In this document: piece after piece, positions 1-64,000 of the stretch | Numbering within the stretch: the stretch's first letter is position 1 | Layout: the number at the start of each line of letters is the position of its first letter | From: Deltaproteobacteria bacterium | GTDB taxonomy: Bacteria > Desulfobacterota > Desulfobacteria > Desulfobacterales > JAFDCJ01 | Reading direction: 5' to 3' | NCBI GenBank assembly: GCA_019312835.1 | Contig: JAFDCJ010000435.1 | Span: 1 to 64,000 of the forward strand | Length of the DNA stretch: 64,000 nt | Made by a program: the position numbers and the translations under genes | The notes under the pieces: model-generated | Databases searched by the model: none | What the model was told of the DNA's origin: nothing | What the model saw: only the letters and a program-made list of their open reading frames with translations

Positions 1-1125
1 ATTGAGGCCAACCTGACTTCTAAAAAATTAAACCTGCGTTCAATATTGGCGGAGGAAAAAGCCTCCGGGGGGGATCAAAAGCAAGCCCCCGGAGCAGGCG
101 CTCGAAAGGACAGGGTCTTTCCGAACCAGCCCTTTGACCTGAGTGCCCTGCAAAAAATAGATGTCAACATAAGCATTCATGTTGATCAAATTATTGGTCT
201 GATCTCCGCTATCGACAACCATAAGGCTGAAATAAACCTTCAAAACGGCCATCTCGTCGTCAAACCATTCACAGGGGATATCGGCGGCGGAAAGTTCTCC
301 GGAACAATAGACCTCGTCACCCAGGCAAACGGAGCCGGGTTAAAGACAAAGATAAGCGCTCAAGATATAAACCTGGGGGAAATGCTCAAGAAAATGGGCA
401 TTTCCGATGACATCGAGGGCGAACTGGAGCTGGACATCGACCTGGCGGGACAGGGAAATTCGGTGGCGGCCTTGATGGCCGGTCTCAATGGTCATTTCAT
501 CGCCAGCATGGGCAAGGGCGAACTGCCTATCCGGTATTTAAATCTATTGGGAGCCGACCTGAGCAGCAGCCTCCTGCAGATAGTGAACCCCAATGCAAAG
601 CAGACGGACCGCGCCCAAATTAACTGTGCCGTGTGTGATTTCAATATCACAAACGGTATGGCAACGGGCGATGCCATCATTATCGACGACCCCCAAAAAA
701 CCCTGATCAGCAGCGGTACCCTCAACCTTAAAACCGAAGCACTGGATTTTGGCATTGAGACCAAGCCCAAGGGGGGCGTCGGCGCCGAAGGGACCGGCAA
801 AATTAGCGTCAGTCTGAGTAATGTTACCAAACCGTTTAAGTTGAGCGGCACCCTTGCCAAGCCATCTATTGGCATCAGTGCGCTGCGCACCGCTTCGATC
901 GTCGGCCGGGTGCTGTTCTTGCCGGGCGGCATTCCCAGTCTTTTGGTTTCGGGATCACTTGGCGGTGAAAACCCCTGCGTTGAAGCGGTGAATAAGGCCA
1001 AAGAACAGGCTGCCAAGGGTAAAGCGACGTCCGGCGAGCAAACAACCCAAAGTGAAACCGGAACCAAAAAAAAAGACGGACTTGGCAGCAAGATAATGAA
1101 TTTATTTAAAAAATCTGACAATTAA
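1..1125 (+). CDS. AsmA-family protein, C-terminal part (5' end outside window)
   Basis: Frame 1 is open from base 1 (IEANLTSKKLNLRSILAEEK...); AsmA-like C-terminal repeats (GGKFSGTIDL..., KISVSLSNVTKPFKLSGTLAKPSI). Confidence 0.75.
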   Translation: MEANLTSKKLNLRSILAEEKASGGDQKQAPGAGARKDRVFPNQPFDLSALQKIDVNISIHVDQIIGLISAIDNHKAEINLQNGHLVVKPFTGDIGGGKFSGTIDLVTQANGAGLKTKISAQDINLGEMLKKMGISDDIEGELELDIDLAGQGNSVAALMAGLNGHFIASMGKGELPIRYLNLLGADLSSSLLQIVNPNAKQTDRAQINCAVCDFNITNGMATGDAIIIDDPQKTLISSGTLNLKTEALDFGIETKPKGGVGAEGTGKISVSLSNVTKPFKLSGTLAKPSIGISALRTASIVGRVLFLPGGIPSLLVSGSLGGENPCVEAVNKAKEQAAKGKATSGEQTTQSETGTKKKDGLGSKIMNLFKKSDN

Positions 1126-1374
1126 ACCGCCAGCCCCTGTGGACCGCGCCGCGCTGGTTTGACTTGCACCGGCCCGGCGTTTCGCGTATAGTGAAAAGAA
1201 TCCGACGCTGAATATCGCCGACGGGTTGAAATGTTTCAGCCGGTAGGATCTGCCTTCCCTGGATAGGGGTCTATCTTTCGGTAGTATGCCGGGAGAATTC
1301 TCGATATATCCGTAATCATTAGCAAATAAACTTCATTTGACAACACCAAGCTTATTTTTGATGCGGGCGAGAAA

Positions 1375-1860
1375 ATGTCCAAAATCCAGACATATCTATC
1401 CGTATGCATGCTTTTTTTGCTGGTAGGCGGTTCGCTTGAAGCTGAGGCCCAGGAACGTTTCATCGACAACGGCGATGGCACCGTGACCGACACCCAACTG
1501 AATCTAATGTGGGCCCAAACGGATAATCAGGCCGATATTTTCTGGGAAAAGGCGCCCGCCTGGATAAAAACCGGTTTTGCCGATCAAATCGGGACCCGAT
1601 ACGATGATTGGCGCCTGCCGACGATCACCGAATTGGAAAGCCTCTACCTCGAATCCCCAGACTATGACGGTTATGACACGACCTGTGGCCACAGGGTAAA
1701 AATGGTACCTGAAATCAGGATCACCTGCATCCTGGTGTGGGCCTCCGACACCGCCCTGGGCATACCGCTGGCATTTAATTTTTACCTCGGCAACTTTTTC
1801 ACCGTTGATTTGACCGAGCAAAACGGCTGCCGGGTATTGCCCGTTCGAAGGATTTATTAG
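1375..1860 (+). CDS. DUF1566 (Lcl C-terminal domain) protein with N-terminal signal peptide
   Basis: Motifs RFIDNGDGTVTDTQLNLMWAQ and DDWRLPTITELESLY; hydrophobic N-terminus. Confidence 0.8.
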   Translation: MSKIQTYLSVCMLFLLVGGSLEAEAQERFIDNGDGTVTDTQLNLMWAQTDNQADIFWEKAPAWIKTGFADQIGTRYDDWRLPTITELESLYLESPDYDGYDTTCGHRVKMVPEIRITCILVWASDTALGIPLAFNFYLGNFFTVDLTEQNGCRVLPVRRIY

Positions 1861-1863
1861 AAC

Positions 1864-2700
1864 ATGACCGCTATTGCGAAACCCGACTATTCACTTCTGG
1901 ACCGGCCGGATGTTCTCCAGTTTCTGTTTCATCCGCGTCCGGAACTGCCCCTTTCCCCAATCCAGGCTGCCGATTCGGCCGACTCGACGCCGGCTAAAAG
2001 AGATATCCTGATTCCGGTGGAAGAAGACGTTGAGATTGGTGCCCGCTTTCACATGGCCGAACAATCCGGTGCCAATATCCTTTTTTTCCACGGCAATGGT
2101 GAGATCGTAGCGGACTATGACGAGTTGGGCCCCCTGTATCATCAGATGGGTGTCAATTTTATCGCCGTGGATTATCGCGGCTACGGCCGCTCAACGGGCC
2201 AGCCCACCGTCACCGCCATGATGCGGGACTGCCATGTGATCTTTGAATTTGTGCGAAAATGGCTCAAACAGAACCATTTTCCAGGTCCCATCATCCTGAT
2301 GGGCCGATCCCTCGGCAGCGCCTCCGTGCTTGAATTGGCTGCTGCCTGCCAGGATTCAACCGGCGGACTGATCGTCGAGAGCGGATTCGCCTACGCCGGC
2401 CCCCTGCTGCAACTGCTGGGAATCGATCTGGACGCCCTTGGATTCAAAGAGGAAAAGGGCTTTGGCAATATCGATAAAATTAAGATGTATCATAAACCTA
2501 CCCTGATCATTCACGCCGAATTTGACCATATCATTCCATTTTCAGACGGCGAGGCCCTGTATGCGGCCTGTCCGGCGGCGGATAAAGCCTTTTTGAAAAT
2601 CCCCGGGGCCAACCATAATGATATTTTCATGCGCGGCCTGCAGCCATACATGGCGGCGGTCAGCAATATGGTTGAACGGGTAAAAACAAATAGGCCATAG
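1864..2700 (+). CDS. alpha/beta hydrolase
   Basis: NILFFHGNGE, nucleophile elbow GRSLGSAS, DHIIPFSDGE, GANHNDI. Confidence 0.85.
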   Translation: MTAIAKPDYSLLDRPDVLQFLFHPRPELPLSPIQAADSADSTPAKRDILIPVEEDVEIGARFHMAEQSGANILFFHGNGEIVADYDELGPLYHQMGVNFIAVDYRGYGRSTGQPTVTAMMRDCHVIFEFVRKWLKQNHFPGPIILMGRSLGSASVLELAAACQDSTGGLIVESGFAYAGPLLQLLGIDLDALGFKEEKGFGNIDKIKMYHKPTLIIHAEFDHIIPFSDGEALYAACPAADKAFLKIPGANHNDIFMRGLQPYMAAVSNMVERVKTNRP

Positions 2701-2889
2701 CGGTCATCCGCCTTGAACGGTCGTCAATAGCCGCATCCCTGCAGGTCCTTACACCACCGACATCCACACCGATAATTCTCCGTAAGAATTCATTTTTCCT
2801 TAAGTTTTTGATCACCCGGGTCGATAATATTTAAAAAATGGCTTGCAGATTCATCGGCCGGCAAATCCAGCTAAATTAAAAACATCATT

Positions 2890-4113
2890 ATGGTTGCCGT
2901 ACAGACAGACAAATTAAAACCCGGAAAAATTTTAGCCGCGGAGGTACGCGATATCAACGGCCGCCTGCTGCTGGCCAAGGGCAGTGAAATTGGCCAGAAT
3001 CATATCCGGATTTTTAAGATCTGGGGGGTTTCCGAGGTCACCATCGAAGGCCCGGCCCGCAGCGGCGATAAACTGGATCCGGAACTTAATCCGGAGGTAT
3101 TTGAACAGGTAACCCAGACCGCTAAAAACACCTTCCGGCACACCGATCTGGAGCATCCGCTTGTCAAAAAAATATTTGATTTAGCGGTTCGATTCAGATG
3201 CGAAAATAATCTGATAGATACGGAAATCCAGGTAAATATCGAGGCGCCTGAAACCGAAGCCGGAAATCACCTGCCGGATTTCAGAGAAAGGCTGGGTAAA
3301 CGAAAAATTGTCCTGCCGGAGATTCCGTCTGTCGTGTTCGAGTTAAATGAGGTGATCGCCAATCCCATGTCATCGGCCGATCACATCGCCCAGGTGGTGA
3401 ATCGAAGCCCGAGTCTTACAGCCCTGCTGTTGAAGATTGTGAACTCTTCATTTTACGGGTTTCCATCCAAAATCGATAAAGTGTCCCACGCGGTGACCTT
3501 GATCGGTACCCGGGAGATTTCCGGACTGGCCCTGGGCATCAGCATTCTCTCGATTTTTAAGAACATCCCCAAAGAAATGATCGATATGTATTCATTTCTC
3601 AAGCATAGTTTGGCATGCGGTATCCTATCCAGAATACTGGCTGCTCAAAAGAATTTCGGCCACACGGAGCAGTTATTCGTATCCGGTCTGCTGCATGACC
3701 TGGGCCGCTTGATACTGTATTTATATTTTACCGAGGAATCGCTCAACATTTTGAGTCACGCACGAAAAAACCATAACCTATTGTACCAGGAAGAACAGGA
3801 CTATTTGGGCGCCGACCATGCCCTGGTGGGCAAGGAGCTAATGGAGCAATGGAAGCTGCCCCTGATACTTGAAAACAACGTTTTGTACCACCACAAGCCG
3901 TCAGAGGCCCAGCAGACCATTCCGGCGACCATCGTTCACCTGGCCGACATTATCGTCAACAGTCTGGGCATTGGAAGCAGCGGAGAAAAGTTTGTGCCCC
4001 CCCTTGACACAAAAGCGTGGGAAAGTCTGGAATTGCCGCTGAGCAATTTTGATAATGTCATCGGGCAGGCAATGCATCAGTTTTACTCATTGGAATCAAT
4101 ACTGCAATTATAA
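2890..4113 (+). CDS. HDOD domain signalling protein
   Basis: LPEIPSVVFELNEVIANPMSSADHIAQVVNRSPSLTALLLKIVNSSFYGFP; GLLHDLGRLILY. Confidence 0.85.
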   Translation: MVAVQTDKLKPGKILAAEVRDINGRLLLAKGSEIGQNHIRIFKIWGVSEVTIEGPARSGDKLDPELNPEVFEQVTQTAKNTFRHTDLEHPLVKKIFDLAVRFRCENNLIDTEIQVNIEAPETEAGNHLPDFRERLGKRKIVLPEIPSVVFELNEVIANPMSSADHIAQVVNRSPSLTALLLKIVNSSFYGFPSKIDKVSHAVTLIGTREISGLALGISILSIFKNIPKEMIDMYSFLKHSLACGILSRILAAQKNFGHTEQLFVSGLLHDLGRLILYLYFTEESLNILSHARKNHNLLYQEEQDYLGADHALVGKELMEQWKLPLILENNVLYHHKPSEAQQTIPATIVHLADIIVNSLGIGSSGEKFVPPLDTKAWESLELPLSNFDNVIGQAMHQFYSLESILQL

Positions 4114-4120
4114 CACAACG

Positions 4121-5896
4121 ATGAACAAGAAATTAAATATGAACCCGGAAAGCCTTCTGGCGCGCATTGAGTATCTCGAAGAAAACAGGCGGCTGATTCA
4201 AAATGCGCTGGAGATGGCCCTGTCCCTGGGGGATTTTCAAAAGAATATCAACAAGGGATACAAACCGGAAAACATCCTGCGAGAAGCCGAAAAACGGATC
4301 CAATATTTGATCCCATTTGAAGCCAATGCCTTTTATCTCGTCGATCAGGAAAAATCCGACTTTGTCTTATCCGTCTGTGAGCCCTCTGAAAAGATCCAAT
4401 TCATTGAAGATCAGGTCAGCTACCTGATCGACAAGGGCTTCTTTGCATGGGCCATTCGTGAAAGACGGGGGGTGACGATTTCATCCCACGATCATTCCAA
4501 GCAGCTGATGCTGCACGTCATCGCCACCTATTCGCGCATCCGGGGCATGTTTGTGGGTGTCCTGCCGGATCAAAAGAATATTCTCCCCGACAAATCCATG
4601 ACGGTGCTGTCGATCATTATGCTCAATACCGCCAATGCTCTGGAAAGCCTGGAGTTTTATCAATTGTTGCGCAACCAGAACAGCAATCTGGAAAGAATGG
4701 TCGAAGAAAGGACCAGGGCCCTGGCCGACTCTGAAAAACAGCTTCAGCAGGTAATGAAATTACAGGCCATCGGCACGCTGGCGGGCGGTATCGCCCACGA
4801 TTTTAACAACATTCTCTTCCCGATCGTCGGCTACACAGAGCTGACCATGGACGATATCCCCAAAGACAGCCAGGCCCGGCAAAATCTGGAAGAAATTCTC
4901 AAGGCCACCAAGCGCGCCAAGGAACTGGTCCAGCAGATCCTTACCTTTAGCCGTCAAAACTGTCAGGAGCGCAAACCGCTGAAGGTGCAACACCTTATCA
5001 AAGAGGCCTTGAAGCTGCTGCGGGCAACAATTCCGTCGTCCATCGAAATCGAATGCGAAATAGACGAAGCCTGCGGACCCATCAAGGGTGATCCCACTCA
5101 AGTCCACCAAATCATCATGAATCTGTGCACCAATGCCTATCACGCCATGCAGGAGACCGGCGGAAAGCTGGGGGTGAGCCTGAAGGAGATAAACATCAGC
5201 TACGAGCAATCCCTTAAAATGGTGGGCATGAAAGACGGCAAACATATCGAGCTGGTGGTAAAGGACACCGGCCACGGCATGGAACCGCAGGTTATGGAGC
5301 GTATCTTTGAGCCCTATTACACCACCAAGGAACAGGGGAAAGGTACGGGGCTGGGACTATCGGTGATTCATGGCATCGTCAAAAATCACGGTGGGGATAT
5401 AACCGTATCCAGTCAGTCGGGCAAGGGATCCTCGTTTAAGGTTTATTTGCCCATTATCGACGAAATTGAAGAGGAAATCCAGACGGATGAACCCTCGAAA
5501 GAAATCAACGGCCAGGAACGCATCCTGCTGATTGATGATGAGCAGCAGATCATTGATATCGAACAGCAGATTTTGGAGCGTCTCGGATATAAGGTAACAT
5601 CCAAAACCGACAGCGAAGAAGCCCTGGAGGAATTTGCCACCCAGCCCGATCGGTTTGATCTGGTCATTACGGATATGACCATGCCGAAAATGACCGGAGA
5701 TCAACTGGCACAGCGGATGATGGAAATCAAGCCCCAGATCCCGGTCATCTTGTGCACCGGATTTAATGAGGCCATTACAGAGGAAAAAGCATTGGCCATG
5801 GGAATCGACAAGTTTGTCATGAAACCGGTTGTCAAGGACGAGCTGGCCACCACCATCCGCAGTGTGCTGGACAACCGATCTGCCCTGCCGAATTAG
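4121..5896 (+). CDS. hybrid sensor histidine kinase/response regulator
   Basis: HisKA GGIAHDFNNIL, HATPase N/G boxes (IIMNLCTNAYHAM, DTGHGM, GTGLGLSVIHGIV), C-terminal REC (ILLIDDE, LVITDMTMP, KP). Start set at MNKKLN just after the HDOD stop. Confidence 0.9.
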   Translation: MNKKLNMNPESLLARIEYLEENRRLIQNALEMALSLGDFQKNINKGYKPENILREAEKRIQYLIPFEANAFYLVDQEKSDFVLSVCEPSEKIQFIEDQVSYLIDKGFFAWAIRERRGVTISSHDHSKQLMLHVIATYSRIRGMFVGVLPDQKNILPDKSMTVLSIIMLNTANALESLEFYQLLRNQNSNLERMVEERTRALADSEKQLQQVMKLQAIGTLAGGIAHDFNNILFPIVGYTELTMDDIPKDSQARQNLEEILKATKRAKELVQQILTFSRQNCQERKPLKVQHLIKEALKLLRATIPSSIEIECEIDEACGPIKGDPTQVHQIIMNLCTNAYHAMQETGGKLGVSLKEINISYEQSLKMVGMKDGKHIELVVKDTGHGMEPQVMERIFEPYYTTKEQGKGTGLGLSVIHGIVKNHGGDITVSSQSGKGSSFKVYLPIIDEIEEEIQTDEPSKEINGQERILLIDDEQQIIDIEQQILERLGYKVTSKTDSEEALEEFATQPDRFDLVITDMTMPKMTGDQLAQRMMEIKPQIPVILCTGFNEAITEEKALAMGIDKFVMKPVVKDELATTIRSVLDNRSALPN

Positions 5897-5973
5897 ATAC
5901 CTTCCTGAAAACACATTCCGTCAGCGTCTTTGCGCCATAAGGCTTGGTTGGGTTCGTTGTGCAGAACAAAACT

Positions 5974-6240
5974 GAACATCGAACGTCCAACATCGAAGGT
6001 CGATTGAGAAGAGAAATGATAAGGCAGGGTTATTGTCTTTGAAACCATGCCGCCGGCTGAGGGGACGGGATCGGGGTAAATGCCAATATCACGGTTTTGC
6101 CCGCCAGAGATTGAGTGAATATAATTAGGAGAGCGATATCAGGCGCAAACACCAGAACGGCTGATAAGAGGGTTCGGGGTATTTAAAGTTCGCCATCTTT
6201 GTCAATCGAAGTTGAAGGTTCGATGTTGGATGTTGGATGT
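5974..6240. repeat. inverted-arm word-repeat element
   Basis: aacatcgaacgtccaacatcgaaggtcgattga versus tcaatcgaagttgaaggttcgatgttggatgttggatg. Confidence 0.75.
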
Positions 6241-6425
6241 GCATTTTCTTTGGCCTCATCCATGGATTCAGTCAGCTGGTCGAACAGACATGCGACCGGA
6301 TCGGCAAATTTTCTGACCACCGACATCGCCTTGGATTGCGCGCTGCGGTATCCGGCGCGGTATGCAAAGGCATATACAAGGGTCACCAGGGTGAGTTGCG
6401 ACAACACAAACAAAAGAGGTTTCAT
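6183..6425 (-). CDS. small single-TM protein
   Basis: MKPLLFVLSQLTLVTLVYAFAYRAGYRSAQSKAMSV...; the 3' end is built from an intergenic repeat arm. Confidence 0.5.
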   Translation of the reverse strand: MKPLLFVLSQLTLVTLVYAFAYRAGYRSAQSKAMSVVRKFADPVACLFDQLTESMDEAKENAHPTSNIEPSTSIDKDGEL

Positions 6426-6524
6426 GAATGATTCTCCTTTATTTTTTTTTATCAGTAATATAGTTTCGGCATTAAAGATGGATAACTTTAGAAATGGTAC
6501 TAAAACCAGTTCGGAAGGAACCGC

Positions 6525-6782
6525 ATGCCATTGCATACACATAATTTTGTTGAAACCTACGAGGGGCTGGTCGGGTATGGATTCGATCGGGAAACCGACG
6601 AGAACACCGTCAGGTATTATTTACAGAAATTTTCAGATGACGCGTTCATGGCGATGATGACCCGGAGAATGACAGACGGGGAGCTTGGGGAGCTGTTCGA
6701 TCTGATCAACCGCCTCTTGAAAATCCATTTAACCCAGGCCGAGTACCACAGGCTGTTTCTGAAGGACAACCGAGAAGGTTAA
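6525..6782 (+). CDS. conserved hypothetical, 85 aa
   Basis: Helical composition, codon usage like neighbours, in an otherwise non-coding gap. Confidence 0.5.
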   Translation: MPLHTHNFVETYEGLVGYGFDRETDENTVRYYLQKFSDDAFMAMMTRRMTDGELGELFDLINRLLKIHLTQAEYHRLFLKDNREG

Positions 6783-6830
6783 TGCTTGCCGCTTGCAACC
6801 TGTCACGGTTGTTTTCTAGTTGGCATCTCT

Positions 6831-6922
6831 GGTTAAGCAGGTTGATTAGTTGATTGAGTTAATTAATTGATTAAGTTCACCGCGAATCTGATTAGACTGA
6901 GTTTTCAACTTAATCAACTGAA
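6831..6922. repeat. inverted-arm word-repeat element (TTGATTAAG type)
   Basis: ttgattaagtt (6867-6877)/aacttaatcaa (6907-6917) perfect. Confidence 0.75.
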
Positions 6923-7004
6923 CAGCCATTAGATAGGCCATTAGCACGACCCACTTGAATATTATCCGCAGACAAATAACCGGAAAGTGAAGGGAATATA
7001 AAGG

Positions 7005-8204
7005 ATGTTCACCAGCAAACAACTTGAACGCTATGCAGATGTATTGTGGTGGGGGCTGTCCACCGCCCGGTCGTCACCCTTTAAAAAAGAAGATATCATT
7101 CTGATTCGCTATCATCGACCGGCCATCCAGCTGGCTGAGATCTTATATGGCCGGTTGCTCGCTGCAGGTTATCACCCCGTCCAGCGCATGAGCCCGACCA
7201 CCCGGATGGAGAGGCAATTTTACCAGCTCTCCAACAATCGTCAGCTGGTCTTTTTACCTCCCGGAGAAAGAGAACTGATGTCACAGCTGAATGGAAGCAT
7301 TTTTTTGTATGCACCGGAATCCATCACCCACCTGCAGGATGTCGATCCCGATAAAATCGGTAAAACCGCCGTGGCGCAGAAATCTTTGCGTGATATCCTC
7401 AATCGGCGGGAATCTAACGGCACGCTCAGCTGGACGTTGTGCGTGTTTCCCACGGCCGAGCTGGCCGCCCAGGCCGGCCTTTCGACGGAAGACTATACCC
7501 GGCAAGTCATCAAAGCCTGCTTTTTGAACAAAACCGCCCCGGTGGCGGAATGGAGGCGCGTTCATGAAAATGCGCAAGCCATTAAAAAATGGTTAAACGC
7601 TTTGGAAGTTGCCTACTACCATGTCGAGTCCAAAAACATCGACCTCCACGTGACACCCGGGCAAAAGCGACAGTGGATCGGAATATCCGGGCGTAACATT
7701 CCCAGTTTTGAAATTTTTCTTTCACCGGACTGGCGGGGTGTCAGAGGGACATACTACGCGGATCAGCCTTCTTATCGAAGCGGCAACCGTGTCGAGGGCG
7801 TTCGCCTGGAATTCAAAAACGGCCGGGCAACTGGCGTCACAGCGGATAAGGGCGCGCGTTTTGTCCAAAAGCAGCTGAAAATCGATAAAGGGGCGGCCCA
7901 GCTGGGGGAATTCTCGTTGACGGACAAACGATTTTCCCGGATTGATCGTTTTATGGCCAACACCCTGTATGATGAAAACTTTGGCGGCAAAAACGGCAAC
8001 TGCCATATCGCGTTAGGTTCTTCTTATGCCAACACCTATGCCGGGAACAGACAAAAATTAACAGCGGCCCGCAAACGTGATCTTGGATTTAATGAATCGG
8101 CCCTTCACTGGGATCTGGTGAATACAGAGAAAAAACGCGTTAGCGCACATTTAAAATCCGGCCGGACCATCACCATCTATGAAAACGGCTGTTTTATGGA
8201 ATAA
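7005..8204 (+). CDS. M29-family aminopeptidase
   Basis: NIPSFEIFLSP, LGEFSLTDKRFS, TLYDENFGG...HIALG, GFNESALHWDLV. Confidence 0.85.
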   Translation: MFTSKQLERYADVLWWGLSTARSSPFKKEDIILIRYHRPAIQLAEILYGRLLAAGYHPVQRMSPTTRMERQFYQLSNNRQLVFLPPGERELMSQLNGSIFLYAPESITHLQDVDPDKIGKTAVAQKSLRDILNRRESNGTLSWTLCVFPTAELAAQAGLSTEDYTRQVIKACFLNKTAPVAEWRRVHENAQAIKKWLNALEVAYYHVESKNIDLHVTPGQKRQWIGISGRNIPSFEIFLSPDWRGVRGTYYADQPSYRSGNRVEGVRLEFKNGRATGVTADKGARFVQKQLKIDKGAAQLGEFSLTDKRFSRIDRFMANTLYDENFGGKNGNCHIALGSSYANTYAGNRQKLTAARKRDLGFNESALHWDLVNTEKKRVSAHLKSGRTITIYENGCFME

Positions 8205-8255
8205 GGCCATCGTCCGGCGTGAAAGATTCGAGGAATGGTCAGGATGGCCGATGAG

Positions 8256-8288
8256 AAAAGCGCCAGGCTGGGTAAGCTTGGCGCTTTT
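8256..8288. terminator. bidirectional intrinsic terminator between convergent genes
   Basis: aaaagcgccaggct-gggta-agcttggcgctttt, 14-bp stem with one wobble, A/T tracts on both sides. Confidence 0.85.
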
Positions 8289-8369
8289 GTGTTTAACATC
8301 TTAGGTTAATTTGGAATATTTGCCGCTATCACCGCTGGAGCCGGCTGGCAGTCTGATGGATGCACGCTC

Positions 8370-8741
8370 TCAGGCTCCCACCGCTGCCCGGGGAGGGACC
8401 GGTACCAGCGATCCGATGGATTCAACCAGTTTATTTAGCGCAAACGGTTTGGCCAGAACCATATCAAACGCATTGTTCTCCATCTGCCACGGGGTTCCGG
8501 ATATCGCTATTACAGGAACGGATTGCTTTTCAGATTTGCGGATATGGTTGACCACGCCGTTGCCGTCAATGCCGGGCATGCGAATGTCGGTGATCACGAT
8601 ATCGAAACTGCCGTGATCGAATTTACGGATGCCTTCCTGGCCGTCGGCGGCGGTTTCTACCTGGTGACCGAATTTGGTCAGCGCCTGATATATGATCTGT
8701 AAAATACCCTTTTCATCGTCAATAACCAGGACTGTGGACAT
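8370..8741 (-). CDS. CheY-like single-domain response regulator
   Basis: VLVIDDEKGILQ, DIVITDIRMPGIDG, VIAISG, LAKPF. Confidence 0.9.
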   Translation of the reverse strand: MSTVLVIDDEKGILQIIYQALTKFGHQVETAADGQEGIRKFDHGSFDIVITDIRMPGIDGNGVVNHIRKSEKQSVPVIAISGTPWQMENNAFDMVLAKPFALNKLVESIGSLVPVPPRAAVGA

Positions 8742-8822
8742 GGCGTTTCTCCCAATCAAGCAGGTCTATTCAGTAGGTTTATACTCATCTATCCTATCCC
8801 ATTGTTCCGGCAATGTCAACTA

Positions 8823-8865
8823 TATATTGTATATGTTAAGTAGCCGAGCCACTATATACAGTATA
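8823..8865. promoter_or_regulatory. candidate operator dyad upstream of the CheY-like gene
   Basis: tatattgtatat (8823-8834) and atatacagtata (8854-8865), inverted, 11/12 match. Confidence 0.35.
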
Positions 8866-9297
8866 CCCATCCGTTTCGACGAGATTGGCGACGCTCTGTT
8901 TCGGCTCTCCGACCAAAGGGTGCCCCCTAGCCGGAAGACGGTATGTTAAATTGGGAGGTTGTGAACATTCACGACGAGCAAGAATGCTCAGGGGGTTTTA
9001 TAGAAAACCATGCCGGGGTGTCAAACCGAGTTATCAGAGATTTTCGATTCAAAGGGAAAAAGTTATCAACAAAATTTATCTTCCTGAGTTCATTTCGAAA
9101 ATTACAAATATGGATCTAAAAGTTCTTAAATTAAGAGTTTGACCAACGTAGAAATATTCTTAAAGATTTTAAATGGATCAGAGGTTATTAACAAGTTATG
9201 AACAATCGGGTTTTCTTTAGAAATCTATTAAAACCTTCCTATTTTAAGGATTTTGAATAATGTCTTAAAAAAAATCAAAACGCCTGAGAGGGCGCAT

Positions 9298-9326
9298 AAA
9301 AAAAGCGCCTGACATCCGTCAGGCGC
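9298..9326 (-). terminator. intrinsic terminator of the DUF4911-miaB-DUF151 operon
   Basis: gcgcctgac-atcc-gtcaggcgc perfect 9-bp stem; seven T on the minus strand. Confidence 0.9.
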
Positions 9327-9386
9327 CATTCACTCGTTTGACCTAACCGCCCCAATCGGCAATCCTGATGGGGAATGGTTCAGCGG

Positions 9387-9884
9387 TTAGACCTTATATT
9401 TCCCGAAATCATCCGGGGACAGATTTGCCAGGTAATCGGCCCACTTTTTGCCGTCCTCGCTGGTATCGGCCACTTCGGCATCCGCATCACTTAATTTCGA
9501 TTTTTGCATGACCGAATCCTCGACATAGATCGGTGCTTTGAACCGCAGGGCCAGTGCGATGGCATCGCTTGGACGGGCATCGATGTCGAAACTCTGATCC
9601 TTGGAAACGAAATAGATGCGAGCGTAAAAGGTGTTATCTTTTAAGTCACAGACCTCGACCTTGACAATTGAAATTTCCAGGGTATCAGCGAAATTTTTTA
9701 AAAGATCATGGGTCATGGGACGATCATATTTTATGTTTTGAAGGGCTGACGCAATGGAGGTCGCTTCCAGCAATCCGATCCAGATGGGAACCGCTTGTTC
9801 ATCATCATCTGATTTTAAGATGATGATGGGGGTATTGGATGCCGGATCCATCGTCAGACCCGCTATGCTAACTTTATGCAGCAT
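9387..9884 (-). CDS. bifunctional nuclease family protein (DUF151)
   Basis: PIIILKSDDDEQAVPIWIGLLEATSIASAL; DARPSDAIALALRFKAPIYV. Confidence 0.9.
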   Translation of the reverse strand: MLHKVSIAGLTMDPASNTPIIILKSDDDEQAVPIWIGLLEATSIASALQNIKYDRPMTHDLLKNFADTLEISIVKVEVCDLKDNTFYARIYFVSKDQSFDIDARPSDAIALALRFKAPIYVEDSVMQKSKLSDADAEVADTSEDGKKWADYLANLSPDDFGKYKV

Positions 9885-11295
9885 AAATCTTTTCTCCTTT
9901 CAACCCGCCGGTTGCTCCCTTGCGTTCAACCGGTTTACCCCATAAGGAATGGGAGTAGGCCTTTTCAATTTTCACGTCTACCAATTGCCCCGGGGCTATC
10001 TCTTCACAATTATCGGAATCACCGTGCCGGTAGAAATTTACAATTTTGTTTGTAGATGTGCGCCCGGTCCACTGGACAGCCTGGTACGGTTGGTTCAGGT
10101 CGCCCGATATCTGTCTCTTGCTGAAACCCTCGACCAGAATCGACAAACAGGATCCCACCAGGGCCTGATTTTTCTTTTTCGTACAGGTCTCTTGCAGATC
10201 CAGGAGAATCTGCAGCCGTTTTTTCATTTGCCGATCCGATACCTTCGCGTCGAATTTCGCCGCCGGCGCGTTGGGGCGATCCGAGTACTTGAAGGCAAAA
10301 AGACCGTCAAATTCTATGGTCCGGATCAAATCCAGGGTTTCTTCAAAGTCAGCCTCTGACTCTCCCGGAAACCCGACAATAAAATCGGAAGTGATCGCAA
10401 TCTCAGGACAAGTATCTCTGAGTTTGGCGACTTTGTCAAGATACAGCTCTTTTGTGTATTTACGATTCATGCGTTCCAGAACGCGATTGGATCCCGATTG
10501 AACCGGCAAATGTATATGTTTACATAGTTTTTCATTGGTTCTGAAGGCGTTTATCAATTCCCCATCAAAATCTTTGGGGTGGGAAGTCGTAAACCGCAGC
10601 CTCAAAAGCGGTTCGATTTGAGCGATCTGCCAGAGCAATTCCGTAAAGGAGCCCAGGCCCTCTTTTTTACCATAACTATTCACATTTTGTCCGAGCAGGG
10701 TGACTTCTTTGACGCCGGCTTCTGCAAGCTGATTGATTTCGTTGAGAATCACATCAGGATGTCGGCTGGTTTCCCTGCCCCTGACGTAAGGCACCACGCA
10801 ATAGGCGCAGAAATTGTCGCATCCCCGCATGATGGTAACAAACCGTGACACCTGGCCGGTGGGAAAGATATGGTCTTGGGCTTCCTGGAAATCGGGTTTG
10901 TCCGTCTGCTGGATATCGACAATCCGGCAGCGCTTTTTCTCTATCGTTTGAATTAAATGCGGCAGCCGATCAATGGCCTGGGTTCCGAATACAAGGTCCA
11001 GATACGGAATCCGCTTGAATATTTTGTCGCCTTCCTGCTGGGCGACACAGCCGCCAACGGCGGCAATAAGCCCCGGCTTCTTTTTTTTCAGCCTGGCCAG
11101 GCGACCCAGGAAGCTGAAGGCTTTTTGCTCGGCTTTGGCACGAATGGTACAGGTGTTCACAATCACCAGATCCGCCTTCTCGAGAGACGCGGTCTGCTGG
11201 TACCCCAGGGCAGCCAGTCGTAAGGCAATCTGCTCGGAATCATACACATTCATTTGACAGCCGATGGTGTTTAAATACAGATATTTATTTACCAT
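9874..11295 (-). CDS. miaB: tRNA-2-methylthio-N6-dimethylallyladenosine synthase
   Basis: TIGCQMNVYDSEQ; radical SAM MRGCDNFCAYCVVPYVRGRE; TRAM domain. Confidence 0.95.
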   Translation of the reverse strand: MVNKYLYLNTIGCQMNVYDSEQIALRLAALGYQQTASLEKADLVIVNTCTIRAKAEQKAFSFLGRLARLKKKKPGLIAAVGGCVAQQEGDKIFKRIPYLDLVFGTQAIDRLPHLIQTIEKKRCRIVDIQQTDKPDFQEAQDHIFPTGQVSRFVTIMRGCDNFCAYCVVPYVRGRETSRHPDVILNEINQLAEAGVKEVTLLGQNVNSYGKKEGLGSFTELLWQIAQIEPLLRLRFTTSHPKDFDGELINAFRTNEKLCKHIHLPVQSGSNRVLERMNRKYTKELYLDKVAKLRDTCPEIAITSDFIVGFPGESEADFEETLDLIRTIEFDGLFAFKYSDRPNAPAAKFDAKVSDRQMKKRLQILLDLQETCTKKKNQALVGSCLSILVEGFSKRQISGDLNQPYQAVQWTGRTSTNKIVNFYRHGDSDNCEEIAPGQLVDVKIEKAYSHSLWGKPVERKGATGGLKGEKIYAA

Positions 11296-11582
11296 TAAAG
11301 CCTTTCCTGCAATGTACTGCGCAATTTACCGTACATCCGGTTATTTTTTGCAGGAATCGATTCCAGCATGAAATCATTTTTTAGATCCTGCAGGATTGCG
11401 TCCACATCCGGTTCACAGCCGGGCGCGATATGAAAAACGACGATACCGGACTTCGAATCCAGTGTCTCCAGGACTGCAATACCATCATAGGCCTCCAAAA
11501 TGAACCTTAAAAAGGCGATTTCACGGCGGTCAACGCGATAATACCGCTTGATGGTTTCGACAGACCCAAGAGAGGATGACAT
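11295..11582 (-). CDS. DUF4911 domain-containing protein
   Basis: YYRVDRREIAFLRFILEAYDGIAVLETLD...IAPGCEPDV; overlaps the miaB start. Confidence 0.75.
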   Translation of the reverse strand: MSSSLGSVETIKRYYRVDRREIAFLRFILEAYDGIAVLETLDSKSGIVVFHIAPGCEPDVDAILQDLKNDFMLESIPAKNNRMYGKLRSTLQERL

Positions 11583-11680
11583 GGCAAGAAATAAGCACAA
11601 ATTCCTTCATGAGCTAGAGGCAAAAATTGCAAGCCGTTTAGATAGTATAATCATATCATGGCCTTTTTCAATAAAAAAGC

Positions 11681-11905
11681 AAGTAAGTTGATTCGGTTGA
11701 TTGAGTTGATTAAGGGATCGCTAAGCTCTCTTATTTAATCCGCCACGGCAGACGCGGATTCAACAAACAACCCGTCATGCCGCTCGCCAAAAAGATTTGA
11801 ATGAAAACTTCCCCACGTCTCGGTTTATGAAGATAGTTGAGCTAACCAGATAATTTCAGAGAGTTCCAACTCAATCAACCACTCAACCAATCAATCAACA
11901 TTTTG
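11681..11905. repeat. inverted-arm word-repeat element (TTGATTGAG type)
   Basis: ggttgattgagttg (11695-11708)/caactcaatcaacc (11867-11880), perfect 14 bp. Confidence 0.85.
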
Positions 11906-11996
11906 ATCCGATCCGCAGACGCCAAATAATCGTCGGGCCAGATTGGAAATCATATGTGCTTGTCTGCAACAACAAACTAGGGTATATGGCCCATTT

Positions 11997-13715
11997 ATGA
12001 AAGCACACTGGCAAATGCACCAGCCGAACCCGGATATGGTCGAGACCCTGAGAGCGGCATCCGGCTATCACCCCATCACCGCCGCCGTGCTGATCAATCG
12101 CAATATTTCGACACGGCGGGATGCCGAAAAATTTTTAAGGACCTCCTTACATGATTTACGCTCGCCTTTTACCCTGCAGGATATGGAGCCGGCCGTCAAC
12201 CGCATTTTGAAGGCCATCATCGGGGGCGAAAAAATACTGATTTTTGGCGACTACGATGTCGACGGGGTGACCTCTGTCGTCATTCTGCTGAATTTTTTGC
12301 GTGATGTCGGAGCAGACGTATCCTATTATATTCCTCACCGGATCACCGAGGGTTACAGCATCCAACCCGGGCATATCGTCCAGCATGCCCGTCCCCATCA
12401 ATTCGACCTCATCATCACCGCTGACTGCGGTTCCGGAAGCCACCAGGCGGTGGAAGCGGCCAACAGATTCGGCATCGATGTGATTATTACGGATCACCAT
12501 AACATCTCCGAAGATATCCCGTCGGCGCTGGCGGTAATAAATCCCAAACGGCATGACTGCCAAGCGGGTTTGCACGACCTGGCCGGTGTCGGGGTGGCAT
12601 TTTTTCTGTTAATCTGCCTGCGGACCCGCCTGCGGGAGACGGGGTTATGGGATGAGCGTCCGGAACCCAATCTGAAAGAATATTGTGACCTGGTGGCGCT
12701 CGGTACAATTGCCGATATGGTGCCGCTCATCGACGAAAACCGGATCCTGAGCAGAGCCGGCCTCGAGTTGATCAAGGCCGGTCATCGCCCCGGCCTGACG
12801 GCGTTGCTGGATGCCAGCGCCATTCGCAACCAGGCCCTGAGTGCCGATGATGTGGCCTTCAGGCTGGCACCCCGGTTAAATGCCGCCGGCCGGATGGACC
12901 ACGCGGCGCGAGCGGTTGAACTTCTGATCGCCCGGGATACCCGGGCAGCCGCAAAAACCGCTCACACGCTGAATTTGCTCAATCGTAAACGGCAGGACCT
13001 GGAAAAGGGAATCCTGGCAGATATTCAGCGCTTTATCGACAGCAACCCGTCGTTGCTCCGCCAACGATCGCTGGTTTTATATCGGCCGGGATGGCATGTC
13101 GGGGTTTTGGGGATTGTGGCATCCCGCATGATGCGCGACTATCATCGTCCGGTGGTTCTAATCTCCCTGCAGGATGGGGTTGGCAAAGGCTCGGCCAGGA
13201 GTGCGGAGGGGCTCAACCTGTATGATGCCCTGGCCGCCTGCGAGGCTTACCTGGAAGGTTTCGGAGGGCACGCCCTGGCAGCCGGGCTTCAAATCCGCGA
13301 AGAGAATATAGCCGACTTCCAACATGCTTTTGAACTGGAGATCCAGCGAACAACCGCCCCGGAGACCTTGGTGCCGGTTTTGCAAATTGACGGTGAATTG
13401 GATTTGGCTGCAATTTCAGATGATCTTGTCGATGAGTTGGAATCATTGATGCCTTTTGGCACCGGTAACCCCGAACCGCTCTTTCTGGCCCGTAAGGTGA
13501 AAGTTGTTAACGCTAAAATCGTCGGCCGCAACCATCGGCGCATGATGTTAAGCCAATCATCGGGATACCGAACCGCCACCATCCCCGCCATTCATTTCAA
13601 TGTCCCAGACGCGGATGCCCAAAAATTTCATTTTGAGCAGATGGTGTTCAGATTGCAGTGGAATCTTTGGAACGGCAAAAAGACCGCTCAAATTGTGATA
13701 GAAGATTTGCAATAA
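11997..13715 (+). CDS. recJ: single-stranded-DNA-specific exonuclease RecJ
   Basis: IFGDYDVDGVTSV, ITADCGSGSHQAVE, ITDHHN, RLNAAGRMDHA, GSARSAEGLNLYDAL. Confidence 0.95.
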   Translation: MKAHWQMHQPNPDMVETLRAASGYHPITAAVLINRNISTRRDAEKFLRTSLHDLRSPFTLQDMEPAVNRILKAIIGGEKILIFGDYDVDGVTSVVILLNFLRDVGADVSYYIPHRITEGYSIQPGHIVQHARPHQFDLIITADCGSGSHQAVEAANRFGIDVIITDHHNISEDIPSALAVINPKRHDCQAGLHDLAGVGVAFFLLICLRTRLRETGLWDERPEPNLKEYCDLVALGTIADMVPLIDENRILSRAGLELIKAGHRPGLTALLDASAIRNQALSADDVAFRLAPRLNAAGRMDHAARAVELLIARDTRAAAKTAHTLNLLNRKRQDLEKGILADIQRFIDSNPSLLRQRSLVLYRPGWHVGVLGIVASRMMRDYHRPVVLISLQDGVGKGSARSAEGLNLYDALAACEAYLEGFGGHALAAGLQIREENIADFQHAFELEIQRTTAPETLVPVLQIDGELDLAAISDDLVDELESLMPFGTGNPEPLFLARKVKVVNAKIVGRNHRRMMLSQSSGYRTATIPAIHFNVPDADAQKFHFEQMVFRLQWNLWNGKKTAQIVIEDLQ

Positions 13716-13729
13716 CAGGTTTAAAGGCT

Positions 13730-13915
13730 CTGGTTTCAGCGTTCAGGGTTCTGGTTGCTGTGTTCAGGGTTAGAGTTCCCGACCCGCTCCGGCTCTAATT
13801 GGGTAATGCTGGCATAGCCGGTAAGCATGAATATCCTCAAGTAAAGCTTCACATTCGTGAGGATGCGGAACTACAGACAACCCTGAACGTTGAACATTGA
13901 ACCTTTGAACCCTTT
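13730..13915. repeat. inverted-arm word-repeat element (GTTCAGGGTT type)
   Basis: cgttcagggtt (13740-13750)/aaccctgaacg (13879-13889) perfect 11 bp. Confidence 0.8.
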
Positions 13916-13995
13916 AATACATTTTTGCTTGCAATCCTGATTTCTAAACATTATTATGCTCGCAACAGTTTAACCTTATTGGAAGGTAGTCTGCC

Positions 13996-14418
13996 ATGGC
14001 CAAGGTATTCAGACCCAGTTCTCGCGAATCAAGCATCTTATCGAAAATAGAATCAACCAAAGAGCACATGCGCCGTCTGGCTATCAGCAGGGTCCGCGAT
14101 TGCTCGGAGCCCCTCGCCAATGCCATTTCCTCCAAGCTGATTGAAAAAAAACTGGTTGAGACAACCAATCAAAATTCCCTTGAGGAGCAGATAAAGGGGT
14201 GTTTGGACCGGATGACGCGCATGGACGATTTTGATATTGACTATCAGATCGCACCGATCCGTAATATCGTCCCCCAGCCGCAAATCGTGAGTCTGTATGT
14301 GACCGCCTATGTTATCGAAAAGCTGATCGACCACAAGGATGTGGTGGACATATACGGTTCCGATGAGGAATTATATTTTACCATCAACCAGCAAGTAAAA
14401 AAATTCCTGCCGCTATAA
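13996..14418 (+). CDS. conserved hypothetical 140 aa, translationally coupled to the MBL gene
   Basis: Full ORF whose end overlaps the next start codon. Confidence 0.6.
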   Translation: MAKVFRPSSRESSILSKIESTKEHMRRLAISRVRDCSEPLANAISSKLIEKKLVETTNQNSLEEQIKGCLDRMTRMDDFDIDYQIAPIRNIVPQPQIVSLYVTAYVIEKLIDHKDVVDIYGSDEELYFTINQQVKKFLPL

Positions 14419-15470
14419 TGCGCCCCAGCTTTAATCCCCGGTTAATCAACGGTCCCTTCGACGATCCCGGGCTCTTTATTCCATTTTATTTTCAAAACCG
14501 CGCGCTGATTTTTGACCTCGGCGACATCAGCTGCCTGGCTTCCAGAGATCTGCTCAAAATCAGTCATGCGTTTGTAACCCATACCCACATGGACCATTTC
14601 ATCGGTTTTGATCGTCTCCTGCGAACGGCTCTGGGACGTGAAAAAACATTGGCGCTTTTCGGCCCCGCGGGTTTTATCCAAAACGTTGAAGGCAAGCTGG
14701 CCGGCTACACCTGGAATCTGGTTGAAAAATATAATTATCCACTGAACCTGCAGATAACAGAGGTCGATTCACAATCCCTCATTTGCCGGCGCTTCCGCTG
14801 CAGCGATAAATTCAGACCGGACGGCGCAGTCGTCGAGCAACCCTTTGGCGGAACCCTTTATCAGGAGGCTGGGTTTACGATTAGCACCGCCATTCTCGAT
14901 CACGGCATCCCCTGTCTGGGCTTGGCCATTAAAGAACAATTTCACGTTAACATTTTAAAAGAGGGCTTAAAAAAAGTGGGGCTTGAACCCGGCCCATGGC
15001 TGGCGGACTTCAAACAGGCGTTATATGACCGTTCTGACCCGGAGTCGATATTTGAACTGCAGCATGGATCCGGCCGGAAGGTCCAACAATTCCGTTTGGG
15101 GGAACTGGCCGCAAAAATAGCCCTGATGACACCGGGTCAGAAAATCGCCTACATCAGCGATGTGGCCTATACCCCATCCAATGTCGAGCGGATTGTCGAT
15201 CTGGTGCAAGCGTCCGATCATCTTTATATCGAAGCCGTGTTTCGCGATGCGCACCAGGAACTTGCCGTTGAAAAAAAACACCTCACCGCCGGACAGGCCG
15301 GTATGCTGGCCGCCAGGGCCCGGGTAAAGCAGTTTTCGGTCTTTCATTTCTCCCCCAGGTACACGGGTGAGGAAGAGGCTTTGAGGGAAGAGGCGCAGCT
15401 GGCATACCAAGAGCAGATGTCAGAGGACAGAGGACAGAAGTTTTTGAATGGGGAAGAAAAACCGGAATAA
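14418..15470 (+). CDS. MBL-fold hydrolase (RNase Z-like)
   Basis: FVTHTHMDHFIGFDRLLR, ILDHGIPCLG, KIAYISDVAYT. Confidence 0.8.
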   Translation: MRPSFNPRLINGPFDDPGLFIPFYFQNRALIFDLGDISCLASRDLLKISHAFVTHTHMDHFIGFDRLLRTALGREKTLALFGPAGFIQNVEGKLAGYTWNLVEKYNYPLNLQITEVDSQSLICRRFRCSDKFRPDGAVVEQPFGGTLYQEAGFTISTAILDHGIPCLGLAIKEQFHVNILKEGLKKVGLEPGPWLADFKQALYDRSDPESIFELQHGSGRKVQQFRLGELAAKIALMTPGQKIAYISDVAYTPSNVERIVDLVQASDHLYIEAVFRDAHQELAVEKKHLTAGQAGMLAARARVKQFSVFHFSPRYTGEEEALREEAQLAYQEQMSEDRGQKFLNGEEKPE

Positions 15471-15509
15471 AATCAACCGACTGAAAACTAATTCTAGAGC
15501 TTATTTGAG

Positions 15510-15896
15510 ATGAAAGTTAAAATAGATCAACTGGACACGTACTCAGACAAACGAGGCGTTGTTTTCGAACCGATTGGCGGTGAATCCGTGCCTGCTCAGC
15601 ACAATTGCCATGTGGTCGTCAGCAAGCCCGGTGTTATTCGCGGCAACCACTACCATTTAAACGGCACCGAAACGATTGTCGTAATCGGGCCCGCCATTTT
15701 GAAATTTAAGGAAGGCGATGAAATCTACGACGTTGAAGTGCCGGTCAATCAGACGCACCGTTTCATCATCCCGCCGCAGGTTTCCCATGCCATTAAAAAT
15801 ACCGGCGGGGAAATCAACTTTCTGATCGCCTTCAACACCCTTTCCCACGATCCCCAAAATCCGGACGTTGTACGCGACATATTGATAGACAAGTGA
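15510..15896 (+). CDS. cupin domain protein (sugar epimerase/ketoisomerase-like)
   Basis: DKRGVVFEP, KPGVIRGNHYHLNGTETIVVI, PPQVSHAIKNTG. Confidence 0.75.
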   Translation: MKVKIDQLDTYSDKRGVVFEPIGGESVPAQHNCHVVVSKPGVIRGNHYHLNGTETIVVIGPAILKFKEGDEIYDVEVPVNQTHRFIIPPQVSHAIKNTGGEINFLIAFNTLSHDPQNPDVVRDILIDK

Positions 15897-15914
15897 AAAA
15901 GAAGGCCTTTTCAA

Positions 15915-16541
15915 TCAGCCGGCGCTTTGTACCATTCGGATACCCATATCAAAGGCCCTGAGATTTAAGGATCGTTTTTCGGCCGGCAGGCTTTCGGAAA
16001 TAACAGCTTCAAAATCTTCCCGGTCAAACGGCAGCACGCCGATTGCGGCGGCGGCACCGATCATCATGATGTTTCCAAAAATCGGGTTGCCCAGTTCAAG
16101 GGCCTTTGTGGTGGCCTCCAGAAACCAGCAGGCTTCGGATAATTCTGTAATCCAGGTCGATATCGCATCCAGATCGGGATATTGCTGGTCACCGGAAATC
16201 ACGCCGATGGCGTGAATGGGTCGCATGTTGCAAAGAACGTTGACATGGGGGTTGCCATAGGTTGCCAACACCCGCATGGCTTCGGTTGGCTCCAGCGAGA
16301 TAACCAGATGGCATTGCCCCCTGGGGATTTGCGGCGACCAGGTGGACCCCGTTGATATCCGCAAATGGCTCATGACCGACCCACCGCGCTGGGAAGCCCC
16401 GAATGTTTCCCCAATCGTCACACTCAAACCCTTGCGGGAGAGCATATTTCCTAAAATCCGGGAAGCCATGACATTGCCCTGGCCGCCGACACCGGTGATG
16501 ATCACATTATAGGGATCGAGGGGTAACGTCTCTTGCTGCAT
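15915..16541 (-). CDS. iorB: indolepyruvate:ferredoxin oxidoreductase beta subunit
   Basis: NVIITGVGGQGNVMASRILG, ETFGASQRGGSVMSHLRI. Confidence 0.9.
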   Translation of the reverse strand: MQQETLPLDPYNVIITGVGGQGNVMASRILGNMLSRKGLSVTIGETFGASQRGGSVMSHLRISTGSTWSPQIPRGQCHLVISLEPTEAMRVLATYGNPHVNVLCNMRPIHAIGVISGDQQYPDLDAISTWITELSEACWFLEATTKALELGNPIFGNIMMIGAAAAIGVLPFDREDFEAVISESLPAEKRSLNLRAFDMGIRMVQSAG

Positions 16542-16544
16542 GGT

Positions 16545-18479
16545 CTAAGCCACCTCCTTTTTGCGGATGGCGCCTGAAGGACAGATGGAGGCACACATCC
16601 CGCAGCCGACACAAATGACCTCATCGATACTGGAAACACCTTTTTCGTTATCCCAGTTCAGACCGGGACATTTAAAAATACGGGTGCACAACTGGTTGCA
16701 GCCGCACGTCTGTCCGAGGCAGACATTTTCATCCACGGACACCTCAAACATTTTCTTGGCCTTTTTTTCAGGGCTCAGGGCACAGATCTGTTTTAATACC
16801 AACACCTTCAGCCCCTGAAATTCGAAAAGTTCAAAAAGCGTCCGCTGGGTTTTTTCCGGGTCAAAGGGGTCACTGACCCTTACCGTGGCCCCCATAGCCT
16901 CGCACAGGTTGACCACATCGATGGCCGGCGCTGCATTGCCGGCCGCATCCACCGGGAGACCCGGATGAGATTGAAAACCGGTCATGGCGGTGCCGCTATT
17001 ATCGAGCACGACGATGGTAATGTCGGCCTGGTGGTGAATGGCGTTGATCACAGCCGGCAGCGCGGCATGAAAAAATGTCGAGTCTCCGACAACGGCCACT
17101 ACCGGCTGCTCCATGCCGAACTGAGCCAGCTTACCGAATCCGCTGGCCAGGCCGATGCCGGATCCCATGGCGTGCAGGGTTTTCAGGGTGTTAAAGCCCG
17201 TGGGCAGAATTGCCATGGAATAACAGCCGATATCCCCGCATACAAATCCCTGACGGCCGTCCATCTGAAGGCTATTGTGAATGGTCCAGAATGAGGCCCG
17301 GTGGGGACAACCGGCGCAAAAGGTCAGATCGCGTCCCGGGACGCCGGCACCGGACAATTCCCGGGCCCTTGCTGAATACGCTTGCGGCACGGCCTCATAG
17401 GTCAGGTCTAGAATTTTGGACAGGGCTGCGATCACAAGGTCCGAATTCATCTCTCCGGCCTGGGGCAGGTATCCTTCCCGTTTGCCGAAAAAAGTATGGG
17501 GACCGATTTTCGGTCCAAGTTCGGCCGCGACAATCTTTATGTTTTCTTCCAGAAACGGTATGACCTCTTCGACCACCAAAATCCTGTCGCTGATGCCAAG
17601 ATATTTTTCCATCAGTTTGGGCGGCAGCGGCCAGGTGGTTCCCAGCTTCAGCAACCCGACCCGATCTTCGACGCCCAGCAGGCTGATAGCCTCTTTGCTG
17701 TAAAGAAAACAGGCGCTGCCGGTAATCAACAGTAACTCAGGGACCGGGGGGCCGCTGTAGGCATTAAATCCGGATTCTTCAAATTCAGCAACCGCCTGCT
17801 TGAGTTTTTTCTGCTGCTGGCCGTGTTTATAGACAACCGGCAGGCTGGACATCGGCCCCTGGATCGGATCCAGTATCGGGCCTTCATGGGCGAAGAAAGC
17901 ATTTTTCTCAATCTCCGGCAGTTTGCCAAAGACGACATTGCCGCTGGCATGGGACAGGCGCGTAACGCTGCGAACCATGACCACATTTTGGATTTGCTCC
18001 GAGAGCTCAAAGGCCCACTTGATCATGTCTTTGGCTTCCTGGAAATCGCCAGGTTCCAGCAGCGGTATTTCAAGCATCCGGGCAAAGTGCCGCGACTCGC
18101 CTTCATTGGCACTGGAGAGCGCGCCCGGATCATCGCAGGGCACCAGTACCATCCCACCGCGGGTTCCGGTAATCGCCAAATGCAGCAGGAAATCGGATCC
18201 TACATTGACGCCGTTTTGTTTCATGACGCACATGGAGCGCAGCCCGGCGAAAGAACCTGCCGCCGCAACTTCCATGGCCACCTTCTCATTGACCGACCAC
18301 TCGACGTACAGATTCTGCTGCGAGGAAACACCGGCCAGGGTTTCGATAATCTCCGACGACGGTGTGCCCGGGTAACCGGCAGCCACCGCCACCCCGGCCT
18401 CCAGCGCCCCGCGGGCGATGGCTTCGTTGCCCATAAGAAGATGCCGGGTTCCTTCCTTGCCTTTTAGTATTGCTGACAT
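16545..18479 (-). CDS. iorA: indolepyruvate:ferredoxin oxidoreductase alpha subunit
   Basis: LLMGNEAIARGALEAGVAVAAGYPGTPSSEI; TPP motif VVGDSTFFHAALPAVINA; C-terminal CVGCGMCASICPSGAI. Confidence 0.95.
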   Translation of the reverse strand: MSAILKGKEGTRHLLMGNEAIARGALEAGVAVAAGYPGTPSSEIIETLAGVSSQQNLYVEWSVNEKVAMEVAAAGSFAGLRSMCVMKQNGVNVGSDFLLHLAITGTRGGMVLVPCDDPGALSSANEGESRHFARMLEIPLLEPGDFQEAKDMIKWAFELSEQIQNVVMVRSVTRLSHASGNVVFGKLPEIEKNAFFAHEGPILDPIQGPMSSLPVVYKHGQQQKKLKQAVAEFEESGFNAYSGPPVPELLLITGSACFLYSKEAISLLGVEDRVGLLKLGTTWPLPPKLMEKYLGISDRILVVEEVIPFLEENIKIVAAELGPKIGPHTFFGKREGYLPQAGEMNSDLVIAALSKILDLTYEAVPQAYSARARELSGAGVPGRDLTFCAGCPHRASFWTIHNSLQMDGRQGFVCGDIGCYSMAILPTGFNTLKTLHAMGSGIGLASGFGKLAQFGMEQPVVAVVGDSTFFHAALPAVINAIHHQADITIVVLDNSGTAMTGFQSHPGLPVDAAGNAAPAIDVVNLCEAMGATVRVSDPFDPEKTQRTLFELFEFQGLKVLVLKQICALSPEKKAKKMFEVSVDENVCLGQTCGCNQLCTRIFKCPGLNWDNEKGVSSIDEVICVGCGMCASICPSGAIRKKEVA

Positions 18480-18524
18480 ATTTACTCCCTTAGGTTGACC
18501 TGCGCACCGCGGAACCACAAAATA

Positions 18525-18655
18525 TAAACCGCAGAATATCGAATATCGAACCGCAGAATAACGAAGGCTTGAATCGCTGCGCTCTATCTTTTTTAAGAAG
18601 ACAGAATACGGTCCTTCGACATTCGATATTCATAATTCGATATCCGACATTCGCT
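18525..18655. repeat. inverted-arm word-repeat element
   Basis: gaatatcgaatatcgaa (18534-18550) versus attcgatattc (18621-18631); core tcgctgcgctc...gacagaatacgg. Confidence 0.8.
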
Positions 18656-18666
18656 TTTTTACGGCC

Positions 18667-19794
18667 TCACTCTCGTGAAGCACCAAGAATCCGATCCACC
18701 ACTTCCGTCGGTATCCGGACCGCCGCTCGTTCATCGCCCTGGTTATTGACCAGTCCCCTGCGCAGTAATATTCGCAGCGAGCGCTCTTTCTTGTCCGCCG
18801 CTGCTTTTGACAGGTGCCTTAGATTTTCTGCGGGGAAGTCCTCGGTTTCAATGAAACCCTCGTTACGGGCCTGCTCGACAATCTCTTCCCCTGCCTCCGA
18901 ACGCACGATCAGCGTATTCCAGCCTGTGCGGCCTTCGAACATGCCGGCCGCAAGATCGGCGAATTCTGCCGTCATGTCCAGGCAAACAAAACAGGTGCGG
19001 GGAATCAGGGGTTTGATATCAGACAGCGAAACCGTCACCGGTCCCTTGTCGGTTTCCAGCGTCATGACGTTGGCCGGCGGCGGCGGTATATCCATTCGCC
19101 GAATTTCGGACCCATCCAGCCGTTGGTCCAGCAAGCCCATTAACTGCCGGGTGTCAACCGACCAGTTGCAGAACAACCCCACCTTCAGGGCAATCGGAAC
19201 GTCATACGCCTCCTTTTGCAGCGGGTTGCCCTGCATCTGGGCCACAGCCGTCATCTGGCAGGGTGTACCCACAACGCCCATACGGCGATATCCTTCCCGC
19301 ACACCCATGTTTAACGCCGCCAGGGTTGGCGAGGCCATAAACTTGGATGAGGCGCAGCCGGCAGCCTGCTCCCAATTCGTGGCCAGGCGGGCAACCGGTG
19401 TCAGGCCTTCCCGGTCGGTCAGCGCAGCGGCATCTATCAATCCTTTCTTGAACGCAAAGGTTATCAGGGAAGTAACCGTGCCGCCGGACTGAAAGTCCCC
19501 CCGGGGCATCCGTTTTCCAGCCCGGCACGCCAGTACTTTCCGGTAGGGGCCCAGCGGGCTGCCGTCATAGTCGGACCGCCACATCCTCCGGGCAAGTTCG
19601 TCCAGATCGACTTCAGCTTTGGGACAATAGGCATAACAGCGCCCCTGTTCAAGGGTGCACCCAAACAGCTGCGATGTTTTGCCCTTGTGATTTTTGAAAT
19701 AGGGGCAAAGATCCACACAGGCACCACAACCGATACATAAATCCCGTTTGTGGACGTCTGCCAGAAGTTCGGCCGAGCCAAATATCTGCGGCAT
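18667..19794 (-). CDS. coenzyme F420 hydrogenase/dehydrogenase beta-subunit (FrhB-type) Fe-S protein
   Basis: CIGCGACVDLCPYF, GVVGTPCQMTAVAQM, GLFCNWSVD, CFVCLDMTAEFADLAAGM. Confidence 0.8.
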   Translation of the reverse strand: MPQIFGSAELLADVHKRDLCIGCGACVDLCPYFKNHKGKTSQLFGCTLEQGRCYAYCPKAEVDLDELARRMWRSDYDGSPLGPYRKVLACRAGKRMPRGDFQSGGTVTSLITFAFKKGLIDAAALTDREGLTPVARLATNWEQAAGCASSKFMASPTLAALNMGVREGYRRMGVVGTPCQMTAVAQMQGNPLQKEAYDVPIALKVGLFCNWSVDTRQLMGLLDQRLDGSEIRRMDIPPPPANVMTLETDKGPVTVSLSDIKPLIPRTCFVCLDMTAEFADLAAGMFEGRTGWNTLIVRSEAGEEIVEQARNEGFIETEDFPAENLRHLSKAAADKKERSLRILLRRGLVNNQGDERAAVRIPTEVVDRILGASRE

Positions 19795-19925
19795 GAAAAT
19801 CTCCCTTACGCAAGGTATACTGTTGGGGGTAGCAGGATATACGTGCAAAGCGCGTTGCGCAAAAAGCATCGCGTTGAGATCTCGTAAAATTCCGTATAAC
19901 CGCGCCTAACGCCGGACGCCATGCC

Positions 19926-21296
19926 CTATGCTCCGTGCGCATCCAGCATCACTTGAATCAGGCCAATGGGTTCTTCAGATTTGTTTGCGATGTCCGCTGG
20001 CCCGGGTTTTGATACGGTCAGCGCCCTGCCCTGGCATAAATTTTGGGTTTGGCCGCCGAAACCCACCGAAGCCGAGCCTTTTACCACGATCAGATGCATG
20101 GACGCGGCGGTATCCATCTCGGCCTGCAGGGTTGATTGGGGGTAGACCAGCAGTCTGTAAACGGCGTAGCCCCCTTTTTGCTCGAGCAGGGTCCGGCTTC
20201 CCCAGGGAAAATGAATGGTACGATGCTGATGGTACTCCTGGCGGCCCTTTTCTTTCAGGCGCGCAACAATGGATTTAACATCCCGGCTGTGATCGATATC
20301 GGAAACGAATATGGAATCCGGCGTTTCGACGACGACCATGTTTTCGAGATGATTGGTGGCGATTAATCGGTCGCGCCCCATGATAAAACAGCCCTGGGTG
20401 TTATGGGTGATAACATCGCCGTCAATTACATTTGATTGGTCATCTTTGGGCAAAAAATCATATAGGGACTTCCATGAGCCGATGTCGCTCCATCCGAAAT
20501 CAGAGGGCAAAACCACTCCCCGATCGGTTTTCTCCATAATGGCGTAGTCAATGGATATATTCGGCAGTTGATCATAATCCTTGCGGGCAATGGTCTTGGC
20601 ACCATCCGTCATCGCCTTCATCTGATCTAGCAGATCAGCCTGGTGCTTATGGAATTCGTTTAGGATGACCGAGGCCTTAAAAGCAAACATTCCGCTGTTC
20701 CAGAAAAAATTACCGGCCTGGATGTATTTCCGGGCGGTTTTCATATCCGGCTTTTCGACAAACCGGTTGATGGTCAGGGCACCTTCGGACACCGCCTGCC
20801 CGCCTTCGACATAACCATAACCCGTTTCGGGATAGTGGGGCGTGATGCCGAAGGTAACAATGCGCCCTTGATCTGCCAGCCGGATGGCCGCTTTTAACCG
20901 CTTGTGAAACCGATTAATATCACCAATGACATGATCGGCCGGGAATACACATAAAACGGCGTCCTCTTCGGCCTGCAGGATGTGCAATACACCCAGCAAG
21001 ATGGCTGGGGCGGTGTTACGGCCGCTGGGCTCACAGATAATTTTGCCGTCAGGCTGCAAACCGATGTCCTGCATGTGACGGGCGGTCTCGTGAAAATGCT
21101 GCTCACCGCAGACAATGCGCACCCTATCCGCATCCAATACGGGAGCCAGGCGCTTTATCGTGCTTTGCACCAGCGAATCATCGCCGATAAACTTTACCAG
21201 TTGCTTGGGATAAAGCTGCCGTGAAACGGGCCACAGGCGCGTTCCGGTTCCGCCGGCCAGTAAGATTGCATAAACTTTATCTGCCAAATCCCCCAT
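19926..21296 (-). CDS. mannose-1-phosphate guanylyltransferase with a degenerate type II PMI cupin domain
   Basis: ILLAGGTGTRLWPVSRQLYPKQ, EPSGRNTAPAILLG, FVEKPD, GWSDIGSWKSLYD; C-terminal HFPWGSRTLLEQKGGYAVYRLLVYPQSTLQAEMDTAASMHLIVVKGSA. Confidence 0.9.
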   Translation of the reverse strand: MGDLADKVYAILLAGGTGTRLWPVSRQLYPKQLVKFIGDDSLVQSTIKRLAPVLDADRVRIVCGEQHFHETARHMQDIGLQPDGKIICEPSGRNTAPAILLGVLHILQAEEDAVLCVFPADHVIGDINRFHKRLKAAIRLADQGRIVTFGITPHYPETGYGYVEGGQAVSEGALTINRFVEKPDMKTARKYIQAGNFFWNSGMFAFKASVILNEFHKHQADLLDQMKAMTDGAKTIARKDYDQLPNISIDYAIMEKTDRGVVLPSDFGWSDIGSWKSLYDFLPKDDQSNVIDGDVITHNTQGCFIMGRDRLIATNHLENMVVVETPDSIFVSDIDHSRDVKSIVARLKEKGRQEYHQHRTIHFPWGSRTLLEQKGGYAVYRLLVYPQSTLQAEMDTAASMHLIVVKGSASVGFGGQTQNLCQGRALTVSKPGPADIANKSEEPIGLIQVMLDAHGA

Positions 21297-24200
21297 TGGG
21301 TGGTCTCCTGTTTCTGCCGTTGTGGTTGAATCCGTTCTGGCCCGCCGGGGCCGTCACGGCACGACAGTGTGTTTCCACTGCATGATAGCCCAGGAAATTG
21401 TTCACTTCCCGGGTCAGAGAGCTGCCCGCTTTTAATTTCAGCGTATCCGGCAGGGCAATGATCGAGTCCGTTTTATCGGCGCCTCGCAAATGAAGAAATG
21501 CAGGGCAGGAACCGGGATGTCTTTCAAGAATAGCATGCAGGTCGGAAAGCGTATCGCGGTCCGTGCGACTTATTTCCAGATTGAAATGAATGCTGGCCGA
21601 CCAGGTTTCTTCGGCCTTTTCGATGGGAATCAGTTCATCGACCAGGATTTTAACCGCCTGCTCGTCCTTTTGGAGCTGGCCCTGGATCAGCACGGGTCGG
21701 TCTTCTTCCAGCAGATCCCGTATGTGGGCAAACACCCGCGAAAAGACGATTGCCTCAACGGTCCCATGCATATCCTCGATGGTAACAAAAGCCATCAGGT
21801 CGCCTTTTTTGGTTTTGATGGTCTTGGTACCCCGGATGAGTCCGCCAATGCGCACCATGCCCCCATCTTTTTTCTCCTTGATGGAGATAGCATCGGTATT
21901 GGTGAACTTGTCCAGCAACTGTTCATAACGCGTCAGCGGATGACCGGCCAAATAAAAGCCGAGGGATTCTTTCTCGTAAGCCAGGAACTGTCTTTCGTCC
22001 CATTCACCGATTTCAGGCAAACTGGGGGCATTGATACTGGGCTGATTGTCGCCGCTGCCGAACAGACCCATCTGAGGGTCGTTGCGCTCTTTTTGAACCC
22101 GCTGGCCGTATTCGAGCGCGCTTTCGATGGCGGCCATCAGCTGGGATCGTTTGCCACCGGTAACGTCAAAGGCCCCGCATTTGATCAGACTTTCGATAAC
22201 CCGTTTGTTTACTTTTTTCAGATCTACCCGTTCGCAAAAATCAAACAGCGATTCAAATGGCTGTTCCTGACGGCAGGCGATGATGGATTCGATGGCGCTT
22301 TCGCCGACATTTTTAACCGCCACCAACCCGAAGCGGATCCGGGAGCCGTCCACGGTGAACTCCACGTAACTCTGGTTTATATCCGGCGGCAAAATGGGGA
22401 TATCGTGATGGCGGCATTCGGCGATGAATTTGACAACCCCATCGGTGGAGTGCATTTCACTGGTCAATAACGACGCCATAAATTCAACCGGATAATGGGC
22501 TTTCAGATAGGCCGTTTGATAGGCAATCAGGGCATAAGCGGCGCTGTGAGATTTGTTGAAACCGTACCCGCCGAATTTCTCAATCAGGTCAAACAGGTTC
22601 CGGGCGCTTTTTTCGGGAATTTTATTGTCCACGGCCCCATGGATGAAACGCTGCCGGTGTCCGGCCATAATTTCGGGGATTTTTTTGCCCATGGCCTTGC
22701 GCAGATCGTCGGCCTCGGCCATGGAATAGTTTGCCAGACTTCCGGCAATTTTCATGACCTGCTCCTGGTAAACGATGACCCCGTAAGTCTCCTTTAATAT
22801 GGGCTCGAGCTCGTCAACCAGATATTGCACGGATTTTCTTCCGTGCTTGCGGGCCACATAATCGTCAATCATACCGCTTTCCATGGGCCCGGGACGATAA
22901 AGGGCCACCAGAGCGATAATATCCTCAAACGTTTCCGGTTTTAACCGCACCAGCAGATCTTTCATACCGGAGCTTTCCAGCTGGAAGACGCCGGTGGTGT
23001 CGCCGGCAGCCAGCAGCCGGTATGTGTCCGGGTCGGACAATTCGATTTGCTCCAGATCCGGCGGGGTTTTTCCCTGTCGCCCGATCAGCTCCAGGGTTTT
23101 GGCGATCACTGTCAAATTGCGCAGACCCAGAAAGTCAAACTTGACCAGACCGATTCTTTCGACGACCTTCATGTCGAACTGGGTCACCACTTCCCCTTTC
23201 TTGCCCTTGTAAAGGGGAAGATAGTCGACCAGGGGCCGGTCGGCAATGACCACGCCGGCAGCGTGAGTGGAGGCATGTCGCGGCAGGCCCTCGAGCACCC
23301 GACAGATCCGGATCAGTTCGCCAACATGGGGATCTTTTTCGGCCAGTTCCGCCAACCGCGGTTCCTGCTGCAGTGCGGCGTCGAGGCTGATATTCAATTT
23401 GTCCGGCACCATCTTGGCGATGGCGTCGACTTCGTGCAGGGGAATATCCAGGGCGCGCCCCACATCGCGGATCACCGCCCGGGTTTTGAGCTTTCCAAAG
23501 GTGATGATCTGGGCTACATATTCGCCGCCGCCGTATTTGTCGACCACGTATTTGTAAACATCTTCCCGGCCGTCGATACAGAAATCCACATCGATATCCG
23601 GCATGCTCTTGCGGGCCGGGTTGAGAAACCGCTCAAAAATCAGGCCATGACTGATGGGATCAAGATCGGTGATGCCCAGGCTGTAGGCCACAAGGCTGCC
23701 GGCAGCAGACCCCCGGCCAGGCCCCACCGGTATGCCCGACTCCTTGGCGTGGGATATGAAATCGGAGACAACCAGAAAGTATCCTGAAAATCCCATTTCT
23801 TTTATGACCTTGATTTCATACTCGAGACGCTGGCGATACAGGGGTTCATCAATCTGCGAATCGCGTTTTTTTAGGCGCTCAAAAATACGCTCAAATCCCT
23901 TCCATACCTTTTCTTCAAACAGATCATCGGTCGACTGTTCTGAGCCGGTATCAAATTTGGGAAAATGATAGGACTCAAAATCAAATTCCAGGTTGCAGCG
24001 ACGGGCGATATCGACTGTATTGGCAATCGCATCCGGGTAAGAACTGAAAAATTCGTACATCTCTTGCTTGGGTTTGAAATAGAGCTGATCCGTTCTGAAT
24101 TTCATGCGGTTGGAATCATGGATGGTTTTGCCGGTCTGAATGCATAACAAAACGTCGTGGGCGCGAACATCTTCCCGGTCCAAATAATGGCAATCATTGC

Positions 24201-24825
24201 TGGCAACCAGAGGAATCGACAACCGCTGGCTCATGTCCAACAGCGCCTGGTTGACGTGGTCCTGAATGTCGATACCGTTGTTTTGCACTTCCAGGAAAAA
24301 GTTGTTTTCCCCGAAAATCTCCAGATACTCTCGCGCGGCGGCATCAGCCAAATCCATTGTGCCGGCCTGAATCCGGCGCGGGATCTCGCCGTGCAGGCAG
24401 GCCGTCATGCCAATCAGCCCCCGGCTGTTTTCTCTGAGAAGCTGTTTGTCGATGCGCGGCCGGTAATAAAAACCTTCCAGTTGAGCGGCCGTTGCAAGCC
24501 TGCACAGATTGCGGTAACCTTCCTGATTTTCGGCCAGCAGAATCAAATGCGAGAGGTCCTTATTGTCCAGGGGCGTCTTATCAAAGCGGGTTCGCGGCGC
24601 CACATAGATTTCGATGCCGATAATGGGTTTGATGCCGGCAGCGGTCGCTTTTTCATAAAACTCGATGGCCCCGAACATCGTGCCGTGATCGGTGGTGGCC
24701 ACCGAGTGCATGCCGAACTCTGAGGCTCGCTGCAGCAAATTGTCGATCCGGATGGCACCGTCGAGCAGGCTGTATTGGGTATGAACATGAAGATGAACAA
24801 AATCGGGGACGTTGGAAGATGTCAT
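21277..24825 (-). CDS. dnaE: DNA polymerase III alpha subunit
   Basis: PHP FVHLHVHTQYSLLDGAIRI; GPGRGSAAGSLVAYSLGITDLDP; MPDIDVDFCIDGR. Confidence 0.97.
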   Translation of the reverse strand: MTSSNVPDFVHLHVHTQYSLLDGAIRIDNLLQRASEFGMHSVATTDHGTMFGAIEFYEKATAAGIKPIIGIEIYVAPRTRFDKTPLDNKDLSHLILLAENQEGYRNLCRLATAAQLEGFYYRPRIDKQLLRENSRGLIGMTACLHGEIPRRIQAGTMDLADAAAREYLEIFGENNFFLEVQNNGIDIQDHVNQALLDMSQRLSIPLVASNDCHYLDREDVRAHDVLLCIQTGKTIHDSNRMKFRTDQLYFKPKQEMYEFFSSYPDAIANTVDIARRCNLEFDFESYHFPKFDTGSEQSTDDLFEEKVWKGFERIFERLKKRDSQIDEPLYRQRLEYEIKVIKEMGFSGYFLVVSDFISHAKESGIPVGPGRGSAAGSLVAYSLGITDLDPISHGLIFERFLNPARKSMPDIDVDFCIDGREDVYKYVVDKYGGGEYVAQIITFGKLKTRAVIRDVGRALDIPLHEVDAIAKMVPDKLNISLDAALQQEPRLAELAEKDPHVGELIRICRVLEGLPRHASTHAAGVVIADRPLVDYLPLYKGKKGEVVTQFDMKVVERIGLVKFDFLGLRNLTVIAKTLELIGRQGKTPPDLEQIELSDPDTYRLLAAGDTTGVFQLESSGMKDLLVRLKPETFEDIIALVALYRPGPMESGMIDDYVARKHGRKSVQYLVDELEPILKETYGVIVYQEQVMKIAGSLANYSMAEADDLRKAMGKKIPEIMAGHRQRFIHGAVDNKIPEKSARNLFDLIEKFGGYGFNKSHSAAYALIAYQTAYLKAHYPVEFMASLLTSEMHSTDGVVKFIAECRHHDIPILPPDINQSYVEFTVDGSRIRFGLVAVKNVGESAIESIIACRQEQPFESLFDFCERVDLKKVNKRVIESLIKCGAFDVTGGKRSQLMAAIESALEYGQRVQKERNDPQMGLFGSGDNQPSINAPSLPEIGEWDERQFLAYEKESLGFYLAGHPLTRYEQLLDKFTNTDAISIKEKKDGGMVRIGGLIRGTKTIKTKKGDLMAFVTIEDMHGTVEAIVFSRVFAHIRDLLEEDRPVLIQGQLQKDEQAVKILVDELIPIEKAEETWSASIHFNLEISRTDRDTLSDLHAILERHPGSCPAFLHLRGADKTDSIIALPDTLKLKAGSSLTREVNNFLGYHAVETHCRAVTAPAGQNGFNHNGRNRRPPNGGFGR

Positions 24826-24856
24826 GGAGTGTTATTCTTTGTCGATTATATATACA

Positions 24857-24970
24857 TGATTAAGATTGAGTTGATTGAATTGATCAAGTTGATTGAGTTG
24901 ACCCTAATGGATAGGTCGGGTAGAGAGGCTGAGCCGCCAAACCGAATCAACTCGATCAACTACTCAATTT
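24857..24970. repeat. inverted-arm word-repeat element (TTGATTGAG type)
   Basis: gattgagttgattgaattgatcaagttgattgagttg versus cgaatcaactcgatcaactactcaattt. Confidence 0.8.
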
Positions 24971-25019
24971 ATCCAGTTAAATATCGTTAGATCAGCGAAG
25001 CGTATTTAACCGGGATCAA

Positions 25020-26483
25020 CTATTCTAATCGATAATTGGGTGCCTCTTTTGTGATGATGACGTCGTGCACGTGGCTTTCACGCATACCGGCGGCACTGAT
25101 CTTCAGGAAACGGGCTTTTTCTCTCAGTTCATCCAGGGTTCGACACCCGCAATATCCCATTCCGGCTTTCAAGCCGCCGACGAGTTGGAAAATATTGGCC
25201 GACAGCGTTCCCCTATAGGGCACACGTCCGACGATTCCTTCGGGTACCAGTTTGTCGTCTTCGGCCTGTTCACTCTGGTAATAGCGATCCTTGCTGCCTT
25301 TCTTCATGGCCTCGATCGAACCCATGCCGCGATACATCTTGTAGCTGCGGCCCTGGTAGAAGACGACCTCGCCGGGACTTTCCTCGGTTCCGGCCAAAAG
25401 TCCACCGATCATAATACAGTGGGCGCCGGCCCCGATGGCTTTGGTAATATCGCCTGAAAACCGGATCCCACCGTCGGCAATCAGCGGCACACCGGTCTTG
25501 CTTGATACGGAGCGGCAGTTCATAATGGCAGTCATCTGGGGCACACCGATACCGGCCACGATCCGGGTCGTGCAGATCGAACCGCCGCCGATGCCGATCT
25601 TGACACCATCCACGCCGGCACTGATCAGATCCTCAGCGCCCTTGGCGGTGCCAACGTTGCCGGCGATCACTTCAATTTTGTCAAAGGTGCCTTTCAATGT
25701 TTTAACCGAATCGATGACATTGGCTGAATGGCCGTGGGAGGTATCAATCAAGATGACATCCGCATGGGCCTTGAGCAGGGCTTCAGCACGCTCCAGCATG
25801 TCCGGTCCGACACCCACAGCAGCGCCCACCCGCAGTCGTCCGCGGCTGTCCTTGGTGGCATTGGGATATTTTTTTATCTTTTCGATATCCTTGGTGGTGA
25901 TCAATCCCGTCAAACGTCCATCTTTGTCAACCACCAGCAGTTTTTCAATTCGATGCTGGTGCAGCAGTTTCTTGGATTCTTCGAGAGAAATGCCTTCGGA
26001 AACGGTTACCAAATTGTCCTTGGTCATAACATCTGCTATTTTCCGGTTAAGGTCGGTCTCAAAGCGCAGATCCCGATTGGTCACGATACCGATGAGCTGA
26101 TCCCCGCTGGTCACCGGTACGCCGGAAATCCGGTAGTGCTCCATTAGATCAAGCACCTCACCCACCTTTTGGTCGGGTCGGATGGTTACCGGATCAACAA
26201 TCATTCCGCTTTCGGATTTTTTGACTTTCTCCACCTCACGCGCCTGGCTTTCGATGCTCAGGTTGCGGTGGACAAACCCCATGCCGCCTTCCTGGGCCAT
26301 GGTGATGGCGGCATCCGCCTCGGTGACGGTGTCCATCGCGGCGCTGACAATCGGAATATTAAGGGTTATATTTTTAGTCAGGTGGGTGCTGACGTTGCAA
26401 TCTTTTGGCAAAATATCGGAATAGTTGGGAATCAGCAATACATCGTCAAATGAGTAGGCTTCTTCCGGTGGAATTTTTGACAT
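25020..26483 (-). CDS. guaB: IMP dehydrogenase
   Basis: [17 protein letters not shown] pair; [27 protein letters not shown]. Confidence 0.97.
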
Positions 26484-26709
26484 GAGCGTCCTCTTTCGGG
26501 TTACGGGTTGCGTCTGACGTCTTACAGGTAATCATAACGATGGGCATCGAATAGCAAAAGGCCGCGCCTTTGGCAATCTTTAATTGTAATCTTGACATTA
26601 TGTGGGGACCCATAATAAAAAACGGTTCCTGTGTGCGGGCGAAGAAACAACCCTTTGGTTAATGGTAAAAACTGTCTGAAATTTTTAATCTTTTTAACAG
26701 ATAAATCCA

Positions 26710-27318
26710 ATGCTTCTTAATATCAACCAGTATAATCCCCAGCAGCGGCTGATCATGAGGGTCGTAGACATCCTTAAAGAGGGGGGGATCGTCGTCTATC
26801 CGACCGATACCTATTACGGCATCGGGTGTGATATTATGAACAAAAAGGCCATCGAAAGGATTTACCAGTTAAAACAACGCAATAAAAGCAAACCGTTCAG
26901 TTTTATCTGCTCCGACTTAAAGAATATCAGCCTTTATGCCAAAGTTTCCAATTATGCCTATAAAACCATGAAACGGCTTTTGCCGGGTCCCTATACCTTC
27001 ATTCTGGAAGGATCAAAGCTGGTTCCCAAAATCATGCTGACCCAACGCAAAACGGCCGGAATTCGGGTTCCGGATAACCCGATTTGCCTGAACCTGGTCA
27101 AGGAGCTGGGCAACCCGGTCATAACCACCAGTGCCACCATGCCGGATGGCACCATCTTTCATGATGCCTCCCTGATTCACGATTATTTTGGCAGCCGGGT
27201 CGATGCGGTAATTGACGGTAGTATCGTCCCGGGCTCCCCGTCCAGCGTCATCCTGTTGATCAATGACATTCCCGAAGTCATTCGCAAAGGCCTAGGAGAT
27301 GTCAGTATTTTCGAGTAG
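26710..27318 (+). CDS. Sua5/YciO/YrdC family L-threonylcarbamoyladenylate synthase-like protein
   Basis: GGIVVYPTDTYYGIGCDI, KQRNKSKPFSFIC, LPGPYTFIL, GIRVPDNP. Confidence 0.9.
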   Translation: MLLNINQYNPQQRLIMRVVDILKEGGIVVYPTDTYYGIGCDIMNKKAIERIYQLKQRNKSKPFSFICSDLKNISLYAKVSNYAYKTMKRLLPGPYTFILEGSKLVPKIMLTQRKTAGIRVPDNPICLNLVKELGNPVITTSATMPDGTIFHDASLIHDYFGSRVDAVIDGSIVPGSPSSVILLINDIPEVIRKGLGDVSIFE

Positions 27319-27323
27319 ACGCC

Positions 27324-27389
27324 GGTAAAAAAAACGCTGCCCCGCAACTCCGGATCCCGCTGAGCGGGAAAGGTGGTACAGGGCAGTGC
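27324..27389 (-). terminator. rpsA terminator whose loop contains a second mini-palindrome
   Basis: Outer stem cgctgccc (27335-27342)/gggcagtg (27381-27388), T tract on minus strand; inner tcccgc-tga-gcggga (27355-27369). Confidence 0.75.
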
Positions 27390-27421
27390 AATTGAATGGC
27401 TATGTTGTTAGCGAGGAAACA

Positions 27422-29272
27422 TCAATCCTCATTTAGTTTTTCCTGCAGATTCTCCCGTAAGATTTCACCAAATGAAGAGGTTGCCGGACCGATATTGTTC
27501 ACGTATTCGCTGAGCAAATTCTGTTCGTCCTCTATTTCCATGCGCTTTATGGACAGGCCGATCCTGCGCTCATCGCTGTTGATGTTCATGACCCGCGCGG
27601 TGATCACATCCCCGACATTAAACATGCCCACCGGGGTTTTGATTTTTTCTTTGCTGATCTCCGATACATGCACAAGGCCTTCGATGCCCTCCTCGAGTTC
27701 TACAAAAACACCGAAATCCGTCAGGTTGGTAACGGTACCGGTTATCTCTTTACCGACCTGGTATCGCTCGGCCACCGTTTTCCAGGGGTCGTCCTGCAGC
27801 TGCTTTATGCCGAGGGAAAAGCGTTCGCTCTCTTTTTCGATATCCAGCACGATAGCCTGAACCATATCCCCTTTCTTATAAAGCTCGGAAGGATGCTTAA
27901 TGCGCTTGATCCAGGATATGTCAGATATGTGCACCAGACCGTCGATTCCCTCATCGATGCCGATAAACAGACCGAAGTCGGTTATGTTTTTGATTTTGCC
28001 CTCAATGGTGGTACCGACCGGGTATTTTTCGGCGATCACATCCCACGGGTTGGGGACCACCTGCTTCATGCCCAGCGATATCCTGCGGCTTTCCGGCTTG
28101 ATGTCGAGCACCACTGCTTCGACCTCCTCGCCCACCGAGACAACTTTAGAAGGATGGCGAATCTTGCGGGTCCATGACATCTCTGATACATGAATCAATC
28201 CCTCGATACCTTCCTCCAATTCGACAAAGGCGCCGTAGTCGGTCAGACTGACGACTACCCCGGTCACCTTGGAGCCCACTGCATATTTCTCCGCGGCAAC
28301 CGACCAGGGATCGGTCGTCAGCTGTTTCATGCCAAGGGAGACGCGCTCCTTTTCCAGATCGAAACTTAAGATTTTTACCGTTATCGTGTCACCAACCGCA
28401 AATAGTTCCGATGGATGTTTCACCCGTCCCCAGGAAATGTCGGTAATATGGAGCAGCCCATCCACGCCGCCAAGATCGATGAACACGCCGTAATCGGTAA
28501 TATTTTTAACAATTCCCTCCACAACCTTGCCTTCGTGAATCGATTCGAGGGTGGTGGATCGCTTTTCTTCGCGTTCCTTTTCCAGAATCGCTCGCCGGGA
28601 CAGGACGATATTGCTGCGTTTGCGATTGTATTTCAGGATCTTAAATTCAAACGTCTTGCCGACAAGCTCATCGAGATTGCGAATGGGGCGCAGGTCCGCC
28701 TGGGAACCGGGCAAAAATGCCTGGACACCGATATCCACTGAAAAACCGCCTTTAACCCTGCTGGAGATGACACCTTCAACCGTTCCATCCTCATCATAAG
28801 ATTTTTTGATGGCATCCCATGTTTTTATATTGGCGGCCTTTTCCTTGGATAGAACAACTCGCTCTTCTTCGTCATCCCACCACTCGACCATCACCTCGAC
28901 ACTGTCTCCCATTTCAGCGGTGATGTTACCTTCCTCATCCCTGAATTCGGACAGGCGGATCTGTCCCTCGGATTTATAGCCGATATCGACCAGCACGTGG
29001 TCCTTATCGATCGAAATAATCCGGCCGGTGACAACCTCCCCCTCGGCAAAACGCTTAAAACTCTCTTCGTAGAGATTCATCACGTTTTCCATGCTGTCGC
29101 CGGAATCCTGAGCAGAATCGGTGGACTGCTCGGCCGCTGGAGCTTCGGAATCAGTTTTCAAGTCGTCTGTTTTAGGCTTAGACTCTGTTTCCGATGCATC
29201 CAAAGCGACTGGATCAGACAAATCGGTCTTATCCGTTTTTTCGTTTTCGTCATTATTGTGCGCTTCAACCAT
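27422..29272 (-). CDS. rpsA: 30S ribosomal protein S1
   Basis: Repeated S1 domains (VTGVVVSLTDYGAFVELEEGIEGLIHVSEMSW and similar). Confidence 0.95.
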   Translation of the reverse strand: MVEAHNNDENEKTDKTDLSDPVALDASETESKPKTDDLKTDSEAPAAEQSTDSAQDSGDSMENVMNLYEESFKRFAEGEVVTGRIISIDKDHVLVDIGYKSEGQIRLSEFRDEEGNITAEMGDSVEVMVEWWDDEEERVVLSKEKAANIKTWDAIKKSYDEDGTVEGVISSRVKGGFSVDIGVQAFLPGSQADLRPIRNLDELVGKTFEFKILKYNRKRSNIVLSRRAILEKEREEKRSTTLESIHEGKVVEGIVKNITDYGVFIDLGGVDGLLHITDISWGRVKHPSELFAVGDTITVKILSFDLEKERVSLGMKQLTTDPWSVAAEKYAVGSKVTGVVVSLTDYGAFVELEEGIEGLIHVSEMSWTRKIRHPSKVVSVGEEVEAVVLDIKPESRRISLGMKQVVPNPWDVIAEKYPVGTTIEGKIKNITDFGLFIGIDEGIDGLVHISDISWIKRIKHPSELYKKGDMVQAIVLDIEKESERFSLGIKQLQDDPWKTVAERYQVGKEITGTVTNLTDFGVFVELEEGIEGLVHVSEISKEKIKTPVGMFNVGDVITARVMNINSDERRIGLSIKRMEIEDEQNLLSEYVNNIGPATSSFGEILRENLQEKLNED

Positions 29273-29420
29273 AAAAAAGAATACCCCCTTGCCAGTTTTG
29301 TTGTGCGGTCTGAGCCATTAGCACAATCTGGTATTTTTAACAGACTTGATGAAAAAAGCAATAACTAATTTAATAAAAAATTGATAAATCCTTCCGGACG
29401 CTTGGTCTTATAAGGATTGG

Positions 29421-30083
29421 TTACTGATTCTCAATTTGGGAGACCATATAGTCTACCACCTCATCCACCTTCATCTCTGTGGAATCAATCACAATTGCAT
29501 CCGTGGCCGGTTTCAGTGGCGCCACATCCCGGGTGCTGTCATTGCGGTCGCGCCGCTGGATATCCCGTTCAACCTCGTCCAATGTTTGGGAACTTTTGGA
29601 TTTTTGCTCCGCATAGCGCCGTCGGGCTCTCGTACCTGGGGATGCGTCCAGAAAAAATTTCACGTCGGCTTCCGGAAAAACCACCGTGCCCATATCCCGG
29701 CCTTCGAATACAGCGGCTTTTTCTTTACCCAGATCCTTTTGTAAATCCAGTAAAAATTCTCTCACAACCGGCTGCGCCGATATGGCGGATGCCAGCATGG
29801 TAATTTCAGGCGTCCGAATACGATCGGAAATATCTTCTCCATCTAAACACAGTCCCAGACCATCGGCGTGTTGGACGAGGTTCAGATCAAGGCCGCTGCA
29901 AAGCATTTTTAGATCATGATCATTTTTCGGATCAATCCCCCGGACCTGGGCCGCCAGTGCAACCCCCCGGTAAAGCGCACCGGTATCAATATAACGATAT
30001 CCCAGGCGGTCCGCCAGCGCACGGCTGACGGTGGTTTTGCCGGCTCCCGCCGGCCCGTCGATGGTGATTAGTAGCTTCTTCAT
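29421..30083 (-). CDS. cmk: cytidylate kinase
   Basis: ITIDGPAGAGKTTVSRALADRLGYRYIDTGALYRGVAL. Confidence 0.97.
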   Translation of the reverse strand: MKKLLITIDGPAGAGKTTVSRALADRLGYRYIDTGALYRGVALAAQVRGIDPKNDHDLKMLCSGLDLNLVQHADGLGLCLDGEDISDRIRTPEITMLASAISAQPVVREFLLDLQKDLGKEKAAVFEGRDMGTVVFPEADVKFFLDASPGTRARRRYAEQKSKSSQTLDEVERDIQRRDRNDSTRDVAPLKPATDAIVIDSTEMKVDEVVDYMVSQIENQ

Positions 30084-30127
30084 ACGAATTCTTGGCTTGG
30101 ATGGTCTGCAATATCCAAGCGCTGGCT

Positions 30128-30262
30128 GCTAATTTAGAAATGGTTCAGGGTTCACGGTTAAGGGTTTAGGGTTGAAGGATCTGATGTATCGGCCTTATGC
30201 CTAGTGCCTTGAGCCTTGCACCTGACGTTTTATTCCACCTTCCGCATTCCCCATTTCGAATT
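30128..30262. repeat. mosaic word-repeat element, related to 31955-32081
   Basis: Shared anchors gctaatttagaa, atctgatgtatcggccttatgcc, attccaccttccgcatt. Confidence 0.75.
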
Positions 30263-31351
30263 TTATAATACCTTATCCAGCGCCTCCAACATGCGGACAT
30301 TCTCATCGTGCAGGCCAACATTGACCCGGATACAGTCCGGATAGCCATAGGATGTCATTGAACGTACAATGACGCCCTGCTTGAGAAGATTTTCAAATAC
30401 TTCGTTGGCATCTTTGCCGACCCTTATCAGCAAAAAGTTGGCCTGGGATTTCAAGTATTCAATTCCACGGTCATCCAGACTCGTGTAAATAAAGTTCATT
30501 TCATCGGAAACCAGTTCAATGGTGTCCTGCAAAAAGGCCTCATCATCAAGAGCCGCAATGGCCGCAGCCTGGGCCAGAGAGTTCACATTAAACGGCTGCC
30601 GGATGCGATTGAGAATATCGGCTAAAAATGACGGCATCAGACCGTATCCGATGCGAAGTCCGGCAAGACCGTAAGCCTTTGAAAATGTACGCAATCCCAC
30701 AACGATTTTACCCGAGTCCAAATAATCGATGCTCCTGGGGCAGTTTGGCTCCCTGACAAATTCGATATACGCTTCATCAATGATTAACACGAGATCCGCC
30801 GGAATTTCCCTGACAAACTCGTCCATAGCCGGTTTGGCTATCAGGGCACCGGTGGGATTGTGAGGATTGGTAAGGAATATCAGCCGGGTTTTGGGACCGA
30901 TGCGTTCCAGCATACTGCTCAGGTCGGTGAGACAGTCTTTTAACGGCACCTCAACCGGTATCGCACCCGAACTGCGGATCATTATTTCATAGAATAAGAA
31001 GGATGGCCGGGGCAACACGGCTTCATCCCCGCGCTGCAACAAGACCCGGGCGAGCATGGCAATAATATCGTCCGAACCGTTGCCGAGGATGATGTTTTCC
31101 TTCTTTATACCGAAGTAATTCGATATCCGTTCACTCAGGTAATAGCTTCCGCCGTTGGGGTATCGATGCAAGTCTTTGACGGCCTGCTGGATGGCATTTA
31201 TGGCCAGCGGGGATGGCCCCAGGGGGTTTTCATTGGAGGCGAGTTTGACCGCATCTGTAATGCCGTATTCACGCTCAAGTTCTTCAAGCGGTTTTCCGGC
31301 GACATAAGGTTTCAGTGACAGTATGTAATCAGGCACGGAAAGTTTCATCAA
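30263..31351 (-). CDS. hisC: histidinol-phosphate aminotransferase
   Basis: KLASNENPLGPSPLA, NPHNPTGAL, RTFSKAYGLAGLRIGYG. Confidence 0.95.
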   Translation of the reverse strand: MMKLSVPDYILSLKPYVAGKPLEELEREYGITDAVKLASNENPLGPSPLAINAIQQAVKDLHRYPNGGSYYLSERISNYFGIKKENIILGNGSDDIIAMLARVLLQRGDEAVLPRPSFLFYEIMIRSSGAIPVEVPLKDCLTDLSSMLERIGPKTRLIFLTNPHNPTGALIAKPAMDEFVREIPADLVLIIDEAYIEFVREPNCPRSIDYLDSGKIVVGLRTFSKAYGLAGLRIGYGLMPSFLADILNRIRQPFNVNSLAQAAAIAALDDEAFLQDTIELVSDEMNFIYTSLDDRGIEYLKSQANFLLIRVGKDANEVFENLLKQGVIVRSMTSYGYPDCIRVNVGLHDENVRMLEALDKVL

Positions 31352-31884
31352 TCAAGCGCCGCCTTTCTGCCTTCCTCAAGCGCCTGCATATTAAGCGGAA
31401 TGAGCTTTTCTTTCTGGGCAAATTTATCTCTAACGGCCTGCTGCAATAGCTCAAAATCAACAACCTTGCTGCGGGTGACAAAGGCCGCCAGAGCAACGAT
31501 ATTGGCGACTTTGACATTGCCAAGATTTTTGGAGATTTCGATAATGGGTACCTTGATAACATCTACATCGTCGCGACCGGCATCAATAGGTATGATGGAG
31601 CTGTTGATAAAGATCACGCCTCCGCTTTTCACGGTTGGCGCAAATTTTTCCAAAGACGGCCGATTCATCGCAACCAGATGTCCGGGGTTTCGAATAATCG
31701 GAGAACCGATCAGTCGATCGCTGATGACAACGGTACAATACGCCGTCCCGCCCCGCATCTCAGGACCGTACGAGGGGATCCAGACAACTTCAAATCCCCC
31801 CGCCATGGCGGCCTGGGCTAAAATCTGCCCCATCAACATGATCCCCTGACCGCCGAACCCGGCGAATTGAACTTCACTTTGCAT
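31348..31884 (-). CDS. korC: 2-oxoacid:ferredoxin oxidoreductase gamma subunit
   Basis: VQFAGFGGQGIMLMGQILAQAAM, SYGPEMRGGTAYCTVVIS. Confidence 0.9.
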   Translation of the reverse strand: MQSEVQFAGFGGQGIMLMGQILAQAAMAGGFEVVWIPSYGPEMRGGTAYCTVVISDRLIGSPIIRNPGHLVAMNRPSLEKFAPTVKSGGVIFINSSIIPIDAGRDDVDVIKVPIIEISKNLGNVKVANIVALAAFVTRSKVVDFELLQQAVRDKFAQKEKLIPLNMQALEEGRKAALD

Positions 31885-31954
31885 GACTCCTCCAAATAGA
31901 AAAATTGAATATTGGTTGCTGACTTCTGGTTGTTTTTTGACTGCCAACTCGTTT

Positions 31955-32081
31955 GCTAATTTAGAACTGGCGCAAGGTTCAGGGTTCAAGGATGAATAAT
32001 CTGATTTATCAGCCTTACGCCCTTCGCCTCTGGCCTTCGGCCTGTCGCTTCATTCCGCCTTCCGCATTTGCCCTTCCGAAT
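31955..32081. repeat. mosaic word-repeat element, related to 30128-30262
   Basis: gctaatttagaactgg, ctgatttatcagccttacgccc, attccgccttccgcatt. Confidence 0.75.
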
Positions 32082-32825
32082 TCATTGATCATCCGGTGTC
32101 TTAAATACCCCCAGCGGGAAATAGGGCAGCATTTTCTCCTCGGCCCATTTTATGGCGTCCAGGGGCGTCATGCCCCAGTTCGTGGGGCAGGTGCTGATCA
32201 ATTCCACCAGGCTGTAGCAACGGTTTTCCATCTGATACTGAAAGGCCTGTTTGATGGCTTTTTTGGCCCTATTGACGTATTTGGGTTGGGTCAGGGTCTG
32301 TCGGGTAATATAAGCAGGCGTCACCAGGGTCGCCAGCATTTCGGACACCCTGATCGGCATACCGGTGTTGCCCGTTTTGCGCCCGAAAGGCGATGTCGTG
32401 GTGCGTTGATCCGGCATGGTTGTGGGGGCCATCTGGCCGCCGGTCATCCCGTAGACGGCATTGTTTATGAATATGGTGGTAAACTTTTCGCCCCGGTTGG
32501 CGGCATGCACGATTTCGCCCATTCCAATACTGGCCAGATCACCGTCACCTTGATAGGTGAAGACCATCAGGTCCGGTCGAACACGCTTGATTCCGGTGGC
32601 CATGGCGGGAGCCCGGCCATGGGCGGCCTCCTGAAAGTCAAAAGTGAAATAGTTATACATCAGGACGGCACATCCCACCGGGGCAATGCCAACGGTGCGC
32701 CCCCGGATCCCGAGCTCGTCGATCACCTCTGCCACCAGCCGGTGCGCAATGCCATGGGTACAACCCGGACAATAATGCGTAATCGTGTCAGCCAGGGCTT
32801 CCGGTTTTTGAAATGTTTTTCCCAT
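32082..32825 (-). CDS. korB: 2-oxoacid:ferredoxin oxidoreductase beta subunit (TPP)
   Basis: HYCPGCTHGIAHRLVAEV, TYQGDGDLASIGMGE, YGMTGGQMAPTT. Confidence 0.93.
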   Translation of the reverse strand: MGKTFQKPEALADTITHYCPGCTHGIAHRLVAEVIDELGIRGRTVGIAPVGCAVLMYNYFTFDFQEAAHGRAPAMATGIKRVRPDLMVFTYQGDGDLASIGMGEIVHAANRGEKFTTIFINNAVYGMTGGQMAPTTMPDQRTTTSPFGRKTGNTGMPIRVSEMLATLVTPAYITRQTLTQPKYVNRAKKAIKQAFQYQMENRCYSLVELISTCPTNWGMTPLDAIKWAEEKMLPYFPLGVFKTPDDQ

Positions 32826-32983
32826 TTTTGGTACTCCTGTATTTGTTAAATTCGCAAAACAGATAAATAGTCGGATCGTCAAATCGTTTGTAGCACAGAA
32901 TATCGGATGGTCAGATAGATTTAAATCCTTGTTCCCTGTTCACCTAATTTTCTAATTAACTAATTAACCCATTGACTGATCAA

Positions 32984-34054
32984 CTATTTCACTGCCTTGC
33001 GGACTTCGTCCATGACTTCCTCTGGTGTGGGTACTTCGCCTCCGCATTTGCCGAACCAGTAAACGGGCTTGCGGCCGGCAACGCTGCGATCAACGTCCTC
33101 CATCATCTGCCCCATGCTCATTTCGATGCTGAACACGGACTTACAGCTGTCTTTTTGAGCGGCTTCAAAAATAGCCTGGCGGGGAAACGGGAAAAGAAAT
33201 TGCGGGCGCAGCATCGCAACCTCAAGCCCATCCTGTTTGAGCTGATCAATGGCAGTGCGGCAGACCCGGCTCATGGTGCCATAGCTGATGATCAAAGCCT
33301 GGTAATCACCATCGAAATTATATCTTTCAAACCGCGTTTCCTCCCGCTGCATTTGATCGTACTTGGCTTTCAGCTTGAGGTTATGGGCGTTGAGTTCCTC
33401 GGGATCCAGGTAAAGCGTTTTCACAAGATTGCGTTGGCGACTGTTGCGGGTGTCCATTCCGTTGGTAGCCCAGTCGTCCTTATTCGTCGCCTCTACCTTG
33501 AGGTGCTCGGGAAATTCCACCGGCTCCATCATCTGGCCGGTTAAACCGTCGCCCAGGATCATCACCGGATTGCGATATTTCTCGGCCAGGGGAAAGGCTT
33601 CCATCACCATCTCGACGGCTTCCTGGACACTGGCCGGCGCCATGACCAGCAAGTGGTAATCACCATGACCACCACCCTTGGTTGACTGGAAGTAGTCGGC
33701 CTGAGAGGGAAGAATACCGCCCAACCCAGGACCGCCGCGCATAATATTGACAAATACCGCCGGGCACTGGGCGGCCGTAATATAGCTGATACCTTCACTC
33801 ATCAGACTTACACCCGGACTGGAAGAAGTGGTAAAAACCCGCTCTCCACATGCAGCCGCCCCAAAGATCATATAGGACACGGCCACCTCGCTTTCACCCT
33901 GCAAAAAAACACCGCCGACCTCCGTCAGGCGTCTGGAGAGGTATTCGGCCACTTCCGTCTGGGGTGTAATGGGATAGGCAAAGTAATTCAGGCATCCGGC
34001 CCGAATGGCAGCCTCGGCAATCGCCTCGTTGCCTTTCATCAAAACTTTACTCAT
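32984..34054 (-). CDS. korA: 2-oxoacid:ferredoxin oxidoreductase alpha subunit
   Basis: LMKGNEAIAEAAIRAGCLNYFAYPITPQTEVAEYLS, TTSSSPGVSLMSEGISY. Confidence 0.93.
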   Translation of the reverse strand: MSKVLMKGNEAIAEAAIRAGCLNYFAYPITPQTEVAEYLSRRLTEVGGVFLQGESEVAVSYMIFGAAACGERVFTTSSSPGVSLMSEGISYITAAQCPAVFVNIMRGGPGLGGILPSQADYFQSTKGGGHGDYHLLVMAPASVQEAVEMVMEAFPLAEKYRNPVMILGDGLTGQMMEPVEFPEHLKVEATNKDDWATNGMDTRNSRQRNLVKTLYLDPEELNAHNLKLKAKYDQMQREETRFERYNFDGDYQALIISYGTMSRVCRTAIDQLKQDGLEVAMLRPQFLFPFPRQAIFEAAQKDSCKSVFSIEMSMGQMMEDVDRSVAGRKPVYWFGKCGGEVPTPEEVMDEVRKAVK

Positions 34055-34067
34055 TATCATCCTCCGT

Positions 34068-34301
34068 TTATTTTTGTGCCGCCTTTTCTTCTTCGATCTC
34101 ACTGATCGCGATGGCCACATCCGGGCACATCGTACAACAAATGGCGCAGAAAATACAATCTTCCGGACGGGCTTGGAATGCTGGAAAATACCCCTTGGTA
34201 TTCAGCTCATCTGAAATTTCCAGTACCTTTTTGGGGCATGCATCAACGCATATCCCGCATCCCTTGCAACGGTCTCTGTCAATGAAATGTTTGTATGTCA
34301 T
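34068..34301 (-). CDS. korD: 2-oxoacid:ferredoxin oxidoreductase delta (2x[4Fe-4S]) subunit
   Basis: CKGCGICVDACPKKVL...CIFCAICCTMCPDVAI. Confidence 0.93.
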   Translation of the reverse strand: MTYKHFIDRDRCKGCGICVDACPKKVLEISDELNTKGYFPAFQARPEDCIFCAICCTMCPDVAIAISEIEEEKAAQK

Positions 34302-34455
34302 TGAGAAAAAAACTCCCCTAGAATTGTGAATTTACTACTGCGTATAGTATAATTTCAAAAACGGCCGAATTTCTTCAATCGTCGGTATTGAATTGGAATT
34401 AGCCAATTATGATATTTGCAAAAAATAATCGCGCCACCAATGGTATAAACATAAG

Positions 34456-35163
34456 CTAGCCGGCCATATTCTCGAATTTACCGGCCACCTTCCACGGTGG
34501 AACGAGTTGACGGGCAATGGGCAGAATCGGACAGCCAAACCGCTCCACCGCGATCTGTTCCAGCAACTCCTGGGCAACGGTGATGAACTCCAGCGGCAAG
34601 CCGCTGGCAGTTGACAATTTTTTAAGAAACTCATAGCCATCATAAATTACCTGGGGCTCGGTATCGTCGATCAGGTTGGCATTGCCGATCAAGCCCGAGA
34701 TGGTCAATTTGGCGGCCGTTTCGATCTCGGCTTTTATTTTGAGACATCCTTCGACGGTGGCTGTCTGGGGACGCAAGGGATTGACAACCTGCAGCAGGTT
34801 TACATCCAAACCCGCGAAGGCATCACCAAGCGCCGCCAACACCGTGGCCCCGGCATCATCCCCACCGACATCCAACAGGGTCAGACCGTCGGGCTGTCGA
34901 ATCATACCGGCGATCGTGGGGCTGAGAATCGGCAGATCTGCTTGCAAGTATTCCTCGGGGGGTAAAACCACATTGATACCCAGCGCCTCGAGGGTATGGC
35001 GGGCCTCCCGGGTTCTAAAATAGGGATTGACAAGGTCCAGATCGGCAATACGCACATCCAGCCCCGCGCGTTTACGGTTGACCGCCAGATTTATGGCCAC
35101 TTCTGTTTTACCGCTGCCGTAATTTCCAACGATGGCAACTATTCCGTTTAAGCTGATTTCCAA
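34456..35163 (-). CDS. SIMIBI/MinD-like ATPase of unknown function
   Basis: Walker A VGNYGSGKTEVAINLAV; LLDVGGDDAGATVL. Confidence 0.75.
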   Translation of the reverse strand: MEISLNGIVAIVGNYGSGKTEVAINLAVNRKRAGLDVRIADLDLVNPYFRTREARHTLEALGINVVLPPEEYLQADLPILSPTIAGMIRQPDGLTLLDVGGDDAGATVLAALGDAFAGLDVNLLQVVNPLRPQTATVEGCLKIKAEIETAAKLTISGLIGNANLIDDTEPQVIYDGYEFLKKLSTASGLPLEFITVAQELLEQIAVERFGCPILPIARQLVPPWKVAGKFENMAG

Positions 35164-35192
35164 TTTGAACCTTTGGCTGAACCTGGATTTAA

Positions 35193-35234
35193 AAAATTTT
35201 CAGCCCCACACGGCGGGGGCTTACGGAAAATTTT
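35193..35234. other. bulged inverted-repeat hairpin
   Basis: aaaattttc-agcccc ... ggggct-tacg-gaaaatttt. Confidence 0.7.
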
Positions 35235-35276
35235 CCGGGGCACAGGCGAATCTGGTAATTTAGAGGCAAATTACTT

Positions 35277-35345
35277 TTATGTCAAGTTTTTTCGCAGCAC
35301 CAACAGGGCCACGCCGTTGAATAGACAGCCAAGCGCCGGCAGCGC
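35277..35345 (-). pseudogene. remnant of a VPLPA/PEP-CTERM-type sorting signal
   Basis: Minus strand reads *IALPALGCLFNGVALLVLRKNLT*; stop immediately upstream. Confidence 0.4.
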
Positions 35346-35530
35346 AATCTATCTATTTCCGACCCATATTTTTGTGCTTTCGATTCCACCGGCAGTATGT
35401 TAATAAATATTCTGGGCTCCGCCCCGAATATCTGCAATATTCCAACATTCCATGGAAATTGGTCACAGCAATGCGGTTTTTATCAGCCATGGTTCATGAA
35501 CGTTAACATTAGGAGTATTCTTCAAATCCC

Positions 35531-36706
35531 ATGACAAAAGTAAAGACCGGACTTGAGAACCTGCTCAATACCTCCCGTCAATGGATTACCGATGAGCGTA
35601 TCGGTATTTTGTGCAACCCTGCCTCGGTGAACCATCAGCTGACCCACTGCCGCCGACTGGTGGCGCAAGCGTTTCCCGGACAACTCAAGGCATTGTATTC
35701 TCCCCAGCACGGCTTTTTTGCCGAAAAACAGGACAACATGATTGAGTCAAAGAATATGACGGATCCTGTTTTGCAAATGCCGGTTTTCAGTCTTTATGGC
35801 GATACGCGCATCCCGGATGCCCGGATGTTCGAACCCATTGATGTCTTGCTGGTGGATCTGCAGGATGTCGGCACCCGGGTGTATACATTCATTTATACCC
35901 TCTCACACTGCCTTGAAGCCGCTCGGGATTATAATGTCAGGGTTATTATTCTGGATCGCCCAAATCCGATAAACGGGATGGCGATCGAAGGCGGCTGCCT
36001 CGCGGCCGATTGCGCCTCTTTTGTGGGCCGGTATCCGATCCCTATGCGCCATGGATTGACCATCGGCGAAATTGGCATGTTTTTCAACGATTACTTCCAG
36101 ATCGGCTGCGAGCTCGAAGTCGTCCCCATGCAAGGTTGGAAGCGCGGCATGCTGTTCGGAAATACTGGACTGCCCTGGGTGGCGCCCTCACCCAATCTGC
36201 CCACGCCCATGTCAACCCTGGTTTATCCCGGGCAGGTAATCTGGGAAGGCACCAATGTGTCCGAAGGTCGCGGTACCACTCAGCCCTTCGAGCTGGTGGG
36301 GGCCCCTTTTATAGAAACCTCCAAAATCCTGGCCACCCTAGAGAAGGCAAAATTGCCCGGCGTCATTTTCAGGCCCGCCGTTTTTGAACCGACATCGAAT
36401 AAATGGCAGCAGACAGCCTGCCACGGATTTCAAATCCACGTCACCAACGCGCAGCGCTACCGGCCTTATGCGACCACCCTGCACCTGCTGCAGGCGGTGA
36501 TCTTCCATCATCGCGATCAGTTTGAATGGAAAACACCTCCCTACGAATATGAATATGAAAGAATGCCCATCGATCTGATTATCGGCGATCGCACCATCCG
36601 CCAGCGCATTGAAGAACTGGAGCCGATCGATGCGATTGAGGCATCGTGGCAAGAGGATCTCGAGCGATTTAAAAAGATAAGTCGAGATTTTCACCTATAT
36701 AAATGA
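35531..36706 (+). CDS. namZ: exo-beta-N-acetylmuramidase NamZ family (DUF1343)
   Basis: RIGILCNPASVNHQLTHCRRLV, LYSPQHGFFAEKQDNM, VDLQDVGTRVYTFIYTL, ILDRPNPINGMAIEG, EGTNVSEGRGTTQPFE. Confidence 0.88.
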   Translation: MTKVKTGLENLLNTSRQWITDERIGILCNPASVNHQLTHCRRLVAQAFPGQLKALYSPQHGFFAEKQDNMIESKNMTDPVLQMPVFSLYGDTRIPDARMFEPIDVLLVDLQDVGTRVYTFIYTLSHCLEAARDYNVRVIILDRPNPINGMAIEGGCLAADCASFVGRYPIPMRHGLTIGEIGMFFNDYFQIGCELEVVPMQGWKRGMLFGNTGLPWVAPSPNLPTPMSTLVYPGQVIWEGTNVSEGRGTTQPFELVGAPFIETSKILATLEKAKLPGVIFRPAVFEPTSNKWQQTACHGFQIHVTNAQRYRPYATTLHLLQAVIFHHRDQFEWKTPPYEYEYERMPIDLIIGDRTIRQRIEELEPIDAIEASWQEDLERFKKISRDFHLYK

Positions 36707-36834
36707 TGAGCGTATGAGCGAGTTTCGGGTGCCAGGTGCCAGCGGCCGCAGTCGGGATACCAATGGCATGGCGCAACACGAAACACACAACGCGCAACCG
36801 GTTACACACACCCCTTAACAGGAGCCTGTCACAA

Positions 36835-37530
36835 TTGACCAGCGACCAGAAACCAGCGGCCAGCGACTGGCGTCGCATGCGGTTTAAAAAAAACAAAGTC
36901 TGGATGGCAGTGGACGACCAGGGGCGGCCGGTTGTTAAAGCGGACAAGGTTTTAATCAAATACCAGCTTGAACAGGATTACGAATACTGGGTCAAAGCGG
37001 TTAACGTCACGAACCTGGAGTCCACTGAGACCGCAACGTCCCGTCGTTCAGAGGATACCCCCCAACCGCATGGGTCGGGTTCCAACGACCGGAACGAACC
37101 GGCATCTGCCCAAAAGACATCGCCGGCGGATAAAATTTGTGTATTCACCGACGGTGCGTCATCGGGAAATCCAGGCCCGTCGGGGATCGGCGTCGTGTTG
37201 CGCTACGGGGAGCATGAAAAGGAAATCTCGCAATTTATCGGCCACGCCACCAATAACATTGCCGAGCTGAAGGCCATCGATGTCGGGTTGTCGGCTCTAA
37301 ACAGCCGGGATATTCCTGTCAGAGTGTTTACCGATAGCAAGTATGCCTATGGATTGCTGGTGCTGAACTGGAAGCCCAAGAAGAACCAGCAGCTTGTGGC
37401 CGCTATTAAAAAAAAGATGAACAGATTCAAGGACTTGGAAATCATAAAAGTAAAGGGGCATTCCGGCCACCCGGAAAATGAAAGGGCCGATTATCTGGCG
37501 ACTTCGGCCATCAAGAAAGCGAATCATTAG
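36835..37530 (+). CDS. rnhA: ribonuclease HI-domain protein
   Basis: ICVFTDGASSGNPGPSGIGVVLRYGEHEKEIS, NNIAELKAIDVGL, VFTDSKYAYGLL, VKGHSGHPENERADYLA; start uncertain (TTG 36835 or ATG 36877). Confidence 0.85.
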   Translation: MTSDQKPAASDWRRMRFKKNKVWMAVDDQGRPVVKADKVLIKYQLEQDYEYWVKAVNVTNLESTETATSRRSEDTPQPHGSGSNDRNEPASAQKTSPADKICVFTDGASSGNPGPSGIGVVLRYGEHEKEISQFIGHATNNIAELKAIDVGLSALNSRDIPVRVFTDSKYAYGLLVLNWKPKKNQQLVAAIKKKMNRFKDLEIIKVKGHSGHPENERADYLATSAIKKANH

Positions 37531-37717
37531 TCCCGGGATTCTGGTTGCCGGTTTTTGTCACTGCTGGCAGGGATGCTGGTAAAAATTTGTTGCTCGATGT
37601 TTGATCCTCGATGCTCGATATTAGATGATCTGCATTTGCGGACAACTCAAAATTTCATCGGGAATCGAGTATCCGGAGTCAAGGGCGTCAGGGGAGTGCA
37701 ACCAGGGGGGCGCTTTT

Positions 37718-37754
37718 AAAACAAAAGAGCCTGGCAAAAGATTCTGCCGGGCTC
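37718..37754 (-). terminator. intrinsic terminator of the 92-aa membrane protein gene
   Basis: gagcctggca-aaagattc-tgccgggctc with T-rich tract on minus strand. Confidence 0.8.
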
Positions 37755-37778
37755 CTGGTTTATACCTCAGATCGATTT

Positions 37779-38057
37779 CTACTCTTTTTTTAAGGTTTCG
37801 ATCTCTTCTTTAAGCTCAGATATTTCTTTTTTATATTTCTCCACGTCTTCATCAGTGGCAGCATCGGTTTCTGTGTCTTGATCCTGTTTCCAGGTATCTT
37901 TAAGTTCATCAACGCCCAGGTAGATGGCCAGAGCACCGCCGAGCAGAAGCATCACAGGGATGGTACCGGCAATAACTGTCAAGAATTGAGGAAACCAGGC
38001 AACAATCCCGATCAATCCTAATAATGCTGCGATTGCACCGCCAATTAATGTCTTCAT
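37779..38057 (-). CDS. two-TM membrane protein with C-terminal coiled coil
   Basis: MKTLIGGAIAALLGLIGIVAWFPQFLTVIAGTIPVMLLLGGALAIYLGVDELKD + KYKKEISELKEEIETLKKE. Confidence 0.75.
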   Translation of the reverse strand: MKTLIGGAIAALLGLIGIVAWFPQFLTVIAGTIPVMLLLGGALAIYLGVDELKDTWKQDQDTETDAATDEDVEKYKKEISELKEEIETLKKE

Positions 38058-38227
38058 ATAACATTAACCTCCTTTCATATACGATCAATTGCCTGTTTAG
38101 TTACATAGCACAGTCTGTATCACAATCCAATAAAATATTGCAAACCAAAATCTATTCTGCTAATTTTTCAGATAGGATGGCCACCTTCACCCATAAAGCT
38201 TTCTCATAAAGCGCTCTCAAAAATAGT

Positions 38228-38380
38228 AGCTTACGTTCAGGGGCAAGGCGTCGATGAGGTTTAAAAGCGGAGCGTACACGCCAGTACGTGAGCATTTTAA
38301 ATCGAATCGGGCCCACCTTTGAATAGTGAGAACGATGGGTTATCCACCTATGCTGGGCAACACAGCCATTGAGCGTAAGA
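38228..38380. repeat. imperfect palindromic MITE/REP-like element
   Basis: Nested inverted pairs: cttacg/cgtaag (38230/38374), tcgat/atcga (38251/38301), ttaaaa/ttttaa (38261/38295), cgtac/gtacg (38273/38284). Confidence 0.65.
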
Positions 38381-38423
38381 TGCATTCTTGAGATAGCTTT
38401 TCAATGCCCTGACGGATACCGCT

Positions 38424-41063
38424 ATGTCCAACAAGGAAAAATCGCCGCCTTCTCGCTCCAACGAATCGCCGCGCGGGTGGATATTAAAACTCCTGCGCGG
38501 TTCCTATGACCACTACACCTGCCTGCTACCGGACAAACTGGGCAGCTTCTCCAATCTGCTGCTCAAGCTTTTCTATTCGGGCATCAAGGTGGATGGCCAG
38601 CAAACCGAAATTCTTCAAAAGCTGGAACAAGACGCCATTGTCGTTTATATAACGAAGTTTAAAAATTTTTTTGAGTATCTCTTTTACTATAGTCGCTACC
38701 GACAGCAAAAGCTGCCCTATCCTCAAATAGGATTTGACTACAAAGTCTATATCTGGCAGCCATTATCGCGGCTGTTGAGGATTTTTCTGTCCAAACTGGA
38801 TTTCCTCCTGAAGTATCAGGCCTTGCCGGATCCTTATGGCCGAGGCTATATCAAACAAGAGTTGATCAACGGCCGCTGCGGATTCCTGTCACTGGTCGGG
38901 AAAAAAATATTTCACCGCCGGTTCGTCAAAGCGGATACGGATCCGGTTCATTATCTGATCGAAATCCAAAAATCCATTGACCGGCCGATTTACCTGGTGC
39001 CCCAGCTCATGTTTTTCAGTAAGACCGCCCGCCGTGAAAATCCAACCTTAATCGACATAATTTTCGGGCCCAAGGACAAACCCGGAAACATCAGAAGGCT
39101 GGTTACCCTGTTTAAAAACAGCGGCAGGGTTTTTGTGGAGGTATCCGAGCCGCTGAATTTAAAACATTACCTGAATTCGGAGGAGACCCGCAACCAGACC
39201 ACCGAGTATCAATCCTTATTGCTGCGCCGCGACCTGCTGGTTCAGCTCAACGCGCATCGCCAGAGTATTACAGGGCCGGTGCGCAAATCCAGGGAGGAGC
39301 TCAAGGAGAGCATTTTAACCACCGAACGTTTTCAACGCTTTATGGAGACCTATGCGGAGAACCGGGATATTCCCATCTACCAGGTGCGCCGCAAGGCCGA
39401 TGCCTATATCGAAGAAATTGCCGCCAACTATAAGCCGGCCTTTATCAAGGTGGCATCGGTCATTGTGGGTTGGATCATCCGGACGATGTTTGACGGATTT
39501 ACGACCAATCAGGACGTCCTTAACCGCGTCAAAAACATGTCCCTGAAAGGGCCGCTGGTATTAATACCCAGCCATAAGAGCCATATCGATTACCTCATCG
39601 TGGATTATGTCCTTTACCACAGCAACTTGCCGGTGCCGCATATTGCTGCCGGAAAAAATCTATCATTCTGGCCGATGGGGCCCCTGTTTCGCAGCGGCGG
39701 CGCCTTTTTCCTGCGTCGATCCTTTAGGGGTGCGGTGCTCTATTCAAAGGTGTTCGCTGAATACGTCCATAAATTGCTGGAAGAGGGCTATAATGTTGAG
39801 CAATTCATCGAAGGCGGCCGCAGCCGCACCGGTAAGTTGCTGATGCCCAAGCTGGGGCTTCTGTCGATTCTGATGAATGCCTATAAGAATGGCGCATGCA
39901 AGGACATGCTGATTGTGCCGATCTATGTTGGCTACGACCGCATCATTGAGGAAAAGTCCTATCTGCACGAACTCGGCGGCGGCCAGAAAGAGCCTGAGAA
40001 TATACTCCAGGTATTGCAGGCCCGTAAATTTTTGAAAAAGCGTTACGGTAAGATCTACATCCAGTTTCATGAGCCTTTTTCCGTCAACCAGCTGTTGCGC
40101 CAGTATGATACCCCGGTGACGGAAATGAGTTCCAAAGAGCTAAATGGCTTCATTCGCAAGCTGGGCTACCAGATCATAAATGCCATTAACCGGGTTACGG
40201 TGGTAACACCGCATGGACTGGTCGCCGGTGCGCTGCTGAATTTTTCGAAAGAAAAATTTTCCATCAAAGAGCTCCACTCCGTATTGGCTGCTTATATGAG
40301 ACACCTGGCCATGCAAAACGCTAAACTGGCTGATACCCTCGTTCCGGATCAACACAGGGCTTTTGAAAAGGTGGTGGCATCGTATACCCAAAGAAAGTTC
40401 ATCGAACCACTGTCCAAAAACGATGAAGAAACCAAAGGCGACAAAGAGTACTTGATCAATGAGAGCCGCCGGCCCTATCTGGAATATTACAAAAACACCT
40501 GTATTTCTTTTTTCATTCCGGCGGCTTACACTGCCATGGCCATTTTGGAAAGAGACAGTTTCCGGTTTTCCGCCTCGGATCTGCATCCCAGATACGGATT
40601 CTGGCAGAAGTTTTTCAAGCATGAATTTGCTTATGATGTGGATATCGGTTCAGAGTTCCATGTCCGCAAATGCATAAAATCCTTTATAGACGAAGGTATG
40701 GTCATCCCCCATCAAACCATGCCCGACACCTATGATGTCACCCCGGCCGGCTTTCGCAAACTGAAGATATTCGCCCTATTCCTTAAAACCTATTTCGAAT
40801 CTTACTGGATCGTGCTCAACTTCTACATGCGCAACCCCCAGAACGCCGTCAAACCCAAAGATCGCATAAAGAAAATAACGGCACGGGGCAATCGCATGTA
40901 CAAGCGTAAAGAAATCGAGCGTAAAGAAGCCCTGTCAAAGGTTACCTATCAAAATGCCATTGAAATGTTCTCCAGCCGGGGCATCAGAGGCTCCGACGAC
41001 ACGGAAAAAATTGAAGAATACGCCGCCGCTCTGCAAAATGCCATGAAATACCTGCAACCGTAA
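38424..41063 (+). CDS. PlsB-type glycerol-3-phosphate acyltransferase
   Basis: LIPSHKSHIDYLIVDYVL, AAGKNLSFWPMGPLFRSGGAFFLRR, FIEGGRSRTGKLLMPKLGLL, VPIYVGYDRIIEE. Confidence 0.88.
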   Translation: MSNKEKSPPSRSNESPRGWILKLLRGSYDHYTCLLPDKLGSFSNLLLKLFYSGIKVDGQQTEILQKLEQDAIVVYITKFKNFFEYLFYYSRYRQQKLPYPQIGFDYKVYIWQPLSRLLRIFLSKLDFLLKYQALPDPYGRGYIKQELINGRCGFLSLVGKKIFHRRFVKADTDPVHYLIEIQKSIDRPIYLVPQLMFFSKTARRENPTLIDIIFGPKDKPGNIRRLVTLFKNSGRVFVEVSEPLNLKHYLNSEETRNQTTEYQSLLLRRDLLVQLNAHRQSITGPVRKSREELKESILTTERFQRFMETYAENRDIPIYQVRRKADAYIEEIAANYKPAFIKVASVIVGWIIRTMFDGFTTNQDVLNRVKNMSLKGPLVLIPSHKSHIDYLIVDYVLYHSNLPVPHIAAGKNLSFWPMGPLFRSGGAFFLRRSFRGAVLYSKVFAEYVHKLLEEGYNVEQFIEGGRSRTGKLLMPKLGLLSILMNAYKNGACKDMLIVPIYVGYDRIIEEKSYLHELGGGQKEPENILQVLQARKFLKKRYGKIYIQFHEPFSVNQLLRQYDTPVTEMSSKELNGFIRKLGYQIINAINRVTVVTPHGLVAGALLNFSKEKFSIKELHSVLAAYMRHLAMQNAKLADTLVPDQHRAFEKVVASYTQRKFIEPLSKNDEETKGDKEYLINESRRPYLEYYKNTCISFFIPAAYTAMAILERDSFRFSASDLHPRYGFWQKFFKHEFAYDVDIGSEFHVRKCIKSFIDEGMVIPHQTMPDTYDVTPAGFRKLKIFALFLKTYFESYWIVLNFYMRNPQNAVKPKDRIKKITARGNRMYKRKEIERKEALSKVTYQNAIEMFSSRGIRGSDDTEKIEEYAAALQNAMKYLQP

Positions 41064-41069
41064 AATGTC

Positions 41070-41466
41070 CGTTATTGGTTATTCGTGATTTGTTATTAGT
41101 TAGAAAAACACAGCTGTTCAGATAAATCTGAGTTAGGGGAAAACACCTTCAAATTTCCAGGATTACCGCCTGCAATGTAATAACCTTGCTGCTGTCTTTT
41201 TGTCATTCCAGCGCAGGAGCCTGTGTCAGAATGTCAGCAAGCACCTAATTTCTGATTGTCATGCCGGACTTGATCCGACCTCCAGTATTGTAGAGCGTTT
41301 AGAATTACCTGGAGGCCGGGTCCAGCCCGGAATGACGAGAGGCGGTATTTGTGGTTTTTACAATTGCGACATACCCTGGCAGGCGGGAATCCAGAAGCTG
41401 TCCAAACCCGACGCAGTCATCAATCTGAATCGCACCGATTAACCAATAACGATTAACGAATAACGC
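41070..41466. repeat. inverted-arm element with nested CGTCATTCC-type palindromes
   Basis: cgttattggtt (41070-41080)/aaccaataacg (41441-41451); inner gtcatgccggacttgatccgacctccag (41258-41285)/ctggaggccgggtccagcccggaatgac (41309-41336). Confidence 0.8.
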
Positions 41467-41526
41467 CCGCCATTTATTTCACCCATTGTCGGGTTTACAT
41501 CTACCGTTGGTAAGTGAATCAAAAAT

Positions 41527-43242
41527 ATGAAGGCTCTAATTTTGGCGGCGGGTCTCGGTACGCGCCTGCAACCCTATACCAATCATACACCGAAGCCCTT
41601 GTTCACCATTGCCGGCCGTCCCCTGCTGGATATTATCATCGACAACCTCCAGATGGCCGGCTGCGAAGCGGTTATGATTAACACCCACCATCTTCACCGC
41701 GAAATTGAAACCTTTGTGGCCGAACGCAGCTATGGCATACCGGTATCGACCCGGTACGAGCCGCAGATTCTCGGTACGGGCGGCGCCATGAAAAATCTGG
41801 CCGATTTTTGGGATCAGCGCCCGTTTATGGTCATCAATGCCGATATCGTTGCCGACATTGACCTGGCAGCCGTTTACCGGACCCACTGCCGGGAATATCC
41901 CCCGGCGACCCTGGTGCTTTGCGACGACCCTGCTTTTAACAGCGTTGTGGTGGAACAAAACAAATGGATTAAAGGATTTCGCAACCGGCAGCAGGTTGCC
42001 GAACCGGCCGGTGAACACCTGCTGACCTTTACCGGCATTCAGGTGCTGGACCCGCTGGTGCTGGAATATATCCCGGATAAATCGGCATACAGCAGCATCG
42101 ACGCTTTTAAAAAAATACTGACCGAAGGCAAAAGCCTGCAGGCCTATATCATGCCGGATGGAAAATGGCGGGATATCGGAACGACGGAGCGATATCGCCG
42201 GACGGCTCTGGAAGCCGCTGTGCCCCGGGCTTTTAACGCGGCCTTCGGAGAAATCCCCGACCTTGCGGTAGCGCAGAAAAAGCTCAAAGGGGACGGATCA
42301 GAGAGGCAATGGTACCGGCTAAAGGCCGGCAAACACACCCTGATTATGGCCGATCACGGCATCCGTGCGCACCGGTCGGTGTCCGAGGTCGACGCCTTTG
42401 TCCATATCGGGCGACATTTGTATCGCCAGGGGGTTTCAGTTCCTGAGATTTATTTCTGCGATCCCTTCAGTGGTCTGGTTTTCTTGGAGGATCTGGGCGA
42501 TGTCAGCCTCCAGCAGGCCGCAGCGTCAGCCGTCGATACCCAAGCCCTCGTAAGTCTTTATCAGGCGGTCATTGATCAGCTGGTCACGTTATCCCTGCGG
42601 GGTGCAGACAAGTTTAACCCGGCCTGGACCTATCAGTCGGCCCGCTATGATCGGGAGCTGATTATCGAAAAAGAATGCCGCTATTTCCAGGAAGCTTTTT
42701 TAAAAGATTATTTAGGCCTGCCGGCGCGGTTTGAGGATCTGGCCGGTGACTTCGAGTCGTTAGCCCGAAAAGCGCTGCAATACTCCCAGACCGGTTTTAT
42801 GCATCGCGATATGCAATCACGCAACATAATGGTTAAAAACAACCAGGTTTACTTTATCGATTTTCAGGGCGGACGCTTCGGCCCCCTTCCATACGATCTT
42901 GCCTCCCTGCTGATTGATCCTTATGTTGAACTACCGGCGGACATCCGGGCGCAATTGCTCGGTTACAGTATCGATGCGTTATCGCAGCAAACCATCGTCG
43001 AGCGGGAAGAATTTCGCCGCTGTTTCAGCTACTGCTGCCTGACACGCAACCTTCAAATTCTGGGGGCTTTTGCCTATTTGAGCAACGTCGGAGGCAAGCG
43101 TTATTTCGAGGCTTATATCCCCGCGGCCATGCAAACCCTGATATCCCAACTGCGGGCCCGCAGCCGGGATGAGTTTCCAGCATTGACCGCCACGGCGGCA
43201 AAAGCCCACGATCTGCTGCAAAAGGCTGGCAGGGCAACTTAG
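41527..43242 (+). CDS. fusion of MurU-like nucleotidyltransferase and AmgK-like sugar kinase
   Basis: N-terminal KALILAAGLGTRLQPYTNHTPKPLFTIAGRPLLD; C-terminal APH-fold HRDMQSRNIMVKNNQVYFIDFQGGRFGPLPYDLASLL. Confidence 0.88.
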   Translation: MKALILAAGLGTRLQPYTNHTPKPLFTIAGRPLLDIIIDNLQMAGCEAVMINTHHLHREIETFVAERSYGIPVSTRYEPQILGTGGAMKNLADFWDQRPFMVINADIVADIDLAAVYRTHCREYPPATLVLCDDPAFNSVVVEQNKWIKGFRNRQQVAEPAGEHLLTFTGIQVLDPLVLEYIPDKSAYSSIDAFKKILTEGKSLQAYIMPDGKWRDIGTTERYRRTALEAAVPRAFNAAFGEIPDLAVAQKKLKGDGSERQWYRLKAGKHTLIMADHGIRAHRSVSEVDAFVHIGRHLYRQGVSVPEIYFCDPFSGLVFLEDLGDVSLQQAAASAVDTQALVSLYQAVIDQLVTLSLRGADKFNPAWTYQSARYDRELIIEKECRYFQEAFLKDYLGLPARFEDLAGDFESLARKALQYSQTGFMHRDMQSRNIMVKNNQVYFIDFQGGRFGPLPYDLASLLIDPYVELPADIRAQLLGYSIDALSQQTIVEREEFRRCFSYCCLTRNLQILGAFAYLSNVGGKRYFEAYIPAAMQTLISQLRARSRDEFPALTATAAKAHDLLQKAGRAT

Positions 43243-43273
43243 ACAACCTCGAGATCATTACGGGAGGTATTCA

Positions 43274-44104
43274 ATGAGCACAATCAACGTCATGGTAAAC
43301 GGTCTGCCCGGAAATCTGGCCCGATTGGTTGCCGGGCATTTATCAAAAGACGGGCGGTTTAAGCTTGTGCCTTATTCGTTGACCGGCCCGGAGATCCAGG
43401 AAACGGGCTGCAGCGTAAGCAACATCAGCGTGCAACTCATCCAGGCTGATCAAAGGGATTCGCAGATAGAGCAGATCAAGCAATCCCAGGGGGCGTTTCT
43501 GAGCGTGGATTTCACCCATCCGTCGGCCGTCAATTCCAATGCTGAATTTTATTGCCGTTTCGGGCTGCCGTTTGTAATGGGTACCACCGGTGGTGACTGT
43601 CAGAAACTCGAGGCGACGGTGGTCTCATCTTCCATCGCCGCTGTCATCGCGCCGAACATGGCCAAGCAAATTGTAGGGTTCCAGGCCATGATGGAGTATG
43701 CCGCCGATAATTTTCCGGGCCTGTTCCGGGGCTATACCCTCAACGTCAAGGAAAGCCATCAGCGGGGTAAAGCCGATACCAGCGGCACGGCTAAAGCAAT
43801 GGTCGGCTATTTCAACAAGCTGGGGGTTGCTTTTTCAACGGAGGATATTGTCAAGGTGCGGGAACCTGAAGATCAAAAAGCGCAGTGGGGAATCCCGGAT
43901 GAATATCTGTCCGGCCACGGGTGGCACACCTACACCCTGGTTTCAGAAGACCAGACCGTCCGATTCGAATTCACCCACAACGTCAACGGCCGCGAAGTTT
44001 ATGCTCGGGGAACCGTGGATGCGCTTTTATACCTGTTTGAAAAAGTCCAAACCGGTACCCGGGGCAAAATGTTTACCATGATCGATGTCCTGAAAAACAT
44101 CTAA
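43274..44104 (+). CDS. dapB: 4-hydroxy-tetrahydrodipicolinate reductase, plant-type
   Basis: LPFVMGTTGGDCQKLE, APNMAKQIVGFQAMMEYAA, KESHQRGKADTSGTAKA, FEFTHNVNGREVYARGTVDALLYL. Confidence 0.88.
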   Translation: MSTINVMVNGLPGNLARLVAGHLSKDGRFKLVPYSLTGPEIQETGCSVSNISVQLIQADQRDSQIEQIKQSQGAFLSVDFTHPSAVNSNAEFYCRFGLPFVMGTTGGDCQKLEATVVSSSIAAVIAPNMAKQIVGFQAMMEYAADNFPGLFRGYTLNVKESHQRGKADTSGTAKAMVGYFNKLGVAFSTEDIVKVREPEDQKAQWGIPDEYLSGHGWHTYTLVSEDQTVRFEFTHNVNGREVYARGTVDALLYLFEKVQTGTRGKMFTMIDVLKNI

Positions 44105-44309
44105 ACCCGACTTTGCAAGCCTCGGGCAGGCTTCCCGGCATATGCTAAATAAATAATAAATTCAGAATGTTATATAAGATCATATTTTAACCTGACCCTA
44201 TTCCTGATTGACACTGAGGGTATATTCATCTATGATTGATATAAGGCTCAAAAAATTTTTAACTGAATGAAAATATAGGGTATTTTTTCGGGCAGGAGTG
44301 ATTGCCGCA

Positions 44310-44490
44310 ACCATGGAATAATGGAATAGTGGGATGATGGCGTATTGGGAATTTGAATGACAGAATCCATCTTAAACTCACCTATCAATCCCAATCATAC
44401 CATTAATCCCCTATCACCGTATCTGAAGATCCATTTTTCTCAATATTCCAGTTTGCCAACCTTCCAATCGGGGCCAAACTCCGGCCTAAA
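44310..44490. repeat. inverted-arm word-repeat element (GGAATANTGG type)
   Basis: ccatggaataatggaatagtgggatgatggcgtattggga versus tatcaatcccaatcataccattaatccc...aatattccagtttgccaaccttccaatc. Confidence 0.65.
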
Positions 44491-44508
44491 CGGTCAAACG
44501 AGGTCTGA

Positions 44509-46824
44509 ATGAGCAATTCCGATGACAATTTGCTTCAGCGACCGGCAGGCACCGGATCCTCTTCTGGGAGCCCACCGTCAGCCCAGGCAAACGTTGCGGA
44601 AACGGACGCTGCCCTTCAGCCCCTGGAATTGGAACAGCTGGATCACTGGCGCATGCTGCTGGTCGATCTGGCTTACCATCTCAACGGCGCTTTTCGCGAT
44701 GCCCACTACTGGAAGGGTGCCAAATCCAGCAAAGATACCCCCGGTGAATTCATCAAAATCCTTTACGAACTCCAGCACATACCTCAAAACGACGGCGTGG
44801 TGCGAATTGAACACCGCGGAAGCCCCGGGGCCAAAATTCCTGAAAAATCAGATTATATCATTCGATTTGGCGGCCACCGGGTGGATATCGCTGCTGTTTC
44901 CGCACTGATAAAGCGCATCGGTATACGGGTCAAGCATATCGAGGGGCGTTTGATCAAATCGTTTGAGGGCTTTGCCGCCCGGGGCATGCAAACAATCCAC
45001 ATCACAATTCCGGATGGCTCAGATGAGGCATTGGAAAAAATGCATCTGAGCATGCACATCGCCTCCTGCTTTAGCAAAGCGGTTGAGGAGGATGCCCCCA
45101 TCGAGTACGTCAAAAACGACCAGGAATTTGCTTTAAAGCCGATATTAAACGAATTCGATCAGCCCGATCCCAACCTGACCCAGATAGCCGCCTTAAATGA
45201 TCTCAGTCCTCAGCATATGCAGGAAATGGTACAGAAAGTGGCGGCCCTGATGAAACGCGCCAATTTGGAAAGGTCCGGGCAGCAGCCGGCCAATGTCTAT
45301 CAGGCCATTTTTAATATCAAAAGCCTGCGCCAGAGATTGGACCGGCCAAGTATCGAATTGAACAGCGAGCAGGGGTCGCAGGCCGAACCGGATAGAAAAG
45401 GCGCGGCCACAGGGCCAGCGGCCAGGGGACGCGGTCCCGGCAGCGTGCCTGGCAAAATGGACCCGGCCGTGCTGAAGGCCAAGGTGGCCCAGTTTGTGAA
45501 GCAGGCCTACGGGGATTCGCCTGAAAAGGCCATTCAGGTAATGAGAACCATATACGGCCGCGATTACCATACGATCGACCTGGTCGCACTCGAGGGGCGC
45601 CTGCAGCTGATAACCGACCTTTTAACCACCCTGGAGGGCAGTGACAAGGGCCAGGCGTTGTTGGAAAACGTGCTGGAACGGATTCAGACCGGAATGGACC
45701 AGCTGCCCCGAGCGGTACTTGACGAGTTGATTTTCGACGGCGGCGAAATTCAAATCTGGGAAGAAGACCAGCCCAAAGCCATCGGCAAGGCCGGCGATAA
45801 CCTGTTAAATATTATCGACACCGCCAAGGACCGCTCCGCGGCCCGTCAAAAAAAGCGAGCGGCCATAAGAGTGGACGGAAAGTTTGGCGCCAACGATTTT
45901 GAACTGCTGTCCCAGACTTTTGAGATTTCCATTCAGGAGGCCGAAGAAATTGGCCGGTTGTTGAAAAGCTGTTTTGACAATCAGGGTAATTTCCAGCGAA
46001 CCCTTTTTGAAAAAAATGTGCCCGGATTTGCGGATCACCCCCGCAAGATATTCGAAATCCTATGGGCCCTTCTGCGGGAGATCCCCCGGCGCAGCGATCG
46101 GGTACCCTTTCTAAATTCCCTGCAGCTGCTGGTAAAAGAGATTCAGCAGCCCATGCAGGCCGCCAAGGTCCTGGTGTCAGACTTCATCCTTGATCCCCGT
46201 GGTGTCAGTTTTCCGGACCGCAACGCCCTGATGCTGGTCATCCAGTTTCTGCGCACCTATAACAAAGAAATCAATATGGATATCGAAATCACCCCGGAGG
46301 AGGTGTTGATGGTTCACAAAGGGCTGGATGCGGGGGTGGCGCGCTACCTGGCCTGGAAGATTGACGGGGAACACAAACGCTTTGTCGAAAAAATGGCCAC
46401 CATCCGCAGCAAGCTGATCCAGTCACTGGAACAGGCCGGCGGGGATGTCAATGTACTGCCGATTCGATTTTTATTGGCACTGGAAAGAGAAGCCCACATC
46501 CTCCTTGCGATTATCGGCGGTCAAACCGCCACGGACGTCATCCAGGAAGCTCTCAATGCGTACGGCAACCCTGGCTCGCGAATCTTTTTACTCAAAGAGA
46601 GCCCTGATTTTTTCACCAGTTTGCTGCAACACCTGGGTATATTGATACGGGGTATCGGCCGGGTGGGGCACGCGAAGGATTTCGCTCTGTTAGATGAAAT
46701 CCAGAAGCGGCAGCAAGGTTTTATGGACCTGTCAGCCGAACCGCGACACACCGCGCTGGTAAGACGCACCCTGGGCGCCATCGGCGCTGCCAAGCATGAA
46801 ATCGGTGTTAGGAATGGCGAATGA
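44509..46824 (+). CDS. 771-aa protein of unknown function
   Basis: Long ORF, no recognised family; G/R-rich central linker AATGPAARGRGPGSVPGK. Confidence 0.8.
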   Translation: MSNSDDNLLQRPAGTGSSSGSPPSAQANVAETDAALQPLELEQLDHWRMLLVDLAYHLNGAFRDAHYWKGAKSSKDTPGEFIKILYELQHIPQNDGVVRIEHRGSPGAKIPEKSDYIIRFGGHRVDIAAVSALIKRIGIRVKHIEGRLIKSFEGFAARGMQTIHITIPDGSDEALEKMHLSMHIASCFSKAVEEDAPIEYVKNDQEFALKPILNEFDQPDPNLTQIAALNDLSPQHMQEMVQKVAALMKRANLERSGQQPANVYQAIFNIKSLRQRLDRPSIELNSEQGSQAEPDRKGAATGPAARGRGPGSVPGKMDPAVLKAKVAQFVKQAYGDSPEKAIQVMRTIYGRDYHTIDLVALEGRLQLITDLLTTLEGSDKGQALLENVLERIQTGMDQLPRAVLDELIFDGGEIQIWEEDQPKAIGKAGDNLLNIIDTAKDRSAARQKKRAAIRVDGKFGANDFELLSQTFEISIQEAEEIGRLLKSCFDNQGNFQRTLFEKNVPGFADHPRKIFEILWALLREIPRRSDRVPFLNSLQLLVKEIQQPMQAAKVLVSDFILDPRGVSFPDRNALMLVIQFLRTYNKEINMDIEITPEEVLMVHKGLDAGVARYLAWKIDGEHKRFVEKMATIRSKLIQSLEQAGGDVNVLPIRFLLALEREAHILLAIIGGQTATDVIQEALNAYGNPGSRIFLLKESPDFFTSLLQHLGILIRGIGRVGHAKDFALLDEIQKRQQGFMDLSAEPRHTALVRRTLGAIGAAKHEIGVRNGE

Positions 46825-46933
46825 CGAATGTCGATTGATGAATGCAGGTGTCGCTGCGCTCCGTCTTTTTTTTAATAGATAGCATACCGTTATTCGATCC
46901 GCCACAGGCGGATCATTCGACCTTCGACATTCC
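46808..46933. repeat. inverted-arm word-repeat element overlapping a stop codon
   Basis: gaatggcgaatgacgaatgtcga ... tcgctgcgctccgtctttttttt ... cattcgaccttcgacattcc. Confidence 0.8.
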
Positions 46934-46984
46934 AGGGCGTTGTTCGACAAGTCTGTCAACACTTGTCAACTTCAGATGATATCT

Positions 46985-49615
46985 TTATTTCCCCTGTCCC
47001 ACAACTTCGTACGCCCTGGCCAGCGCTTTATCCAGATTCTCGGGCTGGTTCCCCCCGGCCTGGGCCATGTCCGGTCTGCCGCCGCCACGACCGCCCACCT
47101 CGACCGCAATCTCTTTGATTATATTGCCGGCATGGTAACGGCCGGTTAGATCCTGGGTAACGACAACGATCAGCATGGCTTTGGCACCGGCGGCACTGCC
47201 AAGCACGACGATGCCGGATTGAATTTTATCCTTGAATTGATCGGCCAGGTTTCGAAGGGCCGCCGGTGTATCGACGGAAACCTTTTTGGCCATCACCCGG
47301 ATGCCGTCAATCTCCCGCAGGACATCCGTGGATGCCTCGGCGGTCTCGGTGGCCAGCCTGGTTTTCAGCTGTTCCACTTGTTTTTCAAGCGCCTTTATAT
47401 CGGCCTGCATTTTCTGGATTCGTGCCGGCACCCCCCGGGCTTTATCCCTGAGCAAGTGGGCCGCGTCGTTTAACAACCGCGCCGTCTGCTGAACGGCGAC
47501 CAGGGCCGCTTCGCCGGTCAGGGCTTCGATTCGTCTGACGCCGGAGGCAATGCTTGATTCACTGACGATTTTGAAAATACCGATATTGCCGGTTCTGGCC
47601 GTATGGGTCCCGCCGCATAGTTCCTTGCTGAAATCGGTCAGGGAAACAACGCGTACCCGATCTCCGTACTTTTCCTCGAATAAAGCCGTAGCCCCTGATT
47701 TAAAGGCATCTTCAGCATCCATTTCGGCAATAGCGGTGGGTATGTTTTCGCGAATACGCCGGTTGACAAGCTTTTCGATGGTTTCCAGGGTGTCGCTGTC
47801 TATCAATGAAAAATGGGTGAAATCAAACCGCAGCCGGTCCGGTGCCACCAGGGAGCCGGCCTGCTTGACGTGATCCCCGAGAACCCGGCGCAAGACGGCA
47901 TGCAAAATATGGGTAGCGGTATGGTTCAGGGCGGTCGCTTCCCGTTTGGCCGCATCGACCACCAGGCTGACCTTATCGCCCTTGCGGACATTGCCGGCGA
48001 TCACCCGGGCCTTATGAATAATGAGCCCGGTGGGGTCTTTGACGGTATCCAGTACTTCCAGTTCAAAATTATCACCGCTAATGGTGCCGCAGTCGCCAAC
48101 CTGGCCGCCGGACTCGGCATAAAACGGTGTGCTTTCGGTGACGACTTCAATTTCCTGCCCTTGGGCGGCTTCGGAAATCTCTTCACCATCGGACACCAGA
48201 AGCAGAATCGTCGAATCGCCGCCCAGAGAATCGTAGCCCACAAACTCCGGCTTGATACCGCGGGCCGACAGGTTTTTGTAAGCCTCACCGATGCTGTCAA
48301 AAGCCGCCACCGAGCGGGATCTGGCACGCTGGGCGTCCATCGCCTGGTCGAACCCGTCCATGTCCAGGTCCATTTTTTCATCCCGGACGACATCTTGCAC
48401 GATATCCACCGGGAAGCCAAAGGTATCATATAGTTTGAAAATGATATCACCGGGCACCTGATTCTGACCGCGGGCTCTGATATCAGCCAGGGTATCGTTT
48501 AATACCTTCATTCCCGTGTCCAGGGTCTCCAAAAACCGGACTTCCTCATTTTTTATGATGCTGGTGATAAAGGCGGAGGCTTCGGATAATTCGGGATAGG
48601 CCGGCTTCATGATGTCAAAGACGACTTTGGCCGTTTCAGATAAGAAAGGCTGATGCAGCCCGAGATTGCGACCGTAGCGAATGGCCCTGCGCATGATGCG
48701 GCGCAAGACATAGCCGCGGCCCTCATTGGATGGCATAATACCGTCGCCGATCAGAAAGGCGGCTGCCCGGCTGTGATCGGCGATAACCTTCATGGCCACG
48801 TCGGTCTCGTGGGAATCCCCCAGGCGTGTTTCGGCCAATTCTTCGGCTTTGGCGATAATGGGCCGGATGAGGTCCGTGTCAAAATTGGTGGGAACGTCCT
48901 GGATGATCGACACCATGCGTTCCAATCCCAGGCCGGTATCGATACTCGGTTTCGGCAAAGGCGTCATCTTGCCGGACGCATCCCGGTTAAACTGCATGAA
49001 CACCAGGTTCCATATTTCAAGATACCGATCACAGTCACAGCCGGCGGTGCACTCCGGTCGTCCGCACCCGAATTCTTCACCGCGATCTATTAAAATCTCC
49101 GAACAGGGCCCACAGGGCCCTGTATCTCCCATGGCCCAGAAATTATCTTCTTCACCCAATCGCACAATGCGGTCTTCGGGCAATCCGACATTTTTATGCC
49201 AGAGATCATAGGCTTCGTCATCATCAAGGTAAACCGAAGCCCATAATTTATCGGCCGGCAAACCATACCCATTGGTCAGCAGATCCCAGGCGAACTCAAT
49301 GGCCCCCTCCTTGAAATAATCCCCGAAGGAAAAATTGCCGAGCATTTCAAAAAATGTATGATGCCGGGCGGTATAGCCCACATTTTCCAGGTCATTGTGT
49401 TTGCCGCCGGCCCGGACACATTTCTGGGAAGTGGTCGCCCGCAGATAATCTCTTTTTTCCTCTCCGAGAAAAACTCGCTTGAACTGAACCATGCCGGCAT
49501 TGATAAACAGCAAGGTCGGATCATCATGGGGTACCAGCGAGGAGCTGCGGACAATCCGATGGTTATGTTTTTCAAAATAATCAAGAAATAGTTTACGTAT
49601 CTCGTTGCCAGTCAT
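46985..49615 (-). CDS. alaS: alanyl-tRNA synthetase
   Basis: RKLFLDYFEKHNHRIVRSSSLVPHDDPTLLFINAGMVQFK; LNHTATHILHAVLR; CGGTHTARTGNIG. Confidence 0.98.
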   Translation of the reverse strand: MTGNEIRKLFLDYFEKHNHRIVRSSSLVPHDDPTLLFINAGMVQFKRVFLGEEKRDYLRATTSQKCVRAGGKHNDLENVGYTARHHTFFEMLGNFSFGDYFKEGAIEFAWDLLTNGYGLPADKLWASVYLDDDEAYDLWHKNVGLPEDRIVRLGEEDNFWAMGDTGPCGPCSEILIDRGEEFGCGRPECTAGCDCDRYLEIWNLVFMQFNRDASGKMTPLPKPSIDTGLGLERMVSIIQDVPTNFDTDLIRPIIAKAEELAETRLGDSHETDVAMKVIADHSRAAAFLIGDGIMPSNEGRGYVLRRIMRRAIRYGRNLGLHQPFLSETAKVVFDIMKPAYPELSEASAFITSIIKNEEVRFLETLDTGMKVLNDTLADIRARGQNQVPGDIIFKLYDTFGFPVDIVQDVVRDEKMDLDMDGFDQAMDAQRARSRSVAAFDSIGEAYKNLSARGIKPEFVGYDSLGGDSTILLLVSDGEEISEAAQGQEIEVVTESTPFYAESGGQVGDCGTISGDNFELEVLDTVKDPTGLIIHKARVIAGNVRKGDKVSLVVDAAKREATALNHTATHILHAVLRRVLGDHVKQAGSLVAPDRLRFDFTHFSLIDSDTLETIEKLVNRRIRENIPTAIAEMDAEDAFKSGATALFEEKYGDRVRVVSLTDFSKELCGGTHTARTGNIGIFKIVSESSIASGVRRIEALTGEAALVAVQQTARLLNDAAHLLRDKARGVPARIQKMQADIKALEKQVEQLKTRLATETAEASTDVLREIDGIRVMAKKVSVDTPAALRNLADQFKDKIQSGIVVLGSAAGAKAMLIVVVTQDLTGRYHAGNIIKEIAVEVGGRGGGRPDMAQAGGNQPENLDKALARAYEVVGQGK

Positions 49616-49646
49616 TAAGATCTCCGTTTGTGTGTTGCGGGTTTTT

Positions 49647-49802
49647 CGATTGCGGATTCGGGATTTCGGATTTCGGATTTGCCAGGGCTTTTGCGCCTGC
49701 CCTGCAACCTATTTCGAATATCAAACTTCCAATTTAGGCATTCTTTAAATGATATGGTCCGGCATCATGACAATCCGAAATCTAAAATCCGCAATCCGAA
49801 AT
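49647..49802. repeat. inverted-arm word-repeat element (ATTTCGGATT type)
   Basis: gattgcggatt (49648-49658)/aatccgcaatc (49786-49796); atttcggatt/aatccgaaat. Confidence 0.85.
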
Positions 49803-49805
49803 GAC

Positions 49806-50846
49806 CTACTTGCTTTCCTCCTCGGCCGCCGGCGGCGGTTCGGCGCCTTTTTCCGCAAATCCCAGAGCCGCTCTGCATTTTTTATATAAATCATCATACA
49901 TGTCCGGGTTTTCAGCCAGAAAGCGTTTGACGTTTTCTCGGCCCTGCCCGATCCGCTCGCCCTGGTAAGAATACCAGGACCCGCTTTTGTCAACGATGCC
50001 GGCGTTGACGCCCACGTCGATCAGGTCACCGGTTCTGGAGATCCCCTCGCCGTAGGAAATATCAAATTCAGCTTCGGTGAACGGCGGCGCCATCTTGTTT
50101 TTCACCACCCGCACCCGGGTCCGGTTCCCCACAACTTCCTGGCCGTCCTTGATGGCGCCGATGCGTCGAATATCGAGCCGGACAGAGGCGTAAAACTTCA
50201 ATGCATTGCCACCGGTGGTGGTTTCCGGATTGCCGAAAACCACCCCGATTTTCATGCGGATCTGGTTGATGAATATAACCGTTGTCATGGTCTTGCCGAT
50301 GGTACCGGTAAGTTTTCTCAGGGCCTGGGACATGAGCCTGGCCTGCAGGCCCATGTGGGAGTCACCCATCTCGCCTTCAATTTCAGCACGCGGCACCAGC
50401 GCCGCGACGGAGTCAATCACCAGAATGTCGATGGCACCGCTTCTGACCAGCATGTCGGCAATTTCAAGGGCCTGCTCACCGGTATCCGGCTGTGATACCA
50501 GCAGCTCGTCGGCATTGACGCCCAGGCGTTTGGCGTAGCCGATGTCTATGGCATGTTCGGCATCGATAAAAGCGGCAACCCCGCCATTTTTCTGCGCCTC
50601 GGCCACCGCGTGCAGCGCCAAAGTGGTTTTACCGGATGCCTCCGGCCCAAAGATTTCCACCACACGACCACGGGGAAGCCCCCCGATCCCCAGGGCTTTG
50701 TCCAGGGACAGGGCGCTGGTGGAAATAACCGGCACCTCGATAACGGGCTTGCTGCCCAATCTCATGATGGCACCTTTGCCGAACTGACGCTCCACCTGTG
50801 TCATGGCAGATTCCAGGGCTTTTTCTTTATCCTCGGCTATAGACAT
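49806..50846 (-). CDS. recA: recombinase RecA
   Basis: [50 protein letters not shown]. Confidence 0.98.
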
Positions 50847-50864
50847 GATTACCTCCCGTTTGAA

Positions 50865-51024
50865 ATAATGAATGTCGAATGATGGAAGTCGCTTCGCTCC
50901 TCCGATTTAACTGAATAAATACTCGTGCGTGATGAAGAATTGCAGAAATTACGCTGCGCGTCCCTTTTATAGCAGTAATTTTTCTATAAAACGACAGAAT
51001 TCCTCGATTTTTCATTCGTCATTC
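50865..51024. repeat. inverted-arm word-repeat element in the recA leader
   Basis: gaatgtcgaatga (50870-50882)/tcattcgtcattc (51012-51024), 12/13; core tcgcttcgctc. Confidence 0.75.
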
Positions 51025-51588
51025 CAGATTGGTTTGTTTTAATTTGGTGTAAACAGCACCCGACGGTTTTAAGTCACTTTTAAACAGGATGACCTGATCG
51101 CAGGTGAATTCATCCGAGCTTAGCGTTGCATGCTCGGCTATCATTTGACGGATCAGATCGGGTCCGGGTGGCTGTTTGATGCGACCCAGGGTCAAATGGG
51201 CCTTGAACGATCTTTTGTCTCTGGCAACTCCCGCTTCGGCCAGCTCATCCACCAGCCGGCTTTGCAGCTCCAACAACGACCGGATGTCCCCGCCAAGGCC
51301 GACCCAGACGACACGCGGACGTTTGATGGACGGAAAAACGCCGATTCCCCTGACAGCCAGAATGACCGGCGAAAATCCCTTGGCGGCGTCCGCCATCGCA
51401 GCGCTTAGGGTGTCAACATCACCGGGGTTGATATCCCCTATAAATTTGAGGGTTAGATGAATATTTTCCGCTCGCACCCAACGGGCCCGAATTTTAAGCT
51501 GCTTTAATTCCTGCTGCACGGTATGCAACAAGGATATAACCGTCGGCGGCAGCTCCAAAGCAATGAAGGTGCGTATGGAACCGGACAT
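51019..51588 (-). CDS. thpR: RNA 2',3'-cyclic phosphodiesterase
   Basis: RTFIALELPP, HLTLKFIGDI, FKAHLTLGRIK. Confidence 0.92.
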   Translation of the reverse strand: MSGSIRTFIALELPPTVISLLHTVQQELKQLKIRARWVRAENIHLTLKFIGDINPGDVDTLSAAMADAAKGFSPVILAVRGIGVFPSIKRPRVVWVGLGGDIRSLLELQSRLVDELAEAGVARDKRSFKAHLTLGRIKQPPGPDLIRQMIAEHATLSSDEFTCDQVILFKSDLKPSGAVYTKLKQTNLE

Positions 51589-51669
51589 GGTGCGTTTTGG
51601 CTTTATTTTTTCCATAAATACCGGACTCAAATTGATTTAGAATAGCAGTTCCTTTTACACATGTCCGGT

Positions 51670-51950
51670 AAATTCGAAATTCGAAGCTCTAATTTCGATA
51701 CCAATCCCGAATCCGAATGCGCCAATGACCAAAACTACCGTAGCATCAGCTATTATTCAAGCCGTGATCCTCTTCGGCTCATTGTGGCTCATTGGAATTT
51801 TTGCAATTCGAATTTGTTTCGGCCCGCCCTGACGCGACTCATTGGTTTTGACTGATAGAAGCCAAACTGTTCTTATAAAGAAAATTCATAGTTTAAAAGA
51901 TGGTCAATCGGTCTGGGCCAGGGATTTCGGATTTCGATATTCGGATTTAA
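51670..51950. repeat. inverted-arm word-repeat element (AAATTCGAAATTCG type)
   Basis: aatccgaat (51710-51718)/attcggatt (51939-51947); aaattcgaaattcgaag and caattcgaatttg words. Confidence 0.65.
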
Positions 51951-52028
51951 ATTAATCTACAATTAACCCGTTCCAGTGATGAAGGAAATCACTAAATTTC
52001 GAAAGCAATTATGTAAAGGTTCGCCCGC

Positions 52029-53198
52029 CTATTTTCCAGGTAACATCATCTGGGGCTCCCCAAGGGTAAACTTTCCAGCAGCGATTTTTTTCTTCAGGAT
52101 ATCGGCAATTTTGCGGGCTTTCACCAGGCTCGACAGGGGAACGGTTGGTATCTCCTGCCCGTTGAGCTTGATAAATCCGCTTTTCAGCTCGGCGTAACTG
52201 ACCTGGCCGTAGCTTTTGGAAACGCCGTTGGGGTAGTCCTTGCCGTAGTCGATGATCTGGGTAACGATATCATCATCGGAGATGCCGGTATAACCGGCAA
52301 TCTCTTCATTCAATAACGGAATTGGGATCCCCAGCCCCACGCCCAGCGAACACCCGTAACCCTGCAGGCTCATGCCGACCAGCCATTCGGGACTCATCTC
52401 TTTTAAGTCCCCCATCACCCAGAGCGTGCCGGCGGGCGATACCGGCACCCCTTTTTTGTTGCGCTTGACCGACGGCTTGTGCTGGGTGCCGTGCCAGGTC
52501 ACATACCCTTCAGCGCCGCCGAGAAAGATCCGGGTCCCCAGCCCGATGGTTTGATAATACGGATCGTTAAACAGGGGACTGAGCTGACCGGCGGAGCAGT
52601 AGTTGGCATTGGCCGCCTTGGGTTTCAATGCCCCCATATAGGTGTAGATCGTTTTTTTGGTGAAATTAACGGCACAGTTGTAATTCTGATAGCCGTTTCT
52701 CGGGTTACACAGGGTCGCCTGGGGCAGTGTGCGCAGGGTCACCTCCTTTTCCACCAGACGATTGGGATAACAATCGGTACCATAAGCACTGGCCTTGAGG
52801 TGGACTTTTTTCCCGGCCACCAGATCCTGAATCACGTGCCCGCCCCCGTAGTTGAACTCTCCGGGGTAGACCTTGTTAAGCGGGTCATCCTCAACCGGTT
52901 CGGTGGCCCCGATATAGCAGTCGACCGCAGCCACACCGGCGTAGGCCGGAACCCTGTTCAGCCAGACTTTCGAGGCTTTAATGGTCGGCACCGAATGACC
53001 AAAATTGATAAAGGCGCCCGATGAGCACATGGGCGCAAAGGTACCGGTGGTTACCACGTCCACCCGCCGGGCGGCCTCCACCGGCCCCTCGGCCTTGACG
53101 ATGTCAATAATCTCCTCGGCCGTGACGACGACCACGTCGCCGGATTTTATTTTGGCGTTGATTTCCCGAATGGATTTATTGATCTTATGCTTTTTCAT
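52029..53198 (-). CDS. homocysteine biosynthesis protein (DUF39)
   Basis: KSIREINAKIKSGDVVVVTAEEI, DVVTTGTFAPMCSSGAFINFGHS, GGAEGYVTWHGTQHKPS. Confidence 0.88.
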   Translation of the reverse strand: MKKHKINKSIREINAKIKSGDVVVVTAEEIIDIVKAEGPVEAARRVDVVTTGTFAPMCSSGAFINFGHSVPTIKASKVWLNRVPAYAGVAAVDCYIGATEPVEDDPLNKVYPGEFNYGGGHVIQDLVAGKKVHLKASAYGTDCYPNRLVEKEVTLRTLPQATLCNPRNGYQNYNCAVNFTKKTIYTYMGALKPKAANANYCSAGQLSPLFNDPYYQTIGLGTRIFLGGAEGYVTWHGTQHKPSVKRNKKGVPVSPAGTLWVMGDLKEMSPEWLVGMSLQGYGCSLGVGLGIPIPLLNEEIAGYTGISDDDIVTQIIDYGKDYPNGVSKSYGQVSYAELKSGFIKLNGQEIPTVPLSSLVKARKIADILKKKIAAGKFTLGEPQMMLPGK

Positions 53199-53204
53199 AT
53201 TTTA

Positions 53205-54590
53205 TCACTCTTTCCCGGTTGTGGATTGAGCCGACTGGATTTTTTGGGTAACATTGTTTTGGATCCATTGCAGATCCCACCATTCGACCGGATTGACGAA
53301 GGTGTCGCCGACCAACATGCTGAAGTGCAGGTGATCACCGCCGGCCATTCCGGTGCTCCCGGTGTGTCCCAATTTGTCGCCCCTGGCCACCGGGTCTCCG
53401 ACGTTAACGGTGATCTGACTTAAATGGGCATACATGCTGAACAGCCCATAACCATGATCCAGAATAACGGTTTTACCGTAAATACCCACCGACTCGGCTA
53501 AAACAACCACGCCGGCGTTGCCGGCCGGCACCGCACTGTTGGCGACCGACGCCAGATCAATGCCCAGGTGCACCTGTCTGTCTATGGGGTTGCCTTGGTA
53601 AAAATAGGTCCGGTGATCCGCAAAGCGGGCCCGGGTCGCCGATTTCGGCAGCCTTAAAAAACTGCCCCGCCAGTGCATCTGTTGAACGGGTTTCTGACAT
53701 ACAGCGGCAATCCGCTGGTAATTGGCCTTGCGAAGATCCCGGTTGACTTCCAGAAAGGCATCCACGGCAGACGTCGAAGCACCCGGGGAAATCTGCGATG
53801 CAAATTCGGGAATTTTACGGTTGATAAACCCGTCGGAAAGATTGATGGTATCTTTCCTGAATACCTTCCGGCGGATATGGTAGTAAAAGCTGCTCTCGGC
53901 CCTGTTGCCGGCCGGATCCACCGCCCTGACCCGCATATCGATATCGCGCCCCTGCTCGTAACCGAGGGCAATAAAGGTGAGGTAAATCAAGGGATCGGCG
54001 AAAAATCCCCCATAGCCGCTATAAAATTTATCCCCAACCTGAACGCCGCTTTGCGAACAGCTTTCAGAGGTTCGAAAAATGACCAGTCCGGCCCCGCCCT
54101 GATTGATATTGTGGGCGCGGCTCAGCACCTCTATTTCCGGTGGCCGGGTATCAATCACCACTGTCCTTTCCAAATAGGTCTTGTTGCCTTTCCACCAATC
54201 CCGCCAGGAGTAATCCAGCACCACCATGCGCAGGATGGCCTCACCGTCCCCGAAACCCAGTTTCTGAGGCGCGAGGGCGACTTTAACGGATGTCTGTTTC
54301 AGCCGGCCGCCTTTGAAGAGGCCGGCCGACGGGAAATCACTCTCATGTAAAACCACTTCCTTGCCGTCCTTGAGGAGCCCGACCCAGAGGCTGCGCAAAC
54401 CGCTTTTGGTATCCGACAGCGCAATGGTAAGTTCATGGGAGCTGCCGATATAAGGTGAGACCAGGTCCAATTCCAGTGTCGGCTGCTCCCCCTCGAGGCG
54501 CACCATTAAGAACCAGGCCAGTGGCAGGATAATCAGCGCGCATCCAACGGCGATGATCCCCAATTTTAAATTTATCTTTTTTGCTTTCAA
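53205..54590 (-). CDS. M23 family metallopeptidase
   Basis: HLGIDLASVANSAVPAGNAGVVVLAESVGIYGKTVILDHGYGLFSMYAHLS...GSTGMAGGDHLHFSMLV. Confidence 0.9.
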   Translation of the reverse strand: MKAKKINLKLGIIAVGCALIILPLAWFLMVRLEGEQPTLELDLVSPYIGSSHELTIALSDTKSGLRSLWVGLLKDGKEVVLHESDFPSAGLFKGGRLKQTSVKVALAPQKLGFGDGEAILRMVVLDYSWRDWWKGNKTYLERTVVIDTRPPEIEVLSRAHNINQGGAGLVIFRTSESCSQSGVQVGDKFYSGYGGFFADPLIYLTFIALGYEQGRDIDMRVRAVDPAGNRAESSFYYHIRRKVFRKDTINLSDGFINRKIPEFASQISPGASTSAVDAFLEVNRDLRKANYQRIAAVCQKPVQQMHWRGSFLRLPKSATRARFADHRTYFYQGNPIDRQVHLGIDLASVANSAVPAGNAGVVVLAESVGIYGKTVILDHGYGLFSMYAHLSQITVNVGDPVARGDKLGHTGSTGMAGGDHLHFSMLVGDTFVNPVEWWDLQWIQNNVTQKIQSAQSTTGKE

Positions 54591-54893
54591 GGTAAACGGT
54601 GGCTCCTGTGTCCATCAGTGGATTCAAAACACGTTGAAAATCAAAACTGATTTAATACCAGTTAACCTGCTGATAATCAAGGGTTGTTTTCGTTTCTTGA
54701 CATTTGGCAGCACGCAGGATAAGTATTTGGGTTACGGGTTACTGAAAGGGCATGGCGCGTGGCGCATGTCGCAAAGCGTTCAAACCAACATTCGGACACA
54801 TCATAAAAATCAAGCGCTGTGCCCTTGGCGCTTGGCGCCCGGCCTTTCAATTTGTTAACCGAATCAACTTATTGACGAATTAACGCATACAGC

Positions 54894-55712
54894 ATGAAGG
54901 AACCTATAAAAATTGACAACTTGAGGGTGGGACAGGGCTCCCCCCTGGTTCTCATTGCCGGACCGTGTGTCATCGAAGATTATGAGACGACCCGCAAAAT
55001 TGCCGGCCATCTGAAAGAAATCACCGCCAAATTGGGAATGCCTTTCATTTTCAAGGCATCCTTTGACAAGGCCAACCGGACCTCGGTGGCCGCGTATAGG
55101 GGCCCGGGCTTGCGCGAAGGCCTGAAGGTGCTCGAAGAGATCAAGACAGAATTCGGCATTCCGATTCTCTCCGATGTTCATCGCATCAGTGAAATACCCG
55201 CCGCCGCCCGGGTGCTGGACATCATTCAGATTCCGGCTTTTTTATGCCGCCAGACCGATGTCATTGTGGAGGTGGCCAAAAGCGGCCGGGCCGTGAATAT
55301 TAAAAAGGGGCAATTTCTGGCGCCGTGGGATATCGTCAATGTCGTCGAAAAGATCACCTCAACCGGCAACCGCCGCATTTTGATCACCGAACGCGGGACG
55401 ATGTTCGGCTACAACAACCTGGTGGTGGACTTTCGCGGTTTGGCGATTATGCGCCAAACCGGTTATCCGGTTATTTTTGATGCGACGCACAGCGTGCAGT
55501 TGCCCGGTGGCGCCGGTAAGAGCTCAGGGGGCCAGCGGGAATATGCGCCCGTGCTGGCCAGGGCGGCGGTCGCCGCAGGGGTCGACGGTGTTTTCATGGA
55601 GGTTCATACCGACCCGGAGCGAGCCTTGTGTGACGGTCCCAACGCCTTAAAACTCGACACCATCCATGACCTACTCTCCCGGTTAAAGACCATTCATCAT
55701 ACCATCAATTAA
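54894..55712 (+). CDS. kdsA: 3-deoxy-8-phosphooctulonate synthase
   Basis: LIAGPCVIEDYETT, FKASFDKANRTS, DIIQIPAFLCRQTD. Confidence 0.97.
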   Translation: MKEPIKIDNLRVGQGSPLVLIAGPCVIEDYETTRKIAGHLKEITAKLGMPFIFKASFDKANRTSVAAYRGPGLREGLKVLEEIKTEFGIPILSDVHRISEIPAAARVLDIIQIPAFLCRQTDVIVEVAKSGRAVNIKKGQFLAPWDIVNVVEKITSTGNRRILITERGTMFGYNNLVVDFRGLAIMRQTGYPVIFDATHSVQLPGGAGKSSGGQREYAPVLARAAVAAGVDGVFMEVHTDPERALCDGPNALKLDTIHDLLSRLKTIHHTIN

Positions 55713-55713
55713 G

Positions 55714-56238
55714 ATGAAACCTATGGTACCCTTGGAAAAGTTAAAGCATATACGGCTTCTTTTGCTGGATGTCGACGGCGTCCTGACCGACGGCGGCATC
55801 ATTTATAACGAAGACGGCGGCGAAATCAAAGTTTTCAATGCCAAGGACGGGCTGGGTCTCCGGCTGGCGATGACGGCCGGAATCACGGTTGGCATCGTAA
55901 CCGGACGAAGATCAAAGGCATTGCGCCACCGCTGCGAAAACCTGGGGATTCGATATTTATTCGACGGCGTTGGTGACAAGGCCAAAATGCTCCCAGAAAT
56001 TGTTGCCCAAACAGGGATTGGCCCGGAGCAGGCGGCTTTTGTGGGCGATGATCTGCCCGACCTGCCGCTCATGAAACGGGTGGGCCTGGCAATCGCAGTC
56101 GCGGATGCCAATGGCATCGTCCGTCAAAGGGCCGCTTGGACGACCAAGGCCCCGGGGGGGCACGGTGCCGTGCGCGAGGTTTGCGAAGCGCTGCTGACAG
56201 CCCAGGGGTTATGGGAAGAGATAATTGCCCGTTATTAA
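55714..56238 (+). CDS. kdsC: KDO-8-phosphate phosphatase (HAD IIIA)
   Basis: LLLLDVDGVLTDGGI, FNAKDGLGLRLAMTAGI, FVGDDLPDLPLMKRVG. Confidence 0.95.
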   Translation: MKPMVPLEKLKHIRLLLLDVDGVLTDGGIIYNEDGGEIKVFNAKDGLGLRLAMTAGITVGIVTGRRSKALRHRCENLGIRYLFDGVGDKAKMLPEIVAQTGIGPEQAAFVGDDLPDLPLMKRVGLAIAVADANGIVRQRAAWTTKAPGGHGAVREVCEALLTAQGLWEEIIARY

Positions 56239-56240
56239 TC

Positions 56241-56341
56241 CAGAGGACAGACGACAGAGGACAGAAAACAGAAATCTGAGGATGGGGTTGGCTTTAAATC
56301 ATTGTTTATCTGTCATCTGACCTCTGAAATCTGTTATCTGA
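56241..56341. repeat. inverted-arm word-repeat element (CAGAGGACAGA type)
   Basis: cagaggacagacgacagaggacagaaaacagaaatctgagg versus atctgtcatctgacctctgaaatctgttatctg. Confidence 0.8.
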
Positions 56342-56374
56342 ATCTTTTAACAGGAAACGCCTTCCTGGGTTTAA

Positions 56375-56968
56375 ATGAAAAATAAAACACTAACCATCAC
56401 ATTTCTGGTGCTTATCTTGGTGGCCATTGGAACGGTTGCGGCGGTATATATCGGATACCGACAGGTTTCCACCGCACCGGAGCAATTGCTTTCCTCGATC
56501 AAAGATGGCGCCGATTTGTCGCTGGGAAAAATTCGGCAGACCGCTACGCGTGACGGCAAAAAAGAGTGGAGCCTGGAGGCCGGCTCGGCGCATTATATCG
56601 AAAACGATAAAAAGGCTGTTTTAAAGAATCTGTTCATCACTTATTTTCTCAAAGACAATCGTGAAGTCTACCTGGAAGCCGAAGAGGGATTATTGCAGAC
56701 CGATACAAATGACATTGAATTTTCCGGCAATGTTGTGATAAGGAATGATGACTATCAGCTCAAAACCAGGCGAATGAATTACGAACACGAGCGCCGCGTG
56801 ATTTTCTCCAATGATCCGGTGCACATTTCTGGCGAGGCCGTAAATTTATCCGCCAGATCGTTAACATACGATCTAAATCTTAATAAAATTATTTTTGCCG
56901 GCAATGTGGAAGCCCTCATCACCGAGGATTTCGCGGTTTTTCCCGGTTCGGCTGGTCGGGGACAATAA
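56375..56968 (+). CDS. lptC: LPS export ABC transporter periplasmic protein LptC
   Basis: N-terminal TM; LGKIRQTATRDGKKEWSLEAGSAHYIENDKKAVLKNL; position after kdsA-kdsC. Confidence 0.85.
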   Translation: MKNKTLTITFLVLILVAIGTVAAVYIGYRQVSTAPEQLLSSIKDGADLSLGKIRQTATRDGKKEWSLEAGSAHYIENDKKAVLKNLFITYFLKDNREVYLEAEEGLLQTDTNDIEFSGNVVIRNDDYQLKTRRMNYEHERRVIFSNDPVHISGEAVNLSARSLTYDLNLNKIIFAGNVEALITEDFAVFPGSAGRGQ

Positions 56969-57091
56969 AATTATTCAGCCGCACCTGATCACAAGCAGGT
57001 AAAAGCTACGGGTTCGGGCTTTTTTAAAAATTATGCTGTAATGGTTGCAATTTCAAATCAACTCAATTAAAATATAGAAAATTGGCTATAA

Positions 57092-57107
57092 TGGCACTCA
57101 AATTGCA
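57092..57107 (+). promoter_or_regulatory. sigma-54 (-24/-12) promoter of rpoN
   Basis: TGGCAC-tcaaa-TTGCA, full match to TGGCACN5TTGCW, about 70 bp upstream of the rpoN start. Confidence 0.75.
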
Positions 57108-57177
57108 GGACGGAGGTGCCGCTCAACCCATCGATTTATTAACCCCAACGGCGATAATGCCAAGCCCGCGTATATAA

Positions 57178-58611
57178 ATGGCACTTGAACTAAGACAACA
57201 ACTAAAATTAACCCAACAGCTGATTATGACGCCGCAACTTCAAATGGCGATCAAGCTGTTGCAGCTGTCCAGACTGGAACTCATGGATACGATCCGAGCC
57301 GAGTTGGAAGAAAACCCGGCCCTGGAAGAAGTGCCCGAAGGCACGCCCAACGATCAGCTAACCGATGGGGCGGATAACACTTCCGCCGACGCCACCGAAA
57401 CCAAGGAAGTCACCATCGAGGAAAAGCTCCAGGAGGATATCGATTGGAGCAACTATCTGGACGAGTACAACACGCCGGGACGGGTTAATTTTGAAGCCGA
57501 GAATCGGGATACGCCCAAATTTGAATCCTTCATCGCCCACAAAGAGTCCTTGAATGATCACTTGCTGTGGCAGTTTCTGATGACCAAGCCGCAAAAGGAA
57601 GAAGAAAAAATTGCCAGCCTGATCATTGGGAATATAAACAAGGATGGTTATCTTCAGGTATCGACCCAGGAAATCGCCTACACGAGCGGTTTGCCACATG
57701 AAAAAGTCGAGGAAGTTTTAGCCATCATTCAGTCATTTGACCCGGTTGGCGTTTGCGCCCGTGATCTGAGGGAATGTCTCTTGATCCAGGCCAAGAACCT
57801 GGGGTTGGAAAATACGATCATCACCGATATCATCGATGAGCATTTGCCGAACCTGGAAAAGAAAAATTACAAGGCCATTTGCAAGGCGCTCAAGAAAAGC
57901 CAGGACGAGGTGGTGGCGGCCGTTAACGTCATCAAGGCCATGGAACCCAAGCCCGGCCGGCAATTTAGTGAAGAAACGCCTCAGTATATCAATCCCGATA
58001 TTTACGTTTATAAACTTGATAACGATTTTGTCATCATGCTCAATGACGACGGCATGCCGAAGCTCAGGGTAAATTCTTTTTATCGCAACTCCATCGGCCG
58101 CGGCAAGAAAGTTTCCGGGGAAGCCGAAGATTACATCCAGGAAAAAATGAGATCCGCCGCCTGGCTGATAAAGAGTATTCACCAGCGCCAGAAAACCATT
58201 TACCGGGTGATGGAAAGCATTTTGCGCTATCAGCGGGAATTCTTTGACAAGGGCATCGCCTATCTCAAGCCCATGGTACTCCGAGATGTCGCCCAGGATA
58301 TCGGCATGCATGAATCAACCATCAGCCGGGTGACAACCAATAAATATGCTTTCACCCCTCAGGGTATTTTTGAATTAAAATATTTTTTCAACAGTTCCAT
58401 TCGGCGAATGCACGGCGGGGCGATCGCCTCTGCAAGTGTCCAGGAAAAGATCAGGCAAATCATCCAGGGGGAGGATCCCAGAAAGCCCTACAGTGATGAT
58501 AAGATCGCCCAGATTTTAAAAAACGAAGAGATTCACATCGCGCGCCGGACAGTCGCTAAATACCGCGAAATGTTGAAAGTGCTGCCATCCAATAAACGCA
58601 AAGAACTATAA
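57178..58611 (+). CDS. rpoN: RNA polymerase sigma-54 factor
   Basis: LKLTQQLIMTPQLQMAIKLLQLSRLEL; RpoN box ARRTVAKYREMLKVLPSNKRK. Confidence 0.98.
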   Translation: MALELRQQLKLTQQLIMTPQLQMAIKLLQLSRLELMDTIRAELEENPALEEVPEGTPNDQLTDGADNTSADATETKEVTIEEKLQEDIDWSNYLDEYNTPGRVNFEAENRDTPKFESFIAHKESLNDHLLWQFLMTKPQKEEEKIASLIIGNINKDGYLQVSTQEIAYTSGLPHEKVEEVLAIIQSFDPVGVCARDLRECLLIQAKNLGLENTIITDIIDEHLPNLEKKNYKAICKALKKSQDEVVAAVNVIKAMEPKPGRQFSEETPQYINPDIYVYKLDNDFVIMLNDDGMPKLRVNSFYRNSIGRGKKVSGEAEDYIQEKMRSAAWLIKSIHQRQKTIYRVMESILRYQREFFDKGIAYLKPMVLRDVAQDIGMHESTISRVTTNKYAFTPQGIFELKYFFNSSIRRMHGGAIASASVQEKIRQIIQGEDPRKPYSDDKIAQILKNEEIHIARRTVAKYREMLKVLPSNKRKEL

Positions 58612-58625
58612 GGGGGTCTAAAAGA

Positions 58626-59159
58626 ATGCAGACATCCGTCACGTTTAAGAATATTGATCCTTCAGACCATTTAAAAGCTTACGTGAGTGAGAAACTGGAT
58701 CGTCTCGACAAATTTCTCGACAATCCGGCCGAAGCCAATGTCGTGCTGGCGGTCGAAAAATTTCGCCACATTGCAGAGATCAACATCGCTGGTGATAAGC
58801 TTACCATCATCGGCAGCGAGGAAACCAACGACATGTATTCCGCCATCGACATGGCGTTGGACAAGCTTGAAAAACAGATAAAAAAAAGCAAACAAAAAAT
58901 AAGAGAACGCCGGTCGACTTCTAAAAATCGCAACCGATCCATGCTGGAAGAAGCTGACCATCTGCCCGATGAGGACACCGAGCGGCAGATAAAGATACGC
59001 AACATCGAATATAAACCCATGGATATCGAAGAAGCCGTTTTGCAGATGGATTTAATCGAAGATAATTTTCTGGTTTTTACCAATGCCCGAAGTGACCGCA
59101 TTAATGTTCTGTACCGGCGCAGAGATGGTCACTACGGCTTGATTCAGCCCAATTCATGA
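58626..59159 (+). CDS. hpf: ribosome hibernation promoting factor, long form
   Basis: MQTSVTFKNIDPSDHLKAYVSEKLDRLDKF; C-terminal MDLIEDNFLVFTNARSDRINVLYRRRDGHYGLIQP. Confidence 0.93.
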   Translation: MQTSVTFKNIDPSDHLKAYVSEKLDRLDKFLDNPAEANVVLAVEKFRHIAEINIAGDKLTIIGSEETNDMYSAIDMALDKLEKQIKKSKQKIRERRSTSKNRNRSMLEEADHLPDEDTERQIKIRNIEYKPMDIEEAVLQMDLIEDNFLVFTNARSDRINVLYRRRDGHYGLIQPNS

Positions 59160-59190
59160 TTACTGTTTCATTTCATTGAATTGCCTTGAT

Positions 59191-59386
59191 GTGGTTTCAG
59201 AACCACGCCTGAGACCCATCGGCCTTTGGCGGGTGAATCCGTCCGAGGCAGACAGGCCCGAGGGGAGCGGATAAACCCCCGGATCACGCCCAAATACCCG
59301 CTGACAAAGCGGGATTTGATATCCACTTTACATAGGTGACGGCATTCAACAGACGGCACACCGTTGAAGGGGGCGGCATGACCGCC
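59191..59386 (+). other. hairpin-rich intergenic region between hpf and ptsN
   Basis: gtggtt-tcag-aaccac (59191-59206), cccgct-gacaa-agcggg (59297-59313), acgg-caca-ccgt (59353-59364), ggcgg-catga-ccgcc (59372-59386). Confidence 0.6.
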
Positions 59387-59413
59387 ACCACAGGATAGAC
59401 AATAGTTGAAAAC

Positions 59414-59872
59414 ATGAAAATTTGCGACGTCTTACAAAAAGAAACGATCCTGGCGGATTTAAAAGCCCGCAATAAAAAAGGCATCTTAGAAGAACTTGTG
59501 GCGCCGGTATCAGAGATAGCCAAGGTCAATCCGGAGGAGCTGGTCAAGGTCCTGATGGAAAGGGAACAGCTTGGCAGCACCGGCATCGGGGGCGGCATTG
59601 GCATTCCTCACGGTAAAATGAAAGATATGGATTCGCTGATTCTTGGCTTCGGCCTCAGCCGCAAGGGCGTTGATTTTGAGTCCCTGGATGGCCAACCGGC
59701 CCATATCTTTTTTCTACTGATAACGCCGGAGAATTCAACGGGACTGCACCTGAAGCTGCTGGCACGAATTTCGAAAATCCTGAAGAATGACCCATTCAGG
59801 GCCCGATTGTTGAATGCCTCGAGTGGTGATGAGATTTTTGATATTATCAAAGAGGAGGATGAGGATTTTTAG
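59414..59872 (+). CDS. ptsN: PTS IIA-like nitrogen regulatory protein
   Basis: EREQLGSTGIGGGIGIPHGKM, AHIFFLLITPENSTGLHLKLLARISKIL. Confidence 0.92.
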   Translation: MKICDVLQKETILADLKARNKKGILEELVAPVSEIAKVNPEELVKVLMEREQLGSTGIGGGIGIPHGKMKDMDSLILGFGLSRKGVDFESLDGQPAHIFFLLITPENSTGLHLKLLARISKILKNDPFRARLLNASSGDEIFDIIKEEDEDF

Positions 59873-59891
59873 CTATTTTTGAAGATGTAAA

Positions 59892-60758
59892 GTGAAAAAT
59901 ATACGCATATGCATAATTACCGGGCTTTCTGGCTCTGGAAAGAGTACCGCCATGGCGGCACTGGAGGATGCCGGTTTTTATTGCGTCGATAACATGCCGG
60001 TTGAGCTGCTGCCCAAGTTTTTGGAACTGCCCATCGAGCAGGATTCCGAGATTTTGGGGGTCGCACTGGTAATGGATTTACGCGAAAAAGGCTTTCCTGA
60101 GAAGTACCAGGCCATCTTCAACGAGCTTAAACAGAACGGTTACTATTTCGAAATTCTCTTCCTGGAAGCAGAGGAAGAGGTCCTGGTTCAGCGATACAGC
60201 ACAACACGACGACAACACCCTCTATCCCTGGGAAAAAGCCTGCTCGAAGGTATCCGTACAGAAAAACATCAGCTGAAAGACTTAAGGTCAGCAGCCGACT
60301 TGGTGATCAATACCTCCAAGTTCAACGTCCATGAGCTCAAGTCAAAGATTCTCGATATTGCCCAGAAGAGTAAAAAGCTTGTGCCGATGCGCATTAATGT
60401 GCTTTCCTTCGGCTTTAAATACGGGATCCCTTATGACGCTGATCTAATCATGGATGTACGCTTTCTGGTGAATCCCTATTTTATTCCGGAATTAAAAGAG
60501 CTGGATGGCGAAACGCAAGAAATAAAGGCTTTTGTCCTGGAACACCCTGAGACACGTACTTTCCTGACAAAATATCTGGCGTTCCTTGACTATTTAATCC
60601 CGTTGTACGAAAAAGAGGGCAAGGCCTATTTAACCATTGCGCTCGGATGCACGGGGGGGCGGCATCGTTCCGTGGCCATTGCCAGGGCTGTATTTGAACA
60701 TATCCGTGCCCAGGGCAAAACAGTGGGACTGAATCACCGCGATCGTGTCCAGCCGTAA
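59892..60758 (+). CDS. rapZ: RNase adapter protein RapZ (GTG start)
   Basis: CIITGLSGSGKSTAMAALEDAGFYCVDNMPVELLP; ALGCTGGRHRSVAIAR. Confidence 0.95.
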   Translation: MKNIRICIITGLSGSGKSTAMAALEDAGFYCVDNMPVELLPKFLELPIEQDSEILGVALVMDLREKGFPEKYQAIFNELKQNGYYFEILFLEAEEEVLVQRYSTTRRQHPLSLGKSLLEGIRTEKHQLKDLRSAADLVINTSKFNVHELKSKILDIAQKSKKLVPMRINVLSFGFKYGIPYDADLIMDVRFLVNPYFIPELKELDGETQEIKAFVLEHPETRTFLTKYLAFLDYLIPLYEKEGKAYLTIALGCTGGRHRSVAIARAVFEHIRAQGKTVGLNHRDRVQP

Positions 60759-60823
60759 GGAGCAAAAAGAAATAGCTCTGTAATCCTTATAAAATCCAGT
60801 ACAGAAGCTTTGGCGTCAACGGC

Positions 60824-60940
60824 CACCCGCAAAGCGGGTGACTTGGATTTCCCCGCCCTTATGGGCGGGGGAAGACAAAAGCACGTCCGTGCTTTAAACG
60901 TTGCGGTTGTAATCCGCCTCAGGCGGATTTGAAAACAACC
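60824..60940. other. tandem array of four hairpins between rapZ and EIIA
   Basis: cacccgc-aaa-gcgggtg; ccccgccc-ttat-gggcgggg; aaagcacg-tc-cgtgcttt; ggttgt-aatccgcc-tca-ggcggatt-tgaaa-acaacc. Confidence 0.85.
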
Positions 60941-60964
60941 AATCAGAAATTGGCAAGGTGATGT

Positions 60965-61378
60965 ATGATCGGTATTGTTATTGTTACACACAGCGAACTG
61001 GGTGATGCATTGATAGGAGCGGCGGAATTTATTATCGGCAGCCGACCTGAGTCAATCGAATCGGTTTCAATTGACTTGAGTGAAAATGCAGAAAAATTAC
61101 GCGGTAAAATCGACCGGGGAATTAAAAAGGTAATGGGAGAGGAAGGCGTCATTATTCTCACGGACATGTTCGGGGGGACACCGTCCAACCTGAGCTATTC
61201 GTTTTTGGAAGAAGGTCACATTGAGGTGCTGTCCGGCGTCAACCTGCCGATTCTCATCCAGGCTGTTAACATGCGCCCAAAAATGGCGCTTGACCAACTG
61301 GCAGCTAATCTGGAGGCTTTCGGCAAAAAGAGCATATCATTGGCCAGTGGCATATTAAAGGGTAACAAGCGGAGTTAA
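60965..61378 (+). CDS. PTS mannose/fructose-family EIIA protein
   Basis: GIVIVTHSELGDALIGAAEFIIG; GVIILTDMFGGTPSNLS; VLSGVNLPILIQAV. Confidence 0.92.
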   Translation: MIGIVIVTHSELGDALIGAAEFIIGSRPESIESVSIDLSENAEKLRGKIDRGIKKVMGEEGVIILTDMFGGTPSNLSYSFLEEGHIEVLSGVNLPILIQAVNMRPKMALDQLAANLEAFGKKSISLASGILKGNKRS

Positions 61379-61381
61379 ACC

Positions 61382-61852
61382 GTGAACGGGTGGCAACTTG
61401 ACCATTTCAAGCGTGCCGACCTTGAACCGATTCTGGCTATCGAAAAAAGTTCGTTTAAGTGGCCCTGGGGCCGCCTTTCTTTTGAAGGTGAGTTGCACGG
61501 CAACAGCTGCTGCAATTTCGTAGTCAAATCGACCGAGGGGCAAACCGCCGGTCAGGTCATCGCATACGCTTTCTGGCGCCTGACGGTTGATGAGATGCAC
61601 ATATTAAAAGTTGCCGTCACCCCCGCCAGGCGCGGACAAGGAATCGCCACCCGGCTTCTGAAGCGCTGTTTGGCCTGGAGCGTTGAACAGGGTGCCGTTT
61701 CAGCGCACCTTGAAGTCCGCCCTTCCAATGTTGCCGCCGTTGAGCTCTATCGCAAACTGGGTTTTGAGGTCGTCGGTCGACGACCGAGTTATTATACGGA
61801 CACAAGAGAAGATGCACTGTTAATGATGAAAATCCTGAAGGAGGATGTATGA
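61382..61852 (+). CDS. rimI: ribosomal protein alanine N-acetyltransferase (GTG start)
   Basis: IEKSSFKWPWGRLSFEGEL; VTPARRGQGIATRLLKRCLAW; FEVVGRRPSYYTDTREDALLM. Confidence 0.9.
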   Translation: MNGWQLDHFKRADLEPILAIEKSSFKWPWGRLSFEGELHGNSCCNFVVKSTEGQTAGQVIAYAFWRLTVDEMHILKVAVTPARRGQGIATRLLKRCLAWSVEQGAVSAHLEVRPSNVAAVELYRKLGFEVVGRRPSYYTDTREDALLMMKILKEDV

Positions 61853-62853
61853 GCATAAAACTTGGAATAAATGGTTTTGGCAGAATCGGACGCATGGTAC
61901 TGCGGGCCGCTTTAAAGCACCCGGATGTGGATGTGGTGGCGATTAACGATCTGACCGATTCGGAAACGATGGCTTATTTACTGAAATATGATTCGGTCCA
62001 CGGCCAGCTCCATATGAACATTACGGCCCAAAAAGACAGCATCGAAATCGATGGGAAATCCATCGCCATTCGATCGGTAAAAGATCCTGAACAAATCGGC
62101 TGGAGCGATTTGGGCGTGGATATCGCGGCGGAATGTACCGGCATCTTCCGCGACCGGGAAAATGCATCCAAACACCTGACCGCCGGGGCGCGCAAGGTGA
62201 TCATCTCCGCACCGGCCGGCGATCCTGACATCACCATTGTCATGGGCGTCAACTCCCAGCAGTACGATCCCCGTCAGCACCACATTATTTCCAACGCATC
62301 CTGCACCACCAATTGCCTGGCGCCGGTAGCCAAGGTATTGCTGGAAAATTTCGGACTCAGCCGCGGCTTGATGACGACCATCCACTCCTACACGGGTGAT
62401 CAGCGCCTGCTTGACTTTCCCCACAAGGATCTTCGCCGGGCACGTGCGGCCGCTTTGTCCATGATCCCCACCACCACCGGCGCGGCCAAAGCCGTCGCCC
62501 TGGTGCTGCCGGAACTGTCCGGCAAGCTGAACGGTCTGGCCATCCGGGTGCCGACGCCCAATGTGTCGCTGGTGGACCTGGTGGCAACGGTTGAAAAAAC
62601 AGACGTGACCGTCTCGGATATCAACGAGGCCTTAAAGCAGGCTTCCGAAGAATCCCTGTCCGGGATTCTGGGCTACAGCGATCAGCCGCTGGTGTCCATT
62701 GATTACAACGGGTCGTCCCTGTCATCTATCGTGGATGGACCGACCACCTATGTGGTCGACAATCTGGTCAAAGTGCTGTCCTGGTACGACAACGAGGCCG
62801 GATATTCCCATCGCATGGTGGATCTGGCCGCGATGGTCGGCAAGGAACTATAA
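61849..62853 (+). CDS. gapA: type I glyceraldehyde-3-phosphate dehydrogenase
   Basis: KLGINGFGRIGRMVLRAAL; SNASCTTNCLAPVAK; WYDNEAGYSHRMVDL. Confidence 0.97.
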   Translation: MSIKLGINGFGRIGRMVLRAALKHPDVDVVAINDLTDSETMAYLLKYDSVHGQLHMNITAQKDSIEIDGKSIAIRSVKDPEQIGWSDLGVDIAAECTGIFRDRENASKHLTAGARKVIISAPAGDPDITIVMGVNSQQYDPRQHHIISNASCTTNCLAPVAKVLLENFGLSRGLMTTIHSYTGDQRLLDFPHKDLRRARAAALSMIPTTTGAAKAVALVLPELSGKLNGLAIRVPTPNVSLVDLVATVEKTDVTVSDINEALKQASEESLSGILGYSDQPLVSIDYNGSSLSSIVDGPTTYVVDNLVKVLSWYDNEAGYSHRMVDLAAMVGKEL

Positions 62854-62933
62854 GAGAAGGTGGAAGGTGGAATGCGGAATGCGGAATTAAAAAATCTGAC
62901 GTTGCCGCAATATCAGATTTCCCCTCCCCAGGC

Positions 62934-62956
62934 GGGAGGGAACTAAGGGGAGGGGG
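62934..62956 (+). other. putative G-quadruplex motif
   Basis: GGG-A-GGG-AACTAA-GGGG-A-GGGGG. Confidence 0.6.
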
Positions 62957-63044
62957 AATGAATGATCTTGATTCAATTCTTCAATTCCCTCTTTCGAATC
63001 TAAAAATCTGACATCATTGTGCTGATAGAAAAGGAGAAAATCCA

Positions 63045-63806
63045 ATGAGTGGCAGAACCCCGCTGATTGCCGGAAACTGGAAGATGTACAAGACCGGCCC
63101 GGAAGCCGTCGATACCGCCCAACGGCTGGTGGAACTGCTGGCCGATACGGCTGATGTGGACATTATGATTGCACCGGTGTTTACGGCGCTTGACCCCGTC
63201 TCACAGGTGGTTGCCGACAGCCGGGTCGGTTTGGGCGCGCAGAACCTTTACTGGGAAAAAGAAGGCGCGTATACCGGAGAAATATCGGCTGATATGCTGG
63301 TGGCGGCCGGATGCCAGTATGTGATCATCGGTCATTCGGAACGGCGCCAGTATTTCGGTGAAACCGATGAAACGGTCAATAAAAAAATCCGGACGGCGAT
63401 CGATGCCGGGCTGATACCGGTTTTTTGCGTGGGCGAAACCGAGGCCGAGCGTGAAGCCGGTCAGACATTTTCTGTGCTTGACAAACAGGTGCAAATTGGG
63501 TTAGGTGGATATTTTGCAAAAGATCTGGGCACCCTGGTCATCGCCTACGAGCCGGTTTGGGCCATCGGAACCGGCAAAACCGCCACCAGGGAACAGGCCC
63601 AGGAGGCCCATCAGTACATCCGGTCTTTGATCGAACAGAATATCGACAAGACACTGGCCCAATCCATGCGAATTTTATACGGGGGCAGCGTCAAGCCGGA
63701 CAACGTCGCCGACCTCATGCAAATGCCGGATATCGACGGCGCGCTTGTCGGCGGTGCCAGTCTGGACGCCGAATCTTTTAGCAAGATCGTAAAATTTAAG
63801 GGGTAA
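63045..63806 (+). CDS. tpiA: triosephosphate isomerase
   Basis: LIAGNWKMYKTGPEAVD; VIIGHSERRQYFGE; VIAYEPVWAIGTGKTAT. Confidence 0.98.
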   Translation: MSGRTPLIAGNWKMYKTGPEAVDTAQRLVELLADTADVDIMIAPVFTALDPVSQVVADSRVGLGAQNLYWEKEGAYTGEISADMLVAAGCQYVIIGHSERRQYFGETDETVNKKIRTAIDAGLIPVFCVGETEAEREAGQTFSVLDKQVQIGLGGYFAKDLGTLVIAYEPVWAIGTGKTATREQAQEAHQYIRSLIEQNIDKTLAQSMRILYGGSVKPDNVADLMQMPDIDGALVGGASLDAESFSKIVKFKG

Positions 63807-63844
63807 GAAATTTAGGAATTAAAAATCTTTAAGAAAATTTTATT

Positions 63845-64000
63845 ATGACAATTTTACTAATAATTATACACATTATCGTTTGCATTGCGCTGATCATGAT
63901 CGTTTTACTTCAGACCGGCAAGGGTGCGGACATGGGTGCTGCTTTTGGCGGCGGCTCGAGTCAAACGCTGTTCGGCAGCACCGGGGCCTCGACCTTTTTG
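63845..64000 (+). CDS. secG: preprotein translocase subunit SecG (truncated by window end)
   Basis: [52 protein letters not shown]. Confidence 0.95.

Follow-up and report, generated by a model that had tools for sequence, protein, structure and literature searches.

A predicted sigma-54 element in a possibly self-limiting, two-part promoter of rpoN in a Desulfobacterales genus

The window, the whole stretch of 64,000 nucleotides that was analysed, comes from a lineage of sulfate-reducing-type bacteria and carries the gene for sigma-54, rpoN, in the order kdsA, kdsC, lptC, a 209-nt gap, rpoN, hpf, ptsN and rapZ (kdsA and rapZ were identified from their own sequences). By Pfam, the activator-interacting, core-binding and DNA-binding domains are all present in the RpoN protein. 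The downstream gene hpf is probably co-transcribed with rpoN. The features of the locus are listed below.

56375..56968, + strand: lptC (Pfam LptC), upstream neighbour of rpoN; lptA and lptB are missing between the two
56985..57025, + strand: weak hairpin and T-run after lptC (fold z = -1.0)
57045..57050, + strand: -35-like hexamer TTGCAA; TTGC kept in 7/7 genus members
57068..57073, + strand: -10-like hexamer TAAAAT; kept in 7/7 genus members (as TAAACT in one); predicted start ~57080
57087..57092, + strand: TATAAT named in the initial annotation; probably chance, not conserved
57092..57107, + strand: predicted sigma-54 (-24/-12) promoter element TGGCAC-TCAAA-TTGCA, TGGCACTCAAATTGCA; exact consensus, enriched in the genome, conserved in the genus
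57178..58611, + strand: rpoN, sigma-54, 477 aa (Pfam Sigma54_AID, CBD and DBD)
58626..59159, + strand: hpf (S30EA / sigma-54 modulation protein), after a 14-nt gap

A comparison with two sister lineages (L034 and L035) shows the order kdsA/kdsC-lptC-lptA-lptB-rpoN-hpf-ptsN-rapZ, with rpoN starting 1 nt after lptB. Among about 100 further Desulfobacterales rpoN loci, those for which the whole preceding gene was visible all have lptB immediately upstream, in most cases at a distance of 1-3 nt. The seven genus members with rpoN all differ in having lptC, not lptB, in this place. Of the eight genus genomes, all but G005 have a strong lptB match (~70% identity) on a different contig, and the same seven have lptA-like matches on other contigs too. 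Since lptA and lptB lie elsewhere in the genus and are contiguous with rpoN in the sisters, the long region upstream of rpoN can be traced, on gene order, to an operon break specific to this lineage. In G000, lptB and a divergent lptA-like gene sit on separate contigs (C550 and C111; loci L117 and L150). Across the genus neither gene lies next to lptC, and within the stretches that were read the two are not neighbours either.

The hairpin and T-run after lptC could conceivably insulate rpoN from the kds-lptC transcript; the hairpin is weak and was not called as a terminator. Between kdsC and lptC (56240-56345) there are about 100 nt of repeated GGACAGA...TCTGTCATCTGACCTCTG words with imperfect inverted repeats, which look like a repetitive extragenic element. 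The hpf-ptsN gap (59160-59413) measures 254 nt here versus 81-177 nt in the two sisters.

The initial annotation had described a full match to the -24/-12 consensus about 70 bp before rpoN. Its coordinates are correct, it has no mismatches, and exactly 70 nt separate the end of the motif from the rpoN ATG (57178). The element consists of TGGCAC (57092-57097), the spacer TCAAA (57098-57102) and TTGCA (57103-57107), and thereby holds GG at -24 and GC at -12 at the fixed spacing of TGGCAC-N5-TTGCW. Consensus spacing, counted from the C of the -12 GC at 57106, places the predicted sigma-54 start at ~57118, 60 nt before the ATG, which is a normal promoter position. With up to two mismatches to TGGCACN5TTGCW, 29 sites are found in the 64-kb window and 34 are expected in shuffles. 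Such degenerate sites are therefore not in excess, which would fit a chance occurrence of the consensus in an AT-rich intergenic region where sigma-54 polymerase plays no part. The site upstream of rpoN matches perfectly, and all the others in the window carry two mismatches. Over the whole 6.0 Mb assembly, however, exact consensus matches number 24 versus 2 for a reversed-pattern control. Because of this ratio an exact match in this genome would mostly be functional, with about 1 in 12 expected by chance. Most of the 24 are located just upstream of genes, for example 63 nt before a P-II (glnK-type) gene and 167 nt before a type IV pilin gene. The genome encodes a sigma-54 with all three domains and, since it also holds 41 Sigma54_activat domain matches, its sigma-54 system is by gene content in heavy use.

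The upstream gaps of the seven genus members with sequenced rpoN (out of eight genus genomes) are 177-467 nt long, and their alignment reveals two conserved blocks amid otherwise unalignable sequence. The sigma-54 element is present at the orthologous place in five of the seven, as TGGCAC..TTGC in G000, G001, G002 and G003 and as CGGCAC..TTGC in G006. Its spacer is TCAAA in G000, TTAAA in G001 and G003, TTAAT in G002 and AAAAA in G006. The same alignment shows TCGCAC without a -12 in G005 and G007, which group together with good support, so that the element is eroded or absent in these two. Two members without the element would suit a chance match; against it stands the orthologous conservation in five genomes whose neutral sites have strongly diverged. 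The five genomes that keep the element share an identity of only 0.49-0.66 at the four-fold degenerate sites in rpoN. In a neutral simulation the ten core letters are as well conserved as observed with a probability of ~2e-6, a rough figure based on four-fold-site distances and a star-like tree, with no correction for the site having been chosen first. A chance origin of the element is thus very unlikely in view of both its genome-wide ratio and its conservation. The element is almost certainly a genuine binding site of the sigma-54 holoenzyme, as predicted from its sequence.

Outside the genus the picture is different. About 100 rpoN loci were searched over 1-3 kb upstream with one mismatch allowed and GG and GC required, some loci being counted twice, once per collection. 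Three matches were obtained (L039, L046 and L093), the reverse strand giving more, and these other Desulfobacterales loci show no sigma-54 element above background. Ten loci have lptB-rpoN gaps of 68-193 nt (L009, L030, L081, L087, L092, L093, L095, L099, L108 and L109) and none has a site within the gap, thus a gap alone does not bring the site. Pattern searches for the same architecture over 390 genomes of the class (148 genera) returned only this genome, using a strict pattern of low sensitivity that misses G001 too. The sigma-54 element at rpoN looks like a lineage-specific acquisition. Conservation in close relatives, which had been named as a check on the promoter, is found within the genus; elsewhere in the order rpoN has stayed linked to lptB and the motif is lacking.

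The promoter likeness could also be a coding relic, left by a leader peptide or by duplication of the start of rpoN. The letters ATGGCACTCAAATTGCAG (57091-57108) read MALKLQ, to be compared with the rpoN start MALELR, and they open an in-frame 28-codon reading, MALKLQDGGAAQPIDLLTPTAIMPSPRI (57091-57177), with its stop directly before the rpoN ATG. Several rpoN starts of the genus are moreover one mismatch from the sigma-54 consensus (TGGCACTTGAACTGC). In three relatives, however, the ATG is replaced by CTG, CTG and TCG, and the frame length is not kept whereas the -24/-12 letters are. A leader peptide beginning MALKLQ was rejected, its start codon and frame being unconserved, and we regard a coding relic as very improbable. 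The sigma-54 element may have originated when the start of rpoN was duplicated over a short length, but this would not account for its present constraint. The rpoN starts of L002, L004, L006, L031 and L035 (TGGCACTTGAACTGC and variants) are each one mismatch from the consensus, probably through the coding constraint of MALELR.

Upstream of the sigma-54 element lies TTGCAA-N17-TAAAAT (57045-57073), the only sigma-70-type promoter called in the region. It is 18 nt away here and 17-20 nt away across the genus members, and within the block TTGCNN-N17-TAAAAT the 17-nt spacing is invariant in all seven. The -35 hexamer fits 4/6 positions and shuffles yield 0.5 such promoters per region, so the case for this promoter is built on conservation. 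An activator site was considered for the conserved -35/-10 block and rejected: the block persists in G005 and G007, which lack the sigma-54 element, and its promoter spacing is invariant, and for these reasons a sigma-70 promoter fits it better. An IHF site (WATCAAN4TTR) in the block is a near-match by eye only and is not kept. The -35 block (57042-57060; also in L003, L006 and L031) contains an inverted repeat, TGGTT-N9-AACCA, perfect in G006, G005 and G007 and imperfect in the other genus members. It is possibly a repressor site over the -35.

Competition between sigma-70 and sigma-54 polymerases had been suggested initially from the TATAAT that overlaps the -24 element. This hexamer is indeed present at 57087-57092, but as a -10 element it fails, with no -35 at 16-18 nt and no counterpart in any other genus member. 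The idea of competition is plausible; the -10 named for it was wrong, and the conserved promoter is TTGCAA-N17-TAAAAT.

Enrichment over the control in the genome, orthologous conservation in the genus and proximity to rpoN all support the proposal that rpoN is autoregulated, and rpoN is probably a target of its own product. The -24/-12 element would form the downstream half of a two-part promoter, in which the sigma-70-type and sigma-54 elements are both kept and the surrounding leader is not. Once bound to DNA, sigma-54 polymerase waits in a closed complex that is stable but inactive until an activator acts. The closed complex covers roughly -34 to the start, and sigma-70 polymerase roughly -55 to +20. 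With both starts and both footprints placed by consensus spacing, the silent closed complex would occupy ~57084-57118, the initially transcribed region just past the sigma-70 start, and would overlap the sigma-70 footprint at ~57084-57100. Because it waits in this silent form, sigma-54 polymerase would obstruct the sigma-70 promoter as long as no activator intervenes. The sigma-70 promoter (start ~57080) would supply basal rpoN-hpf transcription, and an excess of free sigma-54 would damp its own synthesis. An enhancer-binding protein contacting the closed complex would turn it into a second rpoN promoter with its start at ~57118. Overall, the sigma-54 level would be held steady under resting conditions and raised when more of the factor is needed. 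We consider this explanation as a whole, a basal sigma-70 promoter damped by the sigma-54 closed complex together with an activator-switched second promoter, to be moderately probable; the negative sign of the feedback is what we infer.

The main rival is pure positive feedback, in which an ordinary activator-dependent sigma-54 promoter raises rpoN expression and leaves the sigma-70 promoter undisturbed. The element is of consensus strength, its predicted start is normally placed, the genome holds many activators (the 41 domain matches), and sigma-54-dependent rpoN transcription has been inferred in several classes (PMC12316311). On the other side, no conserved upstream site accompanies the element: no NifA (TGT-N10-ACA) site, NtrC-type site or shared dyad was found within 300 bp upstream in the five genomes, a search in which the sites of unknown activators would be unrecognisable. 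None of the 41 activator-domain matches lies on the contig of the window. In addition, the nearly fixed 17-20 nt spacing behind the sigma-70 promoter makes non-interference unlikely. We therefore judge positive feedback acting alone to be rather unlikely. Damping is favoured as the standing role and activation as the second one because of the E. coli precedent described below, the lack of an activator site in the 300 bp and the lack of an activator domain on the contig. Tentatively, then, a self-limiting rpoN promoter may have arisen after the loss of lptA and lptB, where the closed complex blocks the sigma-70 promoter with no separate repressor, activators convert it, and the amount of free sigma-54 is thereby controlled by free sigma-54 itself.

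Control of the sigma-54 level is a question of substance, since sigma-54 activators are very numerous in Desulfobacteria (PMC12316311) and attempts to delete sigma-54 in Geobacter and Myxococcus failed (PMC4641369). Examples of feedback by sigma-54 on rpoN are already known elsewhere. rpoN is negatively autoregulated in Rhizobium leguminosarum, as cited in PMC3538637, and from that citation the likeness is that sigma-54 acts back on its own gene, as proposed here. That species belongs to another class, and here the mechanism is proposed from sequence, as a nested sigma-70/sigma-54 promoter after an operon break. A survey of 1,414 genomes inferred sigma-54-dependent rpoN in several classes; rpoN is in the sigma-54 regulon of Geobacter sulfurreducens and Dokdonia, documented in the former, and the dependence was not significant in other phyla or outside the listed classes, Desulfobacteria not being among them (PMC12316311). 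Those inferred promoters have a -24/-12 element before rpoN that points to autoregulation, as here, where it is found in one Desulfobacterales genus.

The consensus sequences reported for Geobacter, TTGGCACGGTTTTTGCT (PMC2725144), and Desulfovibrio, tGGcacg/tTGCt (PMC4641369), are of the same -24/-12 type as in the present genus. As far as those consensus sequences go, the spacer here differs in being A/T-rich (TCAAA, TTAAA) and without the G after TGGCAC. In main-text passages of PMC2725144, the case for tight RpoN control in Geobacter is made with the effects of overexpression and with deletions that failed, not with a mapped rpoN promoter; the passages found in the Desulfovibrio work do not name rpoN among the targets (PMC4641369).

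Work on E. coli has demonstrated, both in vivo and in vitro, that sigma-54 polymerase represses sigma-70 promoters that overlap its binding sites; every sigma-54 site with this effect has C at -12 (PMC4551910). The locus described here shares that C, and its sigma-54 site likewise falls inside the region that sigma-70 polymerase would probably cover. The four promoters tested in E. coli (argT, chaC, mdfA and patA; PMC4551910) do not drive rpoN, and repression is experimental there and deduced here. Compared with these systems, what is new here is the setting in one Desulfobacterales genus, the operon break and the nested sigma-70 element. The locus offers a traceable case, in which the operon break goes together with the appearance of a nested sigma-70/sigma-54 promoter, and the two genus members without the sigma-54 half provide a natural comparison.
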